Made by a program: the position numbers and the translations under genes. The notes under the pieces are model-generated. The model was not told where the DNA came from, did no database searches, and saw nothing but the letters and a program-made list of their open reading frames with translations. Of a stretch of 64,000 nucleotides of DNA, positions 1-64,000 are shown one piece after another. Source of the stretch: Heliocybe sulcata (taxonomy: Eukaryota; Basidiomycota; Agaricomycetes; Gloeophyllales; Gloeophyllaceae); the NCBI GenBank assembly GCA_004369045.1, contig ML213505.1, forward strand, positions 1,175,849-1,239,848, written 5' to 3'. Position 1 is the stretch's first letter. Every line of letters starts with the position of its first letter.

Positions 1-455
1 CCCCCAGCTGCCGGTACCACCGCCGGTGTCAGCAGAGAGTAGGTCAGAGCCTAGCTAGGCTCAACCGGCGGTTGCGTGACCCAGCCTATTTAGGCTCATG
101 GCCTGGGACGTCTAGGTGCTCGGATGTAATTCTTGTGAAGATGTACCCAGTGTGCAACTAGTGCGATTTCCAGACTACATGTAAGACGGTACTTGTCTCT
201 CGTATGGTCAATAAGTTGTAAATGGATTGTTTAAGCCAGGCGTGTAGCACAACCATAATGATAAATTCCTCCGCGCATTCGACCGAGACAGCCGCGGGAT
301 ACGGACCAAACGACAGTGGCCTTGACGCGTCGAGGGTCCATAGCAGCTGTGTAATATAAACAAGATATGATAGACAGCATGGAAAACTGGACGTCAAAGC
401 TCGAAGGAGAACGGCGGGGCATGCCTGCGACCGTAGACAGCACAAGGTAACCAGT
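1..455. other. No gene seen; 3' flank of OGG1
   Basis: The stretch downstream of the OGG1 stop holds no coding sequence I can support. It contains a perfect 16-bp palindrome at 47-62 (GAGCCTAGCTAGGCTC) and a related interrupted copy at about 83-97 (AGCCTATTTAGGCT). Short open frames here lack start context, introns or recognisable residues. Confidence 0.6.
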
Positions 456-2042
456 CTAGCGCTTCGCAAGAATAGTCACTCTCCGTCTCTTCTTGACCCT
501 TTCGGCGAGACTTAGGCTGCTGTCATCTTGTATTATTTCATCTGTTGATTCCTCCTTCGCAGAGATGGATGTCTCTGGAACAAGGACCGCGGCCTTTCTC
601 CGCTTGCCTCTGCTCTTTGTAGGCGAGGGAGATGGCGTTATAGGAGGCGTTGGGAGGCCAGTAAACAAGTCGCTGACACTGCTTGCGGGAACCGGTGTGG
701 GAATGTCCAGTCCATACGTAGAGAACGACTTCAAGTCCGCTGTGAACAGGACCTGGGAAGTTATAGGCCCCGTCAGAACGAGTCCAGCGAAGTTAAGGGC
801 AAAACCTACAGAATGGGCCCATCCCGCGTAATCACCCCAAACCTCAGCAAGCTTTGCGTTGACCTGATCGTATATCTTTGGCGTCATGGGGATCTTCCCA
901 TTCGATCTAGCCTTTGAACCTGAGGATACACCGTAGTATCTCATTGCGATTTGATGAACATGGGTATCCACCGGGACCACTTCTTTCTAGATAGCGGTAT
1001 CTCCATAAGCGTGCATGGATTAAGGGTAAGACAGCGGCATACCTTATCCAGGCTCATTAGAAGGACACAGTCGGCGACTTTCCTTCCGACACCCATGAAG
1101 CCCAGTAGAGCCTCCCTTGCTTCGCCCGTGGACATGTCTCGAAGAGTCCTCAAGTATCTCTCAGCACTGTCGTCGTCCTCGCTTTTCGGCGGATGCGCTT
1201 CACTCAGCATCTGTGCAGTTTTCTGGACATACTCAGCCCGGTAACCGAATCCAAGACTACGCAGAATGGATGCCACAGAAGAGGAGGCAAGAGCAGCCGG
1301 AGAAGGGAAAGGATGATACGTTCGTAGCGAACGCTCTGTAGACATGTCTTCTTGTTGCTGGGACTGGGAAAGAGGGCGCTCGGACAAAGGGGTTGCCGGA
1401 GGGGAAAGAAGGCTCGAGGCAGAGGAGTCGGAATATAGCTCCGGAGGGGGGAGGCTCAAGAGAGGCGGGGAGAAATGCTCACATAGAGAGGTCACCATCT
1501 TAGTTATTCGTGAAATATTGTTGTTCGAGGAGCATATGAACCTGAATACGGAGGGAGGCGCTGAGCAATTGTCTCATTGACCTAGGGGTGAGCACGTACG
1601 ATATAAGGTTCTCCCAAGGGTCTTGTCGAAGCATCCTTATGCCTTCAAATCTGTCACGGAAACTCTTGAAGACGGGATCCCTCTGAGACCAGTCGTTGTA
1701 CAAGTGGAGCAAGTCCACATCCAACTGGAAGTAGTCCCGTATCCAATCTAATGTCTCCTTTCGAACCTTCTCCTCCTCGAATATTGTACTGGAGGCATGC
1801 TGATCCCGAGTGGGCAGAACAGTACTGTAGTATAGCGTGTCTGGCGATTGTCTAAGACAAACAACGCGATCTCTGAGGCAGAGCCGATATTCATGTGTCG
1901 GGTGGGACGGGGGAACGGGGCCCGAAGATAATGGGAATATCGACCATCGGAATGACTGGCCACATTTCAGAACAGCAGCGAGTGACAGCTGCACAATTGG
2001 GAGTGGCAAGGCATGGAATCCTGCTGGGATAGGGCAAGACAT
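456..2042 (-). CDS. OGG1: 8-oxoguanine DNA glycosylase (OGG1)
   Basis: Bifunctional DNA glycosylase/AP lyase that removes 8-oxoguanine opposite cytosine in base-excision repair, in nucleus and mitochondria. Three exons can be followed. Exon 1 (from 2042) gives the N-terminal domain, with the typical run CGQSFRW and the LRQDPWE and SYVLTPRS-like region. Exon 2 starts with KMVTSLCEHFSPPL and continues with LGFGYRAEYV and the helix-hairpin-helix GVGRKVADCVLLMSLDK, whose lysine (GRKVADC) is the catalytic Schiff-base residue. Exon 3 carries VVPVDTHVHQIA with the catalytic aspartate. The two introns are about 43 and 60 nt. A basic, Ser/Pro-rich tail ending in KKRRRVTILAKR looks like a nuclear localisation signal. 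The gene is divergent from NPR2, with about 280 bp between the start codons. Family assignment is secure; the exact splice points are inferred. Confidence 0.95.
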
Positions 2043-2321
2043 GGTGTGGCTGAAGCAAGATGCGCGTCAATAAATTGGCGCGTTCAAAATGCGTCCATGA
2101 CCGCGACGATGCCGCCGGCTCCTCTCGACTCAAGCCACAACTACCAGGATATCGCAGTATTCCAACTAATGCGGAGCAATATTATGCATTCATGAGTTTC
2201 TTACTCTGTGGTGGTGTGAGTACGAGTGAGACTCCGTCCTTGCTAGGCTGCCAGAGGTGAGTATATGAGTCGAATGCTGGCTTCCGCAAACTCTTACCCT
2301 GCACGTTCCTCAGAACTCGAG

Positions 2322-4791
2322 ATGGCACCAAACAGTGACTCCTTCCTACCTCGGATCCAATCTGTTTTCTACGCCATCTTCGATGTCCGCCAAGGGCCCA
2401 AGATTGTATTCCAAGTGCCAGAAGCACTGATAGCCGTATCGAATCAAGGGCCCATCACTGCGTCCTCCTCAACGGTCTCCTTCTCATCCTTGAATGGGTT
2501 GGAATTGAACTCTCGATCCAATCCCACCTCACGAGCATCCTCTGTGTCTGTATCCTCTAATCCCCGCGGAGCATTCTCCTTGAATTCGCCAAGCAAGCAG
2601 TCACTGTCCATTGATAACTCCAAGTACCTATTTCATTTCGATGACATCTCGAAATTTGTTATACCCCCAAGCCCACTATGCGGGAGACTGGTAACATGCG
2701 CTACCAGAGACCACAGGATAATCGGATTCCCGGTCGAGCTTATGGGAAAGTACGAGCGGAATTACTTCAGGTATAATCTGTGCTTCGTATTCGAAAGACA
2801 AGCCGATTTGAGCTGTTATGAACCTATCGTCCGGAAGATAGCTCGAGTCCTCACGGCTTGCGAGGTAGGACCCTTCACTCGTACAAAAGGAGTCTTACTT
2901 TATAATGCGACAGGAAGAGTCGGCTTTCCTATCAAGTCCGCCTTCTCCTATGGCTATGCTCGCCATACTGGAACAACTGTATGAAGATCTAAACTCCTAC
3001 TCGGAAACATCAATACCCATCGACGCTTTCAACTCCATGGAACTCAAGATATTCCCGTTCTATCCCAACCCGCCTCCTGTCAAAGATTGGGACGTGCCTT
3101 TGGCTCTAATAAACCTAGCGAAACGCATAGAACCCAACTGGGATTTGACAATTGGGAAAGTCATCAAGCACATCGACGGCGTCAACCATGTGTCCCGCAT
3201 TGCTTACCTCGCAGATTGCGACTTGGACCTTACTCGCGATGCGATCTCGCATCTACTGTACGTGTTGACTCTCATCTAACGCGTCGCGTGAGTTAACTGG
3301 ACGTGCATTACAGGTACTACCAAGTCGTTATGACAATCGACATCTTCCAATACTCTAATATGTATACGCTCCGAAAGAGCATACAGTGGCTCGCGGATGA
3401 GCAGCATGTCCGGGAAGAATGCGGCCTGTATGTCACAAAGCCAGGTCGGATCTTTCATGCCGGTTTTGCGGAGGTCACACCATGCTGACTTGACAAATGA
3501 ACAGGCAAGCGAATACCAGACTTTCCCAGACTCCTTCACCTTTATTCTCGCCTGAAACCGGGGAAATCAGTGTTTGAATGGTCTCAAGAGCACGATGTCA
3601 TCGATCAAGGCGTTGACGTGAGAAGGTTCGTGAGTTTCGGAGTTATCAAGGTAAGGTTGTCACGATGGCTGGTCTATGTGAGTGCTTTACTAATGACTAC
3701 GGACGTTATCGTAGGGCTTCTTGCGTCGTATCCATCGTTATCCCATGCTCATCAAATCGACCACTCCTCCTGGTCAGGCAAATGGTGTTCGGCATAACCG
3801 CAACGCCTCGTCATCCTCGCTAGGGCGCAAGCGCGGCAAGGCAGTACTCAACTCGCCGACATGGAATTCCGGACCGCAGCCAGAGATTGACAGGGGCAAA
3901 GTTCCGAAGGCTCCGCCGACGCTCGCGAGCGTCAATACTGAGCTCGCAGTCAGCGCCAGGAACAGCCCAATCAGCCCTCTGACAGACTCTGCATCTCCAT
4001 CTGTCGTGAGCTTTACAGACAGCCCAGATCAAGGACGCCGACGGGTTCGCTCGCCGGTACAGATGTTGCTGCGGCAGCCAGAGAACGAAAAAGAGTTGAG
4101 CGAAGCCGAGAAGTCCTTGGAGAAGCTCCGAAGCCAGACTCAAGGACTGATTATGGGTCGCAATAGAAGTAATGCAGAACGCAGCAAAGAACGGCAGCAA
4201 GGGGAACGAGGCGATTTGCCGAGAAGCAAGCTCGGGAGGGGCATAACAGGGTCTGCTTTCTGGAATGCAACGCTGGCGCTCTCGGGCGCAGCAACCTTGG
4301 CTACTGGTCCTACTGCACCGCGCGGGTTCGGCACTGGAAATCTACCTAATATCGGAGAGCCCAAAGAAGTGCTCCAATCGCCGGTTGCAACGAGACCGCG
4401 CAGGTCGTCCTCAATAATCTCTGGAGCAACAGGCCTGAAGCGCTCTCCTTCAATGCCACCGATCCAAGCACCCATCCCTATCCAAAGTTCTTCCTTGTCT
4501 TCTCCGACCATTGGCCTTTCGCAGTCGCAGCCTCGCACCCGGCCCCGCCTGCCTTCAACGTCACAGCGCTTCGGCCACGTCGCTAACATGTCCTCCTCCA
4601 CCTCGAACCCCCCGGGTCCGCTCTCGCACACGTCACAATCAGCCTTCCCTCCAACCTTCCTGGAACTGCTAGACGGAGAGCATCACTCCGACGAGCTCGG
4701 GACAAAGTTTGAGGTAGGGTGGCCCATGCTTGAGGTCTGGCTCGCCGCGATACCGGAAAGCGAAGGTAGGGTGGAAGTTATCTACAGGTGA
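2322..4791 (+). CDS. NPR2: Nitrogen permease regulator 2 (NPR2/NPRL2)
   Basis: Subunit of the SEACIT/GATOR1 complex that restrains TORC1 when amino acids are scarce, acting at the vacuole surface. The first exon carries the family signature (FLPRIQSVFYAIFDVRQGPK, KIVFQVPE), followed by YLFHFDDISKFVIPPSPLCG and IIGFPVELMGKYERNYFRYN, all typical of the NPR2 longin-like domain. Later exons give ELKIFPFYPNPPPVKDWDVP and LTIGKVIKHIDGVNHVSRIA, then VVMTIDIFQYSNMYTLRKSI. The C-terminal exon (about 3716-4791) is long, Ser/Pro/Arg-rich and mostly disordered before a short conserved end (VGWPMLEVWLAAIPE). I chose the start at 2322 (MAPNSDSFLPRI) because homologues begin close to FLPRI; an in-frame ATG at 2265 would add 19 residues. 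It ends about 400 bp from the convergent GNAT gene. Confidence 0.93.
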
Positions 4792-5194
4792 CACTTTGAT
4801 CCGCCACGGCTAGGCGGCTCTATTGATCATGTTTGTTGTAAGTATGTACACCACTGCTTGGCATGGTTATGACAATACAGTACATAGTATGTCCATCTGG
4901 GATGGCGTCAATCACGGCTGAGATGAGCAAAATGTACAAGCAGACTCTGCGAAGGGCTGCATACGAGATAGCTGGTAGACGAACAAAGCCTAGAGTGACC
5001 ACTTGATGAGCCTCACAAGCACTGAGGCATCTATCGATCGGCCGGACAGCCAGGTCATCGTCCTGCGCAGACACAGGCATTCACAGATGGTCGTGAAACC
5101 GTCCTGCGGGCGTTGATAGGTGCTGCGGCATAGGGCGCATGGAGGAACGACAACGGCGGAAGAAGAGGGTATCTAGATGGTGATAAATCAGGTG
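4792..5194. other. Convergent intergenic region
   Basis: About 400 bp between the stop codons of NPR2 and the GNAT gene. I see no coding signal beyond short open frames; it should hold the two 3' UTRs and polyadenylation sites. Confidence 0.6.
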
Positions 5195-6330
5195 CTATGG
5201 GTCCTTGATAAGAATGCGCTGGTCATAGCCGGGATGACCGGGGGGTCCGTCCACATGTTCCATACCCAGGAGACGGTAGCCCAGTCGTTCATACATTTTG
5301 AGCTGCATTCAACCGTGAGCGTATACTCGGTAAAGAACTCATAAGAGGACTAACATTTTCGTCGGTCGAAGTTTCGAGGCAGCATGATTTATGCTGCTCC
5401 TTGGCCTAGACAGTGGAAAGGTTGCGTCCAGCGGCCAAAAGTAATGTGAGTAGGATTACGGGTCCCTACCTTGTCTTCCCCGACCTTGAGTAATTGTCTG
5501 CCGATCCCGCGCCGTTGTAAATCGGGTATGACGGAGAAGGAAACTAGATTCCAATTATCCTTTCTGAACTTCCCGCCCTCGGGGTCTTCTGGCGTGCTGA
5601 AGTATTTTTTCGAGCTTTCCCGGTATTTTGGGAGGAGCTATATAACAATCAGATATGAGTTATTCGCAGAGAGCGACGGACGGCCAGAAGATACGACTAC
5701 GAACCCCTGTGAACCACCAATCATAGACGGCAGGATCGACTTTCTGCAGCTCTGCGAAGAATTGAGCGAAGCCTTCGTTGAATTGCGCATCACTGCGCCG
5801 TGATAAAAAGTTGAATGTCTTTGATTGTCTGTGAGAGGTTCTCGCACGTACTCGTCAAGAAAATCCGAGCCTGGGGGATACCAGGATGCGGTACCCACGA
5901 CCCTGTCCGACTCGTCGAGGGCAATCCAAAGCTGCCCTCCGACGACGGTAGCTCGCACGACTGCAGTGTGCATCATGGTTCGTAGCCTTTCCCGGCCGCC
6001 AATCATCGCGCGCGCGACTTCATCTACACAAACATGATGGGAGTTGGCTATGCAGTCTGGACAATATTAATGCGTGAACATCTTACTCTCTTTGAACGCA
6101 GCAACAAGGACTTGGACGGCTTCGTCCAATCTGGGATCTGTAGTTAAGAGAACGTAAGCATCCGCTGCAGCGCCCGACAATATGGACGTACCTGAAAGAT
6201 CGCGGATAGGCTGGAGGACAACGGGCATAGGGCCTGTCATGCGTTTCTGGAAAGATCTCCAGGCTTGCGAGAACCAATTTGTTAGAGCTAGCTTCAGCTT
6301 CCGCAGTGCATCCACTACACTGGTGCTCAT
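5195..6330 (-). CDS. GNAT-family N-acetyltransferase
   Basis: Predicted acetyl-CoA-dependent N-acetyltransferase; substrate unknown. Exon 1 (6330 to about 6070) gives TDPRLDEAVQVLVAAFKESK, the usual N-terminal GNAT helix. Exon 2 gives GGQLWIALDESDRVVGTASW, the central beta strands. Splicing at a GTACGT donor near 5850 joins SDFLDE to DAQFNEGFAQF, then WYFTG-like sequence and KYRESSKKYF. The diagnostic acetyl-CoA motif is VSFSVIPDLQRRGIGRQLLK (about 5480-5540), matching the Q/RxxGxG/A motif A. Two more small exons follow, the last reading LKMYERLGYRLLGMEHVDG and ending at a TAG at 5195-5197. This exon chain resembles the basidiomycete GNAT genes of about 250-280 residues. The 5' limit at 6330 (MSTSVVDALRKL) is the first in-frame ATG of the open exon. 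Confidence 0.8.
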
Positions 6331-7833
6331 GCGATTGCTTGTGCGGATGAAAGCTGCAGAGATTGAGCGCTGGAGAACTGATGTAGCAGAAAGGTAGCGA
6401 TAGTGATGTCTAACTAAATGAGAAGATTATGTTGTACGCGGAGGAAGACGGGGAACATATAACTAGGAAAGCGTGGTGGGCATACAAGACCTGCCCATAG
6501 CCCTTATGCTGTTGGCTGCTATGATAAGCGTTCCGAGGGCAATATTCACGGCAAGTGGATACTTGGTGACGGTAGAAATGCATGTTGTTCCGGATTGGCA
6601 TTTCGGAAGTGTTCTGATTCGTGCTGGTAACATATGACGACGATGATTGCCAAGAATAATAAGGTTAGCATCGGCCTTTGTACCATGTCTTACTGCTTCA
6701 GGTATATCCTGGCTCCCGCGCCGTGCTGCCTGCATTCAATGTGCTTCCAAGTTCGAAGATTCCTATGGCGTATTACGACCAAGTGCAGACGATCGGAAAC
6801 AACAGCTGAGTAGAGAGCGTCGCGGAGGTTGAAACCCGTTGAAACGTTCAAGAATGACAGTCACGTGCCATCGCTCCTGCCGCCGGTCACTCCTGCCGCC
6901 GGCTGGCAATTCATTGGCCGTGCATTCTCTCATTTTGAAGTTGGCTTGAATCTTGAGGCTATGGTCGGGTCGACATCTCTGTCCTACTCACCATCGAGCA
7001 CGGCGTCCGACTCTTAATCACTTTGCGCGCTGGCTTGTCGGTAGCGTCTACGATCTCTACCGCTGGAACGGCGCTCCGATTCCGATGGGTCCCACAGCCG
7101 CGAGCAGAATAACGGCAGTGGATAGCAATGTGCATCAAATCGCGCCTACAGGGGCCCATATACTCGACATATCCCAACTGTTATTCCGAGATTTGACATG
7201 TTCATCAGCCATACTCGCGACCTGTCGCATCAGATGACGGGTCTATATCAGTCCTTGGCTTGCTCTCTCTACCTCGGTGCTCGGTACTGTTCTCCTCCCG
7301 TGAGTCCAAGTTAGCTGCACTTTATAGACCGGAGAATGCGGCCAGGTGTGCGCCAGGTGTCAGCACACGAGGCTTTCATATCGGCTCAAGCTATAATCTA
7401 CCCGCGTCTATGGCCGCCTTTCCAGACCGCTTCAAATAGGCTTTGCACAGCTGAAAATATCTGTCCGCTGGTTGCTCCGGCCCATTGGTGATTTGACCGC
7501 GTCTGGAACCCTGGCATGGGAGCGTACACGGGTATTGATCCGAAAGGCAAGGCCATCTCACAATAGCATGTCCTTCTATGGGCACCCAGGGGACCTACTT
7601 TCGGCGTATTACGAGTAAAGGCCCCGCTGATCCTCTTTCATCACCGGCGCTTCACATTCCATGCCTTTTACAGGCACAACACCAGGCTGCGAAGGCAGGA
7701 GGTCACGCGTGTGTATTACTATGAACGGTCTCCATTTTGTATGACCGATGCTTCCTCTGGACGACGTCCCCGTGCCTGCCGCCTTCTTCATCCTGGACGC
7801 CCCTCACTCACCCAGTACACACTTCCGGCCAGC
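6331..7833. other. No gene recognised (1.5 kb)
   Basis: Between the start of the GNAT gene and the start of the 7-helix gene. Several open frames of 60-95 codons occur on both strands, but none shows a signal peptide, conserved motif or exon chain I can recognise. The last part should contain the promoter of the gene at 7834. A decayed gene cannot be excluded. Confidence 0.5.
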
Positions 7834-9200
7834 ATGAGTTCGCCTTTGCCAGTCATTTCTCCAGCGTGGCTGCCTGCCAACGAGACCGCTCTTGACATAT
7901 ACAACGAGCGGACGCTTCTCGATGGAGCTATCATGACGGGAGTAGTCTATGGTGCGCAGGGCTATCCACAGCACCTTCTGACTGATATCAACATACCTGT
8001 GATTGCAGGCATCCACTTCACGATCTTCGTGCAGACTGCATACCTTCTCATGAAAGACCTGCATAGAAAGAGCTCCAGCCAGTTTTTCCTGGCTTACATC
8101 ATCGTGATGTTCATCTTGGGAACTCTCTTCGTCTCGAGCAGTTCTCGGGTAGCGCAAATGACGTTCGTCGACGACCGCAACTACCCAGGAGGGCCAGAGG
8201 CCTGGCAGGAGGCCGCCTTCTCCATCCCAGCCAACCTCCTTGGCAACATCACCTTTACGCTCGCTAACTGGTTAGCCGATGCACTGATGGTAAGTTGGGT
8301 TTTGTTAAGCTTGTTTGATCTCGATGGCACTGCTGGATCCTGACGGAGGATAAATAGATATGGCGGTGCTATATCATCTGGACCGCGCGAACAGGCCGAT
8401 ACGTCTGGTTAATCCTGGCCATACCATGTCTGCTGTGGCTGGCATCGTTCGGTGAGCACTGAACTATCTTAGCCTCCTCTCATGCTAACGCCACACTCAG
8501 CCATGGGCACCCTCCTCCTCACCCAGGTCTCGCAACCAGGCCTTAGCATCTGGTCCGACAGCAGCGTCAACTTCGCTCTAGCCTATTTCTCTATCTCCCT
8601 GACGCTCAATATCCTCACCACGGTCCTCATCCTGGCGCGGCTCATGTACCACCGGCTCGAGGTGACGCGCAGCCTCGGGCATGCGTACGGGACGTACTAC
8701 ACCTCCGTGGCGGCAATGCTCGTCGAGTCTGCGTCGCTCTATGCGGCATGCTCGTTGTTGTTCTTGGTCCCCTATGTTTTGAACCATCCGTTGCAGAATA
8801 TCTTCATGCAGGTGCTCAGTCAAGTACAGGTACGTGCTACATCCCTACCTTCGCTTTCAGTGTGCTCTAATAGCAACGCAACATCACCTAGATCATCGCG
8901 CCCCTCCTCGTCATCTTCCGCGTCGCCTCCGGGCACGGCATCACGTCCACCGCTCTGAGCACGGGCGCGAACCTCAGCTTCGCCACGAACCCCACTCGCC
9001 CCTCCGACCGCACCAGAAGCACACGGGCCCACCAGTCCAACTACAGCACGGAGCTCAGCCACGTCTCCCGCCCGGACCTGATCGTCCACTTCAAGGACAC
9101 GTACAGCGACGGCCATAGCGAGTCGATGCTGACGCCGGTGTCGCAGGACAAGGTGGGGGCAATTGCGGAGAAGGTCGTGGAGGTGAAGGCGGAGCCGTGA
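7834..9200 (+). CDS. Seven-helix membrane protein of the basidiomycete-expanded family
   Basis: Integral membrane protein of unknown function from a family with many copies per genome in mushrooms and polypores. Start MSSPLPVISPAW at 7834. The first exon has two hydrophobic helices (ALDGAIMTGVVYGAQGY region and IIVMFILGTLFVSSSSR) and the family landmark TFVDDRNYPGGPEAW, then NITFTLANWLADALM. After an intron the chain continues IWRCYIIWT-like and WLILAIPCLLWLASF, a hallmark of this family (charged IWR before helix 5). Two more exons supply helices 5-7 (FALAYFSISLTLNILTTVLI, VLNHPLQNIFMQVLSQVQ) and a hydrophilic cytosolic tail of about 80 residues ending at TGA 9198-9200. A relative lies at 16387-17608 on the other strand. 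Family membership is clear; function is not known. Confidence 0.82.
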
Positions 9201-9415
9201 TGGACTGCAGAGATATACAGATTATCCTGACTGTGATTGACGATTGCAACGACACATGTAATCAGAGTATAGTACGAAGGCAGGCGGATCCGTTTCGGTG
9301 CATGTTTTAGAGCTTGCGGTGGCGGACTCAAATCAATGTACATCGCTCCTTGTTATCGAATATCCAAAACATTAACTGAATAGTAGGATACTTTTGAGCT
9401 CCAGCTGCCTAAAAT

Positions 9416-10853
9416 CTAAGCGGCAGACCGATTGATATTCGTGTAGCCAGACCCATAACAAGAGAACAGCAGCTCTCCGGAAGTCGGCTCTGAGGGGTTC
9501 GCGGGGACGATCTTGAAAGAGGTACCAAAGAACTCTCTTACGTCCCTCAGAAATTGTATCCTGATACCACAATCGTCCGTTAATTTCCGTGTCCTCAGCA
9601 AAATGAAATCTTAAGTGAGTTACGCACGTCCTCGGCGTCGGCTCTCCCATCCTACACCTCCCCACATCCTCACTCCCCAGCACCATCATAAGCAGCACCA
9701 GACTCTGATGCTTCCTATCCACACACCCGCCCCTCCGTATTTCCTCCAACAGCGCTCGTGTGGCAGCCAGCGCGATGTCCTCCGGTGCCACGCCGGGCTG
9801 CGAGACGGCCTCTGCGCAATGGAGCGCGCCGGTGGTGGATTCGGCTAGGAGGGAGAGGGCATAGCCGGGGGAGTGGCCGGAATCGGCGCCTTTGTACACG
9901 TCGGAGTAGAGGTAGATGTCTGGGATGTAGCGGTTGAGGATTGAGCGGGAGGCGTCGATCATGCGGTTGGAGAATTGGGGGCTTACGCGCACAGCATGTC
10001 TGGATGTTAAGGTCAGTATGCCGGAGAGAATGGTAGAGCTTGGATGGACAAGTGGACATACGCGATGCCTCGGATGCGCTTGATTTTTCCAGGGTCTACA
10101 AAGTTGAGGGTCTTGACTTGCTTCACTACCGGGCATAAGAACTGAATTTCGCCGCCTCCGCCTGGTGACGAACCGCGTTTCTTAATCTGTAATGCATTAT
10201 CAGACAAAGGTCGCAAGTCCATCTCTGCTCTACGACATACCCGCAGTTCAAGCCCGTCCGCAACGCCAAACAGCTGCAGATGCGGTAGCGTCACGGTTCG
10301 GATGAGGTCAGCCTGGATAGGGTACAAATGAGAACACGTCTCCGTCTTCCGTTAGGACCCTACCGAGAGGTCGCGGTCGTCGGTCGTGATACCGCGGAGA
10401 GTCAACTGGAATGGGCTCTTGGCAAAGGGCGCGAGCATAATGATGGGCTCCAGGAAGTACCCGATCGACCGTGAAAGAGGGCATTCGTGCGTAACGGGGC
10501 CACCAGATATGACCCCCGGCTTGAGGAGCACGGCAGTGCCTGCGAGTGCTTCAGACATGCAATACGGGGGGCGTGGTCGGAAACGTCGCACCTGTGTAAG
10601 ATATTTCTATGACCGTCCCATTCGTGACTTTCTCAAGGAGTCGCAGCAGGCTAATTTCAAAGTCTATGGCCTTGCGTTAGAATTTACTCCTGCAATGACA
10701 GACGTGTCCGTACCTACCACGAAGACCAGGGTTCTTGTCTTCAGGCCGGATTTTGTCGACCTTGACTGGCTTTCCGCTGAGAATAGAGAGCACAAGTCTA
10801 TGGCGCAGATACTGGTGACCGGAGAAGTGCAGAGCAGTACCAGACAGAGCCAT
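9416..10853 (-). CDS. RCL1: RNA 3'-terminal phosphate cyclase-like protein (RCL1)
   Basis: Nucleolar protein of the SSU processome that binds the GTPase Bms1 and is needed for 18S rRNA maturation. The start (MALSGTALHFSGHQYLRHRL, 10853) matches the family N-terminus, and exons then give KVDKIRPEDKNPGL, PGVISGGPVTHECPLSRSIG and GYFLEPIIMLAPFAKSPFQL followed by TLRGITTDDRDLSV, all strongly conserved in RCL1. The next exons give KKRGSSPGGGGEIQFLCPVV, RGIAYAVRVSPQFSNRMIDA-like sequence, SDVYKGADSGHSPGYALSLL and GGCVDRKHQSLVLLMMVLGS. The last exon is QFLRDVREFFGTSFKIVPAN, ending SGYTNINRSAA. The histidine used for adenylylation by true cyclases is not in evidence in the C-terminal part (DRKHQ holds the position differently), as expected for the non-catalytic RCL1 branch. 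It is divergent from UBA3 with a 173-bp shared promoter. Confidence 0.93.
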
Positions 10854-11026
10854 AGCTGATCGCTGAAGTGCTGAACTGTATAACACTAATGAAGCTTAAG
10901 TGCAAGCCAAAAGCGAGAAATGTACGACGTCACGTGCGGTCTCGATCACGACGGGCGCTAATTCGTACGCGCCTTAATAGGCCTTAATACGCGGTGTACT
11001 GCACGTTCTGCTTTATAACCGACACC
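10854..11026. promoter_or_regulatory. Shared divergent promoter RCL1/UBA3
   Basis: 173 bp separate the two start codons. The centre contains ACGACGTCACGTGCGG at about 10923-10938, which combines a CRE-like half (ACGTCA) with a CACGTG E-box, and two GGCCTTAATA-like repeats near 10968-10992. These are candidate sites for bZIP or bHLH factors; their use is inferred. Confidence 0.45.
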
Positions 11027-12688
11027 ATGTCCGTCGCTGTCAACGGCAACGCGTCCTCGAGCGGGTGGCAAGGCCAGTACTATCATATAGACCAGGTTCT
11101 CGATAGGCCAGGTCCCCGCACGGACCCTTCGTTCCTCGCCGGCGATGGCGTATGTTGTTCGCAGTGTCTTCTGACGACCGTGCTTATGATTTCATAGGTC
11201 AAGGACTTTCTACGGAACCAATGCAAGATTCTTGTTATTGGTGCTGGAGGCTTGGGCTGCGAGATCCTTGCGAATCTCGCATTATCTGGATTCAAGGACA
11301 TCCACGTTATAGACATGGACACTATCGATATCAGTAATCTCAACCGGCAGTTTCTCTTCAGGTGTGTACTCTCATCGGAAAGACAGTGCATGGTCTGATG
11401 GACTTGATTCAGACCAAAGGACGTCGGCAACCCCAAAGCCACCGTCGCAGCAGAGTTTGTGATGAACAGGGTCCCAGGTGTGAAAGTCACTCCGTGAGTC
11501 ATAGCGAACATGGTCATTCTAACCGGAATTTACGACTCGTATAGGTACTATGGCAAGATCCAGGACAAAGATGAAGATTACTACATGCAGTTCAACCTCG
11601 TTATCTGCGGCCTGGACTCTGTAGAGGCTCGCCGGTGGATTAATGCAACGTTAGTCAACATGGTTGATCCGGAGAATCCTGAAAGCCTGAAGCCCCTCAT
11701 AGACGGCGGTACGGAGGGTAGGTGATCACATTTGCAAGGTGAAACTGCAGAGGCTGAAGCAGACTAATGTAGGATTCAAGGGCCAAGCTCGTGTGATCCT
11801 GCCGACCATCACCTCCTGTTATGAATGTTCGCTAGACATGCTCAACAAGCAAACAGCATTCCCCATCTGCACCATCGCCAACACCCCTCGTCTCCCGGAG
11901 CACTGCATAGAATGGGCATCCGTACTGGAATGGCCGCGAGTATTCAAAGGTACGCGGCTTCGTATATCTTTCAACTTGACATGGTAGATTACCCGCAACA
12001 TTTCTAGACAAGAAGATGGACACGGACGACCCAGAACACATCAACTGGCTTTACAACACCGCCTCCAAACGCGCCAAGGAATTCAACATCGAAGGCGTTA
12101 CATGGTCTCTAACACAAGGCGTGGTCAAGAACATCATCCCCGCCATCGCATCCACCAACGCCATCATCGCCGGTTCGTCCTCTCCCTCCCTCTCTCCGTT
12201 CCGCTAACCCGATGATTTGTATAGCGTCCTGTTGCAACGAGGCGTTCAAGATCGCCACGAGCTCCGCGGCCTACCTGAACAACTACTTCATGTTGATCGG
12301 CACCGAAGGCGTGTATTCGTACACCTTCGAGCACGAGAAGCGCGACGACTGCCCCGTGTGCGGCGGGCAGACCATGGACATCACGATCAGTCGCGACTGG
12401 ACCGTCGACAGGCTTATCGAGATGCTCGTCGAGCGGCAGGATATGTACGTCTTGTCATATCTTCCACGTAGCGAGGTGCTAACAATTTAACTGTACAGTC
12501 AGATCAAGAAGCCGTCGTTGTCCACGCCGACAAAGCAGATCTACTTCCAGGCGCCGCCGCAACTGGAGGAGGCGACGCGGCCGAATTTGGAGAAGAAGCT
12601 GTCGGAGCTTGTGGACGACGGAGGGGAGATGACGGTCACGGCGACTTCGCTGCCGTTCAGTTTGTCCATTCGTGTAAAGTATACATAG
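11027..12688 (+). CDS. UBA3: NEDD8-activating enzyme E1 catalytic subunit (UBA3)
   Basis: Catalytic half of the heterodimeric E1 that adenylates NEDD8/Rub1 and passes it to Ubc12 for cullin neddylation. The second exon carries the nucleotide-binding motif [20 protein letters not shown] and [16 protein letters not shown], the classical ThiF/E1 fold. Later exons contain [35 protein letters not shown] and [20 protein letters not shown], followed by [17 protein letters not shown], where the cysteine after the AFPI stretch fits the catalytic thioester cysteine of UBA3. The C-terminal part has CPVCGG, with which the earlier CYEC pair forms the zinc site, and a small ubiquitin-fold domain that binds the E2. 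At least six introns of 50-60 nt. The stop TAG is at 12686-12688, 162 bp before the SLT11 start. Confidence 0.95.
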
Positions 12689-12850
12689 TGGGAGCTTGTC
12701 TTATAGAGTACCATGTCGCAATAACCTTGGACTATGATTCATTGTGCTGAATTATTGTGTGGATGAGTAAGCAGTGGATGTCCGCCTCGGTCATGGAGGT
12801 ATTATAGAGAACTGCCAGTGTGGCTGTGCACAGTATCACTTTCATTCGGT

Positions 12851-14186
12851 ATGCCACCCAAACTTGACATCAATAAGGCTGGTTGGGAACAGAGCGAGTT
12901 CCCAATCCTTTGCGAGACATGTAAGACTTCTTCTAGCTCGTGTGTAAATGGAATCATGATAATCGACGACACGCAGGCCTGGGCGACAATGCCTTCGTCC
13001 GAATGGTGCGCCCGCCTTCCGTCTTGCTCCCTCTCCTCCGCTCACGCCGTGCACATCTCCTTCCCCTAGTCGAAGCAAGAATTCGGCCGGTCCTGCGGGA
13101 CATGCGCGCGCCCGTTCACCGTCTTCCGCTGGAACCCGGGCACGGGCATGCGCTTCAAGACGACCGTGATCTGCCAGACCTGCGCGAAGATCAAGAACGT
13201 CTGCCAGACGTGTCTGCTCGACCTCGAGTACGGCCTGCCGACACAGGTCCGCGACACTGCGCTCGCATTGCAGAACGAGGCGCCGACAAGCGATATTAAT
13301 AGGGAGTACTATGCACAGAATATGGAGGGCAAGGTGCGTGCTATGCTTGCGTCTGGGCTGAGCTGAGGGATGAGGGCTGAGTGTGGTGTGGTTAGTTGGA
13401 GGGGAATAAGAGCCTGCTGGACTCGGGCAGGGCGCAGGCCGCGGGGAAGGAGATGCTGAAGCAGCTCGCGCGGACGGATCCGTACTACAAGCGCAACCGG
13501 CCGCATGTCTGCTCCTTCTACGTCAAAGGTGACTGCAAGCGCGGCGCCGAGTGCCCTTACAGGTGAGCGCTGCGGGTGTCTGTAGTCCGTGTACCTCGAC
13601 TGAACACTTTGCGCGTCAGGCATGAAATGCCAGTGGACAATGAGCTGTCGAAGCAGAACATCCAAGATCGGTACCATGGGCGAAGTGACCCTGTCGCGAA
13701 GAAAATCATGGCTGGCCATGCGGCTACGATGGGCCTGCAGCCTCCAGAGGACCAGTCTGTGGTACGCCCCCCCCCCTCCCCCCGCTTTAATACGTTCCTG
13801 TCTCTGATCGTGATCTATCCAGACATCGCTTTTCCTCTCATCGCTCCCTTCAGCAGCGACGGAACAAAGCATCCGCACACGTGTCGCGCACTCTCTCCCT
13901 GCGATACAGCCATCGCAAATCAAGTCTGTCGTGCATGTGGCCAAGTCGCGGTGCGTACGGGTGCAACTTGCGCGAGTGCAAAACTCACTGAATATTTCTT
14001 AGATGTGCTTTTGTTAACTTTAAAGACCGGCCGTCAGCTGAATTAGCTGCCCAAGCTTGGGCGCATGGGCTGGACATTGAAGGAGAACGGGTCAGTGTAC
14101 GGTGGGGCAGGAGTAAAACCGGCGGAGCGAGAGGTTCAAAAGCCTCACCAGCCGCTGTAGCGAGTCCCATTGAGGTGGACTCGTAA
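12851..14186 (+). CDS. SLT11: Pre-mRNA-splicing factor SLT11/ECM2 (RBM22 homologue)
   Basis: Component of the Prp19-associated part of the spliceosome that contacts U6 and the catalytic RNA core. Start [20 protein letters not shown] with CETC, followed by [36 protein letters not shown] and [11 protein letters not shown], which form the N-terminal zinc clusters. A later exon carries the CCCH finger [19 protein letters not shown], then [17 protein letters not shown], the conserved linker. The C-terminal exons spell a short RRM ([37 protein letters not shown]) and stop at TAA 14184-14186. Introns are 45-90 nt; the one near 13765 has an 8-9 nt run of C followed by more C-rich sequence. It converges on the YeeE-like gene, 252 bp away. 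Confidence 0.93.
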
Positions 14187-14438
14187 TCTTGTTTCTTAGG
14201 TGTGCTATTGTAGTATAATAGCGCCATATGTCGTATTGGTGTATCACTATCTTCCAGTATCTCGTAGTAATAAGAATAGACTGCTGTTCAGCATATAAGA
14301 CCTCCGACAATGACGGATCCAAGCCAGGCGGCCGTGAGCTCTAGGTTACGACCGGTAGCTATAGCCCTGCCTAAATTTACCAAGCCGGGACCAGCTTGTG
14401 AAAGACGCAGGTCAGGCGACGTCGCGAACCGAGTAGAT

Positions 14439-15541
14439 CTACGTACGGCAGATGCCCTCCATACCCCAGCCTACGCCGAAGACAGCCGCTCCGAATAGAA
14501 GACGCAGGTCGACGCTGCCACCCTTGGGTATCGACCATGCGCCACCTAACCGTGGCCGCTCATCGTGCCGGGTGTGGTGATAGAGGATGGTCATGAGGGG
14601 TAACGCTCCGAGAGCTAAGAAAGCCATGGAAGGGTCGAAGCTTCCGTGGAAGGGGAGGACTAGGAATGAGACCACTTTCACAGGATCGGTGAGATTTGAA
14701 ACCCGGAGCGCTAAGGCGAAGTCGAAAGCGCTAGAAATGAGCGCTAATGAGCGGAGTAAAGAACGAGAAGGAGGTGTCTCCTTATTTTCTGTAGCGTGGT
14801 GTGTCTGGAGGACGATCAAGAGATTACTGGGTCTCAGCCACAACATGACGCACGTGATAATACAAAGCGCTCTCAATGGCGAGCGGTACTGCTTGTAAAG
14901 CGATTAGTGGCGTCGCTGAAGGGCTTAGATTCCAATCCATAGACCCCTGGGGTAGTAATGATTTCACGTGCGCGAAGCGGGCGGTCAATATTCCTGTGGT
15001 GCAAAAGGTCGCCGTAGCAGCCAAAGACCTAGGTCGATATTTCGTAAGCTAAGCAGATAACATATAGCGAGCAAACGTTTACGAAGAGCTAACCGAGAGG
15101 AAAAGCGCGAGATGCCACAGATCATGTGTCTGTAACGAACGAATATTAACTCCGGGAGACTGCTAGGACGGCCGACAATAATACCCGGAGGTGCACCCAT
15201 TGGCAAACTGTATCTTCATCAGATATGCTAAGACGATAACGGCGCATAGGAAAGCCTACCTTTGTGCCCACCCCTACCAGTAAGCCAGATATGACAATTC
15301 GGGTCAGGCTGGTATCGCGGAGAGCCGTGGGTCCCGTGCCATCCAGTGCACCTACGACCACGCCCCCAAGTACGAGACCCAGCACGCCTAACGCGGGCTC
15401 AAAGGCACCTCTAGCAGCACGGTGCAGAAAGCCAGATATGCCGAAAACATCGCCATTCAATACGAGAAGGCCATGCACAGGAGGGACAAGTCCGAGTCCG
15501 CCCAGTAAAGACTGTAACGGGGTGCTGTGGCCTTGACTCAT
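14439..15541 (-). CDS. YeeE/YedE-family sulfur-compound transporter
   Basis: Predicted inner/plasma-membrane protein of the YeeE/YedE family, whose bacterial members take up thiosulfate. The first exon (MSQGHSTPLQSLLGGLGLVP) has helices around GVLGLVLGGVVVGALDG and ISGLLVGVGTKVG. The next exon reads NGCTSGHMICGISRFSSR, the family's diagnostic NGCTSGH motif whose cysteine contacts the sulfur substrate in characterised members. Later exons give PLIALQAVPLAIESALYY and a helix-rich C-terminus (VVSFLVLPFHGSFDPSMAF, GAAVFGVGWGMEGICRT), where GWGMEGIC corresponds to the second conserved cysteine motif (usually GxCPG). The tail stops soon after that cysteine, at TAG 14439-14441, so it ends earlier than in most relatives. 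A TCACGTG E-box lies 113 bp upstream. Confidence 0.82.
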
Positions 15542-15653
15542 ATGTCCAAGAAATAAGCAGGAATTGAGGGCGGACCTTCGAAAGCCATGGTGTTATATAT
15601 CAGAGAATTCGGACATTCCGTCTAGCGATGGGAGTTTATGAATCTCGACGCGG

Positions 15654-15660
15654 TCACGTG
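15654..15660. promoter_or_regulatory. TCACGTG site upstream of the sulfur transporter
   Basis: TCACGTG lies 113-119 bp upstream of the start codon at 15541 (minus strand). In ascomycete yeasts, TCACGTG is the Cbf1-Met4 site of sulfur-assimilation genes. The match to the gene's predicted role is suggestive; that it is used here is inference. Confidence 0.35.
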
Positions 15661-16386
15661 CCTTGCGGCGCTATCACGTTTCGGGCGCTAGGATCGGATA
15701 GTCGGACCAGTAAATGAGACAGGAAGGATTTCAGGCCTTTGTCACATCCCACAGATAGCGTTTGCAGCCCTCCATAGTCCATTATACAGATATATATGGA
15801 TCGTAACTCTTCACCAGCACCTGCCGTCCATGCTATGCAGTCTGGTTCGGAAGCCAGTCACTGCCAAGTTGCGCTCAGTCATCATTCGGAATGTCGGGGA
15901 CTAACCTTTTACTGCGGCTGTGTGATGCGAGGCGTGCTTTGATACTGACAGCTGAGATATCGTGACAAGGACCAGGAATGTGGTAGAATGGCTCAATCAC
16001 TTACCTTACGGTTTATGTCGGCAGTAGAAGGTACTGTGTGGGAGTCGGACCGCAAATCGAGTTATATGGACGAGCCACCCGGGAGATATACTCTCCGGAC
16101 GGCAACAACTGCAACCGTCTCGTACGGTGCAGACATGGTTCATGGAAACATGGAAAAAGCAACGTCACATACGACGGGACCGAGGACTTCCAAAGTACGA
16201 CGCAGACGTCCAGCCCAGCATGCACGGCCACAGTAATGGAGCCACCGGAAGAGAGTATCTTCTGAGGATAAGATGTAGAACTGGGGGCGTCTTGTTGCAG
16301 TCCTAAAAGATTGACTTAATCTGATTCATTAGTCATACAACATACAAACAGCATTGACGTCCAGGGAACCTAGAGACCGTACAACA
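15661..16386. other. No confirmed gene; one possible exon at 15973-16264
   Basis: Plus-strand frame 15973-16264 is open for 96 codons and reads plausibly like protein (ITYLTVYVGSRRYCVG, REIYSPDGNNCNRLVRCRHG, SNVTYDGTEDF), with four or five cysteines and an end at TGA 16262-16264. A TATATATG run lies near 15790. I found no upstream exon with a signal peptide and recognise no family, so I do not call a gene. The rest shows nothing. Confidence 0.25.
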
Positions 16387-17608
16387 TCAAATCTCCTCCG
16401 GATCCTTTGGCTTGCTACGAGCACTACAAGTGTCCGTCCTTGTTTCTCTAGTTACTAAGACGATCGCAGCATTGTTCCCTGGCGGCCGAATGAGAGTATT
16501 CGCTTCCGCTGAAATTGCAGCGTCATAGCGGCTGAAACCTAGCCGGACTTGCATCCATAATAACGTCGGGGTAATGCTGATGACTATGCATGGAGGCGTT
16601 AAGTCGCATGGCGAGCTGAAGTCGGCAAGTTGCTTACTCTGAGTCATGGGTCCGGTAACCACATCTTGCGCATTGTTACCCGTGCCATACAGGCCTAGCG
16701 TGATGACGAGTGCGATCGGGTACAGAATGCACGATTCGATCGTATTCGCAAGCAGTGCACGATAGAACGAAACGTCTGCTTCTTGTATGGCTTTCCGGAG
16801 ACGGCGCTCGGCCTGCCATATCCGATGCACTATGAGGGCTGTGATGATCAGGTTCGTGGCCAGGGACAGGGAAAATGCCGCAGGCGCCAGCTTTTTGACC
16901 GATTCCGCGAATGCGGTTTCACCAGGGGCAAGCCGAGAAAATTCCCAGACCAACAGGCCCCATGTTACTAATAGCGGTGAGCAGTAACATTTCCAACTAC
17001 GGCGGTGCCTACATACCGATAGTGGCCAAGACTGTCATAATGGGCGGGATGATAATCCAATGGTTGGAATGATACATGACGTGCAAGCGATATATCTTGT
17101 GGAGGCAGCGGCATGAGCAAGAGCCCTAACAAAATATTGATGATATTACCCACCAGTAAGCTGTCGCCCACAATAATGTTGACACCATATAAACTTTTAT
17201 TCATCAAGTTCAACCACGCCGATTTATCATTGAAGTAGCTTTCTGGGGTAGCAGGTCGTACATCGAAGAAGCCTGCTTCTAAAGACTGGATCGTGCCTCC
17301 CTTGAGATCCGCAGGTCCGACGGTCAGCAATGTAGCCTGCAGTCTATGGTCAGGCAACTCACGAGATGTGCTGTGGAGATGCAGAACATAAGCCATATAG
17401 TGCCCATGATAATCTTGTTGCTTCGAGTGTACCTCCGGCTGCTGGTCCGGAATATGTACAGACATGCAATGAAGAGGACGAGGTAGATGCCTACCACAGA
17501 TCAATTTTCCAGGCTACCAATGAAGGTGTGTCCAAACTCACCATAGAGTCCGGCCTCGAAGACCGTGCCAAATAGGTGGCCCTGCGCGACGTTGAGCTGG
17601 CCAGTCAT
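16387..17608 (-). CDS. Seven-helix membrane protein, second family member
   Basis: Same large basidiomycete family as the gene at 7834, on the opposite strand. The first exon (MTGQLNVAQGHLFGTVFEAG, LYG; start 17608) is spliced to IYLVLFIACLYIFRTSSRRY, giving helices 1-2. The following exons read TRSNKIIMGTIWLMFCISTA, then a loop (FDVRPATPESYFNDKSAWLN) and LYGVNIIVGDSLLV, which is the conserved start of helix 4. The last large exon has LVWEFSRLAPGETAF, AAFSLSLATNLIITALIVHR, IWQAERRL and TIESCILYPIALVITLGLYG, and a 60-residue hydrophilic tail ending KPKDPEEI. The ESxxLY-type motif in helix 6 is shared with the relative at 7834 (ESASLYAACSL). Function unknown. Some splice sites in the middle are not certain. 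Confidence 0.75.
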
Positions 17609-18809
17609 TGCAGTGCGCTGCGCTGGGAGACACGCTGAAGATAATCACTGCTGACCACCGTTCTGCGGTATATACAGTGGTAGAACGAGATAAACCTTAT
17701 GAGCGCATGGGGTAAGGTGATACAACTGAGCGTATTCTCACTCCGTATGAGGAGATGGCTGTACGGCCACCGGGGACGAAATTCTGATATCCCGCGCCGG
17801 AAAGCTTGGCCATCAGTGAGCGCTTGAAGGTCGAGAATCAGCACGAGGCATCCGAGTAATCGGTCCCGCCGTTCAGCAACATACTCCGAAGTTATACTTA
17901 CTATACTATTTGTTCGCTATAGTCAGGTGCACGAACTCAACGCGGAGGAATATTACGGAACTTGCCTGAGTGTAAATGGAACGGAGGGATTCGCTGATCC
18001 CCGTGGAGGAATCTGCAGGCTGTGTGCTATCTCCAAACCGAAGCTAGCACTTGAACTCCATGATCATGATGCTCTTGATGCACAGTCGGTAGTATTAGAG
18101 ACCATCGATATCACGGATGATACGCAGGCAAAAATCCACGAAGCTCTTGCTGTTCTGATCATGGTCGGAAAAGACCATCAGCGTATCCATACGGACAATG
18201 GGATACAGAAGCTCGGTATCTCCCGGAGACGGAAGCTCGTATGATGCGGGCCACCCAGTCACTGGTACCGCTACTATTGCACAACGTATTCTGAGGCTTG
18301 CAAATTTTACCAGATTTCTTTGTTCCTCTTGTGAAAGGTGCTCCATTTGACAAGAGGATCATTTCTACAGTAGCGGCCGTCGAATACCCAATACTGAACG
18401 AGTTGAGCACATTTTCCGGTCCCAAGTCGAATTTTACTATATTGCCTTGTAGAGTATGAGTTTCTCACACAATTACTGTTATCTTGTCACTGCTCAGCAC
18501 ACGCGTTTCTCACAATTTCTTCAACAGTTCTGAGCCTTCCAGACACCAAGAACTCCCTCAGGAAGCACGGAAATGATTTGCCGGCTGGAAGATGTTTTCG
18601 AGCCCGATTTTGCCGCTGTGCAGAATCAGCAGAGTGCATGGCTATGTAGGTGGCCTGCACGTGCACCTTAGACGATGTTCCTGCGAACGAATCTGCGTGC
18701 GCAAAGATGATGATGACTGCTAAGTTGCCGTGATTTGCTAACGGGTATGGCTTGTAGATAAGTACTCAGCGCCGCCCTGCATTCATCAGATACTACATTC
18801 AACGCACCC
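17609..18809. other. No gene called; long open frame 17927-18244
   Basis: A plus-strand frame of 105 codons at 17927-18244 reads hydrophilic and protein-like (ISKPKLALELHDHDALDAQS, VLETIDITDDTQAKIHEAL), but no start context, family or partner exon was found, and the opposite strand is open over much of the same stretch. The rest holds no coding sequence I can support and should contain the promoters of the genes on either side. Confidence 0.35.
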
Positions 18810-19916
18810 ATGTCCATCCCAACGATCGACCCGGAGATATTGCAGAAGACTCTTTCCTCTCCTCCGTTTGTTGAGGTCGATGGCATAGTGAACATCCGCG
18901 ACTTCGGAGGACATCCAACTTCAGATCGAAGTGCCCGAGTCCGGTCTTGTTACCTGTTTCGCTCTGGGGAACCTACAAAGATCACTGAATCCGGCAAGGA
19001 CAAGTTGAAGAGCCTGGGTGTCCGAAAGGTCTTTGACTTCCGCTCGGAGCTGGAGATCGCCAAATATAAGGCAGCCACACCAGCGGTCGATGGCGTGGAG
19101 TTCGTCAGGGCCCCCGTATCCGACGACGACGCATATGATCCCGTGGGACTAGCAGCTAGGTGCGGGATGAATGCTCTATGCTCTCCTAGTGGTGGTCTGA
19201 AATCCGTGGGTAGAGTGAAACGCTTCCAGGCGGACGATTTAACGGTGCGTAATGCTGCTTTGGAGAGAGAGATCATGCCGGCGCTCAGATCTGCCTATAG
19301 GCCTTCGCTGCTTTGTACACTGGCATATTTGAAAGCGGTGGCCCTGCGTACGAGAAAGTGCTATTGCACCTAAGAGATCACCCGGAGGAGCCATGTTTGG
19401 TTCATTGCACAGGTTATGTCCTTCCTTGGATCGTTAGGGACGTGTCCTGACACTTGTCGCACAAGCTGGAAAGGACCGGACTGGCGTCTTTGCCGCGATA
19501 CTTCTCAAGGTGAATATCATGATGCCATTGATACTGCCGTGTCTCATTCAGTATGACTTTTGCTGGAAGTTACTGGGCGTGGATGATGAGACCATAGTTA
19601 ACGACTACGCCCTGACGACAATTGGACTTTACCCGGCGTTGCCTATGCTCATAGCAAGATTCCAGAAGGAAGAGATGTTCCGGGACAACATGGATGCTAT
19701 GTTGAAGATGGCTTCGGCGAGGTACGCTTTCCAGTTGATCACTCATGGATTGCTTCTTAGACTTAGTTTGCCAGACCCGAGACTATCCGCGCTGTTCTGG
19801 ATCGCGTACTCAAAGATAAATACGGCGGAGCTGAGAATTACTTGAAGACGCATACCAGCCTCACAGACCAGGACATCGCTCGAATTCGCCAGAATCTTCT
19901 CGTGCAGGCCTCATAG
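18810..19916 (+). CDS. Protein tyrosine/serine phosphatase (Y_phosphatase3 family)
   Basis: Dual-specificity type phosphatase of the Y_phosphatase3 family; physiological substrate unknown. Exon 1 begins MSIPTIDPEILQKTLSSPPF and contains VNIRDFGG, the typical N-terminal NxRDxGG motif, then SCYLFRSGEPTKITESGKDK and VRKVFDFRSELEI. The middle exons supply GGPAYEKVLLHLRDHPEEP. An intron of about 70 nt interrupts the active-site loop: VHCTA is joined to GKDRTGVFAAILLKLLGV, giving the HCxxGKDRTG signature with catalytic cysteine and arginine. Later exons read VNDYALTTIGLYPALPMLIA and YGGAENYLKTHTSLTDQDIA, the usual C-terminus, with the TAG at 19914-19916. About 300 residues; complete as far as can be seen. 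Confidence 0.87.
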
Positions 19917-20170
19917 TGGTGTTGCATATTTTAATTTGTACGTATAGGCAGTAGTAATTGGAATACATATGCATAAGCCCTTTAGTGAAGAGTCCGGTCT
20001 GGTTAACTCAAGTGTGGCGTGCATATAAGGCACTACCTCTCCGCATCTATGACGCCGATACCGATGAACTCCCAGTTAAGCACAATTATAGCTGCACCCA
20101 TGGGTCCTCCATCCCATTCCTGTCTTTTCAACTCTCAACATCTCTACTCGTGCACAAAACGGTGTAAATC

Positions 20171-22021
20171 ATGAGTGATCTCACGAAGGTCACCCCGCCC
20201 AAGGAACTGAGCGAAGAAGACCGCGCCGTCATATTCCGACATGTTTTCCGTCGGTTGGCCGACCATCGAAACACCCTGAAGCTTTATGCAATCGCAGAAT
20301 ACGGTTTGTCGTCAGAACCTGACGAATATAGGGAGAAGACGAGGGATGCATACGTTCACGAAGTCAACACTTGGGCTCAGCAGCTAGCTCAGCATACATG
20401 GACCGCATGTCAGGAGCCCGGCGGTGGTGAGCGATTAACCTACGGCCTCCACTCGTGACAAGCTTCATTTAATCTTTGTACTGGAAGGTAGTTGCCCGCA
20501 GTTGAGTCCTATGACTGACACATCAGTCGGAGACCTCCCGAGACTCCCTAGACAGGATCTATGCGAGAAAGTCTTCAACGCCATCCTGTTTCTTCATGTA
20601 ACATCTCATAAACAATACTCGGCGCATACCCGCCACTTCCTGTCGACCTTCGCTCCGCTTGACGAAATATCCATAGCAGCCACCCTAAAGGACCCTGACC
20701 GCGCAGTCAACGAAGCGGAAAAGCACGCTCAGCGAGCGAAGGACGAGCAAGCAGAGAAAGGGCGGACACTGCGTCAAGTTGGGATGGGCTTGGGCGCTGT
20801 CGCGGGGGGCGTGCTAATAGGTGTCACTGGTGGCCTGGCAGCTCCTCTAGTCGGAGCCGGCGTCGGCACAGTTCTCAGTTTTCTGGGAGTGGGAGGGACT
20901 GCGGCGGGAATGCTGGCGACCGGGCTAGCTAGCTCATCTGTGGTGTGTGGTGCGCTGTTCGGCACATATGGGGCGAGATCCACAGCAAGTATGGTTGAGC
21001 GTCATACGAGAGACGTACAGGACTTGGCTATCCTGCCAGTACGGCCACCGAAGGAGACATTGGCAGTCAGAATATGCATTAGTGGGTGGCTAACTTGCAA
21101 AGAAGACGTAGTAGAGCCATGGACAGTATTCGGCGGTAATGATACCTATGCTCTCCAATGGGTAAGTCTCCTTCTTCCTGACGGTCCATAATAATCTTGA
21201 TTAACACCGAAATGTATGCAGGAAGTCGAGGCATTGAGAACATTATCAGATGCGCTATATGCCTTGATAAAGGCGCAAGCAATGCAATACGTCAAAGGGG
21301 AGATTATCAAACGCACTGTCCTAGCCAGCCTGACGAGCTCACTCGCTCCTATTGCCTGGCTGAAGATCGGCCGTATAATAGGTATGGTAAACCGCCTTCC
21401 CTCAGTTATGACGGTCCAATTACTATGCAAAACACAGATAACCCATGGATGAACGCCAAAGCTCTCGCAGTCAAGACTGGGACCGTCCTCGGTACCCTCC
21501 TCGCTCAGCGCGCATTCGGCGCGCGGCCAGTAACTCTCGTTGGGTATTCGCTAGGCTCTCTGGTCATCTTCGAGGCACTGAAGCACTTAGGCACCCTCCC
21601 ACCATCCGAGACTGCCCACCTAGTGCAGGACGTCTTCCTCTTCGGCCTGCCTGCTCCCAGCGACCCTGAGACGTGGTCCGCTGTCCGCCGTGTCGTGGCC
21701 GGGCAGCTCGTCAACGGCTATGCTGAAGACGACTATATCCTCGCAGTGCTCAGCCGTGCTAGCGATGTTAGCTGGAGCGTGTCAGGGCTGGAGCCGGTCG
21801 CTGTAAAAGGAGTTAAAAACGTGAAATGCGAAGTCCAGGGCCATTTGCAGTGGAGAGGTATGATCGGCAGGTGCTGTGGCGAGTGCGGCGCGGAAGGGAT
21901 AATAAAGAAGGAGGTAGAGGCGCAAGTGCAGAATGTGGGCAGCCAGATACAAGGAGAGACGAGTATGAATGAAGCCGAAGCCGAGAAAGCTATAGAGAGG
22001 GGTCCCGGAGGGGATGAGTGA
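20171..22021 (+). CDS. DUF726-family alpha/beta hydrolase (TMCO4-like)
   Basis: Membrane-associated alpha/beta-hydrolase-fold protein of the DUF726 family (human TMCO4 and yeast Mil1 relatives); catalytic substrate not known, though yeast Mil1 acts with the AP-1 adaptor. The N-terminal exon (MSDLTKVTPPKELSEEDRAV) is joined to PRLPRQDLCEKVFNAILFLH. The central exon has a Gly/Ala-rich hydrophobic hairpin (VGMGLGAVAGGVLIGVTGG, LVGAGVGTVLSFLGVGGTAA) that is the family's membrane segment, followed by LAVRICISGWL. The last exon contains VTLVGYSLGSLVIFEAL, where GYSLGS is the nucleophile elbow, and DVFLFGLPAPSDPETW. The C-terminal 60 residues are acidic and charged. The stop is at 22019-22021. At least four introns. 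Confidence 0.88.
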
Positions 22022-22321
22022 GGTACGCTCGTCTCATCAACGAACGTCTCATGTCAAGCCGCACGGCCGCAGTGGCAGGAGTATATAGCAGATCCATAAC
22101 ATAGTCCAGGTGTCCGTAATGCACCCATCCACCATCGTGGTAATCACGTAGTCAGTATGCGTAATGTACAACATCCGATGGATGTAGTCCGCTAGTAGAA
22201 TGTCCAAGGGTGTCCGGAAATGAGACAACGTATTCAAGAAGAGCCAGATAATAGGCCAGACAAGCCCGAGAGACCTCCGTTCTTGAGGATTTGCTACGTA
22301 AAGGTGAGTCTCATGCATATA
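22022..22321. other. Convergent intergenic region
   Basis: 300 bp between the stop codons of the DUF726 gene and the LEA_2-type gene; nothing beyond expected 3' UTR sequence seen. Confidence 0.55.
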
Positions 22322-23580
22322 TCAAAGCCTTTTTATGAATGAGCGCACCTCTATATCTGATTCGGAAAGAGGGCATGCAAAGCTGAAGTCCTGACTGATT
22401 GTCGGAGAAATCGTAACAGCAAGAACTTTCAGGCCAAGCTGTAATGACGATCGTTAGACAGGGTCTCATCCTGCACGACAGCGATATACCGTGAGCTTCG
22501 CGTTTACGACCAGGTTTGACTTGCTCCCGCCCCCAAATCCGCATTTGGATGCGATGTCGCTTATCACTGCCTGGTTCGGGTCGCTGCTGGATTTGTAGGA
22601 GATTGTGAAAGGGAACGTGATGTTCCTTGACGATCCTCCGGGGAAGACGATATTGTTCTCTTGCCCCGTCCCAATTGGAGTATTGTTGATAGGGTAGAAG
22701 ATCTGCAAAATGCTCAACTCAATAATGATATGAGGTTAGGAATGGCGTACCTGAGCCTTGATCTCTTTGAATGCTACTGAGAAGTAGTTGGGATTGTTCA
22801 CACTGTAGACATGTGAGTACGCCTATACCATTCGAACACGAGACGACTTGCCTGATGTTGACGCCCAGATTGATGTTCAAGGTACCGTCATTCGTGAATT
22901 GGATCTGTTTGGACCGGTGAGCGTTGACATATGAGTCAAGACAAAGACGTACCTCGCTCCCGGTGCTCGGTGCGCCGACGCCAAACACTTCAATGCTAGG
23001 TGGCCGAATCCACTGGTCCCAACATCAACGAAGCTCGTCGGTGTGATATAAGGACAATTACTCACAAGCAGAAGTGACAGAATGATGCTAATGACGAGGA
23101 AGAGCGCTGTGAATATAGAGCAGCAGCAGAACCTGCCAATGCATCGTCCTCGCCCGCCCTACTCTAGATAGTCATTCTCCGACTGAGACGAGAATACATA
23201 TCACGCTCACCCTCGTCCACAAGTTATCATTATCATATTTGAGCGTTCGCAGTGTTCTCGACGTCCTGAAACCATACACGTCAACCAGAGCCCCGATCCA
23301 CCAGCACTGTGGATACTCACTTTGTGAGTCTTCTCTTGGGCTCGGTTCCAGGCGTATCGTCGTCAAACCGGCTCTCCTCTTTCGTATTGCCCGGATATTG
23401 GTCTGGAGGTTGGAATGGCTCGTCTCTGTAGTTTCCTGCATACGCTCCGTACCCTCCCTGATCATAGGTCTCGTGAGGCGCTCGGTTGTCGTATGGATTG
23501 TACGCGGCATTGTCGCCACTGGGATACGCTTGGGCCTGCCCACTGTATGGTCGAGAATACGGATCTCTGTACGTTGCCAT
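22322..23580 (-). CDS. LEA_2-type single-pass membrane protein
   Basis: Fungal protein with an N-terminal disordered cytosolic part, one transmembrane helix and an LEA_2-like beta-sandwich, as in vacuolar and plasma-membrane proteins of unknown or autophagy-linked role. Start MATYRDPYSRPYSGQAQAYP (23580), a Tyr/Gly/Pro-rich segment ending in basic KRRLTK. The next exon has a cysteine cluster then the membrane helix (FCCCSIFTALFLVISIILSL). The outer domain follows: TNDGTLNINLGVNI, NPNYFSVAFKEIKAQIFYPI, NNTPIGTG and RNITFPFTISYKSSSDPNQA. The final exon, after an intron of about 50 nt, reads LGLKVLAVTISPTISQDFSF and ACPL, the usual C-terminal strand, with TGA at 22322-22324. Short introns of 50-60 nt split the gene into at least six exons. 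Confidence 0.78.
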
Positions 23581-23956
23581 CGCAGAAAAACGTCGAAGAG
23601 AGATTGAAAATGGGAGCAGGGGAAAAGAGGGAAACAATGAGACTCGCACAGCGCCGCAGTCCTCAGCCTCGGCGGTGGCGTGCATTGCCACAGCAGTAAC
23701 CCGTCATCCCACGTGGCAACCTGCAAGCCACAAAATGGCCACAATCGTCGTGACTGTTGTCTGCAACTTCAACACAGGCGTTGAACGTGAAGCTGCTGAG
23801 GTCGTTATCAATCAAGATCATCGGTTGCATCGACAGCTATCGATTCCGGGATGTAATAACGAAAATCATCAAATTCCGAGGCGCATATATCCAGCAATAA
23901 CAAGAGAGCACAGGGATATTATGTGGTATACATAGGAGACGCAGTCCGTCGCGAGC
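23581..23956. other. Intergenic: promoter of the LEA_2-type gene
   Basis: 376 bp upstream of the LEA_2-type start codon and downstream of the HEI10-like stop. No separate gene seen. Confidence 0.5.
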
Positions 23957-25616
23957 TTAACCTGCACCTTGACGGCTTTCAGGTCCGGGTATAAAGGGCA
24001 TCCGCTGGTTACTTTCTTGCAGCTGTAGCGAACCCATAGCACGAGATGGCGTACGAGATATTCCGTGAGGAGCACCAGAGTAGCCTAGGTTACTGGAAAG
24101 AGTAGGTCCACCAGAAGGAGCTGAAGGTATGAATCGTCGGTTTGTTCTTGGGGTCATAGAAACAGATTGATTAGGCGCGGGAGGCACGAAACGGCGGCTT
24201 GCCGAAGAGGACGACTGATGCAGAGCTGCAGGGTTATGAGGCCGATCATAAGTTGCTTGCCCTTGAGGAGTAGGTGGCGGCGGCATGTCCAGATGATCAC
24301 GCGGAGGACCTCCGAGACTGGACTTGAATCTTTTGGGCTGCCCCGAGGGCGGTGGTGGAAGCATAGATCTCCAGGTCCCTTCCTGTGGCTGCAGTTGGTC
24401 CGGGCGGGATTGCGAGGCTCTGTTCTGAGCCTGTCTAATGGGAGCAGCTTGAGAATGGCTGAGAACAGGAGGTAGTACCGCGGTATCATTCGTAGTGTAG
24501 GCATATTGCCTGCTACGACAGAAGTATCGGGACACCAGAAAAGAAAGGACGATAACGTACTGCATGAATCTACTCGAGCCTGGTCTGTTGCCTGGATGAG
24601 AAAGCTGTGTGTGGCTGTTAGACGCGCCATGAGACATCATGGCATTCGCTCTCTGTTCAGGCTGTCGACCACCGGAGAATTTGGGTTGAACTTGACTCGG
24701 GGGAAGCGTGAGCCGGTCGGGTCCCAGAGGTGTGACGATCGAGCGTGGACTAGAAGTTGTCCTGGGGTCATCCTCATATCTAGGAAAAGAGTCAACCGGC
24801 ATCAGGAGAAATCCAAAGTACGCAAAAATCTCTCAACTTACCGATAGGGATCCAGCATCCGTCGTTTGCCATTCACATTCTGCTCTTGAGACGGCTCCTT
24901 GCTGTATTGAGCGTACTTCCGCAGTTGCTCATTCTCAGTCTTAAGTTCTTCTACCGCCCTGATCGAGGTGGGACCCATCACTCATCGAGACACAAAGGAG
25001 GAGACCAATCGTAAACGGAATTACTTTCTGAGGGCCTTGATCTCGATAATTTCGTTCTTCATGCGATCAATAAGACCTCTCTGTTGGTGGCATTTGGTCC
25101 TGTAGTATTGAGCCAACGACGCCATTGTTTCTTGTTGAAACTGCAGAAGAGAATGTACAGTAGACAGACGCAGTTGACCATCGGCTGGAGCAAACCTTTG
25201 CTGCATGTGCGACGCTGTCCAGTACATCAGACACGGGTCGAAACCAATCAGACATAGGCGGATCCATCTACATACGTGATTCAATACACTAACGCAGTTC
25301 AGCAGGGTATCAGGAATACGTACATCGCGCTGTAACGGCACAACCTGTATTCCAGCCTCCCCGCATTTTGCGCAGCTCTGGTCAGCGTCTACTCGCGTCT
25401 CCTTCAGTACTCCCAAATAAAAGCAGCGGGAAGTGTCTGTCCAGCACGGAGGAACTGACTCAGGTGATTGTTGCAAATGACATGGCCGCATTCAGTTAGC
25501 CAGAAAGGTACTTGAGGCTGGCCGCCAGGGTCAACGGAGAACGGCAGATAGCAGCGTGCGCAGTGGACGAATTCCCAGAAGTTGAATGGAGGTTGTGCTG
25601 CCGAGATATGCGACAT
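23957..25616 (-). CDS. RING-type meiotic crossover factor (HEI10/Zip3-like)
   Basis: Likely SUMO/ubiquitin E3 of the HEI10-Zip3 group that marks designated crossovers on meiotic chromosomes. The N-terminus has a RING made of C19-x2-C22 (HCARC), C43 and H45 (ECGH), C48 and H51 (CNNH), and a CAKC pair in the next exon (QSCAKCGEAGIQVVPLQRDV). A coiled coil follows (TMASLAQYYRTKCHQQRGLI, DRMKNEIIEIKALRK, then ELKTENEQLRKYAQ), as in HEI10. The C-terminal half is disordered and rich in Pro, Ser and Arg, with PYRYEDDPRTTSSPRSIVTP and several RRFxPxAP repeats (SRRFVPPAPNQS, NRRFIPSAPSGG), ending PFIPGPESRQGAG. At least five introns. The order RING, coil, disordered tail fits HEI10; the HEI10 orthology itself is inferred from layout. 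Confidence 0.72.
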
Positions 25617-26054
25617 AGTAACAGGAAGTAACAGGTCAGTGGCAGATTCGATAAGCGCCCAACACCTTAGTCTTTATTTGTGCTGGTTTGGCTTCGTGCT
25701 CACCTTCTTGCAGCCACATCTCCCGCTCTGATTCTGAATGCGACCATGTCCGTCTGTATTCCATTGGACTCCGTGCTCGGCTTTCCAAGGACTTAGACGT
25801 CACGGGGACTGGTTGACACGAGCAGCTTGGAGCCCTTGACGAAGCGGAGCGCGCTGCGGCTCTCTATGCAGGCCAAATATTCCTTCTGGTGTTATCCTGT
25901 CTCTGAAAATGCGCATGTGCCTGTAACGTGCCCTTCATCAAAACATTTGGCTGTGGCATGGACAAGCGCTCGACGACTCAAGTTTGACCGCTTGTGTTGG
26001 ATCCACTGTGTTTCATTCCAGAGAAACGATCTTGTGCTCAGCACAGCTCCCGTA

Positions 26055-26658
26055 CTATCATTGCAGGGGAGTTGCAAAAAATCTGCGAAACCACCCTGCC
26101 TTGCCCTCCATGTTCATATTTTCAACCGAAATTTTTGTAGGCATTGTGTACGACATTATGAAGAGCAGAAGTACAATTTTTTGGTATTTTATTTGTGAGT
26201 CTGAAGAGTGTAGGAGAGATGCCGGAGAGTGTATGGGAGTTGCAAAAAGTGGGTCACGCAGTGACACGCTGCCAAATACGTCACGTTTCGTCACGGCATT
26301 GGCTCTCGCGAAGCTGCAAAGCAGCATCTGTATGTCGACATACACTACGTCTTCTCAATCGGGATTGGTTAAAGGACTGCAAAAGATGTTTAGATACTAT
26401 TACTAGCCATTCCAGAGCGTAGCATATCCTACAAGAACATGGATCTTTCGATCACTGACAACTTCTCATAATGCGCGCCCCATGTTTCGTCTCCTTGTTC
26501 ACGAGCGTCCTGCCCATTCTCAATCTAACTTTATGAATTATATTATCTGATGTATATCTAAGTGTCTGAGCTTACCCGAATTTTTTTGAGTACGTCTAGG
26601 AGGAGATTTACGGGGGTGAAGGGGAGTTGCAAATTTTGCAACTCCCCTGCAATGATAG
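26055..26658. mobile_element. MITE-like non-autonomous DNA transposon with TA target duplication
   Basis: The ends 26055-26079 and 26634-26658 are perfect 25-bp inverted repeats (outer end CTATCATTGCAGGGG, inner end GTTGCAAAA), flanked on each side by TA (26053-26054 and 26659-26660), as expected of Tc1/mariner- or pogo-type insertion. No transposase frame lies inside, so the element is non-autonomous. The core motif GGGAGTTGCAAA occurs again internally at 26235-26246 and at 26622-26633; the last copy abuts the right end to give a near-perfect hairpin (arms 26621-26633 and 26635-26647). The identical ends suggest a fairly recent insertion. Family placement is inferred from the TA duplication alone. 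Confidence 0.75.
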
Positions 26659-27086
26659 TAGTAGCTGTAGGGATCTCATCTCGTGCAAGTCTGGCCAATT
26701 ATATGGAATGTGTCATGGATCTTACCAGCTTCGAGGTCTGCGTTTTTGTTATATCCCAGTTGGCACCGCCATGACACCTCTTTCAGATTCAATGTGAACG
26801 TGTATAGGGGTCTTGAGCAGAGGCTTCTTTATGACCTCCCTCAAGGCGACGCATGCAATGTGGTTTAGTCCTCTACAGACTTGGACGAGCCCTTCACTGC
26901 ACTACAGCGGAATCTCTACGGAAATCCTTAACTTCCGCGTCACTCGCGTCACTCTATATCGCGGATTCACGGTCCATGGACATTGATCAGAATAAGAATA
27001 GAAAGTCGCCGTCTCGCGGGAAGAGGGGCAGTGCATTATGGGTCCGTGTATCAGCGCGTGCTTTGGATAATCTAGCTTCGATGCGC

Positions 27087-27106
27087 AGTACTCAGCACTG
27101 AGTACT
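27087..27106. repeat. 20-bp perfect inverted repeat
   Basis: AGTACTCAG and CTGAGTACT flank a 2-bp centre. It sits about 360 bp upstream of the JmjC start, so it could be a dimer-binding operator or a chance palindrome. Confidence 0.5.
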
Positions 27107-27464
27107 ACTGAACTGCTATTGAGATGCCCCTGGCTATGTCCCCAAACGAGTAGTCTCTCATGTCACTACAACAAATAGTTGTGATGCACCGTCTGATCGG
27201 AAGATATGCTATGCCAGCACCAATGCATCATGGCCAAGCTTCTCGCTAGTTCTCAGCGTCTATAGAGATGCGGCACTTTTCATTTACATCGCTCTCTGCA
27301 CTTCTTATTCACCGCTGTTCTCCTCCCTCCGCTTTCCCTTCATATTATACGCTCGAGGTCACTCTCGAAGATAGCTGCTCGAAGATAGCTGAATCGCAGC
27401 ACAAGTTCAAGACCATCCTGTCAATTACCGGATCACCCGATCAGTCGAGTGCTCCTACTCTGCA

Positions 27465-30400
27465 ATGTCAAGGGCGAGGCCGATGCTCAGAGCTGATACG
27501 AGCTCAGAAGGGGTGGGCGTATGTACCGAGTGCAGTGGGTCGCAGCCACATTGGCCAAATGTGGAACTGGGAGAGGCCACGATCCAAATCGCCGACGGGC
27601 CCGACGCGACTGTGGCGGAGCTCGTCGCGCAAAGCATGAGTGCTAACTCGCAGCCGGAGCCTCCGCCTGAGGGCGGCATAACTACCAGGGACTGGTCTGT
27701 GGACAAGTTGTTAGACCGCTACTCCGAGCGCTTCCGTTCCGTGCGACGAGTCTCAGCTTTGACGTTGTCGCAGAAGGAGCTCGAAGATGAGATTGCACGT
27801 TTCGAGAAGGAGGGCAGACCTCTAATTATCGAAGGGTACCATCGAAAAGAAGAGTGGCCTACAGAGAGGTTTGGGGTCGACTGGCTGTGTCGCCATGGAC
27901 CTGAAGGTATAATCTTCCAACCCCTCAGCCTTGTCAGGCTCCTGACGATATTTATCTGAATGACCTCAGATGTAAGGACGCGGAATGTCCGAGATTGGAC
28001 AGACGGGACTATGAAGATGAACGAGTTCATTGAATATTGCCGGAAGACGTCTCCGCATGGCACAGTTGCTGGTGAGTCAGGGATCGTGTAAATGATGTCT
28101 CTTCCATGGGCTAATCCGGAACATCCCTATAGAATCCTCCAGACTATATGGGAAAGACGTTGATTGTCCAACCGAATGGCGGGACTGGCTCAATCATTCG
28201 GGTATCTTACCGCCTATGCTACTCGAGGAAGACGCGGAGAATTTCATGAATCGCCTGCCTACCAGTGTGAGTGAACCATGTTCCAGTCCGCATGCTCGCT
28301 CATACCACATACAGGATCGAGTGGAAACGTTGATGTGCTACTTAGGCATCGGCGACACCTTTACCCCTGCACATAAGGATCTGTGCGCCTCCACAGGCCA
28401 CAACCTGATGTGCTACACTGAGAACTCTGGCTCCTCGTTCTGGTTCATGACAGAGAGCTCGGCAGCCCCCAATGTCATGAAGTATTTTCAATCTGTAGGT
28501 CAAGAATTGGATCTCGAAACACATGCGATGTCACTCGATGAATTCGCAAGAGCACCATTCACTGTTTACATCGCCGAGCAGAAACTGGGCGATCTTGTGC
28601 TGGTACCCCCGCGTAGCTGCCATCAGGTGGTGAATAATGGAGGTCTTACTATCAAGGCAAGCTGGTCAAGGATGACACTCGGCGGTCTGAAGACCGCACT
28701 ATACCACGAACTACCAATTTACCGCAGGTATATTATTCAGTGATCCTCTTAATATCATCAGCGATTTACAAAAGCTCTTTTGTACGCGCATAGGGTCTGT
28801 CGATCGGAAACATATCGAGTAAAATCAATAATCTATCAGTCTTTGCAGTACTACACCCAAATATTGCAGGCAAACTGGTCTGCCGTTCAGGAGCGGAACT
28901 TCTCTTCGCCGCTTGATGCTGGTTCAAAGTCGCGTTCCCCCTCATCTCCTTCCCGAGATACTATGTCTGGATCTCGGAAATCAGGTACCATCCTTGACGG
29001 TCCCGCAACGGCCGACAAGCAGAAATCAATCCAGACTCTCCAGGAGCTACTCAAGCTTTTCGACGACATCCTAGGTGAAGAATACCATCCCCAACATGCC
29101 GCGCTGTCCCGTGTCTCGCCTCCCGACCCTGACTATCAGCACAGCTGGCACTATACCTGTGACTTCTGTGGTTGTGACATCTTCCAGAGTTTCTTTGAAT
29201 GCAAGCATTGCGGAATCACGGACAGTCAACAAGAAAAAGGGACGGGTGATGGTATCATATTGTGCACATCCTGCTACGTGGAAGGTCGAACATGCAAATG
29301 CACTCGCATGGACCCTGCTCAACGCTTCAGTTTTGATGCTCTGGTCGAACAGCGCAATCGAGCCTCTAGGGTATTGGAAGAGCTCGCTCCTGGAGAGGGC
29401 CCGGCCCAGTTATCCCTGGATATCAGCAGGTATGCCTGGTCTTTGACTTATTGTGCTACTATATTTACTATGCAATTTTAGCAGGAAGTCACCGTTTAAC
29501 AAAGATGCGAATAGTCTCTCGGTATTACGAGCAGCCATGGCCCTTCAGAAAATCCGCAAAAAGCAGGCGAACAGCAGGGTGTGTATTTAGATCAGCATTA
29601 TCCCTACCTTGCTTGTTCTTACCGTCCTTTGTAGGACGCAAGGGTGTGTACCGATCGCAGAGAGCGTTCCTCGCATCACGCACCTGCTCTCTCTGTTGTA
29701 CCCTGCAAGAGATGTCACGGGTCGCTATGTCTTGAACACCTGTTGGTTCTCGGCATTCATGCGGCGTCGGTTTTCTTGGAACGCAGCAAAGACGACCCTT
29801 TGCACGATCGATGGCACGATTTCCACCGCAGAAAGAAGACTGATTTAATTCGAGAAAATCGGGCCAACAATGCAGTAGCAACAGGCAGCCCCTTAGCCCT
29901 CGAAGATCGTCTCTTGATAGCTGCCGCAGAGTTCAAGGTCTGCAGACCCGTCAAAGAACGCTGGGTAAAGCTTGGATTTTACGATTCCCATGTCCAAGTA
30001 TTGAACGTATGTCATTCAAACACATTATACAACAGCATCTTAACCTCCGGACAGGTCTCGCACAAATTCAAAAAGGTACCCGTCCGCAGACCGAACAATC
30101 CATTATCAGGGCCCTCCACATCAGGCTCGCCGCTCACAGAGCTCGCAGTAACTCCGGAGCCTGAAGACATATCCGCTCCGACACATCTGGTGAAGAATAT
30201 GCTCATATGCGCCAGCAGCGATTCAGGAAATGTTTCAGCTTCGCCTGTCGCCGGTACCTCAGCCTCCCCAGAGAACGACTCCCATGCAACGCGGCAACGG
30301 ACGCCGCGATCAAGATCTTTACTCGACTGCGTCGAGATACCGCCACTCAAGAGGAAATCAACGGTGCCTCTCGCTGAACCTAGACCGTCGAAGAAGGTCA

Positions 30401-32580
30401 AAGTACTAAATGCGGGGGCGACACAGAGCCCTTCGGTATGTGCGAAGGCCGTAGGCTCGTTACGAATACGACTGACTTATGTTGAAGCCAGAACCACTGC
30501 CTTCCACGAGTAATGCACGGCAAAGGTCGTCCTCCTCGTCAGAGCCGGCGCCCGTATCTACCCAAACTCTGGCATCTTTATACCTTCAGCCGAGTAAGAG
30601 CCGGCTAGGACCGGAAGCTCGACTCATGCTCTCCGGTAAACAATCATCTGTCTCGCCAAATCTGTCGTCGTCCGGTCTCGTTAGACAAACTATACGCAGC
30701 AGTAGAGGAAGAAAAGGCCCTCCTGGTGTCAAGGAAAAAGATGTGGCGGCGTTGCCTCCCGGCAGTGTTTTGACTCTTGGATCTTCGCGGCGCGGCTCAC
30801 CCTATCAGACAGAAGCCCGGCAACTAATGGCAGAAAGTCGTGCGCAGACCGCGACCGTCACGGTGCGGGAGATGCCCAGTATGCACTCATTACCGAGGAC
30901 ATCCAACACAGAATTAAACCCTGCTTCGCTGGACGTTGATCCAGGGGATAGACGCTCGGACAGCGCGACAGACGCTGTCCCAACCAATAATTCGATATCG
31001 GGAAGACCGACATCGCAGCAGACTCTTCCTCAGGCGGATAGTGCCATGCTCCGGCGCACCTCAAGAGCAATCCAGACTATCTACATGAGGCCTTCGGAAG
31101 AGTCTTCAACGTCGGTGACAGTGAATGGAACCGACACCGATGCCCGGATATGCAGGTTGGAGGATGAAGTGCGGGAATGCCGAAGGGAAAATGCCTCTTC
31201 TAAACAAGAAGCCCGTCAGGCCAAGGAGATATCACGTCGTTGCGAGGAGGAGCTATTCAGGTTGAGGGGCTTACTTAACGGCCAGTCGGTTGCAATCAGA
31301 GGTCTGCAAGGATACGTATCCTACGTGGAACAGGATTGCAATAACCGCCTTTCCCAGGCGCAAGCTGAGATGGAGATGTGGAAAAGAACCTTTTCCTCGA
31401 AGCTGGATGAGCTCACAGAGCGCGTAGAGTCTTCCAAAAAAACCGAAGCAGGACGAGAGCATTTGAGAACACTCGCAACGGAATCGTCCAGCCATCACCC
31501 TGGACCGGTCTCCCACGTAATTCATACACTTCAATTGTCTCAGGTGAAGTCAAAGTCTTCTTCAACCAGCACCAAGAACGCACTCACAGATGATCACAGG
31601 CACACCCGGCAGTTCACGAAGCGCTCATACCTGCGAATGCATACGGGTTCCACGACGGAGGCGCCCCATATTTCCCGCGGAGCGATGACAGTAAGTCCCT
31701 CTTTGAGATGTCCAGTGCCCTGCTTGACTGGCTGTCAGGGAGCGGTCGTGGTCGGCACCCACCGAGACAGCCAGATGCAGGAGGATCTTATTACAACTAC
31801 AACAGTGGGTCGTTTGTGCAGCATTCAAGGTTCTTGCTCTGAGAACGATGGCCGAGACAGGTCAATCCCGCCCTTACCCTCAGGATAACGGCTGGCCCCC
31901 CAGGGAACCACGACATCATCGTGCTCGAGGGCATAGGCCTCAACAGCCTCGTAATCACCGCCACAACCATACAGGAGAGCACTGGCCTCAACATCATGGT
32001 AGCCACCACTACGATCATGGAAGAGACGTTGGCACTCCTCCAATACCCAGACGTGACGAAACGAGTACATGTGACAGGGAGCAACGTAAGTCGCCCAGGC
32101 AAGCTGATCGCCTGCAGACCCGTAAGGAACATCCTACGGTATCGGAGCTTGAGAGCGGCATACCTTCGGGCTTGCAGACAGATGAACGCAGCAATAAAGA
32201 GCCGGATGAGCGCAGCATGGAGAAGACGCAGGAGCAGAGGGAGGAAAGGGAAGAGGAAACGAACAAACAAATGGAGGGGCCAATCGAGGAGCGGAGGCAT
32301 GAGCAAGGTATGGCGTATCCTCATATCTGTCGTTCATCAACTGAGGGACGCGTTCCACGGAGTAGATCCCAGCGCATCAGAGACCGAGCATTGGGAAGAC
32401 CAGTACGAACAGCCGGATGGCTATCCAATTGGAGATGCGCTCGATTTCCCGCGGGACGTGGCCATACTAGATAAACAAGCAAGCAAGGACAGCCCGCGCA
32501 TCGCACAGGAAGGTGACGACCACCGGCCTGATTATTATATCAATGATCCAGACCATAACCCATGGCAAGGTAGTCTATGA
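27465..32580 (+). CDS. Long JmjC-domain protein with zinc clusters, coiled coil and His-rich tail
   Basis: Probable Fe(II)/2-oxoglutarate-dependent histone demethylase or JmjC regulator. Start MSRARPMLRADTSSEG (27465). Early exons: GRPLIIEGYHRKEEWPTERF, RNVRDWTDGTMKMNEFIEYC and LPPMLLEEDAENFMNRLP. The JmjC core is MCYLGIGDTFTPAHKDLCAS, with the HxD iron pair, and LVLVPPRSCHQVVNNGG with the distal histidine. A cysteine cluster follows (YTCDFCGCDIFQSFFECKHC, ILCTSCYVEGRTCKC) and a second one (PCKRCHGSLCLEH). After a Ser/Pro-rich exon (about 30060-30440), an intron with donor GTATGTGCG joins SPS to PEPLPSTSNARQ. The downstream part has a coiled coil near 31150-31430 (LEDEVRECRRENASSKQEAR), then a histidine-rich stretch at about 31900-32030, an acidic/Glu-rich segment and an end at TGA 32578-32580 (DHNPWQGSL). 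Roughly 1,400 residues. The exon chain between 31500 and 31900 is uncertain, and a split into two genes near 30470 cannot be excluded. Confidence 0.75.
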
Positions 32581-32795
32581 CGAGACTCTTTCTTTCTTTC
32601 TGCTCCTTCATCCTTCGTTCCTTTGTATAAGTAATTCATGTCCAGGTTACTTTCGACTCGTCAGGCGACGATACTAGTGGTATTTCCGTAACCTAGTGAG
32701 ATAGGGCGCAGGGCGCTCAATTAGAAGCAGGGTATATAAACGTATAAGTGCGGAGTCCCAAGGAGAAAGTCAAGAGAACAAGAAACAGAGCAACA
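32581..32795. terminator. Convergent 3' region JmjC/casein kinase I
   Basis: 215 bp between two facing stop codons. Contains a TATATAAA run (32733-32740), which in this position is more likely a polyadenylation efficiency element than a promoter. Confidence 0.4.
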
Positions 32796-34775
32796 TCAAC
32801 AGCATCGACATGTCAGCACTCTCCATAGTGACGACTTCGGTTGCGCTGCCTCTCCATCTTGGTTGTATCCAAGGTCCCTGGAGACTCCGACGTCTCCCGC
32901 TCTTGCCCGCACATTGCTGACAGCCGGGGGAGCAGCACCAACACTTGACACCATCGGGGAGGCACGGCCGTAAGGCTGCTGTTGGCCGCCGTACGATTCG
33001 TCCGCAGTCTCAGGTCGTGCGAAGTCATATCCAGGCGCTGTTGCGTATGGGTGCTGAGCCTGGCTTGTCCTGTTCTGTGAGCCAACGGGGACCCCGATTT
33101 GCGCCGCCGCAGAGAGGGGTGTTCCCTGCCCTGGAGTGTTGCCGCCTCCGGGCGTAAGTGCAGCTGGTATTTTGCGCTGCTTGGACCCGTTACGAACGAG
33201 AGCCGGAGAAGGAGGGACAATATTGCCTACTTGCGATGCTCGCCGCTGCGAGTCGCGATGTCGGTCCGTATCCCGGCGACGATCTTGATGGGCGTTTGCA
33301 CTCCCTTGAACTTGTTGGAGCATTTGACTCTGGCCCTGGATTAATCACGACAGTTGGTAAAGATCACGCTGAGGAGGAAACAGACGAACCGTCGAGGTTT
33401 CCCAGCCTTTACCACCTGTAGATGGATTGATCAGACAGCCGTTCTAAACTTTCAAAAGAGTGTATCTGACCATTGAGGAGATTCCAGTCATAGACGCTAT
33501 CCTCGACATCTCCATTGTTCTTCAGCACTTTGAGAAAGAGCTCGCGCAGGAATTCGTAGTCCGGCGTTTCCTCGAAGCCCAGCTTCCGCACGTAGTTCAA
33601 ATAGATAGCAAACTCCTCTGTAGATGTGGAAAGTTAGGAAGACACACGATGATACTTCTGATGGATACGCACCAGGGAAGCCTTCGCATAACTCTTTGAT
33701 AGGAGTAGTCTGCTTCTTCTCCCCAATCTTCTCATACTTCTGCTTGTTTGTCGCAGCCTTCAGGCCTTGCCAAGGCAGACTACCCCGGAGGAAGTACATG
33801 AAAACATGACCAAGAGCTTCCAAATCGTCCCGACGTGATTGTTCTGTACGCTCCGCTTAAGTCCCTATAAGAGACGCTCCGGATGGAAGTATGACAGACC
33901 TCGGCCCAGATGAGTATTGATGCTCATGTATCGAGCGGTACCACTCAGACTCTTGCGCTCCCGGTATGGGATATGCTGCTTGGTCTTCGGGTCCCGATAT
34001 TGCTTGGCCATACCAAAATCAACAACGTGGACGACTTGTGGAATATGAGCAAACTATCGCATAACATGCGTGAACTCACTGACCGTTAGCGTTCTTGGTC
34101 CCGGGCCGGCCGATGAGGAAGTTATCAGGCTTGATGTCTCGGTAAATGAGATTCTTCTCGTGTATGGTTTGGACACGGGTGATCTGCGCCACACTGAGAC
34201 GATGTATCGGCATGAAGAGAACAGAAATGCTTACCATCTGTCGGGCAGCCATGCAGACTGTCTTGACCGAGAACTTCCTTCCACACATATCGAAGAGATC
34301 TTCTAAGCTGGGACCCAATAAATCAATAACCAGAATGTTGTGAAGCCCCTCTTGGCCAAAGTGGTAGATTTGTGGTATACCAGCTGTGCAAGGAGCGTCA
34401 GGAGATATCTGCGGATGCTAGTGACATTTCATGAGAATACTGACGACATCCAGCCAAGATACGATATGAGCGGCATTCGTCCCGTAGTTGGGGTGCCTCG
34501 GCCTTCCGTGGTTCCTGTAGATGTCGCAGTAAGTCGACCGCTTAATGACGATCGCAAGGGAACTGTTATGGGCGCACAAACTTGATAGCAACGGTCTGAG
34601 AGTTTAGCAGATTGGTTCCTACCGAGAGTTAAGACGACTTGGATGGTTCCTAGGGATTGGTCGTCGTACCTTCGAAGATGACGCCGAAGGAGCCTTCACC
34701 GATCTTCCTACCGACGCGGTAGTGAACACCGACGACGTTGGCGGTAGACGAGGAGTTGTGGGCGTGGCTGGACAT
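32796..34775 (-). CDS. YCK1: Casein kinase I, plasma-membrane type (YCK-like)
   Basis: Serine/threonine kinase of the CK1 family. Start [20 protein letters not shown] (34775), then [17 protein letters not shown] with the glycine-rich loop. Exons downstream encode the catalytic core, [20 protein letters not shown] (HRD-type loop region) and [40 protein letters not shown] and [20 protein letters not shown], all characteristic of yeast Yck1/2 and their relatives. The last exon is a Gln/Ser/Pro-rich tail of about 170 residues that ends [10 protein letters not shown]. The terminal CRCC fits the C-terminal cysteine motif that is palmitoylated to anchor Yck1/2 to the plasma membrane. At least six introns. 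Its stop faces that of the JmjC gene; 284 bp of promoter separate its start from the monooxygenase stop. Confidence 0.92.
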
Positions 34776-35059
34776 TGGGATGCTCTGGGAATCGTCGGAA
34801 AGAGTAAAGAAAGGAAGGGATTACAGCCTGCAGCAACGCCAATTAGCCCAGCCCAGGGGTCTGAGAGGAGATGGTAAGGTTCGGACTGCGCCGATAGTTC
34901 TCACTACACACGAAAGCGCTGTCCCTGAGTGTCACTGCCACTGCCTCGTGGGGATTTGTCTGGATCCCGTTGCTGCGGCCCAAAACATATCGGCAGGCAA
35001 ATTATGCATATTACGCCGGAGCACCTCTTGATCATACAAGTCCGTAGACGTACACTAGA

Positions 35060-37375
35060 CTAAATAGTAAGGCTGCAGAGCATATATTCGCGGTCCTTCA
35101 TCTCCATGCCTCCACGACCTCGATTCAAAGTCTCAACACACGTGCAGGCCATGCTGCTGAATGAACTCACCTTCTGAATCCAGAACTGTAAACCTTTACG
35201 GATACCCTTGTGGTTGACGGACCCAAACCAGATAAGAGCAACCAAGCTTGTCACTATGCCAAGTAGTCGCAACCGGTCCGAGCGCCTTCGCCGCTCTGTC
35301 CAAGCTTTCCCGCCGACGACTTTGAAGTCCTCCCATCTCGGCTTCCGGAGCGTCCACCAAAACAATGACATGGTTCCCGGAAAGTTTGCCACAACCTTGC
35401 CATGCTTCCGGTCTGACCTATAATACGAATTGCATTCCGTCCATACTGAGTCTTCCATCCGCTTCTGAAGCCACGCATTGTACGCATCGGATGCTGCTGA
35501 TTGGACTTCAAAGGACTTGACTTCACCATCAATGACTGGTTTCATTAATTGCAGCACGTATTGGATCTAAAAACTGCAATCAGAACGCCAGGAATGGATA
35601 CGGCGTCAAGGAAACCAACCTGAACCTCCTCGCTGAAAATGACAGAGGAATGGCCAGTGGCCACGTTTGGACCAAGCAGGGTGAACAAGTTGGGCAAGCC
35701 GGGTACGCAAGTGCCCATATACGCAGTCGGCCCGCCTTGAGATGCGAAGTACTCCTGAATACCTAGCTTCATACTTCCACGCATCGGAGCTTCGGGATTC
35801 TAAATTAGGTTATTAAGTCGGTATCGCCTTTCAGTTTGAGGCCAGACTTGTAACTTACCAGGCCGTAGCCCGTCGCGTACACAATGACGTCTAAGGGAAT
35901 GAAGTCTCCTGTCCCTAACGTGATACCTGTTTCCTCAATTTTCTCGATAGGATCCCAAACCATTGAGACATTGGGTCTATGCAGACTCTCCAGGAAGCCG
36001 GGATCGATAATTATGCGCTTGCAGCCGGGCGCTGCAGGCTAGTTAGGAGACAATTAACGCGTGGCAGGAGGTTTTCTTACGGAAGGGAGGGATTAGAATG
36101 TCATGATACTTCGCAGGTGCCGTTCGTTTAATGTAATTGGAAAAGACCTGAAGACATCCATCGAGTTAAGCTGGAGGATCCAAATGCAAGCGACTCTTAC
36201 CTTCGTAACGACCTTGATAGGCAGCCTGTGTCTCTTGTTGAAGATGATATAGCCGAATTCCGCCTGTCACGTAGTTGCAGAGCAGCGACGTCACATTACA
36301 AGCCCTTTCTTACCTTGACCATAAGATAGTTCCTATAAAGCCATAGCAACAACGGCACATTACGGAATAGCAATTTCGACCAAGCAGGATACGTGTACTG
36401 GACCTGTCCAGAGAAATTAATTCAAGGTTCGCTGGAGGAGCGGAGGTTACCTTACCCTTGGACTGTACCACTGCCTTGTTCTGCAGAAATTGACAACATT
36501 GACATCGGGATTAGCTGATATCCTTGGTATAAGCTGCGCCCTGAAGATAGAGTACTGTCAGACCAGAGTATAGTTTTCTGATATTTGGCATACGCTGAAC
36601 AGCCATTCCCTACGACACCAACCCGTTTTCCCGTCAGGTCCACATCATGCCTCCACCGTGCAGAGTGCCAAGTGAGGCCCTTGAAGGACTCCCGTCCTTG
36701 GATATCAGGGTACAACGGGTACATAAACCCGCCTATGGCCGACACAACCAAGTGCGCCTCTACCCGCTTCTCCGCGCCTGCTTCGCGATCGACGACCGTC
36801 AATCTCCAAAGCTGCGCGTCTGCGTCCCAGTCGAGTGACCGGATCTCATGATTGAAGAGGGTATAGTTGTCCAGCTCGTGCTTGCAAAAGAGCTTCTCCC
36901 AGTAAGCTCGGATTTCCGGTTGCGAAACGAGATAGCTGGACCACTCCGGGTTCAGCTCGCTTGATAGCGAGTAGGCATGGCCGGGGACATCAGAGCCGCA
37001 ACCCTGCGGTCAGGGGTATTAGTTGAAGTCGAATCTTATCAACTGTAGAGCATACAGGGTAGGTATTGTCCTGTTCTTGTGGTCAGAATTTGCACTTAAT
37101 CATGTCTGAATAATTCGCGACTCACCCGCCAAGTCCCGCCTACACTGGCGGCTCTCTCGTAGATCTAAGAGGTCTGTATCCAATCAGTACTTCCTTTACG
37201 TGTGTTGGAAGAGCTTACAGTAAAATTCGTGTATTTCAGCTGAGTCTTCAAGGCGATAGCAGTAGATATACCCGCTATCCTGGAGTGCAAGTCAACATGA
37301 ATATATGCCCATCTCTGCAAACGTGCCGAAGAGGTCTTACCCCGCGCCCACGATAGCTACATGGCGTTCCGCCAT
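35060..37375 (-). CDS. Flavin-dependent Baeyer-Villiger-type monooxygenase
   Basis: FAD- and NADPH-dependent monooxygenase that inserts oxygen into ketones or hydroxylates small molecules; substrate unknown. Start MAERHVAIVGAG (37375) is the FAD dinucleotide-binding GxGxxG, spliced to STAIALKTQLKYTNFTIYER. Then AASVGGTWR, the GGTW motif, and CGSDVPGHAYSLSSELNPEW. The key family motif FxGxxxHxxxW is seen as FKGLTWHSARW (about 36665-36700), followed by the NADPH-binding GKRVGVVGNGCSA. Downstream exons give GTCVPGLPNLFTLLGPNVAT and GHSSVIFSEEVQV, usual for this group. A C-terminal hydrophobic stretch (LLGIVTSLVALIWFGSV) suggests a membrane anchor. At least ten introns. The last 35 residues (from KVSSFSSM) could instead be an unspliced tail. 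Confidence 0.88.
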
Positions 37376-38110
37376 TCTTCTACTTTCTGCCCAGGAGATG
37401 ATGCCTAGTGCTACGCACTGCAACAATGGAGGGTTGACTGCTAGCTGCGCTGAGCATTTTCACATGCAGCCTGACGATGGGCCCATTCTAATTTTGCCGA
37501 CATGCGAAGATGATACTCAGAATATAGCATGTCCTGTGATCATGGGAGGTCCCAAGACGCCCTCTTCCCTCGACGCCACGTCCCTGCACAGACAGTAGTT
37601 GAGATGACCAGCGCCAATCAGGTTGTGGTCGCACAAAGCAAGCGCAGCGTAGCCGGTGCATACGCTCGTACAAAGATCGCAGCTGCCGCTCTGTTTCATT
37701 CGCTAACACACGAGTGAAATCGAGTAACCGACAGCTCACAGCGAGGTTGCCTCTTCAAGGGTTAGTCTCAAGCTATGGATGTACAGTGGTAGTGGAACAC
37801 GTAAAACGACTTCGACAACGAAAGCAGAGACAACGGAAGACCGGGAAGCTACACACGACGCAAGAAAGAGCTGGTATCATTTACATGTAATTAGACGAAG
37901 ATTCGTACCATGTCCTGATGAGATGCAATATACAACGGAGATGGGGTGACAGAGGCATCGCAGTACGCAGGCAGTGAAGTATCGCTGTGCAGGGAGTCAT
38001 GGGTTAAGATCCGGAGAACAGGACCGTCGAGAGGGTGTAAGTCGAGTCATAGTGAGGGCGGTTTTCAGCGCACAACCATTCCTTCCGGCCTCCGTGCAGC
38101 AGAGGCGCTC
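37376..38110. other. Intergenic 735 bp
   Basis: Between the monooxygenase start codon and the GID4 stop codon. Only short open frames occur, none supported. Should hold the monooxygenase promoter. Confidence 0.5.
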
Positions 38111-39666
38111 TTAGCGGAACTCGAAGCTGGTTTCGCTTGTCTCGGGCACGTGAACCAGGGAAAGTTGTTGGTAACTGTATAGGACGGTCCGTAAGGAGAT
38201 TTGACAGCGAAGTCATGGTGGAATGGTACTCACGGCTCAGAGTTCTGGTGGAAGTAGTATCCACTCATAGTTGCCGCTGGTCTAGGACCAGCCTTCACGC
38301 CACGAGACATGGAACGGCGGCTCGACCGTCTTCTGCCGCTGCCATCTTTGCTCTCTCGGCGCATTATTCGTGTTGGGCTCTCGGGTTTTGTGTGAAGTAC
38401 GTCCACTTCCGACTCGGGAGTTAGAGGCATTTGTTGGGGAACGGGACGGGACGTCTGGTGATGTGCCTGCGGATTGAAGTCCACGCAAACATAGTAGAAA
38501 CCTATGGGCAAGAGATCGTACATCAGCAAGCGACATCCCACGCAGGAGGAAGCATTGGTGACCTGCGAAACTGGCGCCCGTGATATCTTGAACCCGGTGG
38601 TCAGGCACCAAAAAACGTTCCTTCCAACGCATGAATACCGCGCCTCGGTCTCTCCCATCGATGGTCCAGCCAGGTTTTTGCATGTCCTGCTTGACATGGC
38701 GGAATGCCGGGAAGCATGACCAATGGCTAAGATCGTCTTGCTCTGTAGCACCCCAGTCTCGTGTGCGGAAGCCGTAGCGACTTCCAATGATCTCGGCGTC
38801 AAAGTATGTGGTGAGCTCCGGCCAGTCATCTGTTAAACCCTTGATACAAAGGTATCCACAAAGCGTCGATGATTCGAAATCAACATCCTTCAAAAGTATG
38901 TTAGCGGCCCGAAATCAGAAGTCCCCGCGCGAGTACTCACGACTATGTTCACTGTGACATCATAGCTATTCCGACCACTCTTCTGCGTTCCCTGGAACAG
39001 GGCGCCGGGGTAGAGACTGTGGCATCCTCGGGATCGAACACGGAGGCGAGTAACATCAATGAGAGGGTCCGGAGAAAGAGTGGAGGTGGACGCGATACGG
39101 ACAGTACCAGCAGGTATCCGACTAGAAGACGTCTGTATGGTAAGTGGGGGACGAGAAGGCGGACTCGTGGTGAGTTCCAGTTCCGTGCGTGCGCGTTTGC
39201 TTGCCGGGGAAGCAAGGAAGTCCAACAGCTTGCGCTGCGATGGTTCAGGATCGTCATTCGGGGCGCCTCTAGAGTCTGAGAGCACCTCATTCATGTCAGT
39301 GTCCGATTCGAGTACGCTGTCATCAGTCGACGTCCTTGACAGACGGCGGGGATCCCTATCAACACGGACGTCCTCTTCTTGAACCCTATGGCCAAGGCCT
39401 TCAAAACCCTCGTTGCTGACTATACAGCCCTCTTGGATGTCTGGAACGGCATGACCGTCCGTGTGCTCCCCCTGACAGAATCTACAAACGCTGGTCGCGT
39501 CACAGAAGCTCGCATTGTCGAAGAGGACAGAAATGGGGTTGGCGGTGCCATCCAGCGGTATGGGAGAGCGGCATCTTGAACAAGTCTTGACCTGTAGCTG
39601 TATATGATCCGAGACAGACTGCTCTGGGGCAACAAGGACTCTGTCCAGTGGTGGGGCAGTAGGCAT
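38111..39666 (-). CDS. GID4: GID complex substrate receptor GID4 (Vid24)
   Basis: Substrate receptor of the GID/CTLH ubiquitin ligase, recognising Pro/N-degrons of gluconeogenic enzymes. The beta-barrel is plain: GALFQGTQKSGRNSYDVTVN, CGYLCIKGLTDDWPELTTYF, DAEIIGSRYGFRTRDWGATE, QDDLSHWSCFPAFRHVKQDM, DRDRGAVFMRWKERFLVPDH and ASFAG joined to FYYVCVDFNPQA. After a Ser/Arg-rich insertion (about 38280-38440) a final intron leads to PYQQLSLVHVPETSETSFEF, the conserved C-terminus that closes the barrel, with TAA at 38111-38113. The N-terminal 200 residues are unusual: two CxxC pairs (TCSRCRSP, SVCRFCQGE) about 40 residues apart, then an acidic disordered part. Start chosen at 39666 (MPTAPPLDRVLV); an in-frame ATG at 39753 would add 29 residues. 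Confidence 0.92.
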
Positions 39667-40706
39667 CGCCGGTAGTATGAGTGAGAGGTCGAGTAAGTAG
39701 ACGAAGATGCGCTGGAGCCGTGTGGGAGGACCTGCAGCGGACACGTGCCACAAACGGTCGCTTGACCTTATTCGCGTCCTTTATGTCTGTCAGCGTTCCA
39801 GATTCAAAAGTTTGTTCCAGCGTTGCCGAGCGAGGCCTCCTTGTCTCCAGAACAGTCCTGGCCGTCTTGTTCTCTTAATACTCAAGCGCCGCTGTAGCCG
39901 ACCGAATTGATACGTTCCATCACCCGCGGTTGGCACGTTCCCCGCCTCCGCGCTACTGCGAGGGTCACCGCCGGACTAGACTGAATTCCGGTCTCTGACA
40001 TCTGAAGTCCAAGAATGCAAGTACTTCGGGCTCAGAGAACGGAATTCAGTAGGCGCCCGAGCCGCGGGGATAATCAAGACAAGGGAAGGAGTATTCGAAA
40101 TCTGTTCATCTGGTCGGTTGGGTTGATGCTGCTCTGTCGATCTATCTCGCCGAAATAATAGATTGACCACTCATAGCGCTGTATCCAGACGAAAGTGCTT
40201 TGGCTGGGGCGCCTAACCGACCGAACTAGCGCTTATCCATTGGTTAATGATTCATGAGCGCTGAGCGCTGAGCAACGGCCGTCATCCTAAAGGTTCATTG
40301 TTGTTCATACTTATGATGCGAGCTACTTGACACTTGCGAGTCAGCCAACTTGCATTCATCGCCTATCTCGACGAGCTCAGGGAACGCGCTGACTCGGACC
40401 TGCGCATTCTTGTACTTTTAGCGCTCATCGACGCATCAGTCGTGGCATTCTTCAGTCAACTCCTCGATTGAGAACATCCGTTCGAACTGTCCGAAAGGTA
40501 CAGCATCGGACAATAGGCAGCCCATACCATCCTAGCCGCACATCTCAGAACTGATGCGTCTCTACGAGAAGCACACTAACCACGCAATAGGCGTAATCGT
40601 TTCCATTATATTCGTAACAATCATACTATCTACACATCCCAAGCATTCCCGATCCCGATCCTGATCCTGATCCGGCGCAGATTCATCGCACACCGAAGCG
40701 CCCATT
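39667..40706. other. Intergenic 1 kb with a hairpin
   Basis: No gene supported. Contains the imperfect hairpin at 39980-40050 and short GCTGAGC repeats near 40256-40272. It should hold the GID4 promoter and the 3' UTR of the MFS gene. Confidence 0.45.
39980..40050. repeat. Imperfect inverted repeat, 19-bp arms
   Basis: Arm 39980-39998 begins ACTGAATTCCGG and is answered by 40032-40050 ending CCGTTCTCTGA on the other strand, with a single mismatch. The loop holds a second small stem (GAAGT/ACTTC), so the whole 71 bp could fold as one long hairpin in DNA or RNA. Confidence 0.6.
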
Positions 40707-43438
40707 TCACTGCTTTTCAGCGTCCCGCTCTTGCACCGTACTCGTCCGCGTCCGCTCCGTCGCCGCGTCAGTATTGTCGACGGGGGCGCTGCTCGGATCC
40801 CGTTTCTCATCCTCCGTCTCAACCCCGGTCGGGCCTACAGGCACCTGCGTTTGGCCTTCCTCCAGCGTTTTTTCCTGACCCGCCTCAAGGTCCGTCTTCG
40901 GCGGGCCGCCCTTGACCGTCGCTCGTTTCAGGGTATAATGTCTCATGAACAAGACTAAGTTCCCAACGATTAGCAAGACAGTAACAGAGCATGTCGGAGA
41001 GACTATACCCATGATGAGGCCGGCACCCAAAATAGGCGTGTTCACAAGCCATATGGTACTAATGGCACGCGTGTAAGCGTGAATGACTGCTTGGCGCTGA
41101 GTCGGATCCTAGAATCCTTGGTTAAGAATGCTGCAATCCCACGATCGACCTGAAGAACTCACTGCTATGCTCCCTAAGCGACGCACTTCCTGGTTGAGTG
41201 CCGAAGGCGACGTGTCGATGCTAACCCCAGGGATTGCACTGATGCGTTTTCTCAAAACCTATCCCCGCGGTCATGCAAAATGACTCGTGACACCGGGAGT
41301 GGCAAACTCACACTCGTGACGATAGCTTCACCGACAGAGATACCGATGGTCCCGCCCAGCGTCCTACGAAGACAGTATCAGCAAGGTAAGTCACCAACCG
41401 ATGGAAGACACGGACCGGATAAACATGAACGTTGAAGTACTGGTAGCCATGTCTTTGAGTGGCATCGCTGCTTGCAGGGCAATAAGAGGACCCTGGAACA
41501 GGCATCCAATACCAATGGCAGCAATTAGCGGATATACTTCCTGCTCTGCCCTACAGAACACGACTTCCATCAGGACAAAACATCGATGAGATTAGCTTGC
41601 GACGTACGTGGAGGATGTATCGTCAAGCATGATCATGAGACCAAACCCAACGACCATCATGACCCACGAGAGCCAAATGATTGGCCGATACCTGCCCCAA
41701 CGTGTGATGACAATACCACCGACAGCAGATATCAAGGAGCTAACGAGGGAGTATGGCAACATCCTAAGTGGGGAGAAATATGTGACTCTAGTATCCCGAC
41801 GACCAGTAAATAACTTCCGCGTACCTCACGCCAGCCATCGTGGCGGACGACCCGAGCACTTGGTAGAAAAGCGGAAGATAGTAGGCACCTACGACCTACG
41901 GTTAATACAACGCTATGACTACTAAAGAAAGTCTCCTACCGGCAAAGAAAGCCAAGGCATGTATGAAAACGCTCACGAGGATGACAGCAGTCGTCCGTGT
42001 CTGTACATGGTGTCAGATGACGAGACATTCGTCCGAAACGAATCGCTTACCTTGAAGAGACGCGGCGGGATAATAGGTGACCGCGTCGTTAAGCCCTCAT
42101 TGACTGCGGCGCCGATGAGTAAAACTCCGCCAACCACAAGCAAGGCTATGGTTTGCGGTGCTTGCCCTAGCGGACATCATGAGTGAGTACATAGCTAGTT
42201 AGCGGAACTTCCGACTTACAGCTCGTCTCGCTGTTATTGAACCCGATAAGCAGACATATGACCCCAGCAACAATCAGGATCAAGCCGACAAAATCAAACT
42301 CTCGAACGTGCTGTCTGAAAGTTTTGCCGTGGTGGGGATTTAAGTGCAGGAAAAAGAATAATATCCCTCCTGCAACACCGCCGGTGGGCCTAGATATTCG
42401 GATTGCGTTCAGCAGCCAATCATCGATGAAGAAGATGAGTGACCGCACAAGTTAATGAAGAAACACCTATATCATGGCCATGTCAATATAGTGAAATTGG
42501 GGCCCTAATATTTGGGATAAAAATACCATCTCCATGAAACATGATCCGCGAATACCTATAGCGCAGGATAGGATGATCAGGTGATCGCAAGACGATCGGA
42601 TGAACGGCACTTACACCTCCCAAAAGGGGTCCGATCACACTAGCAATACCCCATGTTGCTCCGATGAAGCCTCCGTATTTACCCCGGCTGCAAGTAGGTT
42701 AGTTCTAGGGAACGATAGAACAGCGATAGCTCGAACCTACTCTTGTAGTGACACTATGTCAGAGATAGTGATCTGAACCATTTGGATTATTCCACCGCCG
42801 CCTACGCCCTGGAAGGCGCGGCAGATGACTAGCCAGGTCATGTTTTGCGCGGCTCCGCACAAAGCAGACATGACCTAACGTAGATGACATTAGTAATTCC
42901 AGAATACGACAGGCCACCGGAAACTCACTAAGAATATTACGATAGAGCTGTACAAGATAGGCTTCCGACCTGAGGGATGTTGGATCAGCTATGATAGCCT
43001 GATACAGTGATGAAAGACACAGCACGCACCGAAGAGGTCAGACATTTTCCCGTAGAGAGGGCCAAGGCAAGCAGACGCAAGGAGGTATGCGCTAATAACT
43101 GATGTTAGCAACTCGCAGTAGGAAACGGGTTGCAATGCATACGTTCCGACCCAACTGTATTCCGACCCTCCCCCCAGGTCCTGCACGATTGTGGGCAACG
43201 CCGTGGCCACAATTGTCTGGGGAACGGTCTGAGATCCTTGCACGGGTAGTAGAGTGAATCGCCATACCTGATCCAAGGCAGCCAGAAAAGTACATGACAT
43301 TAGTCCAATAAATACAATTCCCAACCGATTCTTAGGCAGAACATGCTGCTCCTGCGCTTTCCAGGTTTCGCCCGGTTTTGCTTTCACCTGGTGAGAGTCT
43401 CCTGCCTCTGTAGGGCTAGTCGACGGCTCCCCTGACAT
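40707..43438 (-). CDS. MFS drug:H+ antiporter, 14-helix (DHA2) type
   Basis: Plasma-membrane exporter of the major facilitator superfamily, DHA2 branch; substrate unknown. Start [17 protein letters not shown] (43438). The first helix [17 protein letters not shown] joins [20 protein letters not shown] and SWVGTYAL, the D1 motif of DHA2 exporters. Then [20 protein letters not shown] (motif A, GxLxDrxGRkxxL type), [20 protein letters not shown] and [29 protein letters not shown] (motif C and the helix 5/6 turn). Further exons give [20 protein letters not shown] and [20 protein letters not shown]-like helices, ending in an acidic tail ([29 protein letters not shown]). More than ten short introns. 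It is divergent from the amidohydrolase with 459 bp between start codons. A longer start at 43642 is possible but lacks homologous character. Confidence 0.88.
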
Positions 43439-43897
43439 GACGGTCGTGATGAATGGACGTTGGGTCGTAAACAGTACGCGGTCAGTCGTGAACACTGGCA
43501 GAGTGGGGCCTAAGCGTTCTTGTTGGTTATTATAGCGGGGCTCGGGTATATACTGGACATTGCCAAACTGGAGGCAGCTCTCGAGATCGAAATGCGTCAG
43601 CGAGCCGGCGGCAGCGGGTGCTTTCGCTTGTTTGGTTTTCACGCACAGCGATATTAATATTCATAACCTTCTCTATTATATATCAACTTTGCTCTGGAAA
43701 GCTGGGCGCTGCAGAAGGTTGGCCAGTGGCACTTTGAATGTCCATATTAGGTACCGCAATAGCCAGATACTTCAAGCTGGAATCCCTCAAACCTGACGTT
43801 CATTCCGCTCTTCGCTGCAGAACGTAGAACTCAAAACGCCGTCGGCCCGGGCTTCCCGCCAACGTTAGTTCCTCTCCGCGGCCGAGCGAACCGAAAG
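43439..43897. promoter_or_regulatory. Divergent region MFS exporter/amidohydrolase
   Basis: 459 bp between two facing-away start codons. AT-rich core near 43660-43690 (TATTATATATCAACTTT). Shared regulation of both genes is possible but inferred only from layout. Confidence 0.4.
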
Positions 43898-45455
43898 ATG
43901 TCCAGCAGAGCCGTCGTGGTTCGTAACGTGTACCTAGCATCGCAGCACCCGACACAGCTATACGACGTGCTCTGTGCCGATGGCAAAGTCATAAGCATAC
44001 GAAACAATGGCCAGCCTCAGGAGCATATCAGTGGCGCTCGCGAACTGGATGCCGAAGGCAGAGGCATTCTGCTACCGTCGTACGTCTCCGACGCAACAAG
44101 CTAAGCTATCTTTCACAACGTCGTAACAGACTATGCCATTCGCATATCCACCTGGACAAGTGTTTTCTCTTGGACAAATGCGAAGAACTCGTCTCAGGGT
44201 GCGTCTTGCTCAAATTTATGCTCCCATGCCGAGTGGATCACCGAAGGAAGCTCGATAGTGACTTTGCGGAAGCCCTTCGGGTTACCGCCATCGCAAAATC
44301 ACGTTTTGTCTCGGAAACAGATGATTTGCATGCTCGCGGTAGTCGACTGATTCTAGAGAGCGTGCAAGCTGGTGTTACAGCCATGAGGGCTCATGTTGAA
44401 GTGGACCGAACAGTACAGATGTGCTGTCTGGACGTGGGACTACAGTTGAAGAATAAATTCAAAGATATCTGCGACGTGGAGATTGCCGGTAAGGCTGTGG
44501 CCGCTAGGTCTTTTCATGCTTGACACTCTTCTAGTCTTCGCGCAAGATGCTCTATACCTGCCTGAAGAGGATGAGCCATCGGATAATTATGCTCTCCTCG
44601 AGAAGGCAGCCGCAATGGACGGTGTCTCCGCGATCGGCTCGGCGCCGTATGTCGAGCCTTCGTCAGAACAGGCACGGAAGAACATTCTACACATACTTGA
44701 TCTCGCCGAGGTGCACAATCTCCATGTCGACTTTCACCTCGACTACAACGCGGACCCATCCTCAGAGCCGCTCATCTACTTCCTCGTCAACGAGCTGCAT
44801 GCTCGCTCATGGGCTGACCGTGTCAGGAAAGGCTTGCGGGCGCACGTCACTATCGGCCACGCCACTCGTCTGTCGTTTTTCAGTTCCACGGAATGGGAGC
44901 AGCTGGTGAGCCTCATAGGCGATCTTCCCATTTCGCTGGTGGCCCTTCCCCAAAGTGATCTTTATATGATGAGAGGGTCTGGCAATGTACCGCCCGGACA
45001 GGGACCTGGCAGGTACACCCTGCATGTCCCGCAGCTCAAGCGCAGATTTGGGTTACATATCGCTATGAGCGTCAATAATGTTGACAATGCCTTCATGCCT
45101 CAAGGATCCGTCGACCCTCTCTCCTTGTGCCCTCTAGGGATTGCTGCTTACCAGGCCGGGACTACAGCCGACTGCATCTCCTTACTGGCAAGTCCCGCGA
45201 CTTTTTGCTGCCTCCTGCGCGTGCCATTGAGACTACGTCTAGGAGGCTGTGACTTGTGGATCGAAGCGTGCTATTGGGCGGATGAATGAGCCCCAGAGTC
45301 TGGCGTTGGCTATAGGCGATCCCGCTGATTTTGTGCTTCTGCACGGCAACCATTCGGCGCGGTCGGCGGCTATGAATCCTGGCTGGGAAAGGACGACCAT
45401 CAAAGGCGGAGTGGTTGTTGCTTCTCGACGAGCTAGCATATGGACTCTGGACTGA
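43898..45455 (+). CDS. Cytosine-deaminase-like metal-dependent amidohydrolase
   Basis: Amidohydrolase-superfamily enzyme, closest in layout to bacterial cytosine/isoguanine deaminases; exact substrate unknown. Start MSSRAVVVRNVYLASQHPTQ. The second exon carries CHSHIHLDKCFLLDKCEEL, where HxHxDK holds the first two metal histidines. Then VTAIAKSRFVSETDDLHARG, GVTAMRAHVEVDRTVQ (RAHVEVD), HVDFHLDYNADPSSEPLIYF with the third metal ligand, and RAHVTIGHATRLSFFSSTEW (GHATRLS, the fourth). The expected aspartate region reads IAMSVNNVDNAFMPQGSVDP. The end is GDPADFVLLHGNHSARSAAM, typical for the family, with TGA at 45453-45455. About 440 residues and five introns. All metal-binding positions look present, so it should be active. 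Divergent from the MFS exporter. Confidence 0.85.
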
Positions 45456-46384
45456 GCGACGGCTCGAACAGTTATACGAGATATGGACTATCGCTTTGTC
45501 GCCCTGACGAGAACGCCTTCTGCGAGAACTTCTGTCCAGGCTTTGGTGCTGGTTGGCTACTAAACCTTGTCAAATATCTCCCCAAGCTTATATTGTCCCT
45601 GCTCAGTCATCCGAACTCGAGTCGTTTGCGTACTATGTAGGTCATATCAGACCGACATCATTATCGCACAACCTGACGCCCAGCGGTCTGGTCGGCAAAT
45701 GTATGGAAGATATAACTGAACCGAAGTCCCAATCCAGCGGCTCTGACTTCTGATCTGGAACTCTCCGTCCTGATGTCCTCGGGATCTCACTTACCCCGTC
45801 AGAGTGGAGTGAATCCTGATGCTCCCTGTGTAATCCCGTTGCCCGCCTGCTCGGATTCACTGAGGAGACGTCCGCCAGCAATTCTATGTCTGTATATGGG
45901 ATCAGCGGGGCAGAACTAGTGCCAGGCATGCCAGCGCTTGACTCTCCAGTCTAAAGCTGCACAGCCAATATGTGGCAGGACGGATATGGCATGCATCGTG
46001 CTCACCACTATGCTGTCGCATTCTGCAACAGCTACATGTCTTCAGTCTACTGGTAATACGTATGAGAGCTTGCGGACTTCATCATGGCAATGTCGACGTC
46101 GAGTATACTACAGCATGCACGTGTTGGGCCATACGCGCAGCATGGAGACGTCACCGCAAGAATCCGTGTCGGGTTTGTGAGAAGTTATCAAACCTCCTCT
46201 ACTCCAGCGCCGCCTTCAATACCTGGATTTTTTTATATGATCCGATGCATGCACAGGTGACCGGCGATTCTGGACGAAAATACGACTAGTCAACAGCCGC
46301 CGGGTGATCCGGGCGCTTTGAGGCTGTTGTCTCGAGCGTATAACTATCTCAAGGCTCGAGTTGCGTCGACGTTTGGGCGCCATC
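45456..46384. other. Intergenic 930 bp
   Basis: No gene supported. A minus-strand frame at 45642-45929 (95 codons, hydrophilic, Ser/Asp/Arg-rich) has no recognised homology and no exon partner. Confidence 0.4.
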
Positions 46385-48220
46385 ATGACTACAACTGATA
46401 ACTTGGCTGGTAGCATGCTGGTATGCATGCTTGTGGCTGCCATGTGTGTAGAGTCTCCGCGATACCCGTGAATCGTCGCTCACGTGCCACACAGAGTATA
46501 TGGCATGACCATGTCCCAAACGTTATACTATTATCAGAACTATCCCAATGACAGTCGTCTGCTCAAATACACAGTAAGTCCCCCATCCACGCCCGGTGGA
46601 ATAAAGTTGACGGGATAGTGTCATGGTTTCGAAGGTCGCTGCTATCTCGTGAGTGAGCACTAAGTATAAATACTTTTCAGGCGTTCTGAATCATACCTCT
46701 CCCACAGTCTTATGGAAACGATTCATATCGCGTTCTGCATTTATTATATCTACTTCTACGTGATCACGAATTTCAGCAGTGGAGATTACCTTGAGAGGAT
46801 CCACTGGTGCGTCCTGCAAGGCCCATCGGCGAGGGTTTTTTGGTGTTACAATGACCTCATGCAATGCCCCATAGGAGTGCAGGAGTGAGTTCTTGCAGTC
46901 GTTCCACGTGCTTGCGCCTGACTTCCCTATAGGCGACTGCCACAATATCCGTAAGTCGCGGCTGCGCAGTGGGCCTCCAGAGCTCCACCGGTCATGCTCA
47001 CCTTGCAGCGTAGATCCTAATCGCAGGTATTGTATATGCGTAAGCTTGCATTCATCATGTTCTGCGGGATGGCATTGAACATCAACTGTTCTTCAGGTAC
47101 TACATCAGACGAGTATATATTAGTAAGTCGAGAAGCGAACCGGAGTGACGAAGATGTGACGCCGATTTACAGTGAGCAACGGGAACATCGTCTTGACCAG
47201 CTCCATTGTGAGTCGCCACGCAGTTAATAGTAGTACGGTCTGGTAAACAGAAACCGCCGAAACCTATTACAGTCATTCCTCGCTCTGCTCCGGATAGGTA
47301 TGTGGCGGCAAAAGCATCGCAACGCATAGCTAATATTCAACCAACCAGTGTTTGGTTTAAGTCAGTTCATGTAGTGTCTTCTCATGCAGAGTGGGGACTG
47401 ACCTCTACCCAAGCCACAGCTACCCTGAGGTACGCACCAAGTTCTGGGCTCACGGCTGTCGTATTGATGATGACCTTCGAACAGCTATCTGGTCGCAGAA
47501 TGGAGCACGTTCGCCCACCGCAGGCTGACACTGGCCACCCTGTCTGTAGCCCTTTCAAGCGCGATCCTGGTCGACTTGACGGTCGCCGCGTCTTTGATAT
47601 ATTTCCTTCGAACCCGACGTACAGGCTTTAGCTCGTAAGTCTATTGTTGGATACCCGGGCGTACGTTCGACAATCTTGACTGCAACTGCTATGCTCCAGC
47701 ACGGACAATCGAATTAGAACCATCATGGCATACATCATCAACACTGGTGCTCTGACTGGGTGCGATCGCAAGGACTCCCCATGTCGGTCTTGGTTTTCTA
47801 ACATCTGGAATGGGTCTTCCCAGCATCGTCTCCGTCATGGCTTTGATAAGCGTAAGCTGACCTGTAGAGCTTGATGTGGAAAGTTGCTTACACTTTATTC
47901 AAGTTCTTCTCGTTCCAGACGACATTGGTGTGGCTTGGACTTGTCGAAATCCAAAGCAAGCGTACGCAGAGCGGTGTTTCTGTGGTTGGATCTGAACTTC
48001 TAAACTGATTAATCGATATTCTAGTGTATGCCAATGCGTTCCTTGGGAGGTGAGTTCGATACTCGGTCTCGAGGAGTATATTGGAAACGTTCCCTCCACT
48101 AGCCTGAATGCTCGCAAAATCATGCGCGATCGACATCAATCCACCTACTTGTCTGCAGACAATCCAGCTCCGTCCTCGAGAGGGCTTCCGCATTTTGCAA
48201 CCATGAGAGTGAGTGTCTGA
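46385..48220 (+). CDS. DUF6534-type seven-helix membrane protein
   Basis: Member of the large basidiomycete family with the DUF6534 C-terminal part; function unknown. Start MTTTDNLAGSML (46385), whose first helix is spliced to VYGMTMSQTLYYYQNYPNDS, the diagnostic QTxxYYxxYPxD segment. The third exon reads LMETIHIAFCIYYIYFYVIT and NFSSGDYL, as in relatives. A helix-4/5 exon near 47540 gives TLATLSVALSSAILVDLTVA and ASLIYFLRTRRTGFSS, then TDNRIRTIMAYIINTGALTG; this RTGF...TD..I.T...YxINTG block defines DUF6534. Later VGLGFLTSGMGLPSIVSVMA and ILVYANAFLGR (usually LYANSFLATLN). The tail (NARKIMRDRHQSTYLSADNP) ends at TGA 48218-48220. Exons at 46890-47330 and 47880-48030 are hard to delimit, so the gene may be partly degenerate. 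Confidence 0.65.
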
Positions 48221-48854
48221 ATCTATTTGCAATTCCATATGCCATTACTCAGCGCTGTATGCAGCTTGACACAAGACAGTCAAAGGCGGAGACGACGCCC
48301 GGCCACGAAAATGTGCATTTTTGGTAGCTCATGAGTAGGGAATATGTCTACTGACCGAGTCTTTTTAGTCTCCCGAAATGTACCGCAAAATAAACCCCGA
48401 GATCCTGACGTCTGGTGCAAGTTCCTGACTAGACCGGTCGAGGACATGGTTGTCAATGGGTTGGGAGAATGTAAATCCGTGTTATGATATAAGTAGTAGT
48501 TTCAACCAAGCACGCTCCCTGCAGTTCAGAGTAAATGATTGAAGACTCAGCTAATCGTCCCGAAGCCAGAAGTCGTGTCGATTGCAGACGAATTCCGGAC
48601 TAACTACGGACAGACGACAATATTGCAGGCCAGATATATATACCGATTAGTTCCAGAAGGTGCGATATGTTGCACAGCGTTAGCAACAGTCAGATGCAGT
48701 CAGCTCGGCGATGGAAAGAGATGGGCAGCCGGCGCGTGGCCACCGGATGTAAGCGCGCACGAAAACTTTATCTCATCGGCTCTTTCAGCTCAGTCTCCAG
48801 TCACGTTCATCTCTCTTTCCTCGATTTTCTCTTCCTCCTCTTAGACTCTCTATC
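48221..48854. other. Intergenic: promoter region of Ran
   Basis: 634 bp upstream of the Ran start. No gene supported. A CT-rich tract (CTTTCCTCGATTTTCTCTTC and following) at 48815-48850 directly precedes the ATG, as is usual for highly expressed fungal genes. Confidence 0.5.
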
Positions 48855-49951
48855 ATGTCTGAACAAACCGTCCCGACTTTCAAACTCGTCCTCGGTAAGC
48901 TCAACACCCGACGCGTCGTCGCGAGAAGCTGGCACTGACTGAAGTTCGTGTTCGTCTCCGATCGATATCCGCCTTCTCCGGTCCTATTCACGCGTTTCGC
49001 CTTTCGGACTCGCGTTTTCCTCGTGTTGGTTGTATCCGATGATAACATGTAGTTGGTGATGGTGGTACTGGAAAGACGACCTTCGTGAAGGTGAGTCGCT
49101 CGCGCGACTTGGGACGCGATCGAGTACCGATCTGAACTGCTGTGCAGCGTCACTTGACTGGCGAGTTCGAGAAGAAGTACATTGGTATGTGTAAATTCAT
49201 TAGACGTATTCTGCTGCAGCCAGAGGAAGGTGGTTTTATTCATGCTTTGCCTTATAAAGCCACTCTGGGTGTCGAGGTTCACCCGTTGACCTTCTCAACA
49301 AACTTCGGCACCATCTGCTTCAATGTGTGGGACACTGCTGGGCAGGAGAAGTTCGGTGGTCTCCGTGACGGATACTACATCCAGGGCCAGTGCGGTATTA
49401 TCATGTTCGACGTCACCTCCCGTATCACCTACAAGAGCGTGCCGAACTGGCATCGTGATTTGGAGCGGGTTTGCGAAAACATCCCCATTGTGCTGTGCGG
49501 TAACAAGGTTGATGTGAAGGTACGTGACAGTGCCACCGTTGAGTAACGATGTCGCCTAAAAATCCTTGTAGGAGCGGAAGGTCAAGACTGCCCACGTCAC
49601 CTTCCACCGGAAGAAGAACCTGCAGTACTTCGAGATTTCGGCGAAGTCCAACTACAACTTTGAAAAGCCCTTCCTCTGGCTTGCCAGGAAGCTGGTCGGG
49701 TGAGTAGCGTCTCCTTCGATGCATATTAGGCTGCTCTAATGCGACAACACTAGCAACCCTTCTCTTGAGTTCGTGGCTGCACCCGCACTCAAGCCCGCTG
49801 AGGTGGAGGTCGACGCGGCCCTTATGGAGCAATACAACAAGGAGTTGGCGCAGGTAAGTCAAAATTTCCCACTTGTTCATGGATAGTCGTCTCACATACA
49901 ATTTCCTAGGCCGAGGCAGTGCCACTGCCCGAGGAGGACGAGGATTTGTAA
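48855..49951 (+). CDS. GSP1: GTP-binding nuclear protein Ran (GSP1)
   Basis: Small GTPase that drives nucleocytoplasmic transport and spindle assembly. Start [14 protein letters not shown] spliced to [20 protein letters not shown] (P-loop GDGGTGKT), then [40 protein letters not shown] (DTAGQE), [19 protein letters not shown] and [20 protein letters not shown] (NKVD). Further exons give [20 protein letters not shown] (SAK guanine motif) and [20 protein letters not shown], ending in the acidic [11 protein letters not shown] that binds Ran partners; TAA at 49949-49951. All nucleotide-binding motifs are intact, and the length of about 215 residues is normal for Ran. Six introns; the first, inside the codon before GDGGTGKT, is about 165 nt, larger than others here, as is common in highly expressed genes. 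Confidence 0.97.
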
Positions 49952-50339
49952 TCATTGATTTCTGCGCTCTATCCTTCTCGTTCTCGTCTCGCTATCTGCT
50001 CCTTGTGACACTGCAACCGTTGTTCGAATATAAAGGCGCAGCCGCGCCCCATGATATCGTCATCCTTTCCACTTCTACTGTTCCGTTTATATCAGTACTC
50101 TGCATCGAAATGTCTCAATGTATGTTTTCATGAACTTATGCAAGCTCGTTCATATGGTGGAAAGCAGTCCAGCTCGCGCATCTGAGTTAATCAAGATTTA
50201 TGCATAGTGTCAAGCCAGAACAACACAGCTACTTGTACACGTACAGAACGACGACATAACCAAGATGGCGGGTGATATTCCTAGAACTTCCTAAGAAGAC
50301 AAGGCGAAATAGCGAGCAGGCGCACAACGAAAGCGACAT
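49952..50339. other. Convergent intergenic region
   Basis: 388 bp between the Ran stop and the stop of the unrecognised gene on the other strand. No gene seen. Confidence 0.5.
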
Positions 50340-51499
50340 TCAAACAAATACCTTGTCCTCGAATGCGAATCTCAATGTATCATATTCAAACTTAGTGATT
50401 TTCTTCTCTTCCAAGAAGGCACCGAGGACCTCCTTCCGTCTATCCGCGGGCCAAGTCGCTAGACCCTGGAGGTGATCTTGAGTTCTGATCCCATATTCCT
50501 CGAAGACTGAGACCTTGTCATCGAGACGAGGTATGAGCGAGCCGAGGAACTTCTGCACAGGTTGCGCCTGCGAGTGAGAAAAGTCCTCAACTGGAGTTAG
50601 ATCCCGGTCGGGTATGGGATTCGCAGCCTTCACGCGGACGGGTCCAGGTCTGAACGTAGGCTTCCGGATATGAAGAGTAGAATCCGATCGCGGCGTCGAA
50701 AAGGACGGCGGACTGAATATGACCGGGGGAGACATGGTCCGCCCTGCACTCTTGCTTACAGCACGGGACCGCGCAATAGAGCTCAGTCGAGTCTTAGGCG
50801 TGCGCACTGGACCTGGACCAGGGTCAGCGTTTCTCGCTTTCGATTGACTGAGCGCTCTGAGGCATATGAAAGGAGCTTCAGGTCCTCCGCTATCGCTGTA
50901 TGGCTCGACAAGGGTAGTATCTGACTTGTCAGTAGCTTTTTCTTCTGTCTGGGACAAGTCCTCCTTCAAGTTGTCCATTAGCAAAAGCACACACATAGTG
51001 AAATCCACTACGCACCTGCCCCAAGTGCATATTTTCGTCAGTTTGCGAAGGTAATGTCTGCTGGGAGCTATTCAAGAGACGCTTCTGCCTGTGCTCTAGA
51101 TGGATGCAGGCCCATGTACGGATAGGCCATGCACTCTCGTATTTATTGAACATGGGAAATCTTGAACATGCCTGACAGAAGCTTGGTCCACATGGGCTAG
51201 CACGCAGACCCAGAGAAGCTAACCTTTTTGACGAACTTCCTCCATCTCACTGTCTCTTGCTCGCTGATGCCGACAGTCAAGTCGAGATGACAAGATGCGA
51301 GAGACTTGAGATCAACCTGAACGGGTTTAAAGTCAATAACAACGCAGAGAGAGCGCTCGGCGATACTCACTAGGAGCTCCCTGAATAGTTCCATATCTCT
51401 AGGCTCCTGGGTGAAATGAAGGATCTCCCTCAGATTCTGAGCATTTCCTTTGGGCTTCGGTATAAGGGAAGCTTCCTGAGAGGGGAATTGTGAAGCCAT
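50340..51499 (-). CDS. Unrecognised protein with a conserved-looking C-terminal helical segment
   Basis: I do not recognise a family. Start MASQFPSQEASLIPKPKGNA (51499). The first exons (NLREILHFTQEPRDMELFRE and VVIDFKPVQVDLKSLASCHL, DLTVGISEQETVRWRKFVKK) look like a compact folded N-terminus, followed by a short exon with ESAWPIRTWACIHLEHRQKR. The middle is disordered and rich in Ser, Pro and Arg (SKARNADPGPGPVRTPKTRL, SPPVIFSPPSFSTPRS). The end (QKFLGSLIPRLDDKVSVFEE, YGIRTQDHLQGLATWPADRR, KEVLGAFLEEKKITKFEYDT) reads like a small helical domain of about 70 residues in which a residue pattern of paired helices (FLGxLIPxL, GIxTQDxLxxLA, LxxFLxExKIT) resembles SAM-like or death-fold bundles. 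At least four exons; about 340 residues. Confidence 0.6.
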
Positions 51500-52430
51500 A
51501 GCGAACTTGAAGGAGAGAAGGGATACCAGTCGCAAAGAGGGGCGCACACTTCTCTAATATATAGCGGCAATTGAACTTTACATAACTATTATTCAACGAA
51601 GTGGTCGATATTCAGTCAAGAGCTGGTCAACTTGACGCGTCTCGACACGTGCGCGCTCATATAGCCGGTATCACGTGGCCCTGCAGTTATCCTCAGGTTG
51701 CGAATGCAACCTGACAGCGGTCTTAAGGACCTCGCCTCATACTTGTCAAGTGTGTATACGCTCAGCGCGCTCTGGTCTGATCTGTATAACCTTCAGATGG
51801 CCCAGACTCGAGTGAGCGCGAACCTAGCGGATGCCCTTGCCCGGAAGTTGGCAACACACGGAAGACCTACAATGCCTTGGCATCGTAGCTTCGGATTGCT
51901 GCCGACTTGACATGTCCGACGAGGGCTCCAGATTATTCAGCGTTATCTGGGCTTCCGTCAGGTCCTCTAGGCCGGGATATTCTCGACGCGTCCGTGAGTA
52001 TTCCTAACCCAATGACGGCTCTATCCTGCTGCGCTCCTACGGGAAATGTTCACGCTATTTTCGTTTGATAGACATCTGACTTTGTAAAGCAAGTTGCTAG
52101 TAGGTCGCTTCGAAGCAAGGTATGTCAATAATACCTGATGTCTTGATACAAGTCGACATTGTATCCCTGACTTGCGGATGTTATGGCTACATAGTAGGCC
52201 TTAAGAAGAACTTCATTCCTGATGACGGGTCAACAGGAGTGCCGTCCGAGAAGTATTGATCCCAGACTCCAGGCTGGGTGATAACGCGCGCGTACGAGAT
52301 AAGGAAGACCCTGCGCTAATGTTGTCACGGCATACATGTATATATCTCCATCCACGCCAGTGTCTTGCACACGAAGGTCCTCCTCAGACAATCTTCAGCG
52401 GAACCGCTGTCTCAGGCTCATACAAAAGCT
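51500..52430. promoter_or_regulatory. Upstream region of DUR3 with GATA-factor sites
   Basis: 930 bp with no supported gene. WGATAR-type sites occur at 51943-51948 (TTATCT), 52279-52284 (TGATAA) and 52297-52302 (AGATAA); the last two lie 130-150 bp before the start. A TATATATC run at about 52337 fits a TATA box. Urea uptake genes are under GATA-factor nitrogen control in other fungi; use here is inferred. Confidence 0.4.
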
Positions 52431-54572
52431 ATGGCTGAGGTCACCGCAATTTTGCCCCAAGGGGTAGGATATGGTGTCGTCCTGGGTGTCGGCTTCTTCT
52501 TCGCAGCCTTTATGGCGATCCTCGCCCAAATCCAAAATCGATACACCCAGTATTCGACCAAAACATCGGAAGAATTCAACACGGCTTCTCGTAGCGTCAA
52601 GCCCGGTCTCATTGCAAGCGGTATCGTATCTGCATGGACATGGGCTGCGACATTACTCCAATCCTGTACTGTTGCGTACGAATATGGAGTATCGGGTCCC
52701 TTCTGGTACGCCAGTGGGGCAACCGTGCAAATCCTCCTATTCGCAATACTTGGTGTCAAGGTGAAGCAAAATGCGCCCCGATGTCACACGTACCTCGAAA
52801 TCATCTACACCCGTTATGGATCCACGGCTCACTGGGTATTCATGGTCTTCGCATTCATCACGAATATCCTTGTCGGGTCGCAATTGCTCCTAGGTGGTAG
52901 TGCAGTCGTGACGGCCTTGACGGGCATGAACGTGTACGCTGCAGTGTGGCTCATACCTGTCGGAGTCACGGTGTATGTCGTCCTCGGCGGTCTGAGAGCG
53001 ACCTTTTTATGCGATTACACGCACACATTCATCCTGATGATCAGTTGAGTGGACGTCGCATGGGTCCAGCTTGGTGATTGCTGACCTGTTTCCCTAGTTA
53101 TGCTCTACTTCATATTCGAAGTTTATGCGTCTTCCCCTCTCATCGGGTCACCCCGAGAAATGTATAACCTCCTCAAGATTGCTGCTGCACAGAGACCAGT
53201 CTCGGGTAACACTGATGGCTCTTACATGACGTTGAAGTCGAACTTCGCGTTAATATTTGGCGTCATCCAGCTCTGCTCCGGATCCGGAACCGTGTTCCTA
53301 GACCAGGGTTACTGGCAGCGGGCTATCGCATCCCGTCCTTCTACTGCAGTCCGAGCATATCTGCTGGGAGGACTTGCATGGTATGCGATTCCGTTCGCTT
53401 TCGCGACGACCTTGGGCCTGTCTGCAGTGGCGCTGACAGGCCATTCGAGCTTCCCTACATATCCGAACCCTTTGAGCCCTAGCCAAGTCAGCGCAGGCTT
53501 GGCAGCACCGACGGCAGCCGTCGCATTGCTCGGAAAACGCGGAGCTGCAGCTCTTCTGATCATCCTCTTCATGGCTGTCACCTCCGCGGCAAGCTCGGAA
53601 ATGATCGCCACCAGCTCTATCCTTACATTCGACGTGTACAAGCTACACATCCGACCGGACGCACCACCCTCCACCATGATTACAGTTTCACACATCATGA
53701 TCGTCGTGTTTGCCTTTGTAATGGCGATAGTGGCATCTATCTGGCAAGCAATTGGGATTGATTTAGGTTGGCTTTTCTTGTTCATGGGTGTAGTGATTGG
53801 CGGTGCGGTCGTTCCTGTGGCCTTGACAATATGTTGGAAGAAGCAGACGAAGGCGGCGGCCATTACGGGTGCAATCGTCGGATGCGCTGCCGGGCTCTTC
53901 GCTTGGCTTCTGACAGCCGCGATGACCAATGACGGGGTCCTCTCCGTGGCGACTACTGGACAGGAGTATGCATCAGTTGCAGGATGTCTTGCGTCAATTT
54001 GTACCGGGGGCATATGCACTGTTGGCATCTCCCTCTGGAACCCAGATGACTTCGATTGGGAGATAACGCGGGCTATCAACAGGGTTCTTGACGAGAGCTC
54101 TAGCTCCTCATCTTCCACAAGCGAGGAGACCGCGAGGGCAAGTCAGTTGCGGGAGAAAGAAAAGGACCCAGCAAACGTCGAGGTTCGAGAAGCTCGGACG
54201 CAGGGCGCGGATGACGCGCCTTTACCTGGGCTCAAGTTTGCTGAAGACGAGCATCCGGACAAGCTGAGGGGCGCTTTGAAGTTCGCCGTAATAGGAAGTT
54301 TTTCCTTGGTCGCCATAATGGATATCATCGTCCCTCTTCCCATGTTCTTCTCGCAGTACACATTTTCCATCAAGTTCTTCACCGCATGGGTGGTCATCGG
54401 CATCATCTGGGCCTTCTGCTCGGCATTCGTCTGTATTTTCCTTCCTCTTATCGAGTCTCGGGCTGCTATCTTCGAAGTTGGAGGAGGTCTTATTCGTGAT
54501 GTATTCACGGGCGGCAGAGATCACCGGAAGCGAAAGGTAATGGCAGAGTCAGGGGCGAAGGGCGATGCTTAA
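52431..54572 (+). CDS. DUR3: Urea active transporter DUR3 (SSS family)
   Basis: Sodium:solute-symporter-fold protein, in fungi a proton-coupled high-affinity urea importer that may also carry polyamines. Start MAEVTAILPQGVGYGVVLGV with the first helix. Exon 1 reads AAFMAILAQIQNRYTQYSTK, TSEEFNTASRSVKPGLIASG and IVSAWTWAATLLQS, the DUR3 helix-1/2 signature, then VYVVLGGLRATFLCDYTHTF. A single 56-nt intron near 53043-53098 separates it from the long second exon: VIQLCSGSGTVFLDQGYWQR, AIASRPSTAVRAYLLGGLAW, FMAVTSAASSEMIATSSILT and FDVYKLHIRPDAP. C-terminal helices (FSLVAIMDIIVPLPMFF, WVVIGIIWAFCSAFVCIFLP) close the 15-helix fold. The cytosolic loop after 54060 is Ser-rich and acidic, a likely regulatory site. 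The only large gene here with just one intron. About 700 residues. Confidence 0.95.
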
Positions 54573-55067
54573 GGACCTCGCGATCGCGAATCAAATATCC
54601 CTTTTACTTTGTATACGTTTGAGTACATTACACTAGTGTAGCTGAGCATTAACGTTATTGAATCCAATAGACGTCCCTTCGTTGTGGATGATGCTCAACC
54701 CAACGTCGCAACCTGTATCGGAGAGGTACAGGCCGACGTTTATCGGGACTGAGCGGGGACCGGATATGGAGCACTTGTCTTTGTATGAATTCGTGGCACA
54801 GGTCGAGATACTTTCTTCCGTGATCTGAAGACGTCTTCTAGCACTATTACTGATATTCCCCACTGCCAATAGCGAGAGCACGGTATTAGTAGAACAGCTT
54901 GAACAGAGTTATGAAGTTGCTACGATCGCTGTGTACTGCCACCTGCTGATCCGCCTCGCGTGGTTTGATCCGTGAAATTCAAACCATTTCCGAAGACAGA
55001 AGACAGCTCCCGCAACAGCAGCCCTGGCTGCTTCTGCCCTGCCGGCACGTCGTGGCCTCTTCAAAGA
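54573..55067. other. Intergenic region with a short open frame
   Basis: A minus-strand frame (54633-54881) reads SISTCATNSYKDKCSISGPR and IHNEGTSIGFNNVNAQ with four cysteines, but it has no ATG, signal peptide or upstream exon that I can find. I do not call it a gene. The BCS1 promoter lies at the right-hand end. Confidence 0.3.
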
Positions 55068-56838
55068 ATGTCGACATCGGAGCAACCTATCTCAGTGAAT
55101 GTCTCAGGCATATCAACAGGCCCGTCCTCAGTTTCGCCGCAAGATGGGTCGTTCTTAACGAGCATTATTGGCGACAAGTGCGTTTTTGCGAAGCGTTCCG
55201 TTCATCATTTATTCATACGGATCATGCAAGGACAGTCCCTACTTTCAAGCCGGATTTGGCTTGATGGTGAGTACATAACTATTGCTGACCAAGTAGGTCT
55301 TCAGTTTTCGTTGGGGTTACCATGCATCCTTAGGGCGTAGGCGTAGGCTTGACAGTCCTGCGACAAGGAGCTATGCTCGCATCTACGGCGCTCCGGCGTC
55401 GCATGCTGGTAGAGCTGGAAATAAATAACAAAGACAGGGCGTACGAATGGTTTCTTGCCTGGATGGCACACCAGACCCAATTGGCCTCGGCGTCATGTCC
55501 AGGTAGAAGTATAATGAGTTCCAGGCGGTGGATGGCAAGCCATCAGTTGAGCGTCGAAACAATGTACGAGCAAAGGAAGAATGGCAGCTCTTCTGTCCTC
55601 TTCAAACTGGTTGCCGGCCCTGGTACTCATTGGTTCAGGTACCACGGTGCTTGGATGCAGGTCCGTCATAATTCAGTCCATCACGCATATGCCCGTTTCT
55701 CTTACGTCTGTACTGCAGGTCAAAAGGGAGCGTGAAACACGCTCTATGCAATTAATGTCAGGCGTTCCATGGGAGACACTCACCCTCACAACTCTCTCAC
55801 GCGACCGCGTTCTCTTCCCTCGATTACTTTCGGAAGCCAGAGATCTGGCGATGAAAGGCCAGGAAGGAAAGCTCGTCATCCACACAGCATGGGGTATTGA
55901 GTGGAGACCCTTTGGGCAGCCTAGACGCAAACGGCCACTTCGCAGCGTAGTCCTAGAAGAAGGGGTCGCAGAAACGATTGACCAGGACCTAAAGTCGTTC
56001 TTGGAGAGACGACAGTGGTACGCCGATCGAGGTGATATATTGAGCCTGGTATCTATCAATGCCTGACTAACGATCTGGATGACACTACTAGGCATACCCT
56101 ATCGTCGAGGATACCTGCTATATGGCCCGCCAGGGTCAGGCAAGACGTCGTTTATTCAAGCTCTCGCAGGTTCGCTATCGTACGACATCTGCGTGCTCAA
56201 TCTATCAGAGCGTGGTTTGACAGATGATAAGCTAAATCATCTTCTGTCCAATGTCCCTGAACGAAGTTTCATCCTCATCGAGGACGTCGATGCGGCCTTC
56301 AACAAGCGCGTGAAAACAAGCGAGGACGGGTAAGTATCAGAGTCGTTGTATTCGATGGCATTGGGTTTAACATACTTGTCCGCCGCGCAGATACCAGTCA
56401 GCCGTGACGTTTTCCGGCTTTCTCAATGTCCTGGACGGAGTCGCATCGGGCGAAGAGCGCATCATATTTATGACGACCAATCATATCGAAAAACTCGACC
56501 CAGCGCTCATCCGTCCCGGGCGCGTGGACTTAGCTTTGCTCGTGGACGACGCCAGCCCCGTACAGGCGAAGACTCTCTTCAGACAATTCTATGGAGGAGA
56601 CGACCCTCAGCATGTTGCCGAGGTCGCGAAGGACGAGATGGAAAATCTCGCCGACATGCTCGGGCATCTAGTGACGGCTGAAGCAAAAGCAGGGAGGAGA
56701 GTGAGCATGGCTGCGCTGCAGGGCTTGTTCATACGAGCCGGACCCAAGGAGGCCTCAGAGCGGTGCACGGAATTGTTCGTCACCAGACGCACACCGTCAG
56801 CTTCAGACCAGGAAGTCTTAGACGGCTTTGCTGTCTAA
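55068..56838 (+). CDS. BCS1: Mitochondrial chaperone BCS1 (AAA ATPase)
   Basis: Inner-membrane AAA ATPase that inserts the Rieske Fe-S protein into complex III. Start [20 protein letters not shown], joined through a 51-nt intron to [20 protein letters not shown], whose hydrophobic stretch is the transmembrane and import segment. The BCS1-specific domain follows ([77 protein letters not shown]-like). The ATPase begins at [20 protein letters not shown] (Walker A) with [12 protein letters not shown] (Walker B) and [40 protein letters not shown] (sensor 1 and arginine finger), ending with helical [20 protein letters not shown]. Stop at 56836-56838. Five or more introns. Some early fungal copies of this family are lineage-expanded, so a paralogue with a different client is possible. 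Confidence 0.9.
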
Positions 56839-56968
56839 GTAGTCGCGCAATATTAGGATCCCCATAGTCATGAGGGAAGGGATCCCAAGGAACCTCGCTT
56901 GCCAACCCTCAATGCATACGCAGATGACGACAGATGGCATGAGTCAAGACGGGGTACAGTAAGAGATA

Positions 56969-58097
56969 CTAGAAAACAGGCCGCCGCTTCCGACCTGTAT
57001 ACTGACTGTCTTTTGGTACATCCTCCTTGCCGCGACGGCGATACAACTGGCGGAGGAAAGCAATTAACATAATATCGATGATGCAAGAGGGAGAGGCTCA
57101 CATCTTTCTTCCGCAGAATCCAATCCTTATCCTTGATACCCTTCTTCTTAGTATTCTTCCGCCTCTTCTCTCTTTCTCTCCGTCTCTCAAACTTCGCCTT
57201 TTCCTCGGCTTCTTCTTCCCCTTCGCCTTCCAGACCCTTAGGAACTTGTTGGCCACCGCCACTGCCCACGAATAAACTCAGGAAGACTTTCCTGGCCTTA
57301 TTTGAATTTGGGTAGTCGACAACCACACCCCCTCCGAAGCCTGCCCTTTGAGCAATTGATGTTATGAGCTGAATTTGGTCGTCAGAGGTAGGGTAAAATT
57401 GCAGAATGGCTCGCGAAGGATTGCGTAGAGCGGAGTGGAGTGTCGTGAAGAAGCGTGTCAGGCGGTGCGGTGGGGAGGATGAAGGATGACTTGTTTCGGC
57501 ATTGAGCAGCCACTGGATGACGGATATGCTACATAGACGTGTCTGTGAGTGGGGGAGTCGGAACGTGACAAGCTCTAGCACACCTTATTGCGCCGTCAAA
57601 ACTACCTGGTCGGAAACCAAAACCCTGTCCAATGTCTTGCAGGAAGAGGTCGCCCTCAACCTCCCTTTCCAGAGCCACCTCTCCGCACAAAAACAGCAAA
57701 CTTAGAGACGTTGGGTCGGATGACATGTTCTGTGCTCACCTAGCATGCTGGGTGAAATATCGACGCCTACCCACGTATGCCCCTCCTCTTCCAGTATCTC
57801 TCCAGATAGCCCGGACCCACATCCTATGTCGAGCAGGAGTGCAGGTTGGTCCGGAGGAAGGTTGAGTAGTTCGAGGGCTCGATAGGTCATCTCGGCCTGA
57901 ATTTGCTGGATACGGGAGCTGTGAGAGGACTCTCGATAAGAACAGGAACCTTCTCTCCCGTTGTCAGACTCACTTCTGCGTATACTTTTTCGCCTCGATG
58001 TCCCCATAATACTGGCGACAATAGATCAACGACTGCTTCCGGGAAGGCACATCGAGCTCACAATCTCTGGGGGTGCTTGGAGTTCTGGTCTTGACAT
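56969..58097 (-). CDS. BUD23: 18S rRNA (guanine-N7)-methyltransferase BUD23
   Basis: SAM-dependent methyltransferase that modifies G1575 of 18S rRNA with Trm112 during small-subunit export. Start [12 protein letters not shown] (58097), spliced to [13 protein letters not shown] and [20 protein letters not shown], the family's N-terminus. The SAM-binding motif is [20 protein letters not shown], then [13 protein letters not shown]. Next exons read [20 protein letters not shown] and PGSFDGAI, then [20 protein letters not shown] and [20 protein letters not shown], then [20 protein letters not shown]. The C-terminus is basic ([35 protein letters not shown]) and ends GRKRRPVF, a typical nucleolar localisation tail; TAG at 56969-56971. 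Seven or so exons. Convergent with BCS1 (130 bp apart). Confidence 0.93.
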
Positions 58098-59007
58098 GGT
58101 CCCGCTTTCTCTGCGGAGGGGTAAGTGACTTGGAGAGAACGCAGTGTACGAGAATTGCAATTAGTGATCGAGGAGGCGTTCTATGAGGTCTTTCCCACGA
58201 GCTGTTTAGACTCGAGAAGCGCCTGCGCGTTCGCGCAGGGCAAGTACCTTGCGACTTTCGCTTCCTTGTTTGGGAATGGAACGTGTCAACTGGTACTCGG
58301 GCTGCACAAACCACTAGGTAACTTCTATTTGTACTATTGTACATTGAACATAGCAACAGACCTTGACAATTGGAAACAGCACATGAGACGACATCACTTG
58401 CATCGTTTTGGACCCACAAACACTAGTGTTGCTGCCAGAGGAAGGGGGATCCTCTTGTGTATGTAGTCATACGGTCGGATTGGTATGTCACAGCTGGAAG
58501 GTCTTGAAGAGAGAGAGGTACCGGATAGAGCTGACAGAGCATTGCTTCCCAGTTCAAGTCGATGGTACGGATGGCAAGAAGGTGCGACGTACGATCAAAA
58601 GACATCAGTACCCAATAACAGCAGCATATGCATTCATGGACTATCGGGCACATGGACAGAAGCCTCTTGAATCTATATGTTGCATTACTTATCTAGCATT
58701 TCAGGCCGGCAGACACTGTGCCTGCTGGAGACTTCAATCCAGCAATCTTCCAGCAATACCATGATATACAAGAGGACAAGCGATCGGAGCGTCTCGACGA
58801 AATAACGAAGCGATGGTGGGACAATACTTCCTCTTGACGAACGGTGTGGCGGAGTGGCGGAAATTGCTAAATATAGACAAGCAAAAATACAAGGACAAAT
58901 AAGTTGCATATTCGCTAATTTCTTTCTGACACACAAGAGACCTTGCTAGTCGCAAGGTAACTTCAAAGCTCCTCATCGCTGTCCAAGACATCGGTCCTCT
59001 CCGAAGA
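58098..59007. other. Intergenic 910 bp carrying a helicase remnant
   Basis: Between the BUD23 and BET3 start codons. Apart from the helicase-like remnant at 58400-58837 I see no gene; the BUD23 and BET3 promoters must fall at the two edges. Confidence 0.5.
58400..58837 (+). mobile_element. Remnant of a Helitron/PIF1-like helicase, C-terminal end
   Basis: Two stretches recall the C-terminal part of the PIF1-like helicases carried by Helitrons and expanded in Agaricomycetes. The first (about 58489-58673) reads SWKVLKRERYRIELTEHCFP, then RRTIKRHQYPITAAYAFMDY and RAHG, matching the usual xRxQxPxTPAYAFTDYRxQGQ core. The second (58727-58837) reads GDFNPAIFQQYHDIQEDKRS and ERLDEITKRWWDNTSS, the usual acidic end before the stop codon. 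The motif has lost the expected Thr (YAFMDY) and the QGQ tail (AHGQKPLES). No helicase N-terminus, Rep domain or Helitron end was found nearby, so this is a short degenerate fragment. Confidence 0.55.
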
Positions 59008-59769
59008 ATGAGTAAACAGTACAAGGCCATCGGCGAAGACATATGGAAGGGGAGAACAGAGAAGATTGTGAGTATTCGACCGTCTGGCTGCATGGTCCAC
59101 GCCTAAGCTGACATAGCTAGGGTAGAATGCTGAGCTCTTCGCTCTGACATACGGCGCCCTGGTCGTCCAGCTCATCCAAGATTATGAGGACTACTCAGAA
59201 GTCAACAAGCAACTGGAGAAGATGGGGTACAATATCGGCTCGCGCTTAATCGAGGACTTCTTGGCCAGGAGCAATATAGGACGTTGCTCTGATTTCAAGG
59301 AGGTCGGAGAGGTGGTATCAAAGGTGAGGATATTTCCGCGTACCCTTACCCCAACTTGACTGTATATTCTGCAGGTTGGATTTAAGTCTTTTCTGAACAT
59401 CACGCCTACCGTCACCCATTCCCAACTACCACCTACCTCACCGACAACCCAAACTAACACGGCTGGCGCATCGTTCACTCTGACATTGGACGAGAATCCA
59501 CTCACAGAGTTCGTTGAGTTACCTGAAGAAGCTCTCGAAGGTGGCCTGTGGTTCAGCAATGTGCTGTGTGGCGTTCTGAGGGGCGCGTTGGAAATGGTAC
59601 GAAGTCTTTCTCGACCCTCAGCCTGCAGAGGTAGTGAACATTCTTCTAGATCCAGATGCAGGTCCAGGTGGAATTTATTTCCGATGTGTTACGAGGCGAC
59701 GAGAGCACCCAGATACAAGTCAAACTAATTAAGTATTTGGAGGAAGAGGTTCCTGTCGGAGACGACTAG
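59008..59769 (+). CDS. BET3: TRAPP complex subunit BET3 (TRAPPC3)
   Basis: Core subunit of the TRAPP tethering complexes that activate Ypt1/Rab1 in ER-to-Golgi traffic. Start [20 protein letters not shown], then [40 protein letters not shown] and [20 protein letters not shown]. The last exons give [20 protein letters not shown], a Thr/Pro/Asn-rich insertion, [40 protein letters not shown] and [20 protein letters not shown]. The family's S-palmitoylated cysteine corresponds to IGRCSDF. TAG at 59767-59769. Four introns. Length about 200 residues, near the family norm of 180-193, the surplus being the insertion around 59410-59490. Convergent with the mitochondrial uS13 gene. Confidence 0.93.
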
Positions 59770-59983
59770 CTGCAGTATAATTTATACGTGTGTATTAGAC
59801 CGACGCATGGTGTTCACTTCAGCAAGACCCAGACCGTATGTTTCCCCCACAGGCGAGAAGCGGGAATACCCACAAGCTACCATGAAACGGTGGTCACTGC
59901 TATGGACATTAGCACGCACATTGAGATGAACGACTAAGGCACCGACATGGGAAGAGAGAAGGACAAGCGGCCTAACTTCCACA

Positions 59984-60568
59984 CTACCAACGGTCCAATT
60001 TGTTGAGCTTCTTGGCCGTCTTAGCGTTGGACTGCGTGTTTTGACCTCGGACGGGCAAGCCCATAGCATGTCGTCTACCGACATAACTCCCAATCATACG
60101 TTGGTGAGCAATGTTCTCGCGAACCTCCCTCCTCAGATCCGTTTCGATCTTCAAGCCAATGAGTGGGTCCGCGTGGAACCTGTTCCCAGCCTTCCGAGGA
60201 GGAGGTCTCGTGCTTTTTGGGGGCACGGGCTGCTGCAGCTGCGCCAAAGGTGTGTCTGCGGGAGGCGGTTCGTAATCAGGCGAAGCGAGTGGGAACCTCG
60301 CTAGAGGAGGGGCTGTAGTCGGTGAGGAGAGGAAAGCGGTCAGGGAGGTAACCTGGCTTGCTGTCAGATCTCGGATTTTGCATTTGTCGTGTACTTGGAG
60401 TCTGGCGCAGAGGCGCTGGGAGACTTTAGGTCCTATGCCATAAATATGCGTCAAAGCGAACTGATGAAATTCAAAAATATTAGGAATGTTAGCACCAGAG
60501 AGGACAGGTTCTGTACTTACCCGCGCTAATTGGTTGTCCGGGATATTCACTCCCAGCACATGCACCAT
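59984..60568 (-). CDS. SWS2: Mitochondrial small-subunit ribosomal protein uS13m
   Basis: Homologue of bacterial S13, binding the head of the mitochondrial small subunit. Start [16 protein letters not shown], followed by an in-frame 57-nt intron (donor GTAAGTACAG) and [40 protein letters not shown] and TAFLSSP. A Pro-rich insertion of about 40 residues follows ([20 protein letters not shown]), not present in bacterial S13. Then [40 protein letters not shown] and [17 protein letters not shown], the conserved C-terminus with the RGxxTxxNA motif. Because the intron has no stop codon and a multiple of three, both spliced and unspliced forms remain in frame. Divergent from XAP5 with 157 bp between start codons. 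Confidence 0.9.
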
Positions 60569-60725
60569 ATCCAGAGGCAAGACGAAGGAACAGTCTCGAG
60601 TGCAAGTGATTTCAGGCTCCGCCGGCAACGGCTTTGAATGTTGGACACCTCTCTTTGAACCTTTGCACAACCATCACCACTGCCAGCTGCTCTGTCATTC
60701 TTTGCGATATCGTGCACAGTTAAGC

Positions 60726-62045
60726 ATGGCCGACAACAGAGGCGAAGCGCGTCGCACTGATGTCCTCGCGAAAGAACGGGACCGTATGCGGCAAGAGTAT
60801 GAACGACAGAAGCAAACATTGATCAACGAAACTGAGAAAGCTCGTCCTTCAAACAACAAATTCGTTGGTCAGAATGACTCAATGGAAGACTCTTTGAAGA
60901 AGAGTACGGTGGGCTTGGTCCGGCTGGAGGACTTCCAGCAAAGGCGGAAGGAGTTGGAAGAAGCCAAGGCTCGTGAGGCGGCTAGGACGAATGAGCTCAA
61001 GTATGTTTCTGCTATCTATGCATATACCGCCTTTTGCATATGGCTCTGTTGCTGTGTCGTAGGAAGATTTCTTACAGGACGTGGAGTATTTGTTTAGGGA
61101 TGAGCAGAAGAAAGTGAAGAAGCGGAAGAAGACTGCGAAATCGACATTGTCGTTCGCTATGGATGACGATGGGACAGAAGACGGCACGCCCACGCCAGCT
61201 GAAGACTCGGGTAGTGAACAGCCATCTGGTAAACGTTCCAAGTTCCGGAAGAATCCAGACGTCGATACTTCTTTCTTACCTGACCGAGACCGGGAGGAAG
61301 CTGAGCGGCGGGAAAGAGAACGACTCCGGCAGGAGTGGCTGAAGCGGCAGGAAGAGATGAAGCAAGAGGAAATCGAGATCACCTATTCATACTGGGATGG
61401 TACCGGCCATAGAAAGAGCGTAGTCGTAAGTTTTACCGGTTCTGTGGCCAGGTGAAGTAGCTGACGTTCCTACTGGGTGGGAACATGACGTTCATACGGC
61501 GCATTGGACGATCTATATCTGTAGTGCAAGAAAGGGGATGATATTGCTAGCTTCTTGGGCAAGTGTAGGCAGCAGTTTCCGGAGTTGCGTGGGGTTAGCG
61601 TGGATAACTTGATGTACATCAAGGCAAGTAACTGTTTACATGACAGCTGCGTATATACTGATGTTTTTCTTGCAGGAGGATCTCATTGTACCGCACGTGC
61701 GTATGCCAATAGCCGAGCGGAGTGACTGTCTGACTCGATAGATCCGGTAGCATTACACCTTCTACGACTTCATCATCAACAAAGCTCGAGGGAAGTCAGG
61801 GCCCTTGTTCAACTTCGATGTGCATGACGATGTTCGCTTGCTCGCGGACGCGACCAAGGAGAAGGACGAATCGCATGCGGGTAAAGTAGTGGAACGCAGC
61901 TGGTACAACAAAAACAAGCATATATTCCCAGCTTCCAGATGGGAGGTACGTGCAATTCACCTCATCGACTTGTGGCAGTCTGACTTTCGAGCCCGGTTAG
62001 GTCTATGATCCAGAGAAGACTTACGGGAAATACACGATCGCTTAG
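60726..62045 (+). CDS. XAP5: XAP5/FAM50 family nuclear protein
   Basis: Nuclear protein of the XAP5 family (human FAM50A), associated with the spliceosome and circadian regulation in other eukaryotes. Start [20 protein letters not shown], followed by a long charged helix ([20 protein letters not shown]) and [39 protein letters not shown], the usual N-terminal block. Then [14 protein letters not shown] and [40 protein letters not shown], and [19 protein letters not shown], the start of the XAP5 domain. Further exons give [60 protein letters not shown] and [20 protein letters not shown]. End [13 protein letters not shown] at 62043-62045. Seven or so exons. Complete. Confidence 0.93.
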
Positions 62046-62368
62046 ACAGGGCGGTATATGCACCTCATGCGACGGTCTTCCCCATGATTGTTTCCTGAAA
62101 GGAGCTGTTCCGGCTTGGACGTTCCTAAAGACCCCAGTATGTACTGCTTGACTTTGAATCTATCATATCATTCTCCTTTCTTCTACACCAGTCAAATCAT
62201 TGATTAAATAATGTCGGGAACCGTCAAGGCACCAGAATAAGAGCCAAAAAGAATGTGGGGATGCGACCCTACCAAGTAATGTTAGGAAACTAATCCCTGT
62301 GAATTCCGTGAAGACACACCATGGGTCATATTGGGATTAAGAAGTCGAGCCAGAATTGAGTAAGTCCA
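62046..62368. other. Intergenic 323 bp
   Basis: 3' flank of XAP5 and of the small repeat-peptide gene on the other strand; nothing else seen. Confidence 0.5.
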
Positions 62369-62581
62369 TTAAGCTCGCCGGTACGGGTTAACCAGCGGTA
62401 TGTCACGCCAATATGGATCGTACGGAACGGCGTCCTCTCTCTGGGGCCAGATCCCGTCCATATGGCGCGCCCCCTTCGGGGTCGACCAGGTCACGACGGT
62501 AGGGATCGGCAGGTTTCTCGCTAGGATTGCGCCGATACGGCGAGGCAGCATCTGTATCGATAAGGTCACGCCGATAAGGCT
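62369..62581. repeat. Degenerate tandem repeat of about 39 bp (PYRRD units)
   Basis: Six copies of a 36-42 bp unit on the minus strand, each with a core CCNTAYCGNCGNGAC or close variant. The first four are in the frame of the small secreted gene; the last two are in another frame. DNA-level identity between units is modest, while the PYRRD core and spacing are kept. Confidence 0.6.
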
Positions 62582-62706
62582 CGTCTGAGGACCGTCTGAG
62601 TATGAGGTGCGTCAAGCATCCATCGCTCTTACGCACCTCGAGCAGGGATAGCCATGACTACTGAGACAGCACTCAGGAAGAGATACAAGATTTTTGAGGA
62701 TAGCAT
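62403..62706 (-). CDS. Small secreted repeat-peptide precursor (Kex2-processed type)
   Basis: Predicted 83-residue secreted precursor in two exons; no known family. Exon 1 (62706-62637) reads MLSSKILYLFLSAVSVVMAI then PAR: a good signal peptide. A 52-nt intron (62636-62585; donor GTGCGTAAG, acceptor TCCTCAG) leads to exon 2, DEPYRRDLIDTDAASPYRRN, PSEKPADPYRRDLVDPEGGA and PYGRDLAPERGRR, ending SVRSILA. It contains four units of 12-13 residues, each with PYRR (or PYGR) followed by an Asp/Asn-rich spacer. RR pairs are typical Kex2 cleavage sites, so short acidic peptides ending in PY(RR) could be released. A TATAAAAG box lies at 62753-62760, 47-54 bp upstream of the start. Two further units (about 62369-62460, PYWRD and NPYRRA) lie in another frame beyond the stop. 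The gene and its function are inferred from sequence only. Confidence 0.6.
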
Positions 62707-62752
62707 GTGAGTAGTGGTGAAGTTTTAGCGCGGTTGGCTCCCTCATCAGTCG

Positions 62753-62760
62753 CTTTTATA
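62753..62760 (-). promoter_or_regulatory. TATA box of the repeat-peptide gene
   Basis: TATAAAAG on the minus strand, 47-54 bp before the ATG at 62706. Spacing fits a short 5' UTR. Confidence 0.5.
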
Positions 62761-64000
62761 AGCTCGCAACTCGCAGTCGCAGAGCAGTGCTTGTCAGGCA
62801 AGGTAAAGGGAAATTTCAGAGGATTGATTCATCAAGTCTTAGCATGCGAAGCCAAAATTATCGACGAGGTCATCCGAACAGCAATAGGAGTTTGTACAGC
62901 TGCTGCATGCCATCAGGGCTCAAAATGACCGGGAGCGCTGTGAGGCTGTGAAGGCGTGATCTGTAGGCCTTCATTCTAATGTGTACGAGAATCCTGCTTC
63001 ATCCCGGGATGATACTGAACAATGGCGCGGTTTCGTGGCGAATCCCGATGACGTTTGCTGTACTTTCATAAGGGTCTACCGGGCGATCTTGGTGCGCATG
63101 CTCAGCCAGACACAATCTCCGCAGCGTGTTGATGGCTATCTTGATGATGCGCACTGTGATGCGCATCACGGCGGTACCGAGCCACGCTGATGCAATTTAG
63201 CCAGAGACTTTGTCGTGAGGCTCCTCACTGCGATCTATCAAATGGCCGCCAATAGATCTTCCCCTACGGAACTGCGGAGACGTTCAGTTCCTCCAAGAAG
63301 GTATGTGTCGCATCATCACTCTCCTGGTCTCTCCGTGATTGACGCGGTGTAGGGTTCTTCTTTTCATAAGTCAGGAAGCACATCGCGGAAGAGCCTCGCA
63401 AGCGCCCGTATCCGGACAAGTACAAGCATTCAGTCAGCTGAATCTCATCGTTCAAAGTATTGGTGCTCTATGAGACTGTATTTAAAGGTATCACTCGTGA
63501 AATCTCCGGACTGTCTATTCTGCACGGAAAAAATGCGGATCATTCGAGAGGATTAGTCCGCATTCCTGGATCGGGAGAGCGTGGCTGCTTGAGCATATCT
63601 CAGGAGGAGCAACACTGCCCTTGGTTTCCCAGCATCTTCTGCGTACTTCACGATGGATAACGGTGGATCCGGTCGGGCAGGACCAAGATATCCCCCTCAG
63701 GCTCGTCGCATGCACAGGCCGCCAACGAACGGAACCCTGGGTAGGAAGCAAGGACCTGACCTCGGATGTCATGAAGGTCGTAGTCTCTTTGAATCAGGTG
63801 GATGTCGCTGACGCGGGCTAGACTAGGATTTTAAGTCGGAGTACTCGTCTCGAATAGCTTACGAGCCAGCCAATCAGCATCGTGCTTGCTCAATTGGCAA
63901 TCCAGAACGCCATCACATCTACAGATCTTAGTTCGAGGGGCGGTTCCGACTCAACGATGTCTCAATACTTCCGAGCTGGGATGGACGCCCCTGAGGCCTA
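62761..64000. other. No gene recognised (1.2 kb, right end)
   Basis: Open frames of 60-85 codons occur on both strands (for example 62981-63190 and 63515-63772), without recognisable motifs, signal peptides or exon chains. A gene could begin beyond the window edge. Confidence 0.5.

Follow-up and report, generated by a model that had tools for sequence, protein, structure and literature searches.

A probable two-exon gene for a secreted Kex2-processed repeat protein beside XAP5 in Heliocybe sulcata

The 3′ end of an XAP5 gene of the basidiomycete Heliocybe sulcata, together with its last intron, lies at 61751-62045 on the plus strand (Pfam PF04921, E 6.8e-26), and a short tyrosine-containing repeat runs convergent with it on the minus strand. 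Does this repeat belong to a gene for a secreted peptide precursor? We addressed the question within a 64,000-nt stretch of contig ML213505.1, referred to here as the window. A sequence-only reading of this DNA had proposed a secreted, spliced, Kex2-type precursor, and that proposal is supported by our sequence tests and by those published architectural criteria that were applied. The locus is likely to hold a small gene of two exons whose product is a secreted Kex2-processed repeat protein (KEP); the gene is probably real and an ordinary member of a known, common fungal class.

Start, signal peptide and intron

On the minus strand, 62706-62403 encodes an 83-residue precursor when translated: the frame opens with an ATG and a signal-peptide-like stretch and, past a 52-nt intron, continues in a second exon. 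The box, signal peptide, 52-nt intron and repeat units described in the sequence-only reading are all present on this strand at the places it had given. The TATA-box-like sequence TATAAAAG occupies 62753-62760 (minus strand), ~47 bp 5′ of the ATG, and its distance to the ATG is sensible. A pattern search of the window found this 8-mer once, against 0.84 matches expected by chance, and because of that expectation we place little weight on it.

The coding part of exon 1 (62637-62706, minus strand) translates to the signal-peptide-like MLSSKILYLFLSAVSVVMA followed by IPAR. The predicted signal peptide itself (62650-62706, minus strand) is likely cut after VMA: over residues 1-23 of the precursor, the Kyte-Doolittle mean of a 12-residue stretch peaks at 2.6, and VMA/I offers a small −3/−1 pair. 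These calls come from hydropathy and the −3/−1 rule, a crude filter rather than SignalP, which 30 of the 2333 ATGs in the window pass. When random 250-nt upstream sequences were set before the real repeat, an in-frame signal-peptide-like start arose in 13 of 4000 trials (12 directly and 2 via an intron, one trial being counted in both).

Splice-site inspection identified a phase-1 intron of 52 nt (62585-62636, minus strand; GTGCGT...CCTCAG), similar in size to the last XAP5 intron, which measures 55 nt (61946-62000; GTACGT...CTGAC...TTAG). Its donor is a full GTRNGT. Branch-like CTCAT and TTGAC sequences occur 18 and 27 nt before the acceptor end, respectively; neither is an ideal CTRAY branch site, and this counts against the gene model. 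If left unspliced, the frame from the ATG at 62706 ends after 25 residues. Splicing had been read from the letters as joining CGA-G to AC-GAG in phase, and translation confirmed this phase-1 junction (CGA G/AC GAG). The coding part of exon 2, stop codon included, then extends over 62403-62584 (minus strand), where translation gives four P-Y-x-R units and the in-frame end SVRSILA. An alternative acceptor 33 nt downstream would create an 85-nt intron, keeping the main frame and skipping unit 1. Another, 11 nt upstream, would create a 41-nt intron and read the other frame; it was rejected as the main acceptor, units 1-4 then being out of frame. In exon 2, this other frame has no stop for 80 codons (62369-62611, minus strand), running from before the first acceptor to a TAA after NPYRRA and overlapping the main frame.

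The repeat and the variation among its units

In the main frame, the precursor units read DEPYRR, DLIDTDAASPYRR, NPSEKPADPYRR and DLVDPEGGAPYGR. Motif searches placed PYRR, a Kex2-type site, in unit 1 (62568-62579), unit 2 (62529-62540) and unit 3 (62493-62504), all on the minus strand, while unit 4 (62454-62465, minus strand) carries a degenerate, monobasic PYGR; intact PYRR sites in the main frame therefore number only three. Units 5-6, found by translation and motif search in the next reading frame (62369-62434, minus strand), read DAVPYDPYWRD and IPLVNPYRRA, then TAA. The P-Y-x-R codons start at 62579, 62540, 62504 and 62465 in the one frame and at 62416 (PYWR) and 62386 (PYRR) in the next, a single alanine standing between the PYRR of unit 6 and the TAA, and the spacings between successive units are 39, 36, 39, 49 and 30 nt. 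The two further units in another frame had been described in the sequence-only reading. Its unit length of 12-13 residues applies to the first four units, with spacings of 49 and 30 nt from there onward, and its description of the units as PYRR-containing applies to units 1-3, the PYGR of unit 4 not being dibasic.

The six P-Y-x-R units fall within ~205 nt. To gauge chance, the whole window was shuffled 200 times (first-order Markov) and P[YFW]xR motifs on the same strand were counted per 260 nt: the densest such stretch held three motifs in 35 shuffles, two in 163 and one in the remaining 2. This null errs somewhat on the low side, because the window holds 74 of these motifs and the shuffles average 50.7. 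For the degenerate DNA pattern CCNTAYNGNCG, 2.8 sites are expected in the window and 13 are present, 6 of which lie within the repeat. In a motif-free comparison, the best 36-nt self-match of the exon was 25/36, and none of 300 mononucleotide shuffles exceeded 23/36. Among offsets of 30-129, only 39 and 75 reached 22/36; both are multiples of three, two offsets being a small sample. No other stop-free stretch of at least 45 residues in any of the window's six frames has at least three KR/RR sites after the same dipeptide. Three PYRR were never reached in 20,000 shuffles of the mature protein, a test that ignores how repeats arise and on which we place no weight.

Differences among the units are concentrated at third codon positions. 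Over the P-Y-x-R codons of all six units, codon positions 1, 2 and 3 differ in 9, 0 and 42 of 60 comparisons each, a count biased by the choice of units through their motif. Compared without use of the motif, 54 nt at offset 75 gave 4, 3 and 11 differences of 18 at the three codon positions (one-sided Fisher P 0.003), and in the best 36-nt stretches alone the phase signal was weaker (P 0.08 at offset 75 and 0.35 at offset 39). Among units 1-4, the differences by main-frame position were 3, 0 and 19 of 24. An exact permutation over the four codon columns returned P 0.025, which we do not count as evidence because the same motif had picked the units.

These data bear on whether the locus could be a non-coding, GC-rich minisatellite that is open in one frame by chance. 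The units are short and of low mutual identity, and a repeat finder reports two weak families only (3 copies of 20 nt and 2 copies of 16 nt), as such a reading would have it. Against it, the offsets of 39 and 75 are multiples of three, the differences are concentrated at third codon positions, and an in-frame signal-peptide-like start is as rare by chance as 13 in 4000, which together make a minisatellite improbable. It has even less to recommend it that both frames are used, acceptors 11 nt apart switching between units 1-4 and units 5-6. The 41-nt intron does lead into a frame open through NPYRRA, and if this dual reading were true, the choice of secreted peptide would be controlled by the splicing of one short gene. 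The variable third positions of the main frame in units 1-4 (3/0/19 of 24) are, however, the second positions of the other frame, which thus shows no constraint in these units, and we regard dual use as extremely improbable. Antisense coding was rejected as well: on the plus strand, the frame that would place the variable positions third in its codons has stops at 62500 and 62575. The repeat is in frame, its variation is coding-like, and its start and intron are plausible.

The frame change after unit 4

Because the motif is kept in units 5 and 6, the repeat probably once continued in one frame through both. Fourteen frame-restoring GT/GC-AG candidate introns of 38-99 nt reach PYRRA; a full GTRNGT donor is found in none of the 14, each cuts out part of the repeat, and a second intron bridging to units 5-6 was rejected on these grounds. 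The likeliest source of the frame change, and the simplest, is a small indel or an assembly error. The sequence-only reading had taken the change of frame to suggest rapid turnover of repeat number, a process that is unneeded when one small indel or assembly error would suffice.

The same observations raise the possibility that a once-working KEP gene is decaying, the frame change after unit 4 having separated units 5-6 from the precursor and given it a non-native tail. This account overlaps with the KEP gene that we favor. It draws on the fact that units 5-6 keep the motif and differ mostly silently, yet lie in the next frame with a stop of their own, and on the lack of a convincing intron joining the frames of units 1-4 and 5-6 (0 of 14 candidates with a full GTRNGT donor). 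On the other hand, the start codon and signal peptide are intact, as are the intron and the first three PYRR sites, loss of units is probably tolerated by repeat precursors, and an assembly error would give the same picture. We consider decay possible, if unlikely.

Predicted peptides and known Kex2-processed precursors

The definition of KEPs goes back to Le Marquer et al. (2019; PMC6339444), and the available portions of three studies provide criteria with which the precursor can be compared. An N-terminal ER signal peptide, called by SignalP, is a criterion common to Le Marquer 2019, Umemura 2020 and Vogt 2022. In silico cleavage at KR/RR yielded IPARDEPYRR, DLIDTDAASPYRR, NPSEKPADPYRR, DLVDPEGGAPYGRDLAPERGRR and SVRSILA, i.e., five fragments once the predicted signal peptide is removed, where Le Marquer 2019 calls for at least four fragments of at least two residues; a further criterion there is a FIMO pattern that takes in at least three fragments and covers at least 15% of the protein (PMC6339444). 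Umemura 2020 specifies at least three tandem repeats of at least eight residues between Kex2 sites (PMC7329392), and the trimmed fragments ahead of the last site measure 8-20 residues. With its low unit identity, the precursor may fall short of that survey's 40-residue seed score of >0.6. In Vogt 2022, one fragment must be similar to at least two others, with a cut-off of at least 40% for fragments under 20 residues (PMC9769878). When the five fragments (f0 to f4, in order) were compared by blastp-short, with BLAST settings that differ from theirs, f0, f1 and f2 each matched at least two others (45-100% identity over 4-11 residues). Mutual matches among these three were 67-100% over 4-9 residues; f1 and f3 also matched, at 45%, with f3 too long for that cut-off. 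Aligning f0-f2 from their right ends without gaps gives identities of only 4/10 to 5/12.

If the precursor is handled as other KEPs are, it would enter the ER via its signal peptide, Kex2 would cleave behind each PYRR and behind the RR close to the C-terminus, and the arginines would be trimmed by a Kex1-type carboxypeptidase. Processing of this kind would release IPARDEPY, DLIDTDAASPY, NPSEKPADPY and a longer C-terminal piece, so that the KEP products would be linear peptides of ~8-11 residues with PY ends. The PY(R)R end is constant and the peptide bodies are variable; the PY end is therefore probably the site of recognition or maturation, and the products are probably linear extracellular peptides recognized by, or matured at, that end. 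Secretion, Kex2 cutting, trimming to PY ends and an extracellular role are what we infer from this layout, and our best guess is that the predicted peptides serve in signalling or interaction with other organisms and not in housekeeping.

A conserved tyrosine in each unit could also point to an ustiloxin-like cyclized RiPP (dikaritin) precursor, in which that residue would be used for cyclization. Paired HxxHC motifs are the mark of DUF3328/UstYa proteins. Our scan, a motif search without a profile, found 4 isolated matches and no such pair in the six frames of the 64-kb window, which on one side extends just ~1.2 kb beyond the gene. A signal peptide, Kex2 sites and a tyrosine per unit are what a dikaritin precursor would have, as do the Y-rich KEP types; set against this, a DUF3328 gene is recorded near 103 of 1680 Basidiomycota KEPs (available text of PMC7329392). 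We judge a dikaritin precursor very improbable.

Among described precursors, several resemble the present KEP candidate in part. The available text of Vogt et al. (2022) reports peptides confirmed in mushrooms, e.g., pyro-QIPAELPTKSINGNIEPY from Coprinopsis cinerea KEP 497993 (PMC9769878). That protein is likewise a short secreted precursor with dibasic sites, and one of its peptides, confirmed by mass spectrometry, ends in ...NIEPY, resembling the PY ends predicted here; the comparison is by named peptides only, not by repeat or alignment (PMC9769878). In contrast to KEP 497993, the units here are 12-13 residues long and end in PYRR, and none of the fragments starts with glutamine.

For KEP type G-1/P-2 (#7), the genera listed are mostly mushroom-forming. 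By description, this type is alike in being tyrosine-rich, often with aspartate nearby, and it is the most widespread type, with 64 proteins in 49 genera at 1.03 per strain (single-copy), in the available portion of the survey (PMC7329392). We take its tyrosine richness as a suggestive link to the present gene.

The repeat motif of Laccaria bicolor MiSSP8 is DWRR. This string does not occur in the 4 papers matched on MiSSP8 and KEX2. MiSSP8, treated in PMC7329392 and PMC7105643, and the basidiomycete KEPs of XSDW type (PMC6339444; all in the portions available) share with the present gene a repeated secreted unit and an aromatic residue directly before the dibasic site; compared by description, theirs is aspartate-tryptophan, whereas ours is proline-tyrosine. 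Ascomycete alpha-factor-type pheromone precursors also combine a signal peptide, repeats and Kex2 sites. These are marked by a repeated Ste13 XA/XP signature after the Kex2 sites, which the present gene lacks: the residues following its dibasic sites are DL, NP, DL and SV, with XP at 1 of 4. Among the matches listed by a literature search with the motif strings, none deals with fungal peptides by title, and in the available text of PMC7329392, both occurrences of the string PYRR belong to the genus name Pyrrhoderma in Table 2.

Neither the precursor nor the other frame matched any Pfam family at E values up to 10, and Rfam had no match in the window at gathering thresholds. For the 83-residue protein, 47 pattern matches in viral contigs and 482 in genome contigs were obtained, none of which was confirmed by tblastn. 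The XAP5 exon, run as a control, gave 4 and 59 pattern matches in viral and genome contigs, respectively, again with none confirmed. Because the XAP5 exon also matched nothing there, the empty precursor searches say nothing on conservation or uniqueness.

Farther from the repeat, Pfam identified genes for a ribosomal S13-family protein, a methyltransferase fragment, a BCS1-like AAA protein and a sodium:solute symporter; Vac_ImportDeg, JmjC, DUF726, OGG_N and NPR2 were among the other domains in the window, whose gene content is in keeping with a fungus. Of 30 chosen open frames, 12 had no Pfam match at E 0.01. The methyltransferase-like fragment (57702-58022, minus strand; PF13649, E 3.4e-6) is a single open frame whose match is confined to the front of the domain. 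Four open frames at 16390-17513 (minus strand) and 7567-8955 (plus strand) encode hydrophobic-looking proteins without a convincing Pfam match, one of them with a TipE match below the cut-off; by eye, these proteins resemble multi-segment membrane proteins.

The gene is probably a further case of a described class, since KEPs number in the thousands: 7878 were counted in 1345 of 1461 strains in the available text of Umemura 2020 (PMC7329392). The functions of the class are mostly unknown, and six kep knockouts displayed no phenotype in the available portion of Vogt et al. (2022; PMC9769878). Alone, the present gene leaves the picture of the KEP class unchanged. If expressed, it would add one more small secreted peptide precursor to that class, and the idea that PY-ended peptides are a shared mushroom signal is one that can be tested with existing methods.
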